From NCBI RefSeq assembly GCF_949628265.1, contig NC_088789.1, positions 17,290,886 to 17,354,885 of the forward strand: a stretch of DNA of 64,000 bases, read 5' to 3'. The notes beneath the pieces are model-generated. The model worked only from the letters and a program-made list of their open reading frames with translations. It did no database searches and was not told the DNA's origin. How positions within the stretch are numbered: the first letter of the stretch is position 1; the number at the start of each line of letters is the position of its first letter. Below are positions 1-64,000 of this stretch, in pieces. The translations under genes and the position numbers were made by a program. The DNA comes from Cloeon dipterum. Taxonomy: Eukaryota; Arthropoda; Insecta; Ephemeroptera; Baetidae.

Positions 1-133
1 AAGAGAGCAGTGAAAATTCGACGCGGTTGTCAATTAGGAATAAATTATTTACGAACTCTCCCTTTTTCGAGTTCAGCAGGGCGCATCCTGGCCGTGCAAT
101 TACAATGCAAGACTTTCTCCTCGCTTTGTTTAC

Positions 134-2801
134 CTTCTGGCTGGATGTTCTTGGCTTCTAGCGGCTCGTACACGTCATACGTCAAGGTGGACCCGTCGGT
201 CAGGTTGACTAGACATCGCTCCCCGATTGGCAGCGGACAGCGAACGCGTCCAATGATGCTGTGCACCACCGTCTGCACATGGCCGCTGAAGCCCCACAAA
301 CGGGTTGGCTGGTACCTGCAAATAGGAAAAGTTAAAAAATATTTGCCTAAAATTCACGGTTGTATAAAGAAATAAACAAATATTGGAATTTCATTGTTCA
401 GACCAAAAGTGAATTAACGGTTTATACGTTTTCGACGATTTTCGACGCCATTTAAAAATTTTGACCGAATAATTTAACTTCCTAATCTAATACGATCCTC
501 AGGAATCAATTGGCTTGGTCAAAAACGAAATTCCAGGGTTACTTTATATCAGAAGTTGCAAAAATTATAAGATTTTTGGAGGTGAAATGTGTACATACAT
601 TTATTTTTCCACACTATTCCTTCATTCATTGATTCATTAATAAATTATTCAGTATTAAAAATCAATTCTTTCATTCTCTTGACATCCCCATCAAAACAAT
701 AAATAATTAACGCAATCGATCTGCATTCCGCATGAATAATTGCTCCGTTTGTAATGGAGAAATTGCGGCGGGAATCAATTGCCGACCGACACGCAAGCCA
801 AACAAGTCACACGTTGTTTGTATAATATGAAATGTGCACCTCGAGCCATGCACCTTTTTTTCTTTCACCACAATTCGCTTGAGAGTATCCGCGGCCGCCG
901 CAACGCTTATTTTAACTCGCGTAAGTCAAGGAAAACGCGGTTGTGCAAAACACAGGTGGCAAATACCCGACCCTGGAGCTACTGCAAGAAAATGCAGCGA
1001 ATTAAACATAAGCTTGCGTGAACTTGAACTCAGTCAGGCGGCGGATGCTGGAGGCGCTGTGACGTTCGTTGACACAAAACAGTGAGCCGCCAGACATCAT
1101 CTGTGGTGCAACGAAAGGTTAAAATTAACCTTTTATTGTTCGCCGCAATATCAACAGCCGTCTTTTATTGTGTTGGTCGGTTTTATCAGTCTATTCTGTG
1201 TGATGAACTCGGCGTCGCTTGCGTCAAGAATGAGAATGAGTGGTCGATATCGCACGTCGCACGAGCTAATCGCACTTTCCCGGAACGAAAATGCCAGAGA
1301 GATGATCAGTTTGTCCACGTGCTCTTACGCAATGTAAAAATTGCATTTGGACACAAAATTAAAAAATTGATCATTTAAAAAAAAGTAACTCGAAATACTA
1401 TTTGTCAATTTTCATTAGTGTCCGAAAAACTCCTTCAATTTTGGAAACCGAAATGCCAACAAAAGTTTAATTTTATAATTTATTATTGTAACCAGTAAAA
1501 ATACGTAATCCTCAAATCAAGATTGGCCTCACTGGACTAATTTTTCATTTATTAAGACAAATAATTTAAAAGAAAATTTGGTGAATATCACGCTCACCGC
1601 CAGACAACCTCAAAGATAGTATATAAATATAAATTTTACCCACACCGCGAAAAAGAATGCGTTTGTTTGTAATTTTAATCCAAGCAGTGTTGCTAACCAC
1701 GACACTTACTCATTCTTGGCTGACAAATGCTATTTTTCGAAATTATCACAGTGGGTGCTATCCTGACGTAATCAATTATTGCTCCACAAACCCCTTTCCG
1801 AGGAGTGACTCACTCGCGTAAGGTTGCTGTTGTTTCCCATTTTAAAACAAAACTAATCAACTAATCGAATCGGCGAAAAAATTTGTTAATAATAACAAGC
1901 TATGTTTTCGTTTAAATCGTGCAGCAGTAATTATATGAAAGCGCAGCGGTTCTGTTAGCACTCACAATCAGGTCGTCGACCTGGCGTAAAAAAAGGAGAG
2001 CATCCAAAACCTGCTACTTTCGCGGATGGCCCACTGCGTTAAGTGTCAAGAACGTCGTGATCGAGGTTTCATAAATGCTAATAAAAACGGAAAAAATTAC
2101 ACTTTGCCCTGGTTCAAATTCTGCCACTATAAATTTTATCAAACTAACATTACTTTTCACTTAAGCACATATTATTTAGAAATCAACATGTTTAATATTT
2201 CCTAAAAGACGGTTGATAAGTAAATTACTAAAAAAAATCGTTTACCAACAAGATAATTAAGAAATTACTGTGAAAGACTTAAATTTATAAATTCTTTTAA
2301 AAATTGTAAAAATTTACGGAAATTAAAGAGAAGCAGATTTTTCCGATTTTTCTGACACGTTTTCATCATTGCAAAAATATTTTTCAACTTTCTGCACGCT
2401 TTCGCGAATTCCAAGAATTCTGCTCACAACAAAGGTACTAACATCCCGAAATCAGGTCAGTATCATACATAACATAACATTCAGAAAGTGAAAAAGAGAA
2501 CAATCTAGCGCTAATCAACTGGCAACAACATTGGGATCCTTTCGAACCCTCTTTCCCTCTCAATCAAATCGTGTTGCCATGCAAATTGGGGGGGCGCAAC
2601 GACCCGAATTTCGGTCTATTTATACGAATTTGAAACATATTCTTACGGCTCGTTCAGCAGCGGAGCCATCTTCAGGATGGACTCGAAGAAGTTGCGGTCC
2701 TTGCAGAAGACGACCGGCTTCGTCGGTTCACTGTTGACATTGAGAATCCTGAAGAGGACGCACAGGATGACGGCCACCACGGCCAAAATCACGGTCGACA
2801 T
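134..2801 (-). CDS. Abhd2: ABHD2-type alpha/beta hydrolase, N-terminal part (two exons, continues off the left edge)
   Basis: Two coding exons are seen: 2647-2801 (ATG at 2801) and 134-315. The first gives an N-terminal hydrophobic anchor (MSTVILAVVAVILCVLFRIL) and then the segment CKDRNFFESILKMAPLLNEP. Splicing in phase 2 over a 2.3-kb intron yields YQPTRLWGFSGHVQTVV, which matches the conserved WGxSGHxQT block of ABHD2-like lipases (Drosophila Hydr2 type). The exon then continues through LVNLTDGSTLTYDVYEPLE. The donor after 134 is GTAAAC. Family members are single-pass membrane serine hydrolases acting on acylglycerols and related lipids. The nucleophile and the other catalytic residues lie in exons outside the window, so activity cannot be judged. 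An NRF-1-like site lies about 280 bases upstream of the ATG. The family call is firm; which of the closely related ABHD1/2/3 members it is closest to is less certain, ABHD2 being the best fit. Confidence 0.85.
316..2646. other. Intron 1 of the ABHD2-type gene
   Basis: This is 2.3 kb of AT-rich DNA between two phase-compatible splice sites. Open frames inside it, such as 779-1378 on the plus strand, show no family motif and no coding-type composition. It carries a fragment of repeat family A near 452-522. A TATA-like run occurs near 1620, with no evidence that it is used. Confidence 0.7.
452..522. repeat. Fragment of MITE-like family A (right-end remnant)
   Basis: The stretch TTTTGACCGAATAATTTAAC followed by CCTCAGGAATCAATTGGC matches the right ends of the fuller family A copies near 25850-25911 and 63960-64000. 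Only about 70 bases are recognisable. Confidence 0.5.
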
Positions 2802-3074
2802 TTTAGCGCGACTCCACCTTTACGGACGCAGCGACACGCACTATGACCTCAGACGGCCGTCCCTCGGACACTCAGTTTCTCAGCTCAGCCGGACCGGACG
2901 CTCATCAATCGTCCGCAAGACTGGCACCGCGCTCTTTCGATCGGTCGACATGTATCGTACGAAGAACTTGCTGGGCTTGACTCATTCATTCCACGACTCG
3001 TGATATTCCTATCATCTGCATCTGCGCCGCATCGCGCCCTCCCACTTTTCGAGGCACTTACCGGCACTGCCGTT

Positions 3075-3085
3075 TGCGCATGCGT
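3075..3085. promoter_or_regulatory. NRF-1-like palindromic site upstream of the ABHD2-type gene
   Basis: TGCGCATGCGT is close to the NRF-1/erect-wing consensus YGCGCAYGCGCR. It lies in a locally GC-richer stretch 274 bases upstream of the minus-strand ATG at 2801. That position suits a core promoter, but the role is inferred from the motif alone. Confidence 0.4.
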
Positions 3086-3275
3086 CCAAATCGAATCTTT
3101 TTGATTGCTTACGCGCTAACTTGCCTCAAAGGTAAATTCAATTCAGGAACTATTTATTTTGCTAAATTTGAATCTAAAATCCTTACTTAAACGTACAGAC
3201 ACCACAAATTGACTATTATTATTTACATATTATTCTGAGGATACCTTTGAAATTATAATATAATTATTATTATGA

Positions 3276-3403
3276 TTACCAACTGACGTTGTCCTGCGGC
3301 TGATATTCCGTCTCCGGGACCCCCGAAGGCCCTTCCATCCGAATTTCGTCGAGATCGACTGAGCCGTTCCCGAACCACCCCCGGGACCATCTAGACGCCA
3401 GAG
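3276..3403 (-). CDS. Orphan coding-like terminal exon, protein not recognised
   Basis: A GC-rich island of 128 bases stands in AT-rich DNA. On the minus strand it follows a good acceptor (TTTATTTAG). After two bases that would complete a split codon it is open for 41 codons, then stops at TAA (3276-3278). The peptide reads LASRWSRGWFGNGSVDLDEI, then RMEGPSGVPETEYQPQDNVSW, and the stop sits exactly where the composition falls back to AT-rich. I found no convincing upstream exon between 3410 and 4050. The sequence at the stop, TTG|GTAATC, could also be a splice donor, which would make this an internal or untranslated exon of a transcript leading to the ABHD2-type gene. I do not recognise the family and assign no function. 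Confidence 0.35.
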
Positions 3404-4058
3404 CTAAATAAAGCAAATTTTTGACTGAATGAATTTATCTACAACACAATTATTAGATCATTATTTGGAATCGATTTGGCAATGCAAATAACGATATTCC
3501 AGGACTGCTTTTAAGTTAAAAGAAATGCGTAACAGAGTTGTCAGCAAATTAACATTTATTTCTAATGATGAACAAAATAATGTATTTAAGAAAAATTTTA
3601 ATTCAGACAACTTTGACTCAGTATCGATAAAAAAATGTTTGCTATGGTCACAAATTACCTTCATGTGTATGATATTCCTTTCGATGTTCGCATTATTTGC
3701 TCATAGGGACTGTTCGTTTTCACAATAATTTTGAGTGAAATGACTTCATAGTTAGCATTTCTAAAATCCCACCATTTTAAGTAAAATTGCTGATAAAACC
3801 GTTGTTGTTAACCATGTTTGATAAAGAAATACGACCTTTTGATTTCTTGTAATGGCAGGCGACAAAACACTCATATATTTCAGCCTTCCACAGTTTCATT
3901 TACGACCCATAAAATATAGTTGCAAAAACGGCATTATGGCAGTGTCTGTTGCCGTATTTGCAACGCTATTAGTAACAACACCGCCAAAGTGAGGCACAAC
4001 TTCATGGCGTTTAGTTTACTGCGTACATCGCGAATGATTTGTTAAACAATCTAAACTA
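3404..4058. other. Spacer between the orphan exon and FAM136A
   Basis: This is AT-rich DNA of about 650 bases. A 23-codon minus-strand frame at 3934-4005 starts with a signal-peptide-like run, but no usable splice donor is seen before its stop. I could not connect it to anything. Confidence 0.4.
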
Positions 4059-4064
4059 TTTATT
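4059..4064 (-). terminator. Polyadenylation signal of FAM136A
   Basis: The minus strand reads AATAAA, 14 bases after the FAM136A stop codon. Confidence 0.6.
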
Positions 4065-4077
4065 ATTTAACCGCACA

Positions 4078-4697
4078 TTATTTTGGATAGCTCCCTTTCA
4101 ACAAGTTCTTTTTAACTGAATCAAACATTTTTGAGAGTACTTCGAGGTTCTTATCAACACACTTAGTGGCGCAGACTTCAAATTCACCCGTGTAGCGGGA
4201 CGCCTGGAATAAAACTGGTATGAGTAATTGAACACAACAACAACTTTTCAATTCAATTATAAATATACCTCTGCCTCTGTAGGGTTTGATCCCATTTTGT
4301 CCCGGATGTCGTCGTTGCACTGCATAACACACCTTTGAAGCCGGTCCTAATAATTCGAAAGCAAAAATTAATTAAATAAAATATTAAATAAAATTTATTA
4401 TTACCTGAAATCCACCGATTTCAGTTTGTACGTATTTTTGGGCGTATGATAGGGGGATGGAGCAATCTTCAACACATTCGTGCACCCGCTCGAGAGGCGA
4501 AGACGTGTCTTCGCAGCACCGCGCCGCACATTTGTGCATGTCCGCCTACAAGGATCACAATTTTTATTTGAAATTTTTGTCAGTAAGAGCCTTAAGAAAA
4601 TTTTCCCCACCTGCATTTTCCGCAGTTGTGACCTGTCCAGATCGTCGATGAACTTTTTCATCGCATCTTCCACACGTGCTCTCTGCCGGTCGACCAT
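4078..4697 (-). CDS. FAM136A: FAM136A homologue, mitochondrial CX3C protein
   Basis: Four exons: 4611-4697, 4405-4545, 4269-4346 and 4078-4203. All join in phase 0 and give 143 residues, close to the 138 of the human protein. The N-terminus MVDRQRARVEDAMKKFIDDL is followed by a series of Cys-x3-Cys pairs (KCAARCC, CVEDC, CVMQC, CATKC), the signature of this conserved family of small mitochondrial proteins. The protein ends FDSVKKNLLKGSYPK. Intron sizes are 59-65 bases. The family's molecular role is poorly defined; an intermembrane-space location with disulphide-bonded CX3C pairs is the usual view. The gene stands head to head with UBR4, with 335 bases between the two ATGs, so the promoter is probably shared. 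Confidence is high because length, cysteine spacing and all splice phases agree. Confidence 0.93.
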
Positions 4698-5032
4698 TTT
4701 TCCTGTTTACATTCGTTTTCGTTGTCAGTAGAAAGGGGCGTGTAGTGTTTTGCAGAGCTTTGAAAGTGAATGAGTAAGTATGTTGTGTCTGCAAGTGTGT
4801 TCTTGTTGAGTGAGAACAGAGTGCAGCACCAGCTGCAAACTCACAATCAGACACAACTGTCTTGTTTGAACCAATAAGAAAAGAGCTAATAACGTGTCAA
4901 AATATAACTGTTTCCATTCTTTTGTGTTGCGCGCTTCCTTGCGGTGCTTGTGAGTACTACATAGTAAGAATTTCAACTCACAGCTGGTCACTTACTGTTA
5001 GTTGTAATCAGTCATCTTTGTCTTAGTGAAAA
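4698..5032. promoter_or_regulatory. Divergent promoter between FAM136A and UBR4
   Basis: There are only 335 bases between the two start codons. An arthropod Initiator match, TCAGTC, lies at 5008-5013, which would give UBR4 a 5' leader of about 24 bases. No TATA box is placed to serve it. Both neighbours are housekeeping-type genes, which fits a TATA-less bidirectional promoter. This is inferred from position and motif only. Confidence 0.5.
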
Positions 5033-8000
5033 ATGGCAGCAAGTAGTAGCGGTGTCGAGTGGACCTCGATTATCAAACCAATATTAGCCGCATCATACGG
5101 CTCGCTCAGCAAATTAGACGTTGCGAATTTCGTCAAAGGAATTATAAGAAGGTGAGAAATAATTCGCAACATTCTCAGCGCTTCTAGGGAACGAATTTTG
5201 CTTCGCTAAGATACGCCCTCCCGGATGGAACTTTTAAACTGAGTTCTGGGCCTTTCTTTGCGTTGCATGACTACCCAGTTTTATGAATTTGTCAAGATAG
5301 TACAAAATTTTCAAAGGTTACTCGCGGTATTATGTTCATATACATATGTAACTTGGAAACTTATGCAATTACTCTCGGAAATTCTGCGAGTCTAGAAACA
5401 CACACTAGTTCCGCAATTGTCATCAACTGTCGCAATCGGTCCGCTTGATTTCTGCTTGGACCGAAAAGCGGCTAGACTTATGTATATTTTCACAATAATT
5501 TTGGCAGGGTACTTGAGAATATGCCCTAATTACTACTAAGTACATACCATTGCTTTGTTCCATTAAGCTTTGTACATAATGTTAAACTACATTGTATGTA
5601 TGTAGTACGTAGTTAAGTTGTTCTTTTCAAAAATAAAATCACTTTATCTTGGAATGATTGGAACGTTCACAGTGAATCAGATTTTGAGAAACGGGATGTG
5701 GAATTCGAACCATTCTTCACTGCATTCAGCATTTTGGCTGCAGAATATCTCAGTTCAGGAGCAGATTGCTGTAAGTTATTCATAAGAGATATACGATTAT
5801 GTACTTTAAATAATTTTTTGTCTCTTCCAGTGGAAAAGAGTCAAGTGTCTTGCGTTAGTCATGCCTCGAAGGTTCTCCTGCGCTTTTTGGTCGAACGACT
5901 CAGCCGATCTGAAGCTGACGACAGCCAACTGGCCCGCCTGCTCCTGCTCGCTGTGCAAGGCTTGTGCCAGGGCAAAAGCACCCTGCAGGTGGCGGATCGG
6001 CTGGCTTTGACTGCGGACATGAAAGTGGCTCGTTTGCCTGGTCCCTCAAAAACTGCCAGCCAAGAAAAAGAAGCCGAGCCGCTGAAACGCCCGCGGTCCG
6101 ACTTAACAGCTGCCATCCTTGAGCAGCTGACCACCCCATTGAGTCCACTGAATGTAGCTGACTCGCCTGAGGCTGCCAAGGAAGCAGCCGAGACTGAGGC
6201 TCATGGACAATTTGTACGACGAAATGTGGCAAGTCTGAAAGCTTTGAACGCCTCTGACAGGATTTTAGATGTTTGCCTCGGTCTCAAGAGCCTGAAACTG
6301 TATCTCTCTGGGTAAGTTATGATTTGAAATTAAAGGAAAAATCATGTTTGCTAGTTTTGTATTAAACAAGTAAATAAGTTTTGTTTATCTTGTTTCCTAC
6401 ATTACATCAAATGTGACAAATAAAATGTGATGAAATTTAGCATGTAAGCTTATAAGGAAACTGGAAACACAGGGATTTGATGTTTCAGTATTTGGTGAAA
6501 GGAATGAAATTGATTAGGATCTAATGCGTTAAAAGATTTCGCAAGTGACAAGTCGATTTGAAAGTTGAAAGAGATTTAAATTTCAAGTTGTCTGAAGGTT
6601 ATAAATACTTGGGGATTGGGGATATATAACATGTGAAATGATTCAAAATCGGATTTTGAAGCCAATTTTCATTCAATCGTGAAGATATTTTAAAGATAGA
6701 CTATATTTGACAAGACAAATCGACTGGAAGGTAATTCTTAATTTCCAGATATTTTAATCATTTATATGAAATTAGCAAATAGCTCGTTAGCTCGTTAATG
6801 ATTCAAGGTTAAAAAATCTATACCAGGAAATGTTTAAAAATTTATGTCAACTCTTTTTTCACTTTCAATTAATGATTTTTTTCGGAAAGATAAAGTCTTA
6901 GAACATTTTTTTTTGTCAAAATGCAAGATATAAGAAATTGCATTATCTTTTAGAATATGGTAAGTTTTTTTCTCTATGATAAACCACAAAAAACTTACAA
7001 ATCCTGGAAAACCCCTTGTAGGTTTTTATTTTTGGAACGTCCAAAGTAACCCATTGATCGACTTGTCTCATTGAATTATGTCTTTAAATTAAAGTTCTGC
7101 TTAATTTAGGTAACACTGTATTATATCGTTGTTTATTGTTCATACGTATTTTTTAAACAGTTGAGCTATTTTCAAATATTTAAAAAGAATTTCACTGGAA
7201 CATTCAATCCTTCCATAGTTTCCTTGTTACTTGAAGAAATTAGAGATAAATAAAAGAGTAATCGATTGTTTTTCTTGAAGAGATGAGAAGTCATCAACAA
7301 CCGCAGACGCTCTCCACGTGAAACAGCAAGCAGCCACCCTTCTGGCGGAAGTGTCTCTGGTTCACACTGCGTTGGGCCTGCCCATTCTGGAACCCTTAAA
7401 TGCAGACAAACTTGAGAAGCTAGCGATAATCAGCCTTGGATGCTTGCAAGCGGCAGTGGCATGTGCCTCGTCGGCTGTCTTGCTCAACGCCAACCAAGCC
7501 ACCGTGAAAAACAAGGAAGAAGAGCTTGATGCTGCCATGGTCGGAGTGGTCGAAAAGTCGATCGAAGTTGCGGACATGGTGGCCGCTGCCCTGACAGCGT
7601 CGAAGCACGTTGAAAAAGGCACACTGTTAAATGTGGAGACCACCTGGGCGGTGACCCTAGTTCAGGGTCTCTGGCAGCAGGTGTCTGCCACCTACGAACA
7701 CAGACAGCAGGAGAAAGGCAAGTCACCGAGCCGCGCCGTGTCAGGTCGAGTGAATCTGCAGAAAGTGCAGCAGGGCTTCAGTGTGCTCTCTGTGGCCCTG
7801 GCAGGACAGGCTCTCAAGCTCTGCACGCACATCTTAACCGATCTCGACGAAGATGACAAGGAATGCACAGATATTCCCACTATCGCTCCTGAAAATCTTA
7901 GCACAAAGTATTCAGCCGCAGAACGTGTTGCTTACCTACTGAACGCAGCACCTCTGCTCCAGCTGTTGCATTACCTTGCGATTATATCGTATAGAAAGGC

Positions 8001-11000
8001 GTACACACTGAAGAAAGCCTTGAAACCTACAAATGAAGAGGATACTGTCAGCTTCTCTGATTCGACCATTTACAATGGGGATGATTTTAGTTTTTCAGAG
8101 GACAGCTCAGAAGATGAAGACAGCGAACCAATATTAGGTAATTCCATTACTTTAAAAATAATAGTTTCAAAGACAGACAAGACCGACGGGTAGATAAAAA
8201 AATTTTGATGTTAATATTTAAACATTCTTTAAAGACTTTCCAAAATTCAATTTAGTAACAATGCATTTTTCACACATTTTCAGGTCAGTGGCTAGAGAAA
8301 ACTCTGGCTCCAAAAATGACGTCAGAAGGGAGCGAGGCTGAAGGGGATCTTGATGAGTCCAAAAGTGGACAGCAAACGGCAATTTCCTCATCCTCAGGAC
8401 TGCAGAGCTCAGTAGTTCCGGAAAAAGGAGAGCCTCACGGCTACATCCAGCTTGCAAGTGAGGTGTTTAACTTCCTCACTTCCAACCTAGTTTGCTCGCC
8501 CAGCGAACTCATTCGCTCCAACGTTGCTGCCAACTACTGCGAGCAGCACACCGTCATCCTGGCAGCCATAATCCGGGACTTGGACAGGGAAACGGCCAGA
8601 ACAAAAACGGGATCCATACCCGCCTACTTTGGCGCCAGCCTTGGTGCCCTTTACTTTAAGTTCAGCCACTGTCTCACTCTCTACACGCACAACCTGCTCG
8701 CCACGTCCATTTTGCCGGAGACTCTGCAGATTTCGCTGCTCAGCCATTTGGGGGTCAATCCGACTCCTCAAGAGCAGCCATGGCCCTTGCAGGTATAGTT
8801 GTTAAAATTTTGACGACCGCCTCTTTGTAATTGATTTTCAGGTGTATCCGAGAGCATTAGCGGTGCTGTCGCAGTACATAGTCATGAAGAAGCAGCCAGA
8901 GCAGGAAACGCTGATTTTGCGCATTTGGAGCCGCTTGGTGAACACGCTGCTTGAATGCGTCACAAGCCCGGCAGAGCCAGTCGACTCAGAGAATGAGGAT
9001 CTCAACGTGGAACATGCTCAGCTCCTGTTATTTTTCTTCCACTACCTAAGTCTACTGCAGAAGAAGTCTGTGCTGCTGCAGGTAAATCACTTTCAACTCT
9101 TTGAAAAACACGCATATTTTAATTTATATAAAATTAATGATCAGGTGTCAGCCGGGTTGATTAAATGCGGAGAATTGATTGCGGAGAGGGTGTCAACCCT
9201 GAGAGAAAGCCAACTGCTTCACACGGCCAGGCTGATCCACCTGTTTGAGCACCTGATGCGGCACCTGTACGAAGCACCTGCCGTACTTCTGGAGCAAATC
9301 AGATGGAACCTCTTCAGTGCCACTGGCCTCTTACCAGCAGACAAGGGCTCAAAGATTGCCTCAAGAATGTTTTGCCCATCCCAGGATGTCGTCGATAACA
9401 TGACCAAAGGTGCTGGCCAGGAAGACTCTGGCATGAGACCAAGGTACGTTCAGCATCTGATAAAACTTCTTGGATATGGAGAACTACAAAATTGGCTATA
9501 GATTAAGCAAATTCAGCGAAATTTACACCTGAAATCAGTCTTTATTACGTCTTACATAATATTATGACAAATTAATCATTATTACGGGTTTTACGGAACA
9601 ATTTTGGAAAACTTTGAGACCTCAGTATCTCATCTCGCTGTAGTGATTTTTTTTAAAAAACGCATGTTTGGATTCCTCGTTTTAAGCCCGATCAAATGGA
9701 CACCAAATTTGCTGTCAAAGGTCAATTCTGATTTTCACTAAGGGTTTTTAATATGTCTTACAGATACTACAGCCTCACCTCTTTGGAAATGAATCATGAA
9801 GAATGTCCTAAGCTGGACGGTCTGGCCTGCAACTTTGTTCTCGCCACCCCTGAAAAGCTGAAATACCCGTCCTTGATTGACGCCCTAATCCACCTCTTGG
9901 GCGTGTTGCACAAATGTGACTCAAGCTGGTGTCGCAAGGGCCAGTCGCCCTCGCTCCTCTGCACTGTTCAGTACCTGTTCTGCAGTGCGTGGAGAATGCT
10001 GCTGCTGCTCCCGCCGTCGGCTCCTTTCGTCAGCCAGCTGGGGGTTGGCGCCGACCCTACCGATGTACCCCTCCTGCTGTACACACTAGTCTGGGGCCCC
10101 AGGACTGGCTGCTCTGTGTTTTCTTCCTACATCAAGGACAACCTCATCAAACAAGTAAGTAGTTCACCGTTAAAGTAGCACTGGAAAATCACTTTGAAAC
10201 CTTTTTTTAGGGAATGGTGCCAAACGCTGACACCTTGTTGAAAACGGTGAGCTCCACGCAGACCAGCTTGCACTACACAGCAACCGTTGCCAGGTCCGTG
10301 CTCGGAGCCTTCCGTTCCAAGTATCTCCAGGCTAGCAACTCGCCATCGCTGGATCTGTCGGACGTAATCGCTGTTGACGTGGTGTTGGCCAAACTGCTAG
10401 GCCACTTGCACGACACAAAGCAACAGGCCGCTGTCGAGACTGCCATCAGTCTTTTGCCAGACTTATTGGCCGTGTTAGCTCACGTGTCTGGTGCTGTCAG
10501 GAAAGGGTTGCTTGCTTACGTGGAGGACAGCAACGAGTGGCTGCTGGACGTGTTGGCCATTGCTTCTTCACAGAACACGCACACTGCAAATTTGACCCTG
10601 GGTCTCAGGACTCTCTTGCCGGCTTCAGTAAGATCTGCCCTGGACAGATGGAACAGCAGCAAAGCCACTTACGTCCCTGGCTCTGTAAGTTTACTCTTGT
10701 AATAATTAATTGTGTTGACCAAATAGCTTTTTTCCGAAAATGAATTGCTTTTTTAATTAAATTTCTAAAACATTCTTCTAGGCCTATGCCAGTGATCAGC
10801 TTCCTGGGGAAAGCCACTTGTTGAGTGTGCTCAACAACCACGTGTCAAAGCTTTACAGATGTGACTCGTGCTTGACCAACGAATCTTTGAAGCACCTAGC
10901 CCATGCACTTGTCTCTTTCTCGTCAGACCTGGCCACCAAGTTAGGGCCTGTAGATTTGGCACTTCGTCAGCAGATTGTGGCTGCTCTGTTGCCAGTGTCG

Positions 11001-14000
11001 CAGGATGCTTGCGCTGAGTATCTCTTTGAGCTTCTCAGTGGAGCTCTGCTTGAGGCTTCGAGTGACGACCAACAGAGACAGGTTTTTTGTTGTGTTAATT
11101 CGAGCCTCTCAGTTGTTTAACTAGATGTTATCACAGGTGTTTTGCACTCTGCTAGCTCACTGCTACCGCTTGCTCCTGGCAGAGGGAGTCGACGAAAGAG
11201 TTCATTCTGAGTGTCTGAAAATCATGGAAGCGCTCCTAGAGCAAGGGGCCCCAGCGTTGCTCTCCTTTTTCACAGATGCTGATTTGACCAGGGTTTTGCT
11301 TGCGAGGCAAACTACCAACCGCAGGTTTGTACTATTCACTTGAATTTGATATTTGACAGTGCCAATTGATTGCCGAGGGTTGAATTAGGTCAGGCAATTG
11401 AATCACCAGGCTGTCAATTAAACAGGATGTGCCGAAAATCGGCAAGAATTTGATCTAACCCTAGCAAAAAGTGCGATAAGAACGCCGGTGATGGGAGCGA
11501 TTCTCTGACTGGCTTGGACACTTAAACGCTGGCATAAGATTGAGGCAGCAGCTCCACAGCGGCAGCCAGAGCAATTGAGTGACAAAGCTTGCTGCTGCCT
11601 CACCCACACTGGTGTTGCTGTGGCACTGCTGTCTCAATCTTATGCCAGCGCAATTCAACGAAGCGCTCATCCCATAGCAGATTTTTTTGCCACCGTTCTT
11701 GTCGCACTTTTTGTTTGGTTGAGACCAAAAACTGCCCAAATAACGGTTTTCGGCACTTCGTGTTAAATTGTCATTTGAATGATTCATGATTCGGCTGCCT
11801 AACCTAATTTGACCCTCAGGAATCAAATGACACGGCCAGAAAAGATATTTCAGACATACTTCAATAGTCCAAAATACATGTAAATATATTTATTTTTTAT
11901 AGATTTTTCAACCAGCTTTTTGCTGCTGCTGATAAGAACCCTGGAGGCCCATTGGAGGCGCTCTGTGTGGCAACAGTTTCAAAACTTTCGGGAGTTGAAA
12001 GAAAAGAGCTCTCAGAGTGGCTCAGACATCTCTTGCTAGGGCAATTGTGCCTGGACTCTCCAGAAGTGCCCTCAGACGAAATCCCTGAGCCTGCGGAGTC
12101 GAGCAGCAAGAAGACGGCAGGCCCAGAACAAGTAGAAAACCAACAGCTGCTACGCTATTTGGTCTCTTACATAGTGAAGGAAGGCCCTGCCTCTGAGGCT
12201 CTGTCGAGAACCATTTTGGAAGCGCTCATACCCATCGGCTCACGGCTGCTTACCTTAGACATGCCAGGAACTGGATTTTCAGACGTCATGCAGATCATGG
12301 TCACTCTAGCCAATTCGGGATCCAGAAGAGGCCACATCCACCTATTCTGCGCGGCCACCCTTTGGCTTGAACAGTGCAAAGAATTCATAGTTGATAGGGA
12401 AACCTTGAAAAAAATTGAAAAGGTTGGAAAATCTCATGTGCATGTTTAAACGGTTCACTCATATTCTATTTTAGGATCAAAGTCTGACTGGAAAGACTCG
12501 TGATATTGTTGAAGCAGCCGGACAACTGCTTAACTACGTGGCCGATATTATTGGAGCGCTTGGCATATCCCAAAACAACTCTATGATTGGTAATGCAATA
12601 TTTATTCTCTGGAAAGCAAAGTATTAAATTTTTATTGTGATTTAGGGGAGAGAGCCCAGTCGCCATGGGACAGCAGCGACCTTAGCCCGCCAGACACTCT
12701 TGACTGTGAATGGATGGAAGAGTGGATGGGCGGAGATGATGAAGACAGCACAGGAGAAGATTCTGATGAGGACAGCCTGTGCAACAAACTGTGCACTTTC
12801 ACTCTGACCCAAAAGGAGTTCATGAACCAGCATTGGTAAATAATAATTCCTAATTCAAATCTAATAGATTTATAATTCAATTACACCTTAAAAATTACTA
12901 TAAATGTAATAACCCTTGCAGGTATCATTGTCACACATGCAAAATGGTTGACGGTGTTGGAGTGTGCAGTGTGTGCGCCCGGGTGTGTCACAAAACGCAC
13001 GACGTAACGTACGCTAAGTACGGCAACTTTTTCTGCGACTGCGGAGCGAAAGATGACAACTCCTGTCTCGCACTCGCAAAGCGCAGCCCAGAACCGCAAC
13101 CAGCTCCCCCGTTCAGCGTGGACTCATCTCAACCTCGCCGAGCTACCTCTTCTCCTGTCCCGGAGCGGTCGGAACGAGCCAAAGATGACAAAGCGCGCCA
13201 CCGTTCTGCGCTCTCCCAACAGCTAGAGGCGTGTGCTGAAACACTGATGCACCACGCCGCTGGAAGTCCTATGGTGGGCTCCCTGCTTGAGATGCTATGC
13301 TTGCTTGTTGGAGCTGTTAGGGCCGCCTGTGAAAGAAACAGCTCGGTAAGCCCATCCAAATTTTCAATCCAGCTTAGTTTTTAATTTACCGGCTATAGAA
13401 AATTGTGTTGAAAACTTTAAAACAATTTTATTTTTTTTTAATTCTGAATTCCCTGTACCCAGGGTTCCATTGTTATAATTGTTTCACATAATTAATTTGA
13501 AGCCAATAAAATAATTCAATTTAAATCAGGTTGGATGCCACGCAAGGGCTCAACAAGCCCTTCTTCGTCTCCACACACACCCAAAAACGTTTGAAACGTG
13601 CGACCAACTGATGGTGCCAACTCTTGGCTCTCAAGAGGGCGCTTTTGAAAACGTCCGCTCAAACTACCCTGGTGACCAAGGCCAGACCATAAGACAGCTA
13701 CTGTCGGCCCACATGATCCGAAGAGTGGCCATGTGCTGCCTGAGTTCGCCGCACGGAAGACGCCAGCACCTGGCCGTCAGTCATGAAAAGGGCAAGATCA
13801 CGGTGCTCCAGCTGAGTGCACTGTTGAAACAAGCTGACTCATCCAAGAGGAAACTCACCCTGACTAGACTAGCCTCGGCACCAGTTCCCTTCACGGTGCT
13901 TTCCATCACGGGTTAGTATTTTCAATAAATTAGTATGAAAAATCATCAAATTATCAAAATTATGACTGGTAGACAAGCTAGTAAGTCTCCGAAAATATTT

Positions 14001-17000
14001 GCTTCAGGAGTTTCCAATATAAATTTTGACGCCAAGTTCAAATTTCTTATGGTCAGACACTTAAGTCACACTTAATAATCCACCCAAATGCTCCTCAGTC
14101 TCACACGGAATTGCTCAGCTTGTAAATATTAATGGCTTTATTCTTTTCTCTAGGAAATCCTTGCAACGAAGACTTTCTCGCTGTTTGTGGCTTAAAGGAT
14201 TGCCACGTTCTTACGTTCAGTGGTTCAGGCACAGTTTCGCAGCACCTAGTGCTGCATCCGCACTTAGAAACAGGAAACTACATCATTAAAGCAGTGTGGC
14301 TGCCAGGATCACAAACCCAACTGGCCTTGATCACTGCTGACTTTGTCAAAGTTTACGACCTGGCAAAGGATGTGCTCAGTCCTCAGTTCTACTTCCTCGT
14401 ACCCAGCGGCAAAATTCGCGACGCCACTTTCGTCTTTGCTGAGGATTCAGAGCCAGCATTGCTGCTCATGTCATCAGCGGGCTACATCTACTCGCAAACA
14501 ATGGGACCAGACAGCTCTGCTGAGCACGGACCATTCTATGTCACCAACACGCTTGAGGTAAAATAATAAGCCTTGAATGTTATTTTTTATGGTAAAAATT
14601 AATTCCTGAGGGTCAAATTAGGTTAAATGATAAAATCACTAAGTTAAAAATTGAACTTCACATGTCAAAAGTTGGCAGAAATGTTAAAACTGTTACTCTG
14701 CGGTTTTTAGTGTGAACCTAGTAAAAAGTGCAACAAGAACACCAGCAACAACTGATCAGAGAAGGAGCGGTAACGGTCCGCTGTCCTGAGCTCAAGACAG
14801 CTGAGGCCAGTGCAAGCAACATGTCAGGCCAGACTTAGTTTGCTTTTGTTTGCTGTCGCTGTAGCGCAGCGTCTCAATCTTATGCCAGCGCTCGTGTAAA
14901 CTGAGAGCCGCTCCCTTCTCTGATTGTTCACCGGCGTTATTGTGGCACTTATTCAGCTTGAGTCATAGTTTCTTAGTTACCGCAGATTTTCGGCAGGCAT
15001 TGTCAAATTTTTTATTTGGATATCCTAAGGAATCGATTGGCAGTTTCAAAATTGAAGCCCAGTGCCTCTAAGTATTTTAAATATTAAAATTTTATATGCC
15101 CTCCAGGTGAACCACCCTGACGTTAAAGATGCCAACGGCCTGATCGCAGGAGGAGGTGTTTCGGTCTACTACTCACACACCTTACAGCTGCTTTTCTTCA
15201 GTTACAACCAGGGCAAAAGCTTCCTGGCGCCACTCAGCAAAGACCTCCACCTAGGCGCCGTATTTCAGATCCAGCTGGCGAAAGCGGGCAAGGGAAGCCA
15301 AACGCAAGCTGCTCAGCCACTGTGCCAGTGGTCTGAAGTGCCTAATCACCCCGGCCTGGTGTGCAGTGTGCTGCAGTCGTCCAACAACCCGGTCATTCTC
15401 ATGCTCAGACCGGACACTGTCCTGGTCCAAGAAATCAAGGTTGTGCCGGCTAAAGCGAAAATCATGGACATGGTCGCCATCAGACACGCCGCCTCGGGCT
15501 CCGAACTGCGCACCACTTTGATTCTTCTGTGCGAGGACGGCAGCCTCCGCATCTACATGGCAGGCCAAGAGCACACCTCCTTCTGGCTCTCCGTGCAGCC
15601 GTCCAATAGGTCCTCCAAGCGCCGCAAAGCTACTGCAATCAAGACGACTAGTAAGGCGTCGAAGCCAAGTGCGGCCCCTGCTTTTCCAGTCGACTTTTTC
15701 GAGCATTGCCAACTGATGAGCGAGGTCGAGTACGGTGGAAATGACGTACTTGAGACTTACAACACTGAACAAATCAAGAACAGACTGGCCAAGCAAGGAC
15801 AGTACATTGCCAACAATCGACCTGCTGGTTTTACAGTTGAGATCACAAACTCGGATCCGTCCATGGTCATCACTGGAATCAGAATCCAGGTAGGATATAT
15901 TTTTTATTATATCTAGGGCTGCCAATTTTACACAGCTAATTTAGGAAAATAGTTAAATACCATTCTTTACGTTTTTTGGCCAAATTTGCTCGCAAGGACA
16001 AAAAATAATAAAATTCCCATGTCATTTGATCGTTCCCAGATGGTTGCTAGTTCATAACAAAATTGTCGGTTGTTTAAACCTAATATCTGTCTAAAAATAT
16101 TATCGTAATTAAATTTAATACGATTTTTCAATTTTAACAGGTTGGCTCTCAGGACCCTCTTCGCAGTCCTACATTTGTTGAGGTTCAGGGTAGAAGCATT
16201 CAGCTGAACGTGACAGGCTCCAGGTGGTTTGACTTCCCTCTGACAAGAGAAGAGAGCCTCCAGGCTGACAGAAAACTATCAGTTACTTTCGGCCCTTCTC
16301 AAGATCCTGAATATGCAACCATGCTAGATTCCATGTTAGTTTACGGAAAGACCAAAGACTCGTTTGGCTGGCCTGAAGAGAATGAAGAGGTAACCACGGG
16401 AATAATTAATTTGAATATGATTTAAAGAAAGGTTGTTACAGTCTGGCTCGTCGAGTGGAACAGTAGCTGCAGGAACCGGAGATACTGAGAACAACAGCGC
16501 ACTAGAACAAATGACGTCCTTGGAAAAGGTGGTTTCTGGGGTTCTTGAAGTCCTTGATTGCTCCTTTACCCTATTTGGCTGTCTGGAGGAGAAACAAGTG
16601 CAGCAGAAATTGGTTACCATCGACCTTGCCACAAAGATGTTAACCCTTCCAACCTCCAACAACATTCAGACTCACTCCAAGTCTCTTCTTGCTGCTCTGC
16701 ACGCCAGCAGAGGAAGCTATTACGATTACAAAGTAACTTTTATAGCTTATGTCATGAAGAATTAACTTAAATAATAACTTGTTGTGTAGGATCGTGCAAT
16801 CTTGGAGCATCTTGTGGCTGTGCTAGATGAGCTCTCTGCCATACCAGAGTCCAGAGACCTTGACGCTGAAACCTTCTACAGAGTGGTGTTGATGGCGCGC
16901 AGCATTGCTGCGGCTCGGCCACAGAATCTGCACAAAATGGCAGAGGCCTTGTACCAAAATCGTCCAAGACCATTCGTTGCTCACTTACTTGACATTTTCT

Positions 17001-20000
17001 GGCGCCTGCACGCGGCCCGACCAGTAAATTCAGCTCTGGCTCCGGTTTGTGTACCTGGTCTGAGGCATATTGAGACCACGGTGCACGCCTTGGTCGAGAT
17101 CGTGCACGCCTTCGCTGTCTGCGACATCGAGCAGGTTCCCCTCGCAGCTCAGCACTACCTGCAACTGCTTCTTTGTCCCGATTCGCAAGTGTCATTCAGC
17201 AGCAAGCAGGCTCTGATCAGGGTGTTGCGGCCCAGACAGCGCAGCCGGAGGAGAGCTGCCTCCTTGCCTCCACCGTCTCCTCCAATCACGGACGTGGACA
17301 CTACAGAGCCAATTCGAATGCTCGGAGAGGAAGCCGCGGCAGTACCTCCACCTGCCCAAGCACCGGCTAATCCCATAGCGGCTCTCTTGAATGCTGGTGG
17401 TGGCTACCCACCCCTGCTAGGTATACCTCCTGAAGCGATGGATGAAACGATGATGGAGCTGGCAATCGCTCTGAGTCTCGAGGAAGACGGAGATCCTATG
17501 GCTAATCTTCTCAGCGTGCAGCAAAATCTTCAACAGGTTAGTTTTGTGTTTTTGCATAATGTTTTACTGGATTTTTTTCCAATCATTAATTTTTTATCTG
17601 TTTAAATTTCATAACATCATGTTGGAAATTTTCCTAGAAGCCAACGTCTTTATTACACTCATCTAGTTGCAGCTTTCACTCCAAAGCTTTATTTCGTAAA
17701 CATAATTTTTTTACTGAAAATTAATATTATCATACTTCAAAAGTTGTCACACGAGATTATAACGAGTCAAAAAAGGCAGAGCACCTCTTAATAATATTAT
17801 TACAAGATATTGGGAAAAGGCTTAAAGTAGTTTTTCTTGTTATTAACAGGGAATGCAGAACTTGGAGGCTCAACAGGCAGCCCAGCAGGCTCTGCAGAAT
17901 CTACAAGTCTTAGCAGGCCAGGCAGGACCAAGTCAGGCTCCTGAGGCTGGCCATTTGTCCGACACAACCGCGTCAGCTCCCTGCTCCGACGATGAAGGCT
18001 CAAACGCAGCCACAGATGGAAGCACTCTGCGCACGTCTCCTGCTGAACAAGGAGGTTCCGAGAGCGGAGGCAGTGGCGCCGAGAGCTTTGAGATGTACGC
18101 AGTGGGACGGGTGGACGAGTCAAGCAAATCACTGAGCAGTCAGAAGGAAATCCAGCCTGTGGCAGAGCAGCAGCAGCAGGCTGCCGAAGCGCGTTCCTTG
18201 CTGGTCGAAAGGCTGCTGTTAGAGAAGCTGCTCGACTTTTTGCCCAAGCTGCGTGAAGTGGGAGGCGTGCAAGCCATTCCCTTACTGCAGGTCATTTTGA
18301 TCCTGACCTCGGACCTTGACGGTGACGACCTGCGAGACAGGCACTGCCTGGAAGCGTTGCTCGTCGCCCTGATCAATGAACTGGGCATCAAGAGGCCGGT
18401 TGACGCCGCCACCGCTTCAGAGTGCAAACGCTCTCCTTTAGTGGAGGTTCACCTGGTGATGATGCGATTCTTGAGTGTTCTCATGAGCAGAGCCAAGACT
18501 GCCAGCAAGGCGGCCACCGCCAGCGACGCTTTCGTGTCCCAAACGACCGCGACCAGCCTTGTGGACAGCCGCGCCATCGACTACTGCCTGTCCCTGCTGC
18601 AAGGCCTTCTCGTCTACTGGAAGGGCCAGGAGAGTGGCCAAACAACTTCCGCATCCGGCCTGCTCAAGAGCCAGCCAGTGGCCGTTCCTCCAGACATGTC
18701 GCCTTTCTTCCTCAAGCAATATGTCAAAGGACTTGGTGGCGACGTGTTCGAGTCGTACCCGCAGCTGCTGACTGAAATGGCCCTCAGACTGCCATACCAG
18801 GTCCTGAAGCATTCGGATTGCGCTGCCGCACTCTTTGGGCAGCAGTGGCGCCAGATCCTCTGCGATTACATGATGACAGCACAGGCACCATTTGTTCGCA
18901 GACAGGTAATTTGAAAATTGTAGTGTATTTTTTTTCGCTACCATTGGATAATGTTATAGAAAATAAAAATTATTCGCCAAATGAATTTGCGGTTGGCCAG
19001 ATATATGTCTCCGAATTTTGAAATTCGAGATTGTGAGAAATTTAAATGTGCCATAATTTCTTGAAAAGTGGGTGTATTTAAATTAACTTCTACACTTTTG
19101 GAATCTGCTCATCAAGGTGAATCGAATGATGGGCCATTTTCATACTTTAGCTAAAGTCCATGATTTTTCCAAAATAAAGGGGATAAATGGTTAATCGCGT
19201 CCAGAAATTAAACTGCTACTAGTAGAGTTTTAATTATTTCACAGATTGTTTTCAGAAGATCTAGCTTTATTTTAGTTATTTCCTTTTTCTAGTATATATC
19301 ATAATACAAGTCAATTTTCAAATAGATTTTCATGAACTTAGTTTTAAAATTGTTAAATTGTATCAACGTTCCGAATAAACTTAATTTGTTTTTCTTTTAT
19401 TGCCGATGAATTATGAAGCCAAACTTGTATCGCTTATTTAATTATATTAAAAATTCAAATCAGAAAAACTTGGTCTGTCCAGATCTAGACAGTAACTCTC
19501 AAGATTTTGAATTTAGAAGCTTTACAGCGATAGATTTGAACGTCCGCATAACGGAAAATATTCCTCAGTATCATCTTATTTTAAACTGTCTAATGGCATT
19601 GAGAAAAAGATTCTGAATTAAAACCTTTTCTCATATTTCAATTTGAAGGTTCGCAAGCTGCTGATGTTCCTCTGTGGAAGCAAAGACAAGTACCGGCAGA
19701 GCAGAGATCTTCATTCGCTTGAATTCCACATGGGTCGAGCAACTGACCTCGCAGCCGACGCCCTAGCCTACGATCAGCTTGTGCAGCTGATGGAGCACTT
19801 GAAAGCATGTCTTGAGGTGGCCACAAGCAGGCCCAATAACTGGCAGAACTTCTGCCTGTCCTCAGAGCCGCTGATTCCATTCCTCTTCAGAGCCAGTTGC
19901 ACTCTGGATGAGGGCGTTTGCCCCACTGTCCTCCAACTGTTGCAACATGCCATTTGCAGACCAAGGTAAACAAGTTTTATTCATTAAAATTGATTTCACA

Positions 20001-23000
20001 ATGGCTACTCCCAAGAAGTGGCAGGCTTTAAAATTGTAAAAGGGAAATAATATAAATCATCGCTCTCTTATTGGACAGCAACTATTTTAACTTCCATAGT
20101 ATGCGATATTATTTTTCCATCAACAATGCCTTTGCCCTCCATTCCTTGTCGTTCACTAATGAGAGGAGCCATTGCAAAGGCAATTTTATTAATTGAGTTC
20201 ACCCTGTATGTTTTTTTAACTAGACAAAAACTTCAGTTTTAATTATTCTTCAATTTTCAGAGAGCGTGAAAGATCTGTTGAGTCTGACGATGACCGACCA
20301 GACTGCTCTCTACTGGTTGGCTACGTGAACAAAAACGTGGCATCTGAAGTGATGGGCCATTTCATCAAGACCTTCCTCCTTGAGACAAATGCAGCCTCAG
20401 TTCGCTGGCAGGCGCATGAACTTGTGCTCAGTCTGTTTGAACACTCCTCTGATGCCGAGCAGCAGCATCTATTGTCTCTACTTTGGTCCTTCTGGCCAAG
20501 TCTCAAAACCTACGGCAAAAAAGCGTCCCAGTTTGTTGACTTGCTGGGCTATTTCTCCAAACAAACTGCCGACAAGAACGGAAAGTTACAGGAAATGGTT
20601 TGTATTTACTCTAAAAAAATGTATCTTTAATGTCTTTTCTTTTAAAAATCGTAGGTTAATTTTGCTGTGGAGGCTCTGAAAGCGCAAAATCAAGTGCTGG
20701 CACAGCATCCAAACACCTCCATCTACAGCAAGCTTGGCCAATTTATCGAGCTGGATGGTTACTTCTTTGAAAGCAGGCCGTGTCTAGTTTGCAACAGCCC
20801 TGAAGTCCCGCTGTCGAGCATCAAACTGTCTGCTGTGAAAGTGGACTCGAAATTCACCACCACTACTCAAATCGTCAAGTTGGTTGGCAGCCACTCGATC
20901 AGTCGCATCACCTTGCGCATTGGAGACATCAAGAGGGCCAAGATGGTGCGAAACATCAACATCTACTACAACAACCGCACCGTCCAGGCGGTAGTTGAGC
21001 TGAAGAACAAGATGTCCATGTGGCACAAAGCGAAACGCGTCACCCTCACGTCTGGACAGGCTGAAGTCAAGGTACCAAGAAATATTCCGAACGTGGAATT
21101 TGTTTTTCAAATCGTTTAATATAAAAATTAGGTTGATTTCCCTCTTCCAATTGTGGCTTGCAACTTGATGATCGAGTACGGCGACTTTTACGAAAATATC
21201 CAAGCCTCCTCGGAGACCCTCCAGTGTCCCAGATGCGGGGTCTCTGTACCTTCGAATCCAGGCGTGTGCGGCAACTGTGGCGAAAATGTTTTCCAGTGCC
21301 ACAAATGCAGAGCCATTAACTATGATGAGAAGGTAAGCTTTTGATCTTGTTAATTGCAAGGGAAAGCATTTTTTGCCTTGAAGGTTTACATTTTCCTGAA
21401 AATAGAAGAAAATACCAATTTTTATTTTCAAATTACGAAGCTAAACTTTATGGGGATTTTAGTTTTATTTTTAAATATCTTATGATGGTGATAATTAGTA
21501 TTCCAACTTTCCCTGACGATACATATTAAGCGATATGAATTTGTTATACCAAATTTTAAATTTTTACAATTTAATTTGAATTTTGCACACTGGACCACAG
21601 TTGAAATCTCCTCAACCAATTAAAAAGCTTGAAATAAACTAGGTGGAAACCCTTTATGGCAGGGGGTCTTCATATTTTGACGAAATTTGGTGGAATTGTT
21701 GCCCTAGTAGACCTTAGTCTTTCCTGAAAACTTCTGGTTGAAATGAGAAGGATTGGCTACTTTTCAAAAAGGTTATTTGTAGAGGAGACAACAAAAATAT
21801 TTTTCCTGAAAAATTCGTCCCGTCCATAAATTAAAATTCAATGCTAGATTGAAAACTTTGGACTGGTGGTCCATGTAAATATCACAAAAGTTAACAAATT
21901 AAAGGGAATAATTTCATGCCAGAGCGGAACTAACCCTTAATAGTTCACAAAATCTTATTTTGCAATTTTTCTAAGGATCCATTCCTATGCCACGCGTGTG
22001 GCTTCTGCAAGTACGCCAAGTTTGAGTACACTCTGGTCGCTCGGGCCTGCTGCGCTGTGGACCCGATTGAGAACGACGACGATCGGCGCAAGACCTTGGC
22101 GGCCATAGCTTCAATGCAAGAGCGCGCCGACCGAGTGTACAAACAACTGATGGCCATCAGACCGACCGTTGAGAACATTTTGCACAACGTGGAAGAAGGC
22201 CACGTGAGCTCTCTGGACGACACGCCTTCGTCAGGATCAGCCTCTTCTGGCACCTCTAACACGCATGTCAAACACAAAATCCAGCTACTGGCCCAGCGCT
22301 ACTGCACCGATTGCAAAGGGTCGTTTGAAGAACTAGGAAAAATTTCTCAGAAGGTAAAGGCGTTATTTTTAAAGATAATTGCAATCTTTTCCAAAAATTA
22401 TTTTTAAAAGTTAAAGAATTTCATATTTTATCGATTATATTTCTTAGAAAATCGGCTCCAAAATTTGCATGCTAATCAAGTGGCGAGCATTGTCTCCTTA
22501 TTGTAAAATCAGGCAGAAGGGAAAATTAGCACATAATTCGTACACCTTTGAATAGACCGTGATGAGAGGAATCAAAAACAATAAAAAAAATCACAGACAA
22601 ACAGTTAAATGTTTTGATAATTTTAGCAAATCCTAAAATTTGAACGATACCAGGTCCTGCTGATTTAATTACTGCTCACAGTTGAATTTTTAATTCATTT
22701 GAAATTGTAATGATTTTTAAATTCATTTCCTCAGGTATTGGCTTGCCGCGAAGAAATCTTAGCGTACGACCGAAAGCAGCGGGAGAGTGCGCCACGTAAT
22801 AACGCAGGCCGCAGTCTGTCGCACTCGTGCAAAGGCTGCTACGGCTGCGCCAGTGCCACCATGGAGCATTGCCTGACCCTGCTAAAGGCCCTGGCCTCGA
22901 TCCCCGGCCCCAAGGAACAGCTCCGCCGCAGCGGCCTTGTCAGCGAGTTGGTCGAGCGAAATCTGCACAGACGCAGTGCCAGCGTCCAGCAGCAGGTGCG

Positions 23001-26000
23001 CCAACTGCTCTGCCTGCTTGCCCGCGACCAACCTGAGACAACTGCTGAGCTCTGTCAACTGCTCACCGACCGCATCTCGTTGGCGTTATCAGCACCTTCG
23101 TCAGGGTGAGTATTTTGATGTAATTTTTCTTTAAAATAATCTGATTAGTAATCAATTGTATGGTTTTAAATTATATTTTTTCCACTTTCCATTCAGTGAA
23201 ATAGTCGCTCGTTACTTGTCCACTTTAAATTATAAATAATCGATTTCCACGAGTTAACTAGTGGAAAAATGTCTGAAATTTTGAAATCGAAAAACACTTT
23301 GACGGGTTTCTGTGGGAACAGCAATCTCTGAAAGAGGGCATTACTCGTGGGAATTTTTGAAACGAGGCCCAGTTCCCTAAAAATTAAAAAAATGCGCAGG
23401 AAAATAGTTAAATTTGTCATTTTTACTTAGATTAACTGCTAATATCCTGATTTTACGATCAATTTACTGGTTTTGCAGAAATGTTCAAATTGAAATGATT
23501 AAAACAAAGTTAAATTCTATTTCTCGAGAGCTGTCAAGATTACTCAGCAGTATTTACTCATGTTCAATTATCTTGAAATTTATATTTTACAGCCAACTGA
23601 GCGTACAACCAGAAATGAGTCTCTTGTCCTCTCTAATCTGCACTGAAGATTCCTGTTGGGAGGAAAAACTGCGTTGCGTTGTGCGTCTGTACCTTGCAGC
23701 TGTGCAGCAAGCCTCTCCTCCGGTCACCGAGGCGGTCCTTCTACCTTGTCTGCACATCCTGCTCGGCCTGATGAACCCGCCCAAACCAAGCACGCAGTCG
23801 CACAAGGACAAGAGCGTGCTGCAGCTGTCAGGAATAGCGCCGGCCCAAGAGTCTTCTCTCAGTCTTGACGCGTGGCTCAACGGTGACGCGAGACACTCCT
23901 TCGCAAAGTGGCGCTCTTGGCACCTGCAAAGAAAGGAACCCATCTCTAGGGAGGAGGCCAGGACCACCTACCTCGAGTACAAGTACCTACGCAGGTGGAG
24001 GGCCTCTGCTGGTCATCACGTTCCGCGCCTCAGGTTCTCGCAGACTTCCTGGCTGAGACATGTCCTCTTCAACCAAGGCTCCAGGGTCGCCAGACAGGCT
24101 GCTTGCAAAATGCTGGAGACCTTCTTCGCCTGTCAAGTGAGTGACTGATTTAAACTATTTATCAAAACAAAATTTAAATTGATATAAAAGGTTTATCTGG
24201 AAGACACTAATTTACAAATTAACTACCAATTATATTTATTTTTGTATTTTGGGCTACCAAATTGAACCAATTGAGGTCAAATATATCCTTCAGGGTTTAA
24301 CCCTGACGGGACCCTGAGTGTCCAACACAAAAATTTATCTCAAGTATTTAAAAAATGCTCGCAAAATGTCTAGCTTTGCCCTTAGTATCGATTTTCAAAT
24401 AAATTTGTCATCCCATGTCAGGTGCCCCAGAGGAAGCAAGAACTGCTGAACCTGCTGACTGAATTCCTCGACGACCTGGGTTCAGCTGGCGAAACAGCAG
24501 CCGAGTTCCTCGCCCTTTACCGCACCCTGATCCAAGCTGACTGCTGGAAACGCTACTTGGCCCTGCGAGGTACGCTCGTGCGCCTGGCCGACCTGATCAG
24601 TCGCGAAATCAGCCAGCTGAGCCGTCAGGAGGAGAGTTCCCTCGACCTGGCTGAAGGATTCGCCCTCAAGTCCCTGACAGAGTTGCTCTCCTGCTTCCTG
24701 GAGCACGATGCCATCAAGCGGCTGTACAAGGGCCGGCTGGTGGGTGCCGTTCTCAACGGCTACCTTGCCCTGCGTAGACTGGCTGTCCAACGCACCAGGC
24801 TGATCGACGAAACGCAAGACAAGTTGTTTGAGCTGCTGGAGGAGATGACCAGCGGCACTGAGGCGGAAACGAACGATTTCATGCGGATCTGTCTTGATGC
24901 CGTGGAGAGGTGTGAAGCTGATGACGATTTAACACCAGTCTTCATCTTGGAGAGACTCTGCTCCATCATCAGTCCTGAGGAGAACGATGTGGGCGACTTC
25001 CTACTCACTTTGGACAAGGATCCACAGCAAGAAGACTTTTTGCAAGGCCGCATGCTTGGAAACCCGTATCAAAGCTCGGAGCCAGGTTTGTTTTCCTCTG
25101 CAAATTTCCGAATTTTTCTTTAAACAACTACATTTCAGGCTTGGGCCCTTTGATGAGAGATGTGAAGAATAAAATCTGTCAAGACTGTGAGTTGGTGGCT
25201 TTGCTTGAGGATGACAATGGCATGGAGCTGTTGGTCAACAACAAAATCATCAGCCTGGACCTGCCAGTGCGCGAGGTCTATAAGAAAATCTGGCTGACCG
25301 AGGGTGATGGTGAAGCCATGCGAGTTGTTTATCGAATGAGAGGTCTGCTTGGCGACGCCACTGAGGAATTTGTTGAGACCCTTGACAACAAAACCAAGCA
25401 GCAGGTTGACAATGAGCAAGTCTACAAAATGGCTAATGTGATGTCTGAGTCAGGTGGAATTCAGGTACTTTGTTTAAAAATAGTAATAAATTATAATTTT
25501 TGACATTTCCAATCGATTGCTGAGGTTCATATTTAGTCTAAGGGCCAATTCACTTGGTCGAAAGCTTTCATATGGGGTTTCAAAAATTGTTGAAAGCGTA
25601 ATAACCTAAGTAGGTTTTGGTTTGAACCTAGCCAATGACCAATCAGAGAAGGGAGCGGCTCCCTGATTGTCCTGATCCAGACAGCAGCGCAATTAAGCGA
25701 AAGGCTGGCTACTGTCTACCTCCACTGACTGTTGCTGCGGCGCTGCTGTCTCAATTTGGCCCATCAGAGAGAATCGCTAGGTTCAAACCAAAATCCAACA
25801 AATTAACGGGTTTTACTGTTCTCCTGATTTTTGGCTCATTGTGTTGAATTTTCGACCAAATGATTCGGGTTTCAAACCTATTTCAACCCTCAGAATTCAA
25901 TTGGCAATGCCAAAAATAATCATGCCATAGCTCATTTAATTTTTCTTACAATTTTTTTTCAGGTGTTATTAAAGCGTTTGCTGTGTGTGAACAATGTAGT

Positions 26001-29000
26001 GAGATCAAAACCTTTGCTGCAAGTGCTGCTGAAACTGTTCCTCTTGTGCACAAAGGTGTGTGTTTGTCCTCGTTATTGTATGGATGAAATTCTACTTCAT
26101 AATAATTTCAGGTGAGAAGCAACCAGGAATTGCTAGCTACGCCTTCGGTCGGAGCAATCGAAGCATTCTTGGCCACCGCTGAGAAATGTTTGACCGCTGG
26201 AAAAGCTGTTGAGCCGCGAACGACTGAGCAAATCTTGAACATTATGGAGACCATTCTTACCTTGGCTGCGACCAAACCACTGGACCACTTCCTGCAGCTC
26301 ACCAGATCTGCTAAAGGCGCTGAGCACGTCAAGGACCTCCTGCAGTTTGCGTCTGGAGAGGTTTGTGTCAAGCATACATATATTTATCCGACAATTCCAC
26401 CTTTTGCCATTTTAGGTCAGTCCCCAGCTCTTGCAACACCTGGCAAAGGTGGCCGGCGCCCTGAGCTACGGTGACCCAGGCCGCATGGCTGTCCTGACCA
26501 ACTACCTTGCGCCAGCCCTTGATTTTGAGAAGTATGACCTCTCTCGCTTGCCGGACGAAGAGCAGAAGATGGAGTTCCTCTGCCTGCTGGCGTCCGGAAT
26601 GGACCACAATGCAGCCGGCAGCACCCTGAAGGACCACCTCAACCAGCTAGGTGTTGTGCGCAAGGCCGTCGATTACATCGCAGCGCATGCGCCACCTGCC
26701 TCGCCGCTGATGCTGGTGCCTGGCACCGACGCCTGGAAGGATTTCATCTCGAGACCAGCCCTCAAGGCCATTCTCAGGGTACTTGCTGGATTGGCTACAG
26801 AACATGAGCCAACTCAGGTATGTATTTTATATTTTATCTTAATACTCGGCCAAATTTACGCCTGATATCAGTCGTTACTAGTAGACTGCAATAAAATGAT
26901 ATCGACAAAGTATTTATTTTACGGAACATTTTGTTGAGTTTGCTTGACCACATGCTTAAAACATTTTGTAATTGTAGCTGGAAGTCTCAACACCAGAGTG
27001 CATCGCTGTTTTGCACAGACTGGAGCAAGTTTCATCGGAGGAGAGAGTCGGATCGCTCTCTGAGAACCTGCTGGAAGCGCTGGGCACCAATGAGGCTGTG
27101 AAGGAGAGGATCGAAAAGGTGAATATCAGACGAAGCGATCCATTAGAATATTTCTAACCTTTGAACACTAGGTGCGTCATCACACCAGAGCAGAAAAGAA
27201 GAGACTGGCTATGGCGATGAGGGAGAAACAGCTGGGAGCCCTGGGCATGCACACAAACGAGAAAGGGCAGGTCACAGCCAGCAGCTCCCTTCTCTCTCAG
27301 ATGGATGAGTTGGGTGAGGAAACTGGCTTGGTCTGCGTCATCTGCCGTGAAGGCTATCGGTATATATTGTAAAACTGAAAACTAAGGCAAATTTTATCGT
27401 CTTGATTATATAGGTGCCAGCCGAGCAAGGTTCTGGGCATTTACACGTACACGAAACGGTGTGCGCTGGAAGAGGAGGAGCGGAAGCAGCGCCGTTCCCT
27501 GGGCTACTCAACCGTCAGCCACTTTAATGTTGTGCACATTGACTGCCACATGGCCGCCGTGCGTCAAGCGCGCACCAGGGACGAATGGGAGTCTGCCGCC
27601 CTGCAGAACGCCAACACCAGGTGTAACGGACTGCTTCCTTTGTGGGGTCCTGTCGTGCCAGAGTCCGCTTTCGCCAGCTGCCTCGCCAGACACAACACTT
27701 ACCTGCAGGTAGTTAAAATTTGAATTTCTGACCAAATCTTGAGTTATACGATTTTTACGCATAGTGCTAGTTAACGGTTTGCAATTGAAAATTTGTTATA
27801 AAAAATCGTCTCTGCCAAAATAAAACTTTTAAGATTTTATGATTTAATTCGTTCAATCTTCAGGAATGCACTGGCCACCGCGACATCTCCTACTCGAGCA
27901 CTGTGCACGACTTGAAGCTGCTACTGCTGAAATTCGCCTATGAACGCTCCTTCAACGAAGACACTGGCGGCGGCGGACCTGAGTCCAACATGCACCTGCT
28001 GCCGTATCTGGTGCACATGGCCCTCTATGTCCTGAACACGTAATTTAATCCAATTGAAGAGAAGTAATAGTCTAAATTTCAATTTGTTTGTGTACAGAAC
28101 AAGATCCGCGTCGCGGGAGGAAAAGTCCCTCTCTGCATTCCTGGCCGCCAGCCAAGACACCTGGGTGGTTAACTCATTCGTGCCAGACGGGCCTTTGTAC
28201 TGGTGTGTCATGTCAGTGCTCCTAAGGTCATTCAAAAAGTAAGTCTTTTTGGGCTGATTGCACAAGACACATGCAATTTTGTTTTAGTACCAACCTGGGT
28301 TTTTGATATTTTTGTTTACGATGTTTTGGATGTTTTCTGAGCGCTCTGATAGCTTCCAAAGGGTAAAATTGTGCATAATCTGAAAGCTCTCATTTTGGCT
28401 GTTCCAACGGTGTAGAGATATTGCAGATCAAACCAATTCAGGTTTCGGTCAGGTGTTGGTAAAGTGGCTATATATGCAAATAGAATGATAACGATCGTTT
28501 GAGGGCTGCTATGACGCCAGGATTTGATTTCTTACCTTTCCTGAAGGTCTTATCTTAACTCAGGAGTGCCCCAAGGATTTTTTGAAACTAAAAATCAGCC
28601 ATTTGATTTTTTCACTTTTCGCCTGGCCTCAAAGAATCAGGATGGTGCTCTAGCAATATTTGAAAATTATATATCACTTGTGGAAGCTCTTCTCTTATTA
28701 ATTTTTCTTGTAGATGGGAACAGGAGGACGGAGTGGCCCATCTTAAGCGGCTGTTGATTTTGGCGCAGACGAGGCACGTGGAAAAGTCAAACACCCAGCA
28801 GGTGAAGGCGACGAAGCTATCAGACTCGTCAGTAAAGGAGTATGCTGTTTACAAACCCTATCTTTTGTACTACGCACTGGTGGACGGCCTCTACAAGTAC
28901 TGCTTTAAGGTAAATAGCTATTTTTTTTAAAGACCTCCCTTGATAATGATAAATCAAAACAGAAGGTTACATGCGGCAGCGAGGAGCAGTGGCCCAATGC

Positions 29001-29250
29001 CCTGGCAGAATACATCCGCCACAATGACGAGAACCTTGTCAAAGCCAGCAACCAGCTGCTCTCCTTTTACTCGGACGAGCTCTTGCCGTGTGCCTCCTTT
29101 GATGAATTCTGCGACATAGTCGGTAGGTTCATTTTGAAGCGTATTATATATCCGTTCAGGAACTAATACGAATTATTTGCAGGACTTCTTGGCGAGATAA
29201 ACAACCCTGAGTCTTTCCTTTCCGACACTCTCAGAGGCGTGTCTGGATAG
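5033..29250 (+). CDS. poe: UBR4 / purity of essence, giant N-recognin E3 ubiquitin ligase (complete, 42 exons)
   Basis: Forty-two exons join in phase to about 4,926 residues (human UBR4 5,183): 5033-5151, 5673-5770, 5831-6311, 7281-8137, 8284-8792, 8842-9081, 9145-9443, 9764-10154, 10211-10684, 10782-11081, 11137-11324, 11903-12422, 12475-12589, 12646-12835, 12922-13345, 13530-13911, 14154-14557, 15107-15889, 16141-16389, 16442-16732, 16790-17536, 17850-18905, 19649-19965, 20261-20597, 20655-21071, 21132-21332, 21976-22353, 22735-23105, 23593-24136, 24422-25085, 25139-25464, 25963-26055, 26112-26360, 26416-26817, 26978-27118, 27172-27359, 27414-27708, 27864-28039, 28098-28238, 28714-28909, 28963-29122, 29183-29250. 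The UBR box near residues 1573-1645 ([20 protein letters not shown], then FFCDCGAK) binds N-degrons. A Cys-rich element follows near 3420-3480 (CPRCG, CGNCG, CHKC, CHACGFC). The C-terminal hemiRING ([20 protein letters not shown], near 4574) recruits the E2. No frameshift is needed. The protein acts in cytosolic protein quality control; in other animals it works with KCMF1 and calmodulin. Confidence 0.97.
6545..7075. repeat. Repeat family E element in UBR4 intron 3
   Basis: A 530-base AT-rich segment is bounded by GACAAGTCGAT (6547) and its inverse ATCGACTTGTC (near 7057). The right part, TTTTTGGAACGTCCAAAGTA through CTTGTCTCATTG, has a diverged partner in the BTB-HMG intron near 44135-44195. 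No coding capacity is seen. The terminal inverted match is only 11 bases, so the ends are uncertain. Confidence 0.4.
9485..9700. repeat. Repeat family B copy in UBR4 intron 7
   Basis: It shares GAAATTTACACCTGAAATC and, further on, a TTTTACGGAACAATTTTG block and a TCTCATCTC block with segments near 26845-26960, 53085-53290 and 58030-58262. It begins shortly after the exon 7 donor. Confidence 0.55.
11360..11837. repeat. MITE-like family A, full copy in UBR4 intron 11
   Basis: The termini are imperfect inverted repeats: GCCAATTGATTGCCGAGGGT at the left, and the inverse of CCTCAGGAATCAAATGACACGGCCA at the right. Inside, CGCTGGCATAAGATTGAG (11527-11544) is exactly inverted at 11633-11650, so the element can fold into a long hairpin. 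It has no transposase frame. It fills most of the intron and does not disturb the splice sites. Confidence 0.75.
14598..15043. repeat. MITE-like family A copy in UBR4 intron 17
   Basis: It starts ATTCCTGAGGGTCAAATTAGGT and ends GGAATCGATTGGCA, an imperfect inverted pair. It carries GTCTCAATCTTATGCCAGCG (14871-14890), which is identical over 20 bases to 11631-11650. It is non-coding and fills nearly the whole intron. Confidence 0.7.
21640..21800 (+). repeat. Repeat family F copy in UBR4 intron 26
   Basis: TTTGACGAAATTTGGTGGA followed by TTGCCCTAGTAGACCTTAGTC recurs, diverged and inverted, at about 53960-54085 and 56575-56665. No coding frame is seen. Confidence 0.5.
25507..25911. repeat. MITE-like family A copy in UBR4 intron 31
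   Basis: The termini CCAATCGATTGCTGAGG and CCTCAGAATTCAATTGGCA are an inverted pair. Inside is a second inverted pair, GGTTTTGGTTTGAACCTAGC (25615-25634) against CGCTAGGTTCAAACCAAAATCC near 25776-25797, and the family core GCGCTGCTGTCTCAAT. It is non-coding. Confidence 0.7.
26845..26960. repeat. Repeat family B fragment in UBR4 intron 34
   Basis: The sequence around AATTTACGCCTGATATCAGTCG and the later TTTTACGGAACATTTTGTTGAG are diverged versions of blocks in the family B copy at 9485-9700. Confidence 0.4.
28500..28600 (+). repeat. Repeat family C copy in UBR4 intron 39
   Basis: GAGGGCTGCTATGACGCCAG, then GGATTTGATT and GGTCTTATCTTAACTCAGG, parallels the copy at 59205-59310 and, inverted, the one at 52110-52225. 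It lies in the 475-base intron 39. Confidence 0.45.
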
Positions 29251-29386
29251 CAGAGTAACCCGTGTGTCCTGCCGATGCTTGCACACACTCTCGATTCGTT
29301 TTTCAGCAGTTGCAGTTTTAATTAGAATATTCTGTTTTTGTGCTAAACCTTGTGGATTCAGTCAATTTATGCAATTGGTCACTATG

Positions 29387-29392
29387 AATAAA
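29387..29392 (+). terminator. Polyadenylation signal of UBR4
   Basis: AATAAA, 137 bases after the UBR4 stop codon. Confidence 0.6.
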
Positions 29393-29581
29393 TATATTGC
29401 TTTGCATGACTTGCTGTAGTTTCTTTGAGGTTTTGAACCCACTTGTTAGATGTCTCGCGATCCAAATAGTTCCAGATGGTTGGTCCGCTTGCGACCATAG
29501 AGTTGATCTAACCCACAATCATGGAAAAATGGTAAATCAATCTGCCGGAAGGTGTGCTATAGACGTCACATAACTGATTCA

Positions 29582-29587
29582 TTTATT
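29582..29587 (-). terminator. Polyadenylation signal of Drp1
   Basis: AATAAA on the minus strand, 35 bases past the Drp1 stop. Confidence 0.6.
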
Positions 29588-29621
29588 CTAAAAAAGGCTA
29601 ACACAAATTATTTTGCGCCGA

Positions 29622-34657
<5,036 letters not shown>

Positions 34658-37600
34658 ATGGAGAAATCGGGTCAGCAGATCCGCGAGTGTCTGCACAGCC
34701 ATGACCTGAGGAGCCTGGACGCCACCATGGTGACGGAGGGAAGCAGCGTAGAGCCTCAGAACGTCGCCAAACTCGTTCCGATCAGAACCAGCGCCAGGGT
34801 ATTGAGGAAAGTGAAACTCGACCAGGAAATCAGTGAGGCGGTCTCGTTTAAATCCCATACGCAGGCTAATTTTCTGCAAACTTGTAGAATCGGTGAAGGA
34901 GGAAAAGTGCAAGCCGCTGGTAGCTGGACCGGTCAAGCCGCTAGTTGCTGGACCGTGCAAGCCGCTTGTGACTGGACCGTGCAGCTCTTCAAACACAGAT
35001 GGAAAACGGAAAAGGAGCTGGGGCCTCTGGTCGGTCGAGGAAAAAAACACGTTTTTCGAGGCTCTTAACGAGTACGGCAAGAACTTTGATGCCATTCAAA
35101 ATTATTTCCTCACCAAAGCTAAGAAAAAACCCGACTTTGAGGCAAAGAAAAAAGACCAAGTTCGCTACTTCTACTACAGGAACTGGCACAAAATTTCCAA
35201 ATTCATCGACTTCAACCCTGGTAATGGCTTCAGGAGAAAATTATTTGCTGCTCCTTCTTGACACGCAAAATTTTGCAGATTTAGGGAAAGTGAATCAAGA
35301 GCTTTTTGCCCTGATAAACTACGGCGAGCTACGCAAGAGACTGGGCCGCTCGGTGCTGGACAAAAACTTGCATGTCAAGCTGCAAGAGCTGATTTTCGAC
35401 GGCACCACACAGATTAAACTGAAAGGAAAGACCATCAGGATTAAGACGCCGCCGTGCAGGGCTCTCAGGAGGCTAGGGCAAATGGACAAAAGTTTGTTTC
35501 AAATAGGTTATCATGGATCGCAGTTTGAAATTTTTGTTCGTAGGAGAAGATGCGCCAAAACTGCCAGCAAGGGTATCGATTGAGATGAGGCCACTGAACA
35601 ACACAACCTGGAGTTTTGTCCACTGCAAGGCTCAAAATCCTAGAGTAGTGGCCAACAACCTCTCAATACAGTACAAGCTGTACATGTTAATCACCGCTCT
35701 GCAGAACAAGTGGCAGAGCAGGGACAGCAAAGCTGTATCCTTAACCAAATTTATCGATAACCAGGTTAAAACAATTAGTTTCCCTTGGATGTTTTTTTGC
35801 TATTTTGTTGTTGGTAGCAAAAATCTGGTCTTTAATGGGAACTCTAGGGATGTGACGGGTTACGTTTTGGTGAAATCATTGAAAATTAGTTGGAAAGTAC
35901 CGCCAAGGGAAGATTTATTGAATAATGCTGCTCTGAATCCTTTTTGCTTGGGGAATTCGTTTTCAATTTTGAAGCCAGTTTTCGTTAAATCGTGGTTAAA
36001 TTTGTTTACGGCATAGAGTAGATTCAACTAATTAATTTTTGTTATATAAAAATAGGAGTCCATAAATTTTCAATTATATATAGGGCTGTAAGATTTACAA
36101 ACTAGGTTACTAATGGTTTAAAATTCGATTTATATTATACTATTGTTTTCAAACTCTTGGAGCTTATTAATAAGCTATATTTAAGAATTGGGAAATTTTT
36201 AAAAGTTAAGTTTCCTTTTGATTTTATTTAACTATTTTATGTTCAAAAAAAGATGCCACAAGAAAATGTTGGTCAATTTATTACAAAAAGAAAATATCAC
36301 CAGCTTGTAAAATATGTTTAATTTTTTGTTTTACCGACAACTGGGCAAGATGTGCCGAATCAATCGTCAATTATTATTTTTTGATCGCTATGATGTTTGG
36401 GCCATCAAATGAACACGAATCATGGCTATTCAAGCATTATAAATATTGAATATTTCTGCAAAAACAGTAAATCAGGATTTCGCCTGAAAATCCAGAAACA
36501 CGTCAAATTTGAGAATTTACCCATGCTTTACAATGTGCCACGATTTCTTTTTGTAAGTTTATTGAGGAACCACGCCCCCAGCTCAAAATTCTCGCAAATT
36601 CTAAGAAAAATTTCATTTTTTTTTTTAATTACCCACGCTTTGCGACATGCATGCCATGTCTTTTTTAATGTTTCAAGGACCATATCCCCGTTTCAAAATT
36701 CCTACGAGTTGGACCCTTTTTCCAGTAGTCTTTTCCACAGATAATTCAGTGGACTTTGTTTTGACAAAAAAAACTGTAAATCTCCCTTTAAGTTCACCCA
36801 AGTTGGGCAACTAGTGGAAATCGATTATTTATCCTTTGAAGTGGAAAAGAATTGTGGTATTCCTGTTCCTTGACTCATTATCAGCTGGAGAAACTGGCCG
36901 CTGTAGGCGAGATGAACGTTCCTACACCAAAGCAGACGATGAGACTGAGACTCGCCCCAAGGGCCGGGCTGAAGATCTCGTTGCCATCGGTGAGCTCTGT
37001 CGAGACTACTACGGTGAATCCTGTGATTTCGCTCAAATCGCTGGAAGAGAGGCTGATTTCGATCCGGAAGCAGGGTGGTCAGAGGAAGCCAGGCTCCAAG
37101 AGGAGCAAGAAGAAAGTGGCCGCTGTTAACCTCGACAAGAGCGAATCTCAGTACGCGGCCGCCACCGAGCAGCTGCTCGCCCTGCAACTGGAGGGAGACG
37201 ACGCCACCGACGGCGACCTCAAGAAGTTCCTTAAAGAGACCGACTGCGAAGACGTGGAAGTGTCCGTCGTCACCCGTGTCGAAACCATCAAATCCGGCTG
37301 GACGCTGGAAAACGCCAACCAACTCACTCTAGGAGATTTATATGCTATGGTAGGATTATTTACAGATATTTGCAGGATTGAATTAGAAATTCTAAAAATT
37401 CCAGTTTGGAGAGAACTCGAGGCTGCTTTTAGACTACTCGTGGGAGGAAATTCCCTCAATTGTTGCTGTGAATGGTTATGATAAGGCTTTTCTTACAACG
37501 ATCGTGCATAGACTCATAAGTATGGCCAGACTCATGCCCATGCTGAAGAGTAAGGTAATTTAAATTTAATATTTACCCGAAGTTTAATTCTGAGCAATTC

Positions 37601-39575
37601 CACGTGAGATAGAGGAGTGTTTTGTCGGGTTGGAAATCGTATAAACAAATAACAAATTAAAATACATGTGTACAATGTGACAGTTGATGGGAGTTGAGGT
37701 CGGAAAGGTGTGGTTGCCCTGTTTTCAAGTATTTCTAAAATCCTGGGAAAAATTTGCAAACTAAAAATTTTGTCTGTAAATTTGTGAAAGTTAATATATT
37801 GTTTTGAAAATTTATTCTAAATTTGGATTCTGAAAATATTGCATTTTAAAAAAGCGTAGGTACCGTTTTGGACATTTTTTTTGAAAAAATAATTCAGATT
37901 TTAGAGGGATATTAGTCCTTTTTATTTTATCTAATAAAAATTTACCTGACCTTGCAGTCGTCATGTCCGTGCGGCCACGTGTGCTCAAAGCGGCCAATGC
38001 GTAATCGACAGAAGGCGTCCAAGCCAAAGGCGGCCGCCGGAGGAGCTGCGGCCTCGATGGTAACGCCCAAGGAGCAGGCGCCGAGCAGCAGCGCCCTCCA
38101 GGCCTCCGCGGTTGTCATTCCGAGTACGTTTCCGCAAGGTGCCGGCGTTTCCATCCAAGCGACGCCTGTTGCGGCATCTGTTCCGTTGTTCCGCAGGCCG
38201 CTGTTGGCCCCTTCGCAGGTGAAGTCAAACCAGCAGCAAGGAGAGGCTGAAGAAGCCTTCAAAGCTCGGATGGAGGTGAGTCAATTTCTTCTTCATATTT
38301 GAATTTCTTTTTAAATAGAGCAAAGTGCGAATTTAACTTAAAAGTTATTTTGGTTATTTATTTAATAAAAATTGCACTTCTCAAATTTACAGCAATTCGG
38401 GCTGAAAAAGTACTGCAACCGGCCTGGGCGAACGAGCCGGAAAAACATGACAGTGCAAAGGGTGGTTAGCACACTGCTGCCAAAGGTTCCTGACGGCATG
38501 GTGGCTCTGATGCCCAAGAACATAGTGACCTTCACCAGTGGCCGAGCTAATGTGATTTTGCCCGTGATCCAGGGCCCTGCCCCTAGCACCGCAAAGCCCA
38601 AGAAGCCCAAAGTTGTACCCGCACCGCCTGTGGCCACGTTCCCTGCCGAGGCGCCGACGCCCACTGTATCCTCCTTTGAGCCCAAAGCCACAATCTCGTC
38701 GCTCCTAGGCCTCAACCCTGAGGACCTCTCATTGGGGGTGGAAACCTCCAGCCTGAAGGACGTCACTCTCAGCAATGACGATACTACACCCAGTTTTGTT
38801 GGTAAGTCAAAATCTTAATTTTTATAAACAACGAAAGCATGTTTTTTTTAATCAGAAGCAAATAGTTATGATTTTTTTCAGTTCAAATCTTTTTTAAAAG
38901 CAATATCAAGTGTCATATTTTTGTTAATATTAGCACTGGAACTTCATTTTCGGCATTGCCAATCAACTACTGGGGGCTAAATTAGGTTTGCAGGCTGAAG
39001 CACTCGAAGCTTATTAATCATGTGAAATTTTCGACTGAGTGATTCAGCTGTGGAACATATTTCAGCCTACAGGAATCGATTGGCTGTTTTAAAATAAAAT
39101 AACTTTAATTTCTACGACAAATATTGTATGAATTGCAGGATTATTGGGTCAATCTCAAAGTACTGTACCTGAGGCTCCTGCCATCTCGCCACCTATGAGT
39201 CCAACTCAAATTCTCAAAGAGTCTGACAATCAGTGGCTGAATGCAGACGTAAGCATCTCTTTTTCCGCAATTTTATCCTCACTCATGTCTCACTTCTCGG
39301 CAGGTATCTGAATTTTCTCTCAGTAGTTTTCTGGGACACCTGGAGTCTCCTATGAAAACCTCTGTCAATGGTACAAATGCCGACGATTCACGAATGTCGC
39401 AAGATGTAGGTGCTAACCTTCCTCTGAACGCATTTGATAATAACTCTGGATTTTCTTGCAGGTTGAAGCTCAATTCCAAAGTCTCTTGTCTGAAAACAGC
39501 TTGGAGTTTATCTCAAATTTCGCAGATCTGGCATCTCATTTCACACCTGACTCAACATCAAGCAGCAAGAAGTAG
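34658..39575 (+). CDS. crm: Cramped-like chromatin protein with SANT domain (complete, 11 exons)
   Basis: Exons: 34658-34832, 34888-35220, 35279-35491, 35544-35764, 36885-37349, 37405-37554, 37958-38275, 38393-38801, 39139-39248, 39304-39405, 39462-39575. They total 869 residues. A SANT/Myb-like domain (about 103-165; WGLWSVEEKNTFFEALNEYG, then RYFYYRNWHKISKFI) is followed by the conserved block LINYGELRKRLGRSVLDKNL. Next come a small Cys element (CPCGHVC, about 522-528) and a C-terminal block, VEAQFQSLLSENSLEFISNF. Cramped/CRAMP1 is a nuclear protein tied to Polycomb silencing in flies and to linker-histone gene expression in humans. The first 90 residues include three tandem copies of KPLVAGPC-type octapeptides. 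The exon 3 donor is uncertain: I prefer 35491 (53-base intron) over 35506 (37-base intron), which changes five residues. The gene is divergent from Drp1 and convergent with the protease homologue. Confidence 0.92.
34911..34982 (+). repeat. Three tandem 24-base repeats inside cramped exon 2
   Basis: Units 34911-34934, 34935-34958 and 34959-34982 encode KPLVAGPV, KPLVAGPC and KPLVTGPC just before the SANT domain. Differences between units are mostly silent, for example GTA/GTT/GTG for the valine, so the peptide is better kept than the DNA. Confidence 0.8.
36386..36735 (+). repeat. Repeat family D copy in cramped intron 4
   Basis: It starts CGCTATGATGTTTGGGCCAT and continues with AACCACGCCCCCAGCTCAAA and TTGGACCCTTTTTCCAGTAG, paralleling the copy at 31801-32060 in Drp1 intron 5. 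It lies in the 1.1-kb cramped intron 4. Confidence 0.5.
38954..39085. repeat. Short, internally deleted MITE-like family A copy in cramped intron 8
   Basis: The ends GCCAATCAACTACTGGGGGC and CAGGAATCGATTGGC match the terminal repeats of family A. The central hairpin is missing, leaving about 130 bases. Confidence 0.55.
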
Positions 39576-39983
39576 GTAAAAGGCTATTTTTTCATCGCCA
39601 TGCCATGAGTTGCAGTTTCAAACTTGACAGCCCACCAAATATTATTTTTTTTGTGGATTTGTTAGTATTGGCCTCTTGCAAACAGACACTGAGAGTGTGT
39701 AGCTACAGATTTTATAACCTAGAGCTGTGATAAAACCATTAAACTGACTAGAGTAAAATAGAATGCACACAGCAGAGTCGATGTTACGTTCAGAATAATT
39801 AGAACTCAACCTTCTTTTGAGAGGCGCACAAATAGCAATAGCCACGCAAGAAAGAATCAATTCTGAGACGACTTTTGTATCCGCATCACTTGCAATGGAA
39901 AAGTGCAAAATTTATTATTTAAGGCCAGTAAGTGAAATAAATAAATAAAAAAGATTAACATTCATGTGATTTAAATATTTTAT
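39576..39983. terminator. Convergent 3' spacer of cramped and the serine protease homologue
   Basis: This is 408 bases between the two stops. Overlapping AATAAA copies for cramped lie at 39936-39949. On the minus strand an AATAAA (39979-39984) overlaps the protease-homologue stop codon. The two transcripts should therefore end within tens of bases of each other or overlap. Confidence 0.6.
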
Positions 39984-42288
39984 TTAATACTCCAAGTTCC
40001 TGAAGTTTGCGGTCACTTCTCTAATCCAGTCTGAGTAGCCCGCGACATTGACGTAGACGCCAGGTAGTCCAGGCGTCGCGCACCCGATGCCCCAGGCCAC
40101 CAAACCGGCCACGTAGAATTGGCCCTGAGTCGTGGTGCTCTCGCAAACTAAAGGAGAACCGCCGTCACCCTGTCCAATTTCAATTTATTAGATATTCCTT
40201 GCATTTTAACAAGGGAAGCGCACCAATTGACCCAAAAATTTAAATGTTTAGTTTCTACCAGGGGAAAGTCTTAAAAAATGTCCAAATTCGGAGTTTTAAG
40301 CGGTCAGTGAGTCTCGCGCTGTTGGAAATTGATCTATTTCACGCAACAGAGTAATTATTCTAATTGACTGGCGGTGGTATACGTTTAACTGTTGGCCAAA
40401 CAGAACTCACGTGTCCTCCGCCGCGCGAAAAAAGATCTATTTTCGACAGCGCATAAAAATAGCAAGAAAATTATGTATTTTTTTGTCAATTCCCTTGAAT
40501 TGTAGGGCAGACGAAGCAAATTTGGAACTCCAAACGAATTCTCACCGTGCAAGCGTCCTTCTGAGGCTCTCCACCGGCGCAGAGGAAACTCTGCCTGTCC
40601 AGCTGGAAATACTGGCTCAGTTTAGTATCGCGAAGTCTTGTTTCGCACTCTGCAGGGTCGATCACTGGCACATCGACGTGTTTCATCACCTCCTGTAACT
40701 TGCCCATCGGTTCAAACGCGTCTTTGCCCCAGCCAGAAACCCAGCACCTGCAATCACCGTTCCAAGAATTATGTTTTCAATTTGGATTTCCTTTGTACCT
40801 TTGTCCGACAAAATTGGAAGTTGCAGCCGGCAAGCAAGCCGATCCGATGTGTGGATTCTGCCTGAGTTGAACAACTTCTTCCATGGTTAGGATGGCGACG
40901 TCTCCTTTCAGGTTTTTGGCGTTGAATTCTGGGTGGACGATGATGTCCGTCACGTTGCGGTCTACCGGCCGATATGGCTCTCTGTGGTTCCTCGCGTCCC
41001 ACTCTCCCAAACGCACTTTAATTCTCTCTGGATTTGAACTGCTGAAAAAATTTTATGCTGAATTCACTGCTTTTACAGTTTTTTATCACTATAATATACT
41101 TGTCGACTGTGTAGATTTTATGCGCAGCGGTCAAAACGTGCACGTTGTTGAGGAGAACTCCTCCGCCGAGATAGACATTCGTCTCAGCGTCCAGCAAAGC
41201 CACTACCCACGGATAGTAGCCATATGGGGCCTGCAAATTTTTTTATTATAATTAAATCTATAGCTATATTCATTAAAAGAAGTACCTGTCCAGGTTGGGG
41301 GGCCTCATCAGCAGGCAGGGTAATGCTACTCGGCCTGAAGCCACACGTCAACGCAGAATGTTTCGGAGGTTTTGGTTTCGAGCAGCAGAGAACAAAGTTT
41401 TTTTCTGTGCAGTTGCTCTCAGGGGTGACAATTCTGGTACCCACCAGCGGACACTGATCGATTCGTATGCAGTTGCAGTTCTTGTTTCCTTCATTTCCTG
41501 TTATTCATTGAATAGTATTTAAAAATTGGAAATCTTTCGTAAGTTAAATTATTGAATTTACTGTTACTCTACTTCCATAAAGGCGCAAAAACAGAATGGT
41601 TGGCTCAAAATTTGTAAACCCAAAACTCTGAAAAATGATCCGATTTTGAGAAGCCAAAAAACGTTTTTGATGGAATCAGCTCGTCGTCAAGACAAGTCCT
41701 AAAACTAAAACGGACTTTAATTCTTCTCGTTACGTCATTTTCATTGTAAGTGTGGAGCAGCTAAACCTCGAATGTCGATAATACTTTGGCTAAGCAGTCC
41801 AAAAATGACATTGTTTTTTTAATTAGATAATTTTGCTGAGATGCACTGGAAAATTTTGATTATTTCAGGAAAGGTTTTCAAAGAACCAATCTTTTCCTTA
41901 CACTTTTCCTGGAAAAATATTGTGGTCGTTGAGTTGGGAGCTGCATTAATTTTTACTTTTTTGCTCAACCAAACTTCCAGCTTCTGGGGGTATTTTTTCA
42001 GTTTTAATTAATTAACTTTTTACCAAGCCTGTCAGCAGTTTGTTTTTGCCTGTCCAAAAAAGGCTGCTGCGGAGTTGAAGGTCTGCCTGTAGTCGTACTT
42101 TCCTGGCTTTGCGAGGACGTCGATGAAACGTCACTGCTGGCTTGAGTTGTTGCCGACGTTGTCGTGCTGCGCACCTCGAAAATGTGTTCGTCCTTATTTT
42201 GAAAAACTATTTGCTGATTGCTTCTGGCATCCTCGAGTGCAGCGCAATTGCAAGCAAAAACAATCACAAGCGCAAAAATAAATCTCAT
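39984..42288 (-). CDS. CLIP-domain serine protease homologue, secreted, catalytic serine replaced by glycine
   Basis: Exons: 42024-42288, 41286-41497, 41100-41230, 40799-41041, 40546-40747, 39984-40169. They give 412 residues. A signal peptide ([20 protein letters not shown]) precedes a Ser/Thr-rich linker to about residue 75. A CLIP-like domain follows with six cysteines (96, 98, 103, 117, 125, 126). The trypsin-fold domain keeps the histidine (TAAH, His196) and the aspartate (GDVAIL, Asp250), but the active site reads GDGGSPLVC instead of GDSGGPLVC, so Gly354 replaces the catalytic serine. It also has LGEWD, usual in this class. This is the pattern of the CLIPA group and PPAF-II-like cofactors, secreted haemolymph proteins that assist prophenoloxidase activation without being proteases. 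Which pathway it serves here is inference. The polyadenylation signal overlaps the stop codon. All six exons join in phase. Confidence 0.93.
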
Positions 42289-43168
42289 ACTGGCGGAGAA
42301 AAACGTTCAGTCTCTCGCACTCACGACCTGATACTGAGAAAAAAGCTGCCAAACCACTTCTCGCCAAGGGCAAACACAGGTGATTAAATCAAATCCGTCG
42401 GCGCCGCGGGAATAATAACAATGGTGTCGGAATAAAAGCAAGCACACTTGTGTCCTGAGTTTATCCATTTTATTTACAATGCTCGTCCATGTGATAACAC
42501 AGAGTTAACTAATTCAGCGCAGCTCTCACTCCTATTTCTTTTCAACCTACATTTTAATAGTCAGCTGATATGCAGAGTAATACACTTTGGGAAAAAGAAT
42601 AAGCGTGGCAAGGACAGTAAAACATTTTCTGACTTTTCTTCCTGGGCGAAGAAAGGCCAAATAAAATTAAGTAAAGAGTTAACAACAGTTTTATACAACA
42701 TGCAAGAAATTGATTGTTTTTCTTACAAAAGTATGAACATATATAAGTAGTATTTTTTGTTCAAACTGCACTGGCAATGTAACCTTTTTTTAAAACGCAA
42801 TAAAGATTGAATTTGAAACAAAACAAACAATTAAATCAACGGTGGTGCCATCTGTTACCGGCTCTAAACACCAAACCAATTATTTTCAGCGATATAAAAT
42901 TACATGAGTGTCCATAAAAAATATTAGAAAGATTTTTAATTATCGAGTGCAGGGAAAAGGACAGAGTTGCCACAGAGCCAAGAATAAATGCAACAGCTAA
43001 TTATCGCACACGTCAGGACCACATCCATTCAAATCGATTGAGGTACGTGCAAAAAAATGGTATTTTAAAATTTTCCTTCCTCTTACGACAAGCAAACAAA
43101 CAAATGACAAGATCAACTTCAGCTAAGCTCCGAGCTAGTGGCTGCTTTTCTTTATATAATTTTTATTT
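42289..43168. other. Spacer between the protease homologue and the BTB-HMG gene
   Basis: Both flanking genes are on the minus strand, so this 880-base AT-rich stretch should hold the promoter of the protease homologue and the 3' end of the BTB-HMG transcript. Plus-strand open frames at 42142-42750 have no family features. Nothing further was recognised. Confidence 0.4.
43162..43167 (-). terminator. Polyadenylation signal of the BTB-HMG gene
   Basis: AATAAA on the minus strand, just after the TAG at 43169-43171. Confidence 0.45.
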
Positions 43169-45742
43169 CTAGGATAATGGCACTTGCGAGGCGTCGTCCA
43201 TGTCGTCAGCGTCATCGTCAGTGACAGGCATGAGGACGCGGACGAGCTGGGTGGCCTCGAAGCAGGGCTTCTTCTTGGTCAACTTCTTCCTGAGCAGCGC
43301 CTCGCGCGCCTCCTTGGGGCTGTAGTAGTAGCCCGGGTACTTCTTCTTGTGCTCCATGTCAGCTGCCTTGGCCGCGTTGTAGTAAGCCTGCTTCTCGTTT
43401 GAGTCCATGCTCTTCCACAGCACGCCCAGTCGGATGCTGATGGCCTTGTTGCTGTCACTCGGGTTCTCCGCCGCCAGCTTGCGCCGCCACTCGTTCGCGA
43501 AGATCATGAACGCGTTCGGTGGCCGCCGGATCTTCTCCGCGTCCTCACCCCCTCCGCACACCTCTGCCCCCCGAACTTTCTTCCCCTTCAGCGTCGTCAC
43601 TCCTGCAACTGGTTCGAGTATGATTAGAACACCCCACCATCGGCCAATTTTCATTTCTTGTTTACCTTTGTTCGGCCGGAACGTGGTTGTCGTTATCGTC
43701 GTCACATTGTCGTCCACTACAGGCTGAAACAAAACCATAGATCAGGCAACGTGAAACTCATATAAGGAAAATTTGATAAGTTTTATGAAACAATAAATTT
43801 GATTTTTAGAACGACTCTAGGAATTGCTTCACTCTTTTTTAATCATTGATTAATTCATACATTTAACATAAGGCAAGAGCAATAGAGTGAAAGATTTGTT
43901 TCCGTCTCGCATACTAGGTTTTAGGAGTAGCGACAAAAGCGGAGAAAGTGCGCTGTTTGTCTCTGTCGCTGCGAGTAGAGGGGGACGAGAGCATGTTCTT
44001 TCGTCCAATAGCTCCCCCTCCACTGCCCGCTTGGCTCGCAAACAGCACCACAACAGGCGGGGAATCCCTACTTTCCCACGATTAATCATTAAAAACTAAC
44101 AAAGCTCATATACAACCCTTATGGAAAATTATTAATTTTTTCTGGAACGTCAATAATTACCCACGAATTGCTTTGTCTCATTGGACAGTGTTTAAAAACC
44201 AACTGAGAATTATGGCCACAAGAAACAATAACTATGCAAATTCAAACAAGCCACTTTATTCCCTGCGCAAACAATTGAACGTGTCTTAAAATTGAGCGAG
44301 CCTGTAATAGGAAGCAAACATATCAGCCTATTGTTCTTCCTAAAAAAAAATAATTAATGACTCATTTTATAGGTCACACCAAAGCATTGTTTGCTCAACA
44401 TTCAGATTGTTTGAAAGAGTAAATTAGATATTTTGCCAAAAAATACGTTTAATGTGACGGATTCCCCAAATTCATCGGGGTTTCCATCTACTTTTACGCT
44501 TCAAGGTTAAAAATTAAATTAATTTTTTTTCTTTTTAAATGGCCAGACCAAAACCTTATCGTGTCAGTCAGTGCCTCTGTTAGTAGTTTAAATATATCAT
44601 GTGGCGAATTTGCGAAAGAAATCAAAATAATTACTTTAAAAGCCCCAATTGACACAAATTTGTGACTTCAAATCAAATCAAATTTAACTAAAACGAAGTA
44701 GTGAAAATTCATACCAAGTCAATAACCACGCGAGGATCTTCTTCTTTTACATCTGGTGAGCTAGCGTCTATGTCTGTTATGTCTGGCGGCTCTACTTTAA
44801 TCTAAAAACACACACTGTGATATTTGAAATTTATGGCGATTGAGGAAAACGCACCAAGGAAGCCAACTCGGAGTCGCCTTTGTCCGTGGACGATGAGTCT
44901 CCGAGCTGCACTCGCACGATATGAGCGACTTTTCTCGCCTTCTTGCCTGCCGCGTTGCAAGTCTCCTCCGCACTGTCTTCGTTTGCCGACGACTCGAGCC
45001 GCTCGTTCGCCTCGCTCTCTCCTAGCATTGGCAGCTCACTGTTACTCTGACATAAAATTAATATTAATTTAGAAGCCCAGGAGTTTTGATTTATTCACCT
45101 CATGCTCACTCTTGCACAATTTACTCTTTGGTTCACTGTCCAAGTCGGCCGTGGTTGGCCTCTTGACTACGATTTTGGACCGAATATTGCACAGCCCTTT
45201 GACCTGCAGCGTCTCAGCCAGCAGCAGGAAGCTATCCAACTCGCTCTCAAGCACCCTGATTTCCCCTTTGTACATGAACTCGAGCAGTGACTTGACGTGG
45301 TTGCTGTTCATGTGGTTCAAAATCACGATTGGGTGCGGTGTGTTGTGGTTGTTGAAAATGTCCTGTACAATAAAATATAATAATTAAAACACGGAAATTG
45401 CGTTTTAATATTCAAATTCAATATTTTTTATGACCTGGTCAGGCAAAATTAATTTAACGTTTAATCGATGTAAATTTTTTGAAGCATTTCGCTGAATTTG
45501 AATTTACACAATCGAAAATATTTTAATTCAATTTGGTTATTAAAAAATTTAACCTGAAAGTAGGGACTGCAGGCAGAGAGGACCATTCGATGCGCCCTGA
45601 AGTGTCTTCCCTGACAGGAAAGGGTGACATCGATGAGGTTCTGCTGTTTGAACTGCTCGATGAACACGTCCAGCATAGTGCTGCTGTGGTTGTTCCAGCG
45701 CAGGTGCAGCTGCTGCTCCCCGCATTCCTCTGAGTTCAACAT
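43169..45742 (-). CDS. Predicted BTB (TTK-type) plus HMG-box fusion protein
   Basis: Six exons: 45554-45742, 45099-45362, 44855-45046, 44715-44801, 43666-43723, 43169-43602. All join in phase to 407 residues. Residues 9-120 are a TTK-type BTB domain (HLRWNNHSSTMLDVFIEQFK, then VTLSCQGRHFRAHRMVLSAC and HPIVILNHM), a dimerisation fold of insect transcription factors. A Ser/Glu-rich linker holds two SUMO-type sites, IKVE (216-219) and VKEE (233-236). Residues 289-360 are an HMG box (RRPPNAFMIFANEWRRKLAA, then SIRLGVLWKSMD and YPGYYYSPKEA), closest by eye to the SOX/MATA sequence-specific class. The tail is acidic. The protein is probably a nuclear DNA-binding regulator; its target is unknown. 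Exon 4 to exon 5 crosses a 1-kb intron and is the weak link: ATG GTT TTG TTT CAG at 43738 could also start a separate HMG protein. The 63-base intron 5 is in-frame if retained. Confidence 0.75.
44125..44200. repeat. Repeat family E fragment in the BTB-HMG intron 4
   Basis: TTTTTCTGGAACGTCAATAA through GCTTTGTCTCATTGGACAG is a diverged match to 7028-7075 in UBR4 intron 3. Confidence 0.4.
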
Positions 45743-47142
45743 GCTGCCGAATACAACAGAAAACTTCAATAAAAAATGAAAATCCGAATCATATGTGTGG
45801 TACATCGGTCTCCGGCTAACGAAGTAAAGAGTAAAGTATTCATCGCCGTTTCCCTGGTGATTGCATCGATTTTATGCCTCTTTTAGAGTTACACAATTAT
45901 TATTGTGGATTTCGATTTTTTTTTTTAATTTTGCACAACTTGGCGGGAATATGATTGCGGCATGAGAGTCCCGCAATGCATACACAATAGGAAAAATGTG
46001 TCATTTCCCGTTATCCCTCTACAAGGGACGGGTGGTTGTGTTTAAAACCCCATCACTGCGGCCACGGATACAACAATGGAAACCTTGAGGGCAATAATGC
46101 ACTACCTGTTCTGCTGGTGATCCACGGCGCTCGAGTTAACTTTCGGCCCGTCCGAGCAGACCGGATGAAAGTTTCGGACACCAAGTTTCTGGCGTCGAAG
46201 AAACGTGGCTTTATTCGCCTTAAATAGTTAAAAAATCGTCTTTGTTAAGCGATAACAATGCGTTCTGACAAATGACGACTGATTGCAGAGACATCTAACG
46301 GCCAGACGGACGATTTGACGATTAGCAAACAAGGAACACCCTTGAAGGAGACTCGAGAAAGGACTAAAATTATTCATTTATTTGAACAAGAAGTATGAAG
46401 AACGTGAATTTAAGTCACAGAAGTTGTTGCGTGCATAAATACATACAAATCTTAGACAAATAAAGGTGACTGTCTTATTGTCAGTTTATTTTTTCTACCT
46501 TCAACACAGCTGATGTTTGCACTGCAAGACGGAGGTATGAGGATTGGAATAGCCGCCATTTGCAAAATTTAATTTCTCCGCAAAGCCAATTATTTTCGTA
46601 CGTTCATTCCTCAATTTGAACATGGCGTTTTATTGTATCCCTTTCATTGGAGACAGCAGAGACAGGGAGGGTTTAAGAGGGGAATATCTTACTGTTTGTC
46701 TGCGTTTAAACACAACACAGTAGAGTAGTAGTCTGGAGTGAGACTGCGGCCGCAACTAACAGGTTAAATACATACAATAATATAATCAGTTCGCAACTCA
46801 TGTACGCGGCAACCGCGAGTGCAACGGAGAAGACGGTCGCTGTATAATAATTTTAATTGGAAAATTTACTCGCGCCATCAACGAAAATGACAGAGTGAAG
46901 GATTAAATCGCTGCGGCGATTGCCAGCGTCTTCTCCTCTCTCTGAGGTAAATCAAGAAGTGTCAAAATATCATATTTTTTGACAAAGGAGCCCATTCATT
47001 GACTGCAGTTGGCAGTTTGGCGGGCGGAAATCTTTTATTTGTTTGCTCACTGTTAAATTTATGTCTCGACTTGATCTATGTTGAAGAAGGAAAGCAGGAG
47101 GTTGGCTTTTGTTCCTGTCCAGCGACACGCACACACGCAGCA
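45743..47142. promoter_or_regulatory. Divergent spacer between the BTB-HMG gene and the SLC45 gene
   Basis: This 1.4-kb stretch between head-to-head genes should hold both promoters. An acceptor-like TTCTGTTGTATTCGGCAG directly precedes the BTB-HMG ATG, so its 5' leader is probably spliced from an exon in this stretch. No additional gene was recognised. Confidence 0.4.
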
Positions 47143-50100
47143 ATGACCGAGTTCAGCACCCTGCGGCTGGTGTTTATCAACGCGATGGTGTGCGGCCTGG
47201 AGGTCGCCGCCACTGTGGCATTCACCTACCTGCCTCCGATTTTGCTCAAGGCCGGCTTCGCTGAATCCTCGATGGGGATCATTCTCGGAGTCGGTACAGA
47301 TACACGATGCCAGATGATAATTTATCTTTATTAATTATGCGCCTGTCAGGCCCTTTGATCGGAATGTTCACCGTTTCCGCTGTCGGCCAGCTGTCCGATT
47401 ATTGGTATGAAAAGTTCGGGCAGCGAATTTTCTTCATGCTCGGACTAGCTTTTATTTTGTCGCTGTCATTGCTGGCTGTAATTTTTGGACATCGACTCTC
47501 CTCCTCTGCCGACGGACTTGCTGTAGGGTGAGTGGGGTTTTCTTTTTAAATAATAACGCATCAAAGAAGGCATTGTCAATTATTCAATTTTATTTTTTAT
47601 GGTGCTTAAAAATGATTACAAGAGTGATTAATTTGATAAACATCAGCATCGATCGTTATGTGACAGAGACATACCTGGTTTTTCCTCCTTCTTAAAATTG
47701 GAATATCCCCGATTAGAAGGATTTACTTGTTACCAGTTTGATATACAATATTATAAAATACAGACAGCATTAGCTGACGCGCTGAGATTAAACGATTAAA
47801 TGCATTACATATGTATAAGTACATAATGTCTGAAACAAACATTATAATCGCGCGTTGATTATTGTTGCTACAGGTGCTATCAGCCTACACTCACGTCGAT
47901 TTAAATATATTTACACCCTTTGCAAGGGCATGCAACACCGTGTCTATGGTGTTCTAAACTGCTTAAATATGAGTTTATTATTTAAAAAATAAAAATGTAC
48001 AATATACAGGATGGTCCAAAATCCATCGACCGAGCTCTGGGATAAAAAAAACTATAATTTCAAATTTGGTTGTGAAGGCGGAACAGTTGCCCAATTAGGG
48101 TGGTCTGGCTCCGGTCCTTTGTTGCCCCGATACAAAGTGAAATTCTAAGGTGTGATAGGGAACATGCAGGCAGACTTTTCCGCTGCAAGAAGTCGAGATT
48201 TTGCAGCATTTAAACATGGTTTCTTGAGATTTGTTCTGCGGAATCTGAATCTGGTGGTATTATTTAAATTTTAAATTAGGGGATTTTTTATTTTAAAAAT
48301 CAGGGTTGCTTAACTTTGGGTCTCCCAACTTTTCTGGAAAAAGTTATACATCACATGGAATTCGGGCGAAGTTTTTCGGCCAAGCCAGCGGTGATGTGCA
48401 ATAATCTGAAAATTTGATTTTTCTTAAATACTGGAGACCGGAGCACTTTGACCGAAAGCCTTATTATGTCGATGAGGGACAAATGGAACCAATCTTTTCG
48501 GAAAAACTTGAAAATCTGTGAGCGGGTATTAAACGACGTGCTGATTAGATTTTTGAAAATCCGACAAATATTGTTGATTTTCTCAAAAGGTTCGAGTTTG
48601 GCACGAGCTCAGCACCGACGGGCTGGAGAGCAAACCCCAGCGCAGTTCCTGAAAGATGATAAATTTACCGCTTTACTCTCGTGTTTTAAAATTTCCAGCA
48701 CTTACCATTAATTTTCGGGAAAATAATTTTAAAGGTATTAGCATCAATTTTGTGGCATTTAATTTTTTTTCTTAATTTTTTCCAAGTTAGCCAAAGTAAA
48801 AAATTGTTCTTGTAAGCATTTCCTGAAGAAATCAAAATATTCGCGCCAGCGATTTTCCTAGTGCACTTCAGCAAAAGTCTTATAAACGAAATCACTTACT
48901 TAAAAACAAAATATAACATTTTTGGAGAAATCCTGACAAGCTGATTCGTAAAATGTTTTTTTTAAATCGTATCATTTTTCACAAAGTTTTGTTAATTTTA
49001 ATTTATTAATTACAAATTATTTATATTTTTTTAAATTTTAGTGTTTGAAGTTGTGGCTGTCTAATAATTGAATCGAATTGCAGATGCGCTTTATTGGCGC
49101 TGGGCGGCGTGGTGCTGGACTACTCGTCGCAGGTGGCACTGAACCCTTGCGAGTCGCTGCTGTGTGACCTGCTGCAGGGCAGCGCCAGTTCGGAGCGCGG
49201 CTTCTCCATATATTCTGGGGTGCTGAGTCTGGGCGCGTGCATCGGCTACCTGTTGACGGCCGTGCACTGGCCGTGGGGCCGGCAGGAGGAGGCGGCCTGC
49301 GGCGCCGCGCTCGTCTTCTTCCTGCTGTGCTGCGCGGCCACCATGTCGGCCGTGTCCACGCTCGCCACCGCCAAGGGGACACGCAAACGCCACCTCAGCT
49401 GGACCAAGATCGAGTTTCCCTGCAAGTACAAAAGCGTGCCCCACCTCCTCACCACCAAGATCACCGCCGCCTTTGTCTTCCTTTATCAGAGGGTATATAA
49501 AAAAATTAATTAATCTAAAGGACGTGGATGTTGGAAAAATATTATTTGATGAATGAAAAGCTAGAATAGTGTAAATTTAGAGTGGCGTTGGAATGTAATG
49601 TTTATTTTTTACAAAAGCATCCTTTTATTTTCTTTTTATTTAATTTTTGATGATAGTGCAAAATAAAAAAAATACTACTGCAAAATTTTGTTAGGAATTT
49701 TCAGCAGCTTTCAAAATAAGGATTAATTTGACTCAATTAAACATTGTCTATGATCCAAATTTCAACAAAATATGAGTTTTTTTAAATCAATTTTTGCCAT
49801 TTTATTAAATTCCCCCAAATTGTTGAAATCGTTTAATCGAAAATTTTCCCCCTATTGATACCATTAAGGCCTCAATAAAAATTTTAAGTAATTAAAAAAT
49901 TGAAAAAAACGTCACTGGAATTTCTTTTTTCATATTGCGCGTTTTTTTAAATAGGTTCTTATTTAGACAGGGTTAAAATTGATGTTTCAGGTGTTGCTGC
50001 TTCCAGTGTCGGTGTGCCGCGAGGTGTGGCAGTCGCCATTGGTGCTGTGGCGGTTGTTCGTGGCGGACACGATCTCTTGGGCCGCGGCGACGAGCCACGC

Positions 50101-51038
50101 GTTGTTTTACGCGCATTACGTGGGCCAGGTGGTGTACGCGGGGCAACCAAACGCGCCGGCCAACTCGCTGGAGGAGGACCTGTACAACGAAGGCGTGCGC
50201 ATGGGCTCGTGGGGTCTGCTGCTTCACAGCATGGCCTCGTGCGGCTACGTGCTGCTGCTGCAGAACCAGCTGATTCAGGCTTACGGACTCAAGACGACCT
50301 ACCGCTTTGGACTGGCCAGCTTCGCCGCCTGCATGTTTGCCACCCTCGTCGTGCACAACGTCTGGCTGCTCAACATCTTCGCCGCCTTCTCTGGCATCGG
50401 TTTCGCTGTCATGACCAGCATCCCCAGCGCCCTCGTCACTGAATACCACGCCGACCAACAGGTTCGTCTATGAGCTATTTGTTTTTTCTTAAAAAAAAAC
50501 TCGCACATCGACCAAAATTGAAAGTATTTTTTTACAAGAGTTGAATTTCATGAAGTTAAAGATATAACAAGTTTTGGGTCTTTTTATGTCTATTCCGCTC
50601 AAAATTAATATTAAATATCTCAAACTGATAGCGAATAATTATATAATTATAAAGGAAAAATTAATAATTTAAATTTTCATTGATTTTGTTATGTCATGAA
50701 ATAAATATTCTTTGCTTTGGCAAGACTATCACGGACCGTTTCGAAAAGATTTTTCATACAAGATGTTATGTGTGCAGACGTTCTACTTTGACCTGCCTGA
50801 GGACGAGAAGCGCGGCTGCGGCGCCGACTTTGGAGTGCTGTATGTGGGCTACTACCTGGGCCAGACGGTGATTTCGCTGGTGATGAGCTCAGTTGTGCAG
50901 GCAATGGGCATGCCGCACGGCTACATCGCGTTCGCCGCGCTCGCCAGTCTGCTCGCCTACCACCAGGCTAACAAGGTGGTCTACTCGCACACCGACATCC
51001 CCCACCTGAGGGCCAGCTATGACCTCACCAAGTGCTGA
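47143..51038 (+). CDS. SLC45-family membrane transporter (sucrose-transporter-like MFS)
   Basis: Exons: 47143-47293, 47350-47527, 49084-49492, 49991-50461, 50778-51038. They join in phase to 489 residues. The ATG at 47143 starts MTEFSTLRLVFINAMVCGLE, which runs into the first membrane segment. The motif VGQLSDYWYEKFGQRIFFML corresponds to the GxxSDxxxxxxGRR loop of SLC45 and plant sucrose carriers; the usual paired arginines are reduced to GQR here. Hydrophobic segments fit about 12 transmembrane helices, with a basic central loop (TAKGTRKRHLSW). The family includes proton-coupled sugar transporters, melanosomal SLC45A2 and Drosophila LOVIT, a vesicular carrier in photoreceptors. Substrate cannot be read from the sequence. 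Exons 3-5 are strongly GC-rich against very AT-rich introns. AATAAA at 51046-51051 lies just after the stop. The family call is fairly sure; subfamily is open. Confidence 0.83.
48000..48700. other. Non-coding repeat-like sequence in SLC45 intron 2
   Basis: The 1.56-kb intron contains TACAGGATGGTCCAAAATCC near 48006, the kind of sequence often seen at the ends of insect transposable elements. No transposase or reverse transcriptase frame follows, and no matching second end was found. It is at most a remnant. Confidence 0.25.
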
Positions 51039-51045
51039 GAGATTA

Positions 51046-51051
51046 AATAAA
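51046..51051 (+). terminator. Polyadenylation signal of the SLC45 gene
   Basis: AATAAA, 8 bases after the stop codon. Confidence 0.45.
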
Positions 51052-52720
51052 ATAATTCTACGCATTCTGAGAACAGCGGTGGCCGCTGCACAGCACACGG
51101 ATGCTGAGACCATCGTGGCTCGCTTTTTCTCCGAGTGTTTCACTGAAAATTTTAATTACCATATAATAATACCAGTCAACTACAAGTGAATCAAGAGGTA
51201 TATTTTTATAAATTAATGCCGCCATTGTGTCTTCTAACTAAAAAAATATCTTCCCGAAAGAATTTCGAAAAATTGCATGTGATAAAAAACGATCCTGATT
51301 GTGATCTTGCAATCTACGAGCTTGTTTCTATTTTAAAAATAAATTTATTCGATCGCCATTCATGTGCCAGTAATTCTATTTTAGTACAGCGCACTTTGCA
51401 TACGTATTTATTATCAATTGAGTGTTGTCTATATTATCTGACTGCAGGAAATTCGTGACTATTTCTAACAACGCTATTTGTTTGTTACTCAAGTGGCTGT
51501 TGACAATCAGTTCACTGATCTTTACCAAAGCTTGCTAAACGTGAACGAATCTCTTGCCGAAACTGAGACAAGTGCAATTTTGGACTATTTATTTTACTAC
51601 AGCATTTCTCTGTGTGTTCTTTTTGCACTGATCAAAGTGTTACTATGTAAAGTGTTAAATAATTGCTTTTGCGAATTTTTGATGTCCCAATTTTACGAAA
51701 TAAAGCTTATTGAGAGGAACAAAAAATATTATTTTTAAATGGGTGTTTCCACAAGAGATTTAATATATTGTTATATATTTGATGAGCATCTTATCCTGAT
51801 TTTTTAATAAATGTTATGATGCTATGGAGGTGTCAAAATAAGCAAGTTGGCCTGAAAATTTGAAGATTATTTCGAGCTCTAATGAAGTTAGAACATCAAA
51901 CTTTAGTGCCAAAAGATGCCTAATTAGACGGTCGAAAACTTTGAGTTCTATCCAAATTTGAGTATTTATTTAGTTAATTATTACATTTCGGTCATCTCTA
52001 AACCAGCTTCCTAATTTAATGCTAAGTTTTGGGATTGTAAAATTGGTTTTAGAGATACAGGGGGTCAAAGCATTAAAAAAGAGTCTTAGTGTTTGGGTGA
52101 ATAGTGGGTAAATCGAAACTGCACGATCGGCTGTTTTCACCCCCTCGGAACATGCTGGGGGTCGCCCTTGAGGTCAGATAAGATCATCAGAATAGTTAAA
52201 AAATCGAACCCTGCGTTAGGATTTCCTCGTATATGTTTTAATATTAACATTGCTTGATTACAAGTTTTTGTTAAAATGAAAAATAAGTTTTTTTCAACAT
52301 TAAAAAATACCTTAATTTTTATTGAGGGTTTCCGCTCTTTTTTTACATTATGGGGGTTAAGCAGAGCTGTTGAGTTAAATGAAGAGTAGTAATAATTCAT
52401 CTCTTTCTGTCTTCAGCTCGCAGCGAAGACAATTTTTCTTCGCGTGTATTTCTTTAAACAAAATCAACATTCGAGTGTCAAAATTGGTCTTTAGGTTTCT
52501 ATTTAATATTATCCATTTATCTCCAAGATCTGGAGGTTGAAGGTCAATGTTTGCGCAAATGTTTATTTCACAGCAAGTACGAAGGTATAATAATGAACAA
52601 TAAATATGGTATTCTTGAACATATATACAAATGGTTTATCTTGGAGGAGATAACGACAAAACGTTTGCCATCTTCTGTGCCCGCAGTAAAAATCAATTTC
52701 TTTGTGCGACAAAACTTGAA
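51052..52720. other. Spacer between the SLC45 and OATP genes
   Basis: The first 130 bases (to about 51179) contain a plus-strand frame with coding-like composition that I cannot assign. The rest is AT-rich. Frames at 51186-51458 and 51478-51738 have biased low-complexity residues and no known motif. A family C repeat, inverted, lies near 52110-52225. The OATP promoter should lie near the right end. Confidence 0.4.
52110..52225 (-). repeat. Repeat family C copy, inverted, upstream of the OATP gene
   Basis: The reverse complement reads AACGCAGGGTTCGATTTTTT, TTCTGATGATCTTATCTGAC, CAGCATGTTCCGAG and CCGATCGTGCAGTTT. It parallels 59205-59310 on the plus strand. Confidence 0.6.
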
Positions 52721-55700
52721 ATGGATACAGAAACAGAAACTGAAGAGCGTCTGCCAAGTGGTGGTGAGGTCAGATCGCTGTCTAAATACACTGGTAGGAC
52801 AATAATTTAGAAGGTCACATCCAACATATCCATCAATGTTAAAAACCGCAATAGGGCACGAGAACGCTGTGAAATGTGGAATCGGGCCGTGTAACTTCGA
52901 GTGGATGCAGAGGTTGGCCAGCAAGAAGACATACGTGGTGGTGTACGGCCTCATCGGAATGTCCCATCTCGCAATTTCCGCCTATTTCGTGGGAACAATC
53001 AGCACGCTGGAGAAGAAGTTTCAAATCCCCAGCTCGTTCACAGGTGCTTCATTTTTCACAGACGACAATGCCACGGTCTTGGATATAGGAGGACAAAATT
53101 GGCATGAGGTTGTGCAAACTGGACAAAATTTACACAAGAAATAAATCTTTACAAGAAGATTTTTCGTAATTAAATTTTTTCGAAAAACAAAAATATTTTT
53201 ACAGGTTTTACGGGACAATTTTGAAATAACTTTGTATTCCCCGTGGTGAAATTTAAAAAATAGGGTCTGCTGTAGATTCCTCTGGCCGAAACACAGAAAA
53301 TAAAAAACGTGTTTTTTGAGCTTTTGGAGTGGGATCGAATTTCTAAAAATTCAAAAGTACACCACGAATTTCCGCCTCCAACGCATGACGTTTCGTCCAC
53401 AACACGCTTTCCCTGCGCTTATATTAATAATTATTGTTCATAAAAAGGACTGATCAGCTCGGGCGTGGACGTCGGCGTTATTCTGACTACTCTGAGCGTC
53501 ACTTACCTAGCAAAAAGAAGCCACAAGCCGCGCTGGGTGGCATGCGGAACCTTTTTCGTGGCCTCGGCTTGTTTCATTCGCCTCATCCCGCACTTCACCG
53601 ACCAAAACTCCGTAGAATTTTACAGTGAATCTCCTCAAATTAATGCTACTCGTAAATTAAAAAGTGTTTTATTTATGACATCAGCGATTTACAAAAAATA
53701 TTAAATTGCAGTTTTATGCGGTGGCAACAAAGGAGAGCACGGAAACTGCGGAGAAGTTGGCTCACAATCAGGAAGCCCGTCTGCCTACATCTTCCTGATT
53801 GCAAGTTTCATTCACGGACTTGGCTCCTCGATATACTACACATTAGGCATGGCCTATTTGGATGACAACGCTAAAAAAAGCAAAGGAGCTGTGCTTATTG
53901 GTACATTTTTTTTAAAAGACATAGGATCATCCGCACACAAAATATTACCTTTTTCAAAAATCGCAAACTCAGGGCTCCTAAAAATGGGCATTTTTTTATT
54001 TCGAGCGGAAATGTTCATGTGAGACTTAAGTCTACTTGGGCAAGACCTCCACCAAATTTCGTCTGAGACCCTTTTGTCTACACAAACTTAATCATGCTAA
54101 AAATATCATAAATCATCCAATTGTTTTATAAATTCATTTATTTCTAGTTATGAGCTCTGTTATTTCCATGTTTGGATCGACTGTCGGATTTATTTTGGCC
54201 TCATTCTCGTTGGAGATCTTCGTGGATCCAGGATTTAAACCAGAATTCGGTACCACCGATCCACGATGGATTGGCGCTTGGTGGCTGGGTAAACGAATTT
54301 ATAAATATAAATACAATTTTACCGATCATAATTCTTTTGTATTGTTAAAAGGTTGGATTCCGTTAGGAACTATGACCTTTATTTTCGGAAGCATGATGTA
54401 CATGTTTCCTCGCTCCCTTCCGCGCACTCTGCTGCACAATGTGGAAGCAACTCTCACGCCTCAGGAAGTCCCAAAGCCTTCTTTTAAAGGTCGCGAATTT
54501 TTCTCTTTTTCATTTTTACTGTTGAGATCCTTTTTTTCAGATTTCAAGGACACGATTAAACGGCTATTAAAAAACAAGATTCTGATGTGCAACAATATGA
54601 GCACGACTTTCATCGCGTTTGGCTTCTATGGTCAGTGGCTCTTCATGCCAAAATACATGGAAACCCAATTCCACCTGTCTGCAGCCACTTCAAATCTCGC
54701 AACCGGTGCTTTTTGTTAATTGTCGATGCCAATACATCAATTAAAGTGTCAATTCAATAGGTTCGATTGGCTTGTTTTTTACCGCCGCAGGACTATTGGC
54801 TTCCGCTGTTATTATTTCCAAATTTAAACCCAGCGCTAGATGGCTGGCAGGTTGGAACGTCTTTTCCGAGATTATTGATGTCCTAGGATTTATTTCTATT
54901 TTATTGATATCCTGCGAAAGCCTGGATTTCAAATGGACGATCCTATCTGATGGAAGGTAGCAACACACTTAAAATAATTAAAAAATTCATTTATTAAAAT
55001 TTTTATCAGTAAAATCATCGACATGCCATGCAACGCGGACTGCGCTTGCCACAATTCGATGAAGTACACTCCAGTTTGTCACATTTCCTCCACGGAAACA
55101 TTCTTTTCGCCTTGCCACGCAGGGTGTCGCCAGTCCTACCTTAGTCAAAACGGAGCCAAGGCATCAATACAAATCTATTTAAATCTTAAACACCTAATGA
55201 AACTCTTTGGATTCAACGTTTTAATTTTTGGTGAAATTTTTAATTGTATAGAGCCGCAGGATTTAAGGCGGCGGCTGGCGGGACTGGCTAAACCGATTTT
55301 TTTTTTTTTTTTTGCCCGGCGGTGGCTGGTCATTTTCACCGGCAGCTGGCGCGGCTGAAAATATTTTAAACGTGAAGTTTTTGATAGTGCTTAAAGGCCC
55401 AAAGGGCCGGAAGACATTTTTTCTCCTGCACTTTTAATTTTTTACACCTTTTCACCGGTGGCTGGCGCAGCTTAGCCAGATTCACGGCGGCTGACGGCTG
55501 CCTACGTGACCCAAAATTAGTCGGCTGGCGCGGCGCAGCGCGGCTGGCTGAGACCTTTAACCGCATTCTATTACAATAATTTCGCCAAAAACATAAACGT
55601 AAATAGAATCTTAAGAGCTTGCTTGTTAGCGTACGTGTATATTTTAGGTGTTCGCCGACTGCAGTTGTACTTTGGACGACAACCCCGTTTTGGACGGTCC

Positions 55701-56302
55701 ATGTGCGTTAGACTGCAAGTCGGCGTTTGTAATCTTCATCGTTGTCCAATGCGTGCAGCGGTTCCTGGGTGCTACTGGCAGGGCGGGAAACTGCCTCATT
55801 CATTTTAGATGCGTCCACTTGGCAGATAAGGCCGTGTCGTTTGCCCTCTTGCAAGTTATGCTTTGCATCTTCGTTCTCATCCCCGGCCCAATTATATTTG
55901 GATCTGTGATAGGTTGATCTCAAAAATATAAATTTTTTACAGTAATAATTCTTGTTTATAATCCAGATATGACTTGCTCGCTATGGGGGATGACGTGCGG
56001 CAAAATCGGAAATTGCTGGATATACGACGCGGAGAAACTCCGTCACTACGTCTACTTGCCAATTTTAGGTTTGATTATTTGAGATAGTAATCAAGGTGCA
56101 TATAATTAATTACTTTTGATTTTCAGGTTGTTTAATTATGGGCACTCTGTGGGATATAGGGGTTTGGTACTACTCAAAAGGCTTGCCAATATACGAGGAG
56201 GACGATCCTGCCAAAGACGGAGAGCAGCTACAGGATTTTAAAGCAAGAGAAAGAAAAAGTCGACTGAAAATCATATCTCTAGCGTTTGGTGGCGAAACTT
56301 AA
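52721..56302 (+). CDS. Oatp: Organic anion transporting polypeptide (OATP/SLCO family), complete
   Basis: Twelve exons: 52721-52793, 52855-53043, 53448-53651, 53712-53900, 54148-54288, 54352-54489, 54541-54705, 54761-54956, 55010-55160, 55648-55912, 55967-56068, 56127-56302. They give 662 residues with about 12 membrane helices. The family signature D-x-RW-[IV]-GAWW-x-G is present as DPRWIGAWWLG. The large extracellular loop is a Kazal-like cysteine-rich domain (CNADCACHN, CHAGC, CSC, CALDC). OATPs are plasma-membrane exchangers for amphipathic organic anions, including steroids, prostanoids and xenobiotics; insect members include the ecdysone importer, but substrate cannot be told here. Introns 1-7 all interrupt the frame in phase 1. 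Exon 9 ends AAG|GCATCA, apparently a GC-AG intron supported only by family alignment. The gene lies head to tail between two other transporter genes. Confidence 0.95.
53085..53290. repeat. Repeat family B copy in OATP intron 2
   Basis: GAGGACAAAATTGGCATGAG, AGGTTTTACGGGACAATTTT and CCCCGTGGTGAAATTTAAAA match blocks in the copy at 58030-58262. It starts 40 bases inside the intron. Confidence 0.55.
53960..54085 (-). repeat. Repeat family F copy, inverted, in OATP intron 4
   Basis: The reverse complement contains GACGAAATTTGGTGGAGGTC and AAGTAGACTTAAGTCTCACA, matching 21678-21730 in UBR4 intron 26. Confidence 0.5.
55255..55560. repeat. GC-rich GGCTGGC repeat island in OATP intron 9
   Basis: Variants of GGCTGGC(G)CGGCTG recur about eight times within 300 bases, in an intron that is otherwise AT-rich. 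A run of 18 T lies near 55295-55312. The composition is unlike any other non-coding part of the window. Confidence 0.6.
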
Positions 56303-57528
56303 AAATGAAGAAGTTTAAAGTATTTCAAATAAGAGTAAATAATAATTAAAATGAAAATTAAATGATTAAAAGATAAAAATATAATTTCCAATGGTGTTTC
56401 ATTTAATTTATCCTGGCAGGATTCTTGTTTGACGTTAAATGCACATCATTTTGACATTAATTATTGACCTTCCTCCATCTGAACAAAAGTTATAATATAA
56501 TCCTATTAATTTTTTTTAATTGTAAAAACTTTGAGTCCCTGTAAAAATAATTTTTAAAGAATTATGTGGCCAAATATTTTAGGGTGTGACACAAGACTTC
56601 TAGGGCAATCCCTCCAGATTTTTGTTTCAAAATTCTGAGGTCCCTTGCCAACAGGGTATCGAAAATGTTTATTTCAAACTTCTATAATATCTAAGGTGGT
56701 CGGCACCTTGGTCGTAATCATTGTCAGCAGAAATAAGCGTCCTGGACGAGGATGATTCGCACCCCAGGCGTCCACACACTCACCTCTTGTCGCCCGCTGT
56801 CCGCATTAATTTTTCCAAAGGAATGCGTCAAACACCTGTCCCGGAAAAAGATTTGCTCGTATCAGATCATCTGCCACACATGATTTGCATCACGCTTTTA
56901 AATTATGGTAAAACAGGTGCCATTGGGAAACATTAATTTTTGTTTTAAAATTTGCTGACTGAAATATCTGACGCTTTCAGCCTTGGTTTTTACGATGGTT
57001 TGCAATTTGATGGTAATACTTACTCGCTTTTCGTTGTAATATTGTTCTTCTTGGAGCGTCTGGATGCCCTGGATGTTATATTTAAAACGTTATGTAACTT
57101 CTGTCTGGTGTCTTGGTGCAATGACGTTTCTGCAACAAAGCAGAGTGCATTTGTTTATCTCTTTAACCTGACACTCATTCAATATTTAAATTGGTGAAGG
57201 AATAAATAAATATATTCAATTTGCGCACGCTGGCTGATGCGTGCGTTAGATAAAAATTGCACAACTCTCTGGAATCCTTGCCCTGCAACGCATGACGAGC
57301 CGACTAGTTCACGTGACCCCACACGGCAAATTAAGTAAATTGAAGGAATGAAGAAAGGAGGCCGGCAGAGGAGCAGGGACTGCAAACCGTTTTGCCATTG
57401 CGGGCCAGTCCATCGCCAAGACCGCACAGTTTATTGTTTTCCAAGTCACCCGCCACCGCTCTCTGATAAGTAGCTCTATTTGTCTAGCTCTCGACACCTA
57501 TTGTATATTTTTCCACAATTGTTGCGGA
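56303..57528. other. Spacer between the OATP and SLC5 genes
   Basis: This is 1.2 kb. The left half is AT-rich and holds a family F fragment near 56575-56665. The right 200 bases before the SLC5 ATG are less AT-rich and probably contain the promoter and leader. Plus-strand frames at 56721-57197 show no recognisable domain. Confidence 0.4.
56575..56665 (-). repeat. Repeat family F fragment, inverted, between the OATP and SLC5 genes
   Basis: The reverse complement GGCAAGGGACCTCAGAATTT, then GGATTGCCCTAGAAGTCTTG, parallels 21660-21725. Spacing between the blocks is kept. Confidence 0.45.
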
Positions 57529-60500
57529 ATGAACTCGACGACGTGGACGGCGGGCGGTGCTCCGAAGCTGGGCACCCTGGACCTGTGCGTGTTCGGCGCG
57601 ATGCTGCTCGCGTCGGCCGCCATCGGCTGCTACTTTGGCCTCTTCCGCGGCGGCCAGCGCAGCGCCGTCGACTACCTGATGGGCGGCCGGCAGATGGGCA
57701 TGCTGCCGGTGGCCCTCAGCCTCGTCGCCAGCTTCATCTCGGGCATCTCCATAATGGGCGACCCTGCCGAGGTGTACAGACATGGCACGCAGTACTGGAT
57801 CATCGGCGGATCGGCCTTTGTGTCCAGCCTGGCCGTTGGCACCATTTACGCACCTATTTACCTCGAGTTGCAGCTCACATCGTGCTATCAAGTGAGCATT
57901 TTCTTGTAATTTCTGTAAAATCCATTTCGAATTATTTTTATTCCGGTAGCATTTAAATAAATTAAAAATTGAATATATATTTGTCAATTAAATTCTACCT
58001 TTTGATTTTTAATTGACGAAATGTCACGGGTCAGAGGACAAAATTGGTATGAGATAAATCTAAACGAAATTTACACCTGAAATCGGTCTTTCCTGTTAGA
58101 CTGCATCATAAAACGCATGAAACATGTTCTAAGAAATATTCATATTTCTGGTTGTACGGGAAAAAAACTTTGAAACCGCTCAGTACATATATCTCATCTC
58201 CCCGTGGTGCAATATAAAAAAGGCTTTTAATAATAAAATTGCTTTGGATTCCTCTAGCCGAGACTAATCTAATTAAATCAAATTTAATGTTCTAAGTCAA
58301 GGTCAAATGTCACTTCTGTTATCTTTTGTAAGTATATATTAAAATTTGGGAATGAGCTCTCGGGAATTTGAAATTTAGAAAATGTGCTTACAAGTTGTAC
58401 GTTACATGTATGAGCTTGTGTAAAAATTTCAGAGTGATGTTATTTTTTAGTTTCCGACAAATTCCACTTCAAAACTAAAAAACTTAAACTTTTTTGCATT
58501 TTGCAAATATTAGCAAGATCAAATCTAGTGCTCTAAACATCAGAATTTCAAAAAATTACTGTCGTTATACACTCGTCTCAACCTACACCCTAATCAGCTG
58601 ATTATTTTTAACTGTAAAAAATGTGCAATTTTCAGTACCTGAAACTGAGATACAACGAGAGCGTCAGAAAAATGGCCTCGGTCATGTTCATCATTTCACA
58701 GGTTACCTTTTTCTTTATTTTTAAACCTTTGTTTGTTAAGAGCTTTAAAAATTCCCAGTTCTTGTACATTCCCATTGTGATCTACGCGCCTGCCCTAGCT
58801 TTGAGTCAAGGTAAAAGCACGGAATGTTCAAAAAGATAACGGAATATAGCGCCTAAAATTTGCAATTTTTTAGTGACCGGCTTAAACGTGCACCTGATAA
58901 CGCCAATCATTTCGGCGATTTGCATTTTCTACACCACGATCGTGAGTAAAATTTGTCTATAAAGTTGGGAATTATTTAGCAGTTTTGCAGGGTGGACTCC
59001 GCGCCGTGGTGTGGACCGACACCTTGCAGACGTGCCTCATGATGATGGCCATGGTGGTAGTGATCGCGATGGGCGTCACCAACGTCGGAGGATGGCAGAA
59101 GGTGTGGGACGCGGCGGACCGGGGTGCACGACTCGAGTTTTTCAAGTACTATTTAATGAAATATAAATTTCTAACAGAATTGCAATATTTTTAAGAAAAT
59201 TTCGAGGGCTACCCTGACGCCAGGGTTCAATTTATCACTTGTTCTGATGGTCTTGTCTGACATCAGCATGTTCCGAGGACAAAAATCAACCGATCGTGCA
59301 ATTTTTATTTTCTTACTATATTTTCTTACTATATTAACCCTAACTTAAAATCTCCCGTTTTTCAACCGTTGACCCTCTACTGTGTCTAAAAAACTAAAAG
59401 TTTTACCATCTTGAAAATTTCTAGGCATGCATGGTATACATACACTTAAGGCAACATTTTATCCTGTATTTTAAAATAATTAAAGAAGCGCCGTTGTTGA
59501 GATTTTCAAAAATTAAAAAATGCAGTAGCAATGACACAAATTTGAAAAATTCCAAACATTTTGGTTGAAATATAAAATTTTTTGGTCTTTTAAATAGACA
59601 TATTTTGGCACAACATTAATTAGAACTAGAGAAAATGGCACACTGAGTTATTCGACAACCCTAACATCATATTAAAAATACAAAATGGTGCTAAACAAAA
59701 AGTTGAAAATTGGCAGACTTCTGTATCAAACCCCTCGTGGAAAAACCAAAGTCATAATTTCAACTTAAAAATTGTAATATGTTCAGCATGAACCCCAACC
59801 CATTGGAACGACACACATTCTGGACTGTTCTAATCGGGCAGTCCGTCTATATGATGTCGTGGTGCGCCACCAGCCAGGGCATGGTGCAGAGATACCTGGC
59901 GGTGCCCGACCTGCGCACGGCGAGACAGTGTCTGCTGTGCTTCGCCGTCGGCCTGGCATCCGTGAAAGGACTGAGCGTTGCCACCGGACTTCTGCTGTAC
60001 GCAGAATACGAAAACTGCGATCCGATTTCAGAACAAGTAACGAATTATCTCATTGAGATATATTAGTTTTTTTTTTAATTTTGACGGGTGTTGCAGCGAG
60101 TGACGAAGCAGGACCAAATTTTGCCTCTTTATGTCCTCGAAACTGCTGGACACATTCCCGGCCTAAGCGGACTTTTTGTCGTTGGAGTTTTTAGTGCAGC
60201 TCTGAGGCAAGAAATTATATTGTTGTTTAAAAAATGGGCATTTCGTGGGTTTTCTCCACGATTTTCCGACGAAGTAGGGTAAATTTTGGGAAAAAAGCAA
60301 AATAATTTTCAGAGATTCTGGCTCATTCATTAAAAAGATGCTGTTTATCTTCAAATTATTTAAAAATTAGAAAAATAGTAAATGTTTGATGGTATCAGTG
60401 GTTTAATCACTATGTTGTGTGCAATTTAATTTTAGCTCAATGTCCACGGGTTTGAATGCTTTGTCCGGTGTGCTGGTGGAAGACCTTTTTGCCCGCTGGA

Positions 60501-61990
60501 TACCACCAACGGGATTTTTCAGCTCGGCGCTGTGGCTCAGGGTGGCCGCCCTGAGCACCGGCATCGTTTGTGTTCTGCTCGTGATGGCAGTCGAGCACCT
60601 GGGCAGCGTCCTGCAGGTACCAAATTTATAGAGCCCCCATATTAAAACCGACACTGATTGAAACTCGCAGATGGCTCTCAGCCTGGGAAGCATCACCAAC
60701 GGCACCATGCTCGGCCTCTTTACAATGGGCATCTTTTTCCCCTTTGCAAACAGCAAGGTCAAAAAACTATTATTGATATTGCGTGTGCTTTAAGTTGATT
60801 CTGTTTTTAATCTCCGGCGGAAGGGAGCGCTGGTGGGCACATTGTCATCGCTCGTCCTGAACGGAGGGCTCGTCCTCTCGACGCAATTCGCCCTGGCCAG
60901 AGGTGCCCTCCGCCATTCCTTCCTACCGCTGTCAACAATCGGCTGCTCGGAAAACTCCACAACTATTGCTATACCGTAAGAATAAAACTCCATTTTTTAA
61001 ATTATATTTCGTTGGGGGGTGAGAGTTTATTTCAACCCTTGATTATTGATGGATGGTACCCCCAGGCATTTTATTTGGCTGAAAAACTTTGGACCCTTAT
61101 ATTGGTTCCTCCTCTTTTGCCACCCCCCTTTTCAATAAGAAAGAATACGGCATTCAATTAGTTCGCTTCAGAAAAAAATTGTTTCTAAATTCCAATCCCC
61201 GATGCATGACATATTTAAAATGAAGGAAATAATGTTTGTTTAAATTACCTCTTTTTAATTTCAACCCTTTAAAAACAAATCCTGTAAAATGATATAAATT
61301 TATTTTTATATTTTTGTTAGTTTTTAACACATTTCTTGAAATAAAACCTGCAAGTTTTAGCATTCTGGAATCATTAAGTGGAACCAATTTTTGCTTCATC
61401 CCCTAAACAACCCCTTAAGTTTGTTCATGGTAAATTTTTCTCCCTTGTTTATAGCTCTTTTATGAGTAATTTTAATTTGTTCAATTTCTTTGCCAAAACC
61501 TTATCTCATGTTTGAAAATAGAGAATTTCACCATCCTCGCCTCTTTCAACCCTAACTCATCCCCTTAAAACCAACCCAATTGAAAGAATTTCTGGTTTTT
61601 GTTTATTTTCATAATTATTTTAGATGATTTTCTTAAAAAAAAACATTGCGACGGTAGCCTGGACTAATTTTATTGGACCTTTTCGGCCTTTGCAAAATTA
61701 CGGCTGAAAAAACCAGCAAGGGGTTCACAGGCGCCCCACGCTAAATAAATTGAAATCGATTTTGAACAATTTTCAGTACGGAGCCGGTGTCTGACGTGTG
61801 GCCATTGCTGGAGATCTCCTACATGTACTACAGTCTGATCGGGGCGGCTCTCGTCCCGATGGTGGGTCTTCCTGTCAGCTGGCTAACAGGTGGCCGCCAC
61901 AGAAAACTATCGCCACAGCTTTTCAGCCCATATGTGCACAGGTTTCTGCCTTCGACAGACCTGCCTCAGGAGCAGGTTGAAATTAAATGA
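57529..61990 (+). CDS. Sodium:solute symporter, SLC5 family (monocarboxylate/multivitamin-type), complete
   Basis: Eleven exons: 57529-57891, 58636-58701, 58759-58810, 58874-58941, 58991-59145, 59787-60036, 60097-60206, 60436-60616, 60671-60757, 60824-60975, 61777-61990. They join to 565 residues, usual for SLC5A6/A8-type proteins. Recognised blocks are YLMGGRQMGMLPVALSLVAS, SFISGISIMGDPAEVY, LRYNESVRKMASVMFIISQ, GGLRAVVWTDTLQTCLMM, NMNPNPLERHTFW, CATSQGMVQRYLAVPD and FSAALSSMSTGLNALSGVLV. These follow the 13-helix sodium-symporter fold. Such proteins use the sodium gradient to import monocarboxylates, biotin, pantothenate or related substrates; insects have many paralogues, so substrate is open. 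Exon 7 ends AG|GCAAGA, a classic GC donor, and the conserved AALSSMSTG block requires it. AATAAA lies at 62262-62267. The gene is the third of a head-to-tail transporter row. Confidence 0.93.
58030..58262. repeat. Repeat family B copy in SLC5 intron 1
   Basis: It contains GAGGACAAAATTGGTATGAG, GAAATTTACACCTGAAATCG, CATCTCCCCGTGGTGCAATA and TTGGATTCCTCTAGCCGAGA. It is the most complete of the four copies found. Confidence 0.6.
59205..59310 (+). repeat. Repeat family C copy in SLC5 intron 5
   Basis: CGAGGGCTACCCTGACGCCA, GTTCTGATGGTCTTGTCTGA, CAGCATGTTCCGAGG and CCGATCGTGCAATTT match the inverted copy at 52110-52225 and in part 28500-28600. It starts just after the exon 5 end. Confidence 0.6.
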
Positions 61991-63322
61991 TTGCCTTAAA
62001 TTCCATTATTTTTGGAATAGAAACATCTTCCGAATTTATTTGCCGAGAAAATCCTGAAATTTTGACTTTCTTCTCGCTTCTCGCACACCTTAAAGTGATA
62101 TATTCTATTTTTGCGAGAACGATAAATTATTTCATTATGTTCCATTTTTTCGGAAGTTTTTTCGCGCACATTGCGCTGGCAATACTTGAAGTTTGCATAT
62201 TTATAACACGTAAAAAGCATAACAGGCATTACAGGAAACATTTGTTAATTTAAAAATTTAAAATAAATTATATTTCATAGGATGGTTAATAATAGTGTAA
62301 ACCGCCAATATACACAAAAATATATTTTTAACGAATTAACAAATTAGGACGCATTGAAAAGGATCTTTAAAATTCAACGTTTTAGTTTTTAAAGAATCAT
62401 CTGTGCATATGTGAAGAAATTTTTGAAGAATAAAAATGCCGCAATGGATTTTAGAACTATAAACGTTTCCTACTTTCTTTCAACTACCTGCGAAGCATAG
62501 GTGAGAAGCGTGTTGCATAGCCGTCAATTGGCAGGCGTTATTTCCTTTCAAATGAGATTGTTATTGTTATTTTAGTATCGTGTTTTCTCAATTGTGACAT
62601 TAATTTTTTATCTTTTTCATTAAAAAAAATTTTTTGTTGGTTTTTTACTAACTACATAATCATGATTAAAATTAAAACTAAAAAAATTAAATTATACTTT
62701 AAAAAACAATTATTTTTTTAACTTCAGCTTAATTCCCAGAATTTTAACAGGAGCAAACGTTGACCCTTTTGAAATTTTCAAATATTTCGAACAATTCTAT
62801 GAATTACAATGTAAAACTTAAAAAAATTCTATTTAAATGTCCAATTTTTAAATTTTCGTAATACTGAAAATAGTGATCATAAGCCATAAAAAATACTTGA
62901 AATATGACTATCTTAAAAATCAATGTATTTTGGCTCATTTGATCTTGAAATTATAAAAATCCGTGTTCAGATGTGATATCCACGAAGCAAACTATGGGGG
63001 AAAAAAGAAAAATGGCCATTTCATCAATTAACCGTCAGTTTTAAAAACTTTTATTATTTTTAATAATAATATGTATAATACATCCACCTCAACAAGTCCA
63101 ATCCTGCTGGCTACACAATAGGCACTGACAAATTAACGTGTACGTGTACAGTTAACAAAATAATACGTAACTTGTGTGTTTGTGTGATAAATGCTCAAAG
63201 CAGAAATAAAACTGAAACAAAAAATACTTTCATCCTTAATACGAGTTAAAAACCACCCGGCCGGTGCAGTAACAACAACCGTCGTAACAAATTTTTATTT
63301 TCGTCGGCGGCGACTGGAACAA
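61991..63322. other. Convergent spacer between the SLC5 gene and aminoacylase-1
   Basis: This is 1.3 kb of very AT-rich DNA. SLC5 has AATAAA at 62262-62267. Aminoacylase-1 has a minus-strand AATAAA at 63294-63299, 24 bases after its stop. Open frames within it are short and low-complexity. Confidence 0.5.
63294..63299 (-). terminator. Polyadenylation signal of aminoacylase-1
   Basis: AATAAA on the minus strand, 24 bases past the stop codon. Confidence 0.55.
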
Positions 63323-63527
63323 TCAAACGTTCGCCACGGCCTGCAGCAGCTCCTCGTAGATTTTAATACCTTGCAAGAATACTTTCTCGTTCAAGAACTC
63401 ATCGTGGTCGTGCAGCAACACTGGCGTGTTGATGATCGGCGAGAAGCCCAGCGCAGGAATGCCCACTTCACGCACGTAACGACTGTCAGTGCCGCCAGGG
63501 AAAATCGCTGGCTTCAGTTTCAATTTG
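63323..63527 (-). CDS. Acy1: Aminoacylase-1, C-terminal exon (continues off the right edge)
   Basis: This is the last coding exon, 205 bases, with acceptor TATTATTTCAG on the minus strand; its first base completes a split codon. The peptide contains [20 protein letters not shown], then [20 protein letters not shown], and ends [11 protein letters not shown]. This is the conserved C-terminus of the M20 metallopeptidase aminoacylase-1, which hydrolyses N-acyl amino acids such as N-acetyl-methionine in the cytosol. The TDSRY segment and the HDHDE segment belong to the M20 catalytic domain; the histidine in HDHDE corresponds to a conserved family position, and the remaining metal ligands lie in exons outside the window. 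No lesion is seen. The intron upstream carries a family A repeat. Upstream exons should follow to the right of the window. Confidence 0.92.
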
Positions 63528-63654
63528 CTGAAATAATACACAAAGAGTGTAAATACTTTTACAGCTAAAGTCACGATTTTTTTTGCGTGGAAATTTTTGG
63601 ATTCATCAACCATTTTAGGGATTTAGAGAATATATCGAAGAAACTGACCGCGTA

Positions 63655-64000
63655 CCGAAATTCGGTACTTTAGCGGTTTTTGGTTTGAACTTAGCCGGCG
63701 ATCATCTAGAGCTAGGATTGGCCACATCTAGATGGTCGAGCCACAGTGACAGCCACCGGAAATGAGTAATGCGACATAGCCACAGCAGCTTGACTTTATT
63801 CGCTAATGCTGGCTGTCGCTGTGGCGCTGCTGTCTCAGTCTAAGACCAGCCCTACGTCCTATCAGAGAACCACTCACTTCTATGATAGGTTACAGGATAG
63901 GTCCAAACCTAAACCAGCCGAAGTGTAATGGTTTTTAATTCCTCCCTATTTTTGGCATGTCTTGTCAAATTTTTGACCGAGTGATTCAACTCTAGCCATA
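63655..64000. repeat. MITE-like family A copy in the aminoacylase-1 intron, cut by the window end
   Basis: It contains TTTGGTTTGAACTTAGCCGG, GCTGTGGCGCTGCTGTCTCA, TAGGTCCAAACCTAAACCAG and TTTTTGACCGAGTGATTCAA. These correspond in order to blocks of the copy at 25507-25911. Its right end lies beyond base 64000. Confidence 0.65.

Follow-up and report, generated by a model that had tools for sequence, protein, structure and literature searches.

The locus described here raises the question of whether a BTB domain and an HMG box, which lie close to each other on the minus strand of a Cloeon dipterum contig, are parts of one protein or belong to two neighbouring genes. In the window, i.e. the whole stretch of 64,000 nucleotides that was analyzed, an initial annotation had placed a six-exon BTB-HMG gene of 407 residues at 45742-43169 (minus strand), and the exon table bears this out: the six exons of the candidate locus are bounded by GT/AG sites and together make up 407 codons followed by a stop, and the intron phases (0, 0, 0, 0 and 1) are mutually consistent. 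The distance of 1.4 kb that had been given for the two domains corresponds approximately to the interval between the end of exon 2 and the start of exon 5; the domains themselves are about 1.65 kb apart.

In detail, exon 1 (45554..45742; coding score 22.0, donor 4.77) contains the start codon, a near-TTK motif and the beginning of the BTB domain. Exon 2 (45099..45362; coding score 26.0, acceptor 7.39, donor 4.88) completes the domain, at about 45174, and opens the linker, whose acidic and serine-rich part in exon 3 (44855..45046; coding score 25.2, acceptor 5.60, donor 3.58) includes the basic stretch KKARK. Exon 4 (44715..44801, 87 nt) is symmetric with phase 0-0 and has a weak coding score of 4.1, a weak acceptor (0.12) and a donor of 3.82. 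It is followed by intron 4 (43724..44714, 991 nt), the decisive junction for a fusion. Exon 5 (43666..43723, 58 nt; acceptor 3.31, donor 5.57) is uninformative, its coding score being 1.1 in frame and 0.7 in the next frame. Exon 6 (43169..43602) comprises the HMG box, a basic tail, an acidic C-terminus and the stop codon, directly 3' of which an AATAAA signal starts at 43167. The in-frame coding score is strong in exons 1, 2, 3 and 6, the last of which reaches 69.3. Intron 5 (43603-43665, 63 nt) has a good donor (5.57) and a good acceptor (5.39) and contains an in-frame ATG at 43654 and no in-frame stop; on its retention the HMG frame would stay open, with this ATG as a possible start.

The BTB domain was recognized by Pfam at residues 28-126 (E 7.7e-27, 94.1 bits against a gathering score of 20.5), corresponding to about 45661-45554 and 45362-45174 as derived from the exon table. 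TTK-type BTB domains, which are specific to Arthropoda with few exceptions in plants, are marked by an N-terminal FxLRWN motif (PMC11426971). The sequence found here is LHLRWN, in which the first F is replaced by L while the other residues fit. The BTB domain assigned at first is right, and it is a candidate for the TTK type, one letter off the motif. The protein had also been expected to be dimeric, which is probably too small, since hexamers are described as the assembly state of TTK-type BTB domains (PMC11426971). Neither a second BTB domain nor a second HMG box was found in the window when the gene's own domains were used as phmmer queries. A pattern scan for C2H2 and FLYWCH motifs gave three matches in the window, at 49983-50270 and 47411-47692 on the plus strand and at 27146-27208 on the minus strand, and none in the gene.

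The HMG box at residues 289-356 (about 43528-43325 as derived from the exon table) is equally clear (Pfam E 7.1e-18, 65.3 bits against a gathering score of 25.4). A comparison with NCBIfam gave no family. Among solved structures, the best sequence match was a tandem SRY/HMGB1 construct with E 5.8e-24 over two boxes, the SRY box giving 54.6 bits; SOX2 followed (E 1.6e-16) and then other SOX boxes, HBP1, HMGB1, capicua and LEF1. When the HMG exon was modelled by AlphaFold2 from its sequence alone, the box showed three helices, with a moderate mean pLDDT of 65.4 overall and block means of 71-89 over residues 21-80. Foldseek placed SOX2 (E 5.4e-05) and HBP1 (5.7e-05) at the top of the matches to this model, with TM-scores of 0.54 to 0.71.

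The likeness to SOX proteins implied by the earlier label "SOX/MATA class" thus stands both by sequence (SRY and SOX2) and by fold (SOX2 and HBP1), but the SOX signature is absent, as RPMNAFMVW is replaced by RPPNAFMIF. Members of the SOX family have an HMG-box identity to SRY of about 46-50% or more, while the box described here shares 29 of 79 residues with SRY and 33 of 85 with SOX2. Membership in the SOX family was rejected on both counts, signature and identity; RPMNAFMVW is the defining motif in surveys of insect and mite SOX genes (PMC2386450, PMC7738191). At the aligned DNA-reading positions the residues are nevertheless SOX-like: the N of RPxNAF, the F-M pair and the N before the second helix are the same as in SOX2. 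These residues have DNA-reading roles in HMG boxes. In the first helix, HMGB boxes have S rather than the N of sequence-specific boxes. An identity as a non-specific, two-box HMGB protein was also rejected, since only one box was found in the window and RPPNAF carries N where box B of HMGB1 has S. The box looks like a SOX-type, sequence-specific-type HMG box which is yet no member of the SOX family by the signature test.

Between the two domains lies the acidic linker with its basic stretch, and both of its SUMO-type motifs, IKVE and VKEE, are situated within exon 4; as many motifs occurred in 230 of 5000 shuffled linkers, which makes them weak support. Exon 4 was skipped by the gene finder, and its removal does not shift the frame. 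Considering its symmetry and weak acceptor, it is a candidate cassette exon, i.e. a putative alternatively spliced switch.

The surroundings of the locus provided the material by which the join could be judged. A UBR4 gene occupies about 22 kb on the plus strand (5831-28043) with 37 predicted exons, the first of which (10 nt, 5033-5042) is doubtful. It is followed by a dynamin-1-like (Drp1) gene on the minus strand (33.5-29.6 kb) and, on the plus strand, by a gene with a weak Myb-type match (34.7-38.8 kb), which we take to be cramped. Only these three regions, with 18,789 coding bases and 57 introns, served to train the gene finder, and the BTB-HMG locus was left out. Many introns of these training genes are only 49-64 nt long. 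Directly downstream of the HMG exon lies a trypsin-like gene on the minus strand (39984-42288; Pfam E 2.9e-44) with a Thr/Ser-rich N-terminal region. Active serine proteases read GDSGGPL. As this gene reads GDGGSPL instead, its product is probably an inactive homologue of serine proteases. On the plus strand, MFS, OATP and SSF transporters are predicted between 47 and 64 kb, and predicted exons with a peptidase M20 match (63323-63727, minus strand; Pfam E 3e-06) are found near the window end.

Over 46900-42350, the free best parse joined the BTB and HMG parts with exon 4 skipped and reached a score of 124.99, and the six-exon path including exon 4 reached 121.62. Forcing a split between the BTB and HMG parts cost 9.8 log units, or 3.3 when gene starts and ends were made cheap. 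For comparison, the split cost was obtained for 18 introns of the training genes, all of which were more costly to split (15.1 to 26.9) than the BTB-HMG join: the 14 from UBR4, each 240 nt or longer, gave 15.3 to 26.9 (8.8 to 20.4 with cheap starts), and the four from the Drp1 and cramped-like genes 15.1 to 19.1 (8.6 to 12.6). A different picture was obtained with ten introns outside the training set, which are themselves gene-finder predictions (two from the trypsin-like gene, BTB intron 1, three from MFS, one from OATP and three from SLC5 genes): their split costs were 2.7, 8.6, 9.5, 9.8, 10.4, 10.5, 12.2, 17.2, 17.4 and 23.9, four of the ten being not above 9.8. With cheap starts these introns ranged from 2.1 to 21.8, and the 3.3 of the join was lower than eight of them, equal to one and higher than one. 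Not included in the controls were the intron that leads from the doubtful first UBR4 exon (5033-5042) to 5831, those shorter than 240 nt (BTB intron 1 being the one exception), and a number of longer ones in the Drp1, OATP and SLC5 models.

Gene boundaries were split at costs of 9.9 (HMG to trypsin), 2.4 (MFS to OATP) and 0.0 (OATP to SLC5), or 3.4, 0.0 and 0.0 with cheap starts. The BTB-HMG join is therefore matched by a false one, between the HMG exon and the adjacent protease gene, for which an in-frame connection can also be found: 9.8 against 9.9, and 3.3 against 3.4 with cheap starts. When the protease gene was in range, the free parse even merged BTB, HMG and protease into one model, indicating that the gene finder joins too readily. 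Agreement of phase was also discarded as a proof of the join: at the junction of exons 4 and 5 it arises by chance in about one third of cases, which amounts to a factor of about three, and the false protease join is equally favoured. The fusion first proposed is plausible, its splice sites being canonical and its phases consistent, but the evidence from the gene finder is ambiguous: the cost of the join falls both within the range of the introns outside the training set and at the level of the worst false join.

One explanation that has to be weighed against a fusion is that of two adjacent genes on the same strand, a BTB-only gene whose end lies in intron 4 or close to it, and a gene for a small protein with an HMG box, which would be transcribed from intron 4 and translated from 43738 (MVLFQP...) or, on retention of intron 5, from 43654 (MKIGRW...). 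We regard this arrangement as rather unlikely. It gains from the split cost of only 9.8, which is no more than that of the known gene boundary next door, and from the frame 43741-43169, which meets no stop even across intron 5 with its 63 nt. In this frame the ATG at 43654 has G at -3 and, if intron 5 is kept, would give a whole HMG-box protein. Proteins consisting of a BTB domain only do exist, such as Batman in flies (PMC11426971), and 8 to 22 "BTB only" genes were counted in each of five insects (PMC4033408). Intron 4 furthermore contains a block of 120 nt with 60% GC (43948-44067). Of the 35 introns that are 120 nt or longer, seven have a block of at least 50% and none a richer one than this. 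The intron also contains an AATAAA at 44260 and ATTAAA at 44453 and 43843; the GC block and the AATAAA could act as promoter and end signal, respectively. The sequence of the block suggests that it might be an internal promoter or a regulatory element. Regarded as a repeat, it found no convincing counterpart in the window. An origin from an RNA family was rejected, the sole match in 42300-47000 being MIR2119 at 42617-42708, outside the gene and with 29.4 bits against a gathering score of 73. However, a crude promoter scan of intron 4 yielded one initiator (44206) and one TATAAAA (44371) at a distance that does not match, and no DPE.

The possible starts also speak against a separate HMG gene. 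With splicing at the 43723 acceptor and removal of intron 5, no in-frame ATG occurs ahead of the HMG box, the first one being inside it, and the coding sequence must therefore come from upstream. The best split parses start at the ATG at 43738 and propose no new first exon in intron 4, but this ATG is in poor context, with T at -3 and seven upstream ATGs between 43994 and 43761, the last of which opens an overlapping frame, and its first codons coincide with the fair acceptor scoring 3.31, which ranks in the top tenth of all AG sites. A start at 43654 in turn means that an intron with a good donor and a good acceptor has to be kept, and the corresponding split parse scores lower (113.3 versus 115.2).

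A single locus of the lola or mod(mdg4) kind, whose transcripts have alternative ends and either stop after the BTB domain and linker or reach the HMG exons, seems improbable as the main arrangement. It would fit the isoforms differing in the DNA-binding part that are frequent among TTK-type BTB genes (PMC11426971), and reading through past exon 4 yields ...VVIDLV and an immediate stop. The frame is also preserved when exon 4 is skipped; on the other hand, the pattern scan found no C2H2-like or FLYWCH-like motifs at the locus. An artefact of annotation or assembly in this single genome, by which the HMG box would be a misplaced or decayed copy, is very improbable, as the frame of the HMG exon is intact and its coding score is the highest of the six exons, of which it is also the longest. 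One gene is favoured, since without intron retention the HMG exons offer no good start codon by themselves, and since a long linker follows the BTB domain. We consider it reasonably probable that the BTB domain and the HMG box form one gene with the simple fusion as its main product, and with somewhat more confidence that they form one gene when alternative ends are included.

If the two parts are joined, their sequences suggest that the combination of a TTK-type BTB domain with an HMG box may represent a type of gene-control protein that has not yet been described. The initial annotation had known of no BTB-HMG regulator, in agreement with our literature searches, which yielded no such protein among the matches listed, and with the available portions of two surveys. 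The BTB subfamilies listed in PMC4033408 include BTB-ZF (C2H2 and FLYWCH) and BTB-HTH and none with HMG, and the term "HMG" is absent from its main text. This survey counts 56 BTB genes in silkworm, 44 in fruit fly, 46 in honey bee, 55 in flour beetle and 53 in monarch, and its row "Others" (0, 0, 1, 4 and 1, respectively) could hide BTB-HMG proteins. In PMC11426971 the partners of BTB domains are C2H2, HTH/Psq and FLYWCH, and "HMG" is likewise absent from the main text; the accessible part of PMC8234988 names no BTB-HMG protein either. No relatives by DNA or protein were found in prokaryote and viral contig collections, which says little for an arthropod gene. Automatic annotations of other insects may contain proteins with BTB plus HMG box.

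The candidate shares with TTK-type factors such as tramtrack, lola, bric-a-brac and GAF the BTB domain with its near-TTK motif and, if the join is real, the linker and the C-terminal position of the DNA-binding domain. It differs from them in the L instead of F as first residue of the motif and in the HMG box, where those factors carry C2H2, HTH/Psq or FLYWCH domains (PMC11426971). Single-box factors of the SOX/SRY kind are its best matches in sequence and fold and share with it the SOX2-like DNA-reading residues, but have RPMNAFMVW in place of RPPNAFMIF, and here the box is apparently joined to a BTB domain. The Anopheles protein SOA (Myb, BTB and C2H2) is comparable in that a BTB domain is joined to a DNA-binding domain other than a zinc finger, the binding of which is strengthened; in SOA, however, the Myb domain is located in the N-terminal part, before the BTB domain, and no HMG box is named in the available account (PMC10620080). 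Batman would be the counterpart of the BTB half if two genes were present, but it is described as consisting of the BTB domain only (PMC11426971), whereas a long linker follows here.

As to its function, the one gene would encode an arthropod protein in which an acidic linker carrying a pair of SUMO-type sites connects a TTK-type BTB domain to one HMG box of the sequence-specific type. The BTB domain might cluster several copies, so that HMG boxes of weak affinity would bind groups of sites strongly and bend the DNA. In SOA, the addition of the BTB domain raised the DNA binding of the Myb domain from a Kd of 59 uM to 40 nM without sequence specificity (PMC10620080), and a BTB domain can therefore strengthen the binding of another domain. 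The BTB face and the SUMO-type sites of the linker could recruit partners, and repression or chromatin organisation would be our best guess as to the outcome; repression and chromatin architecture are among the roles of TTK-type factors (PMC11426971). Inclusion or skipping of exon 4 would then lead to forms with or without the SUMO-type sites.

We tentatively suggest, with somewhat less confidence than the fusion itself, that this protein represents a conserved class of arthropod regulators which has so far escaped description; its members would combine a hexamer-forming BTB domain of the TTK type with a SOX-like, non-SOX HMG box and could bend DNA at several sites at once. The honeybee SOX survey, in which RPMNAFMVW is required of every box (PMC2386450), could miss such a class, and so could the BTB survey, which files unusual partners under "Others" (PMC4033408).

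Many developmental regulators of arthropods combine a TTK-type BTB domain with varied DNA-binding domains. If the fusion is true, the partners named in the papers cited here, C2H2, FLYWCH, HTH/Psq and Myb, would be joined by one that acts in the minor groove and bends DNA, and it would become testable whether clustering by a BTB domain makes an architectural factor out of a weak bender.
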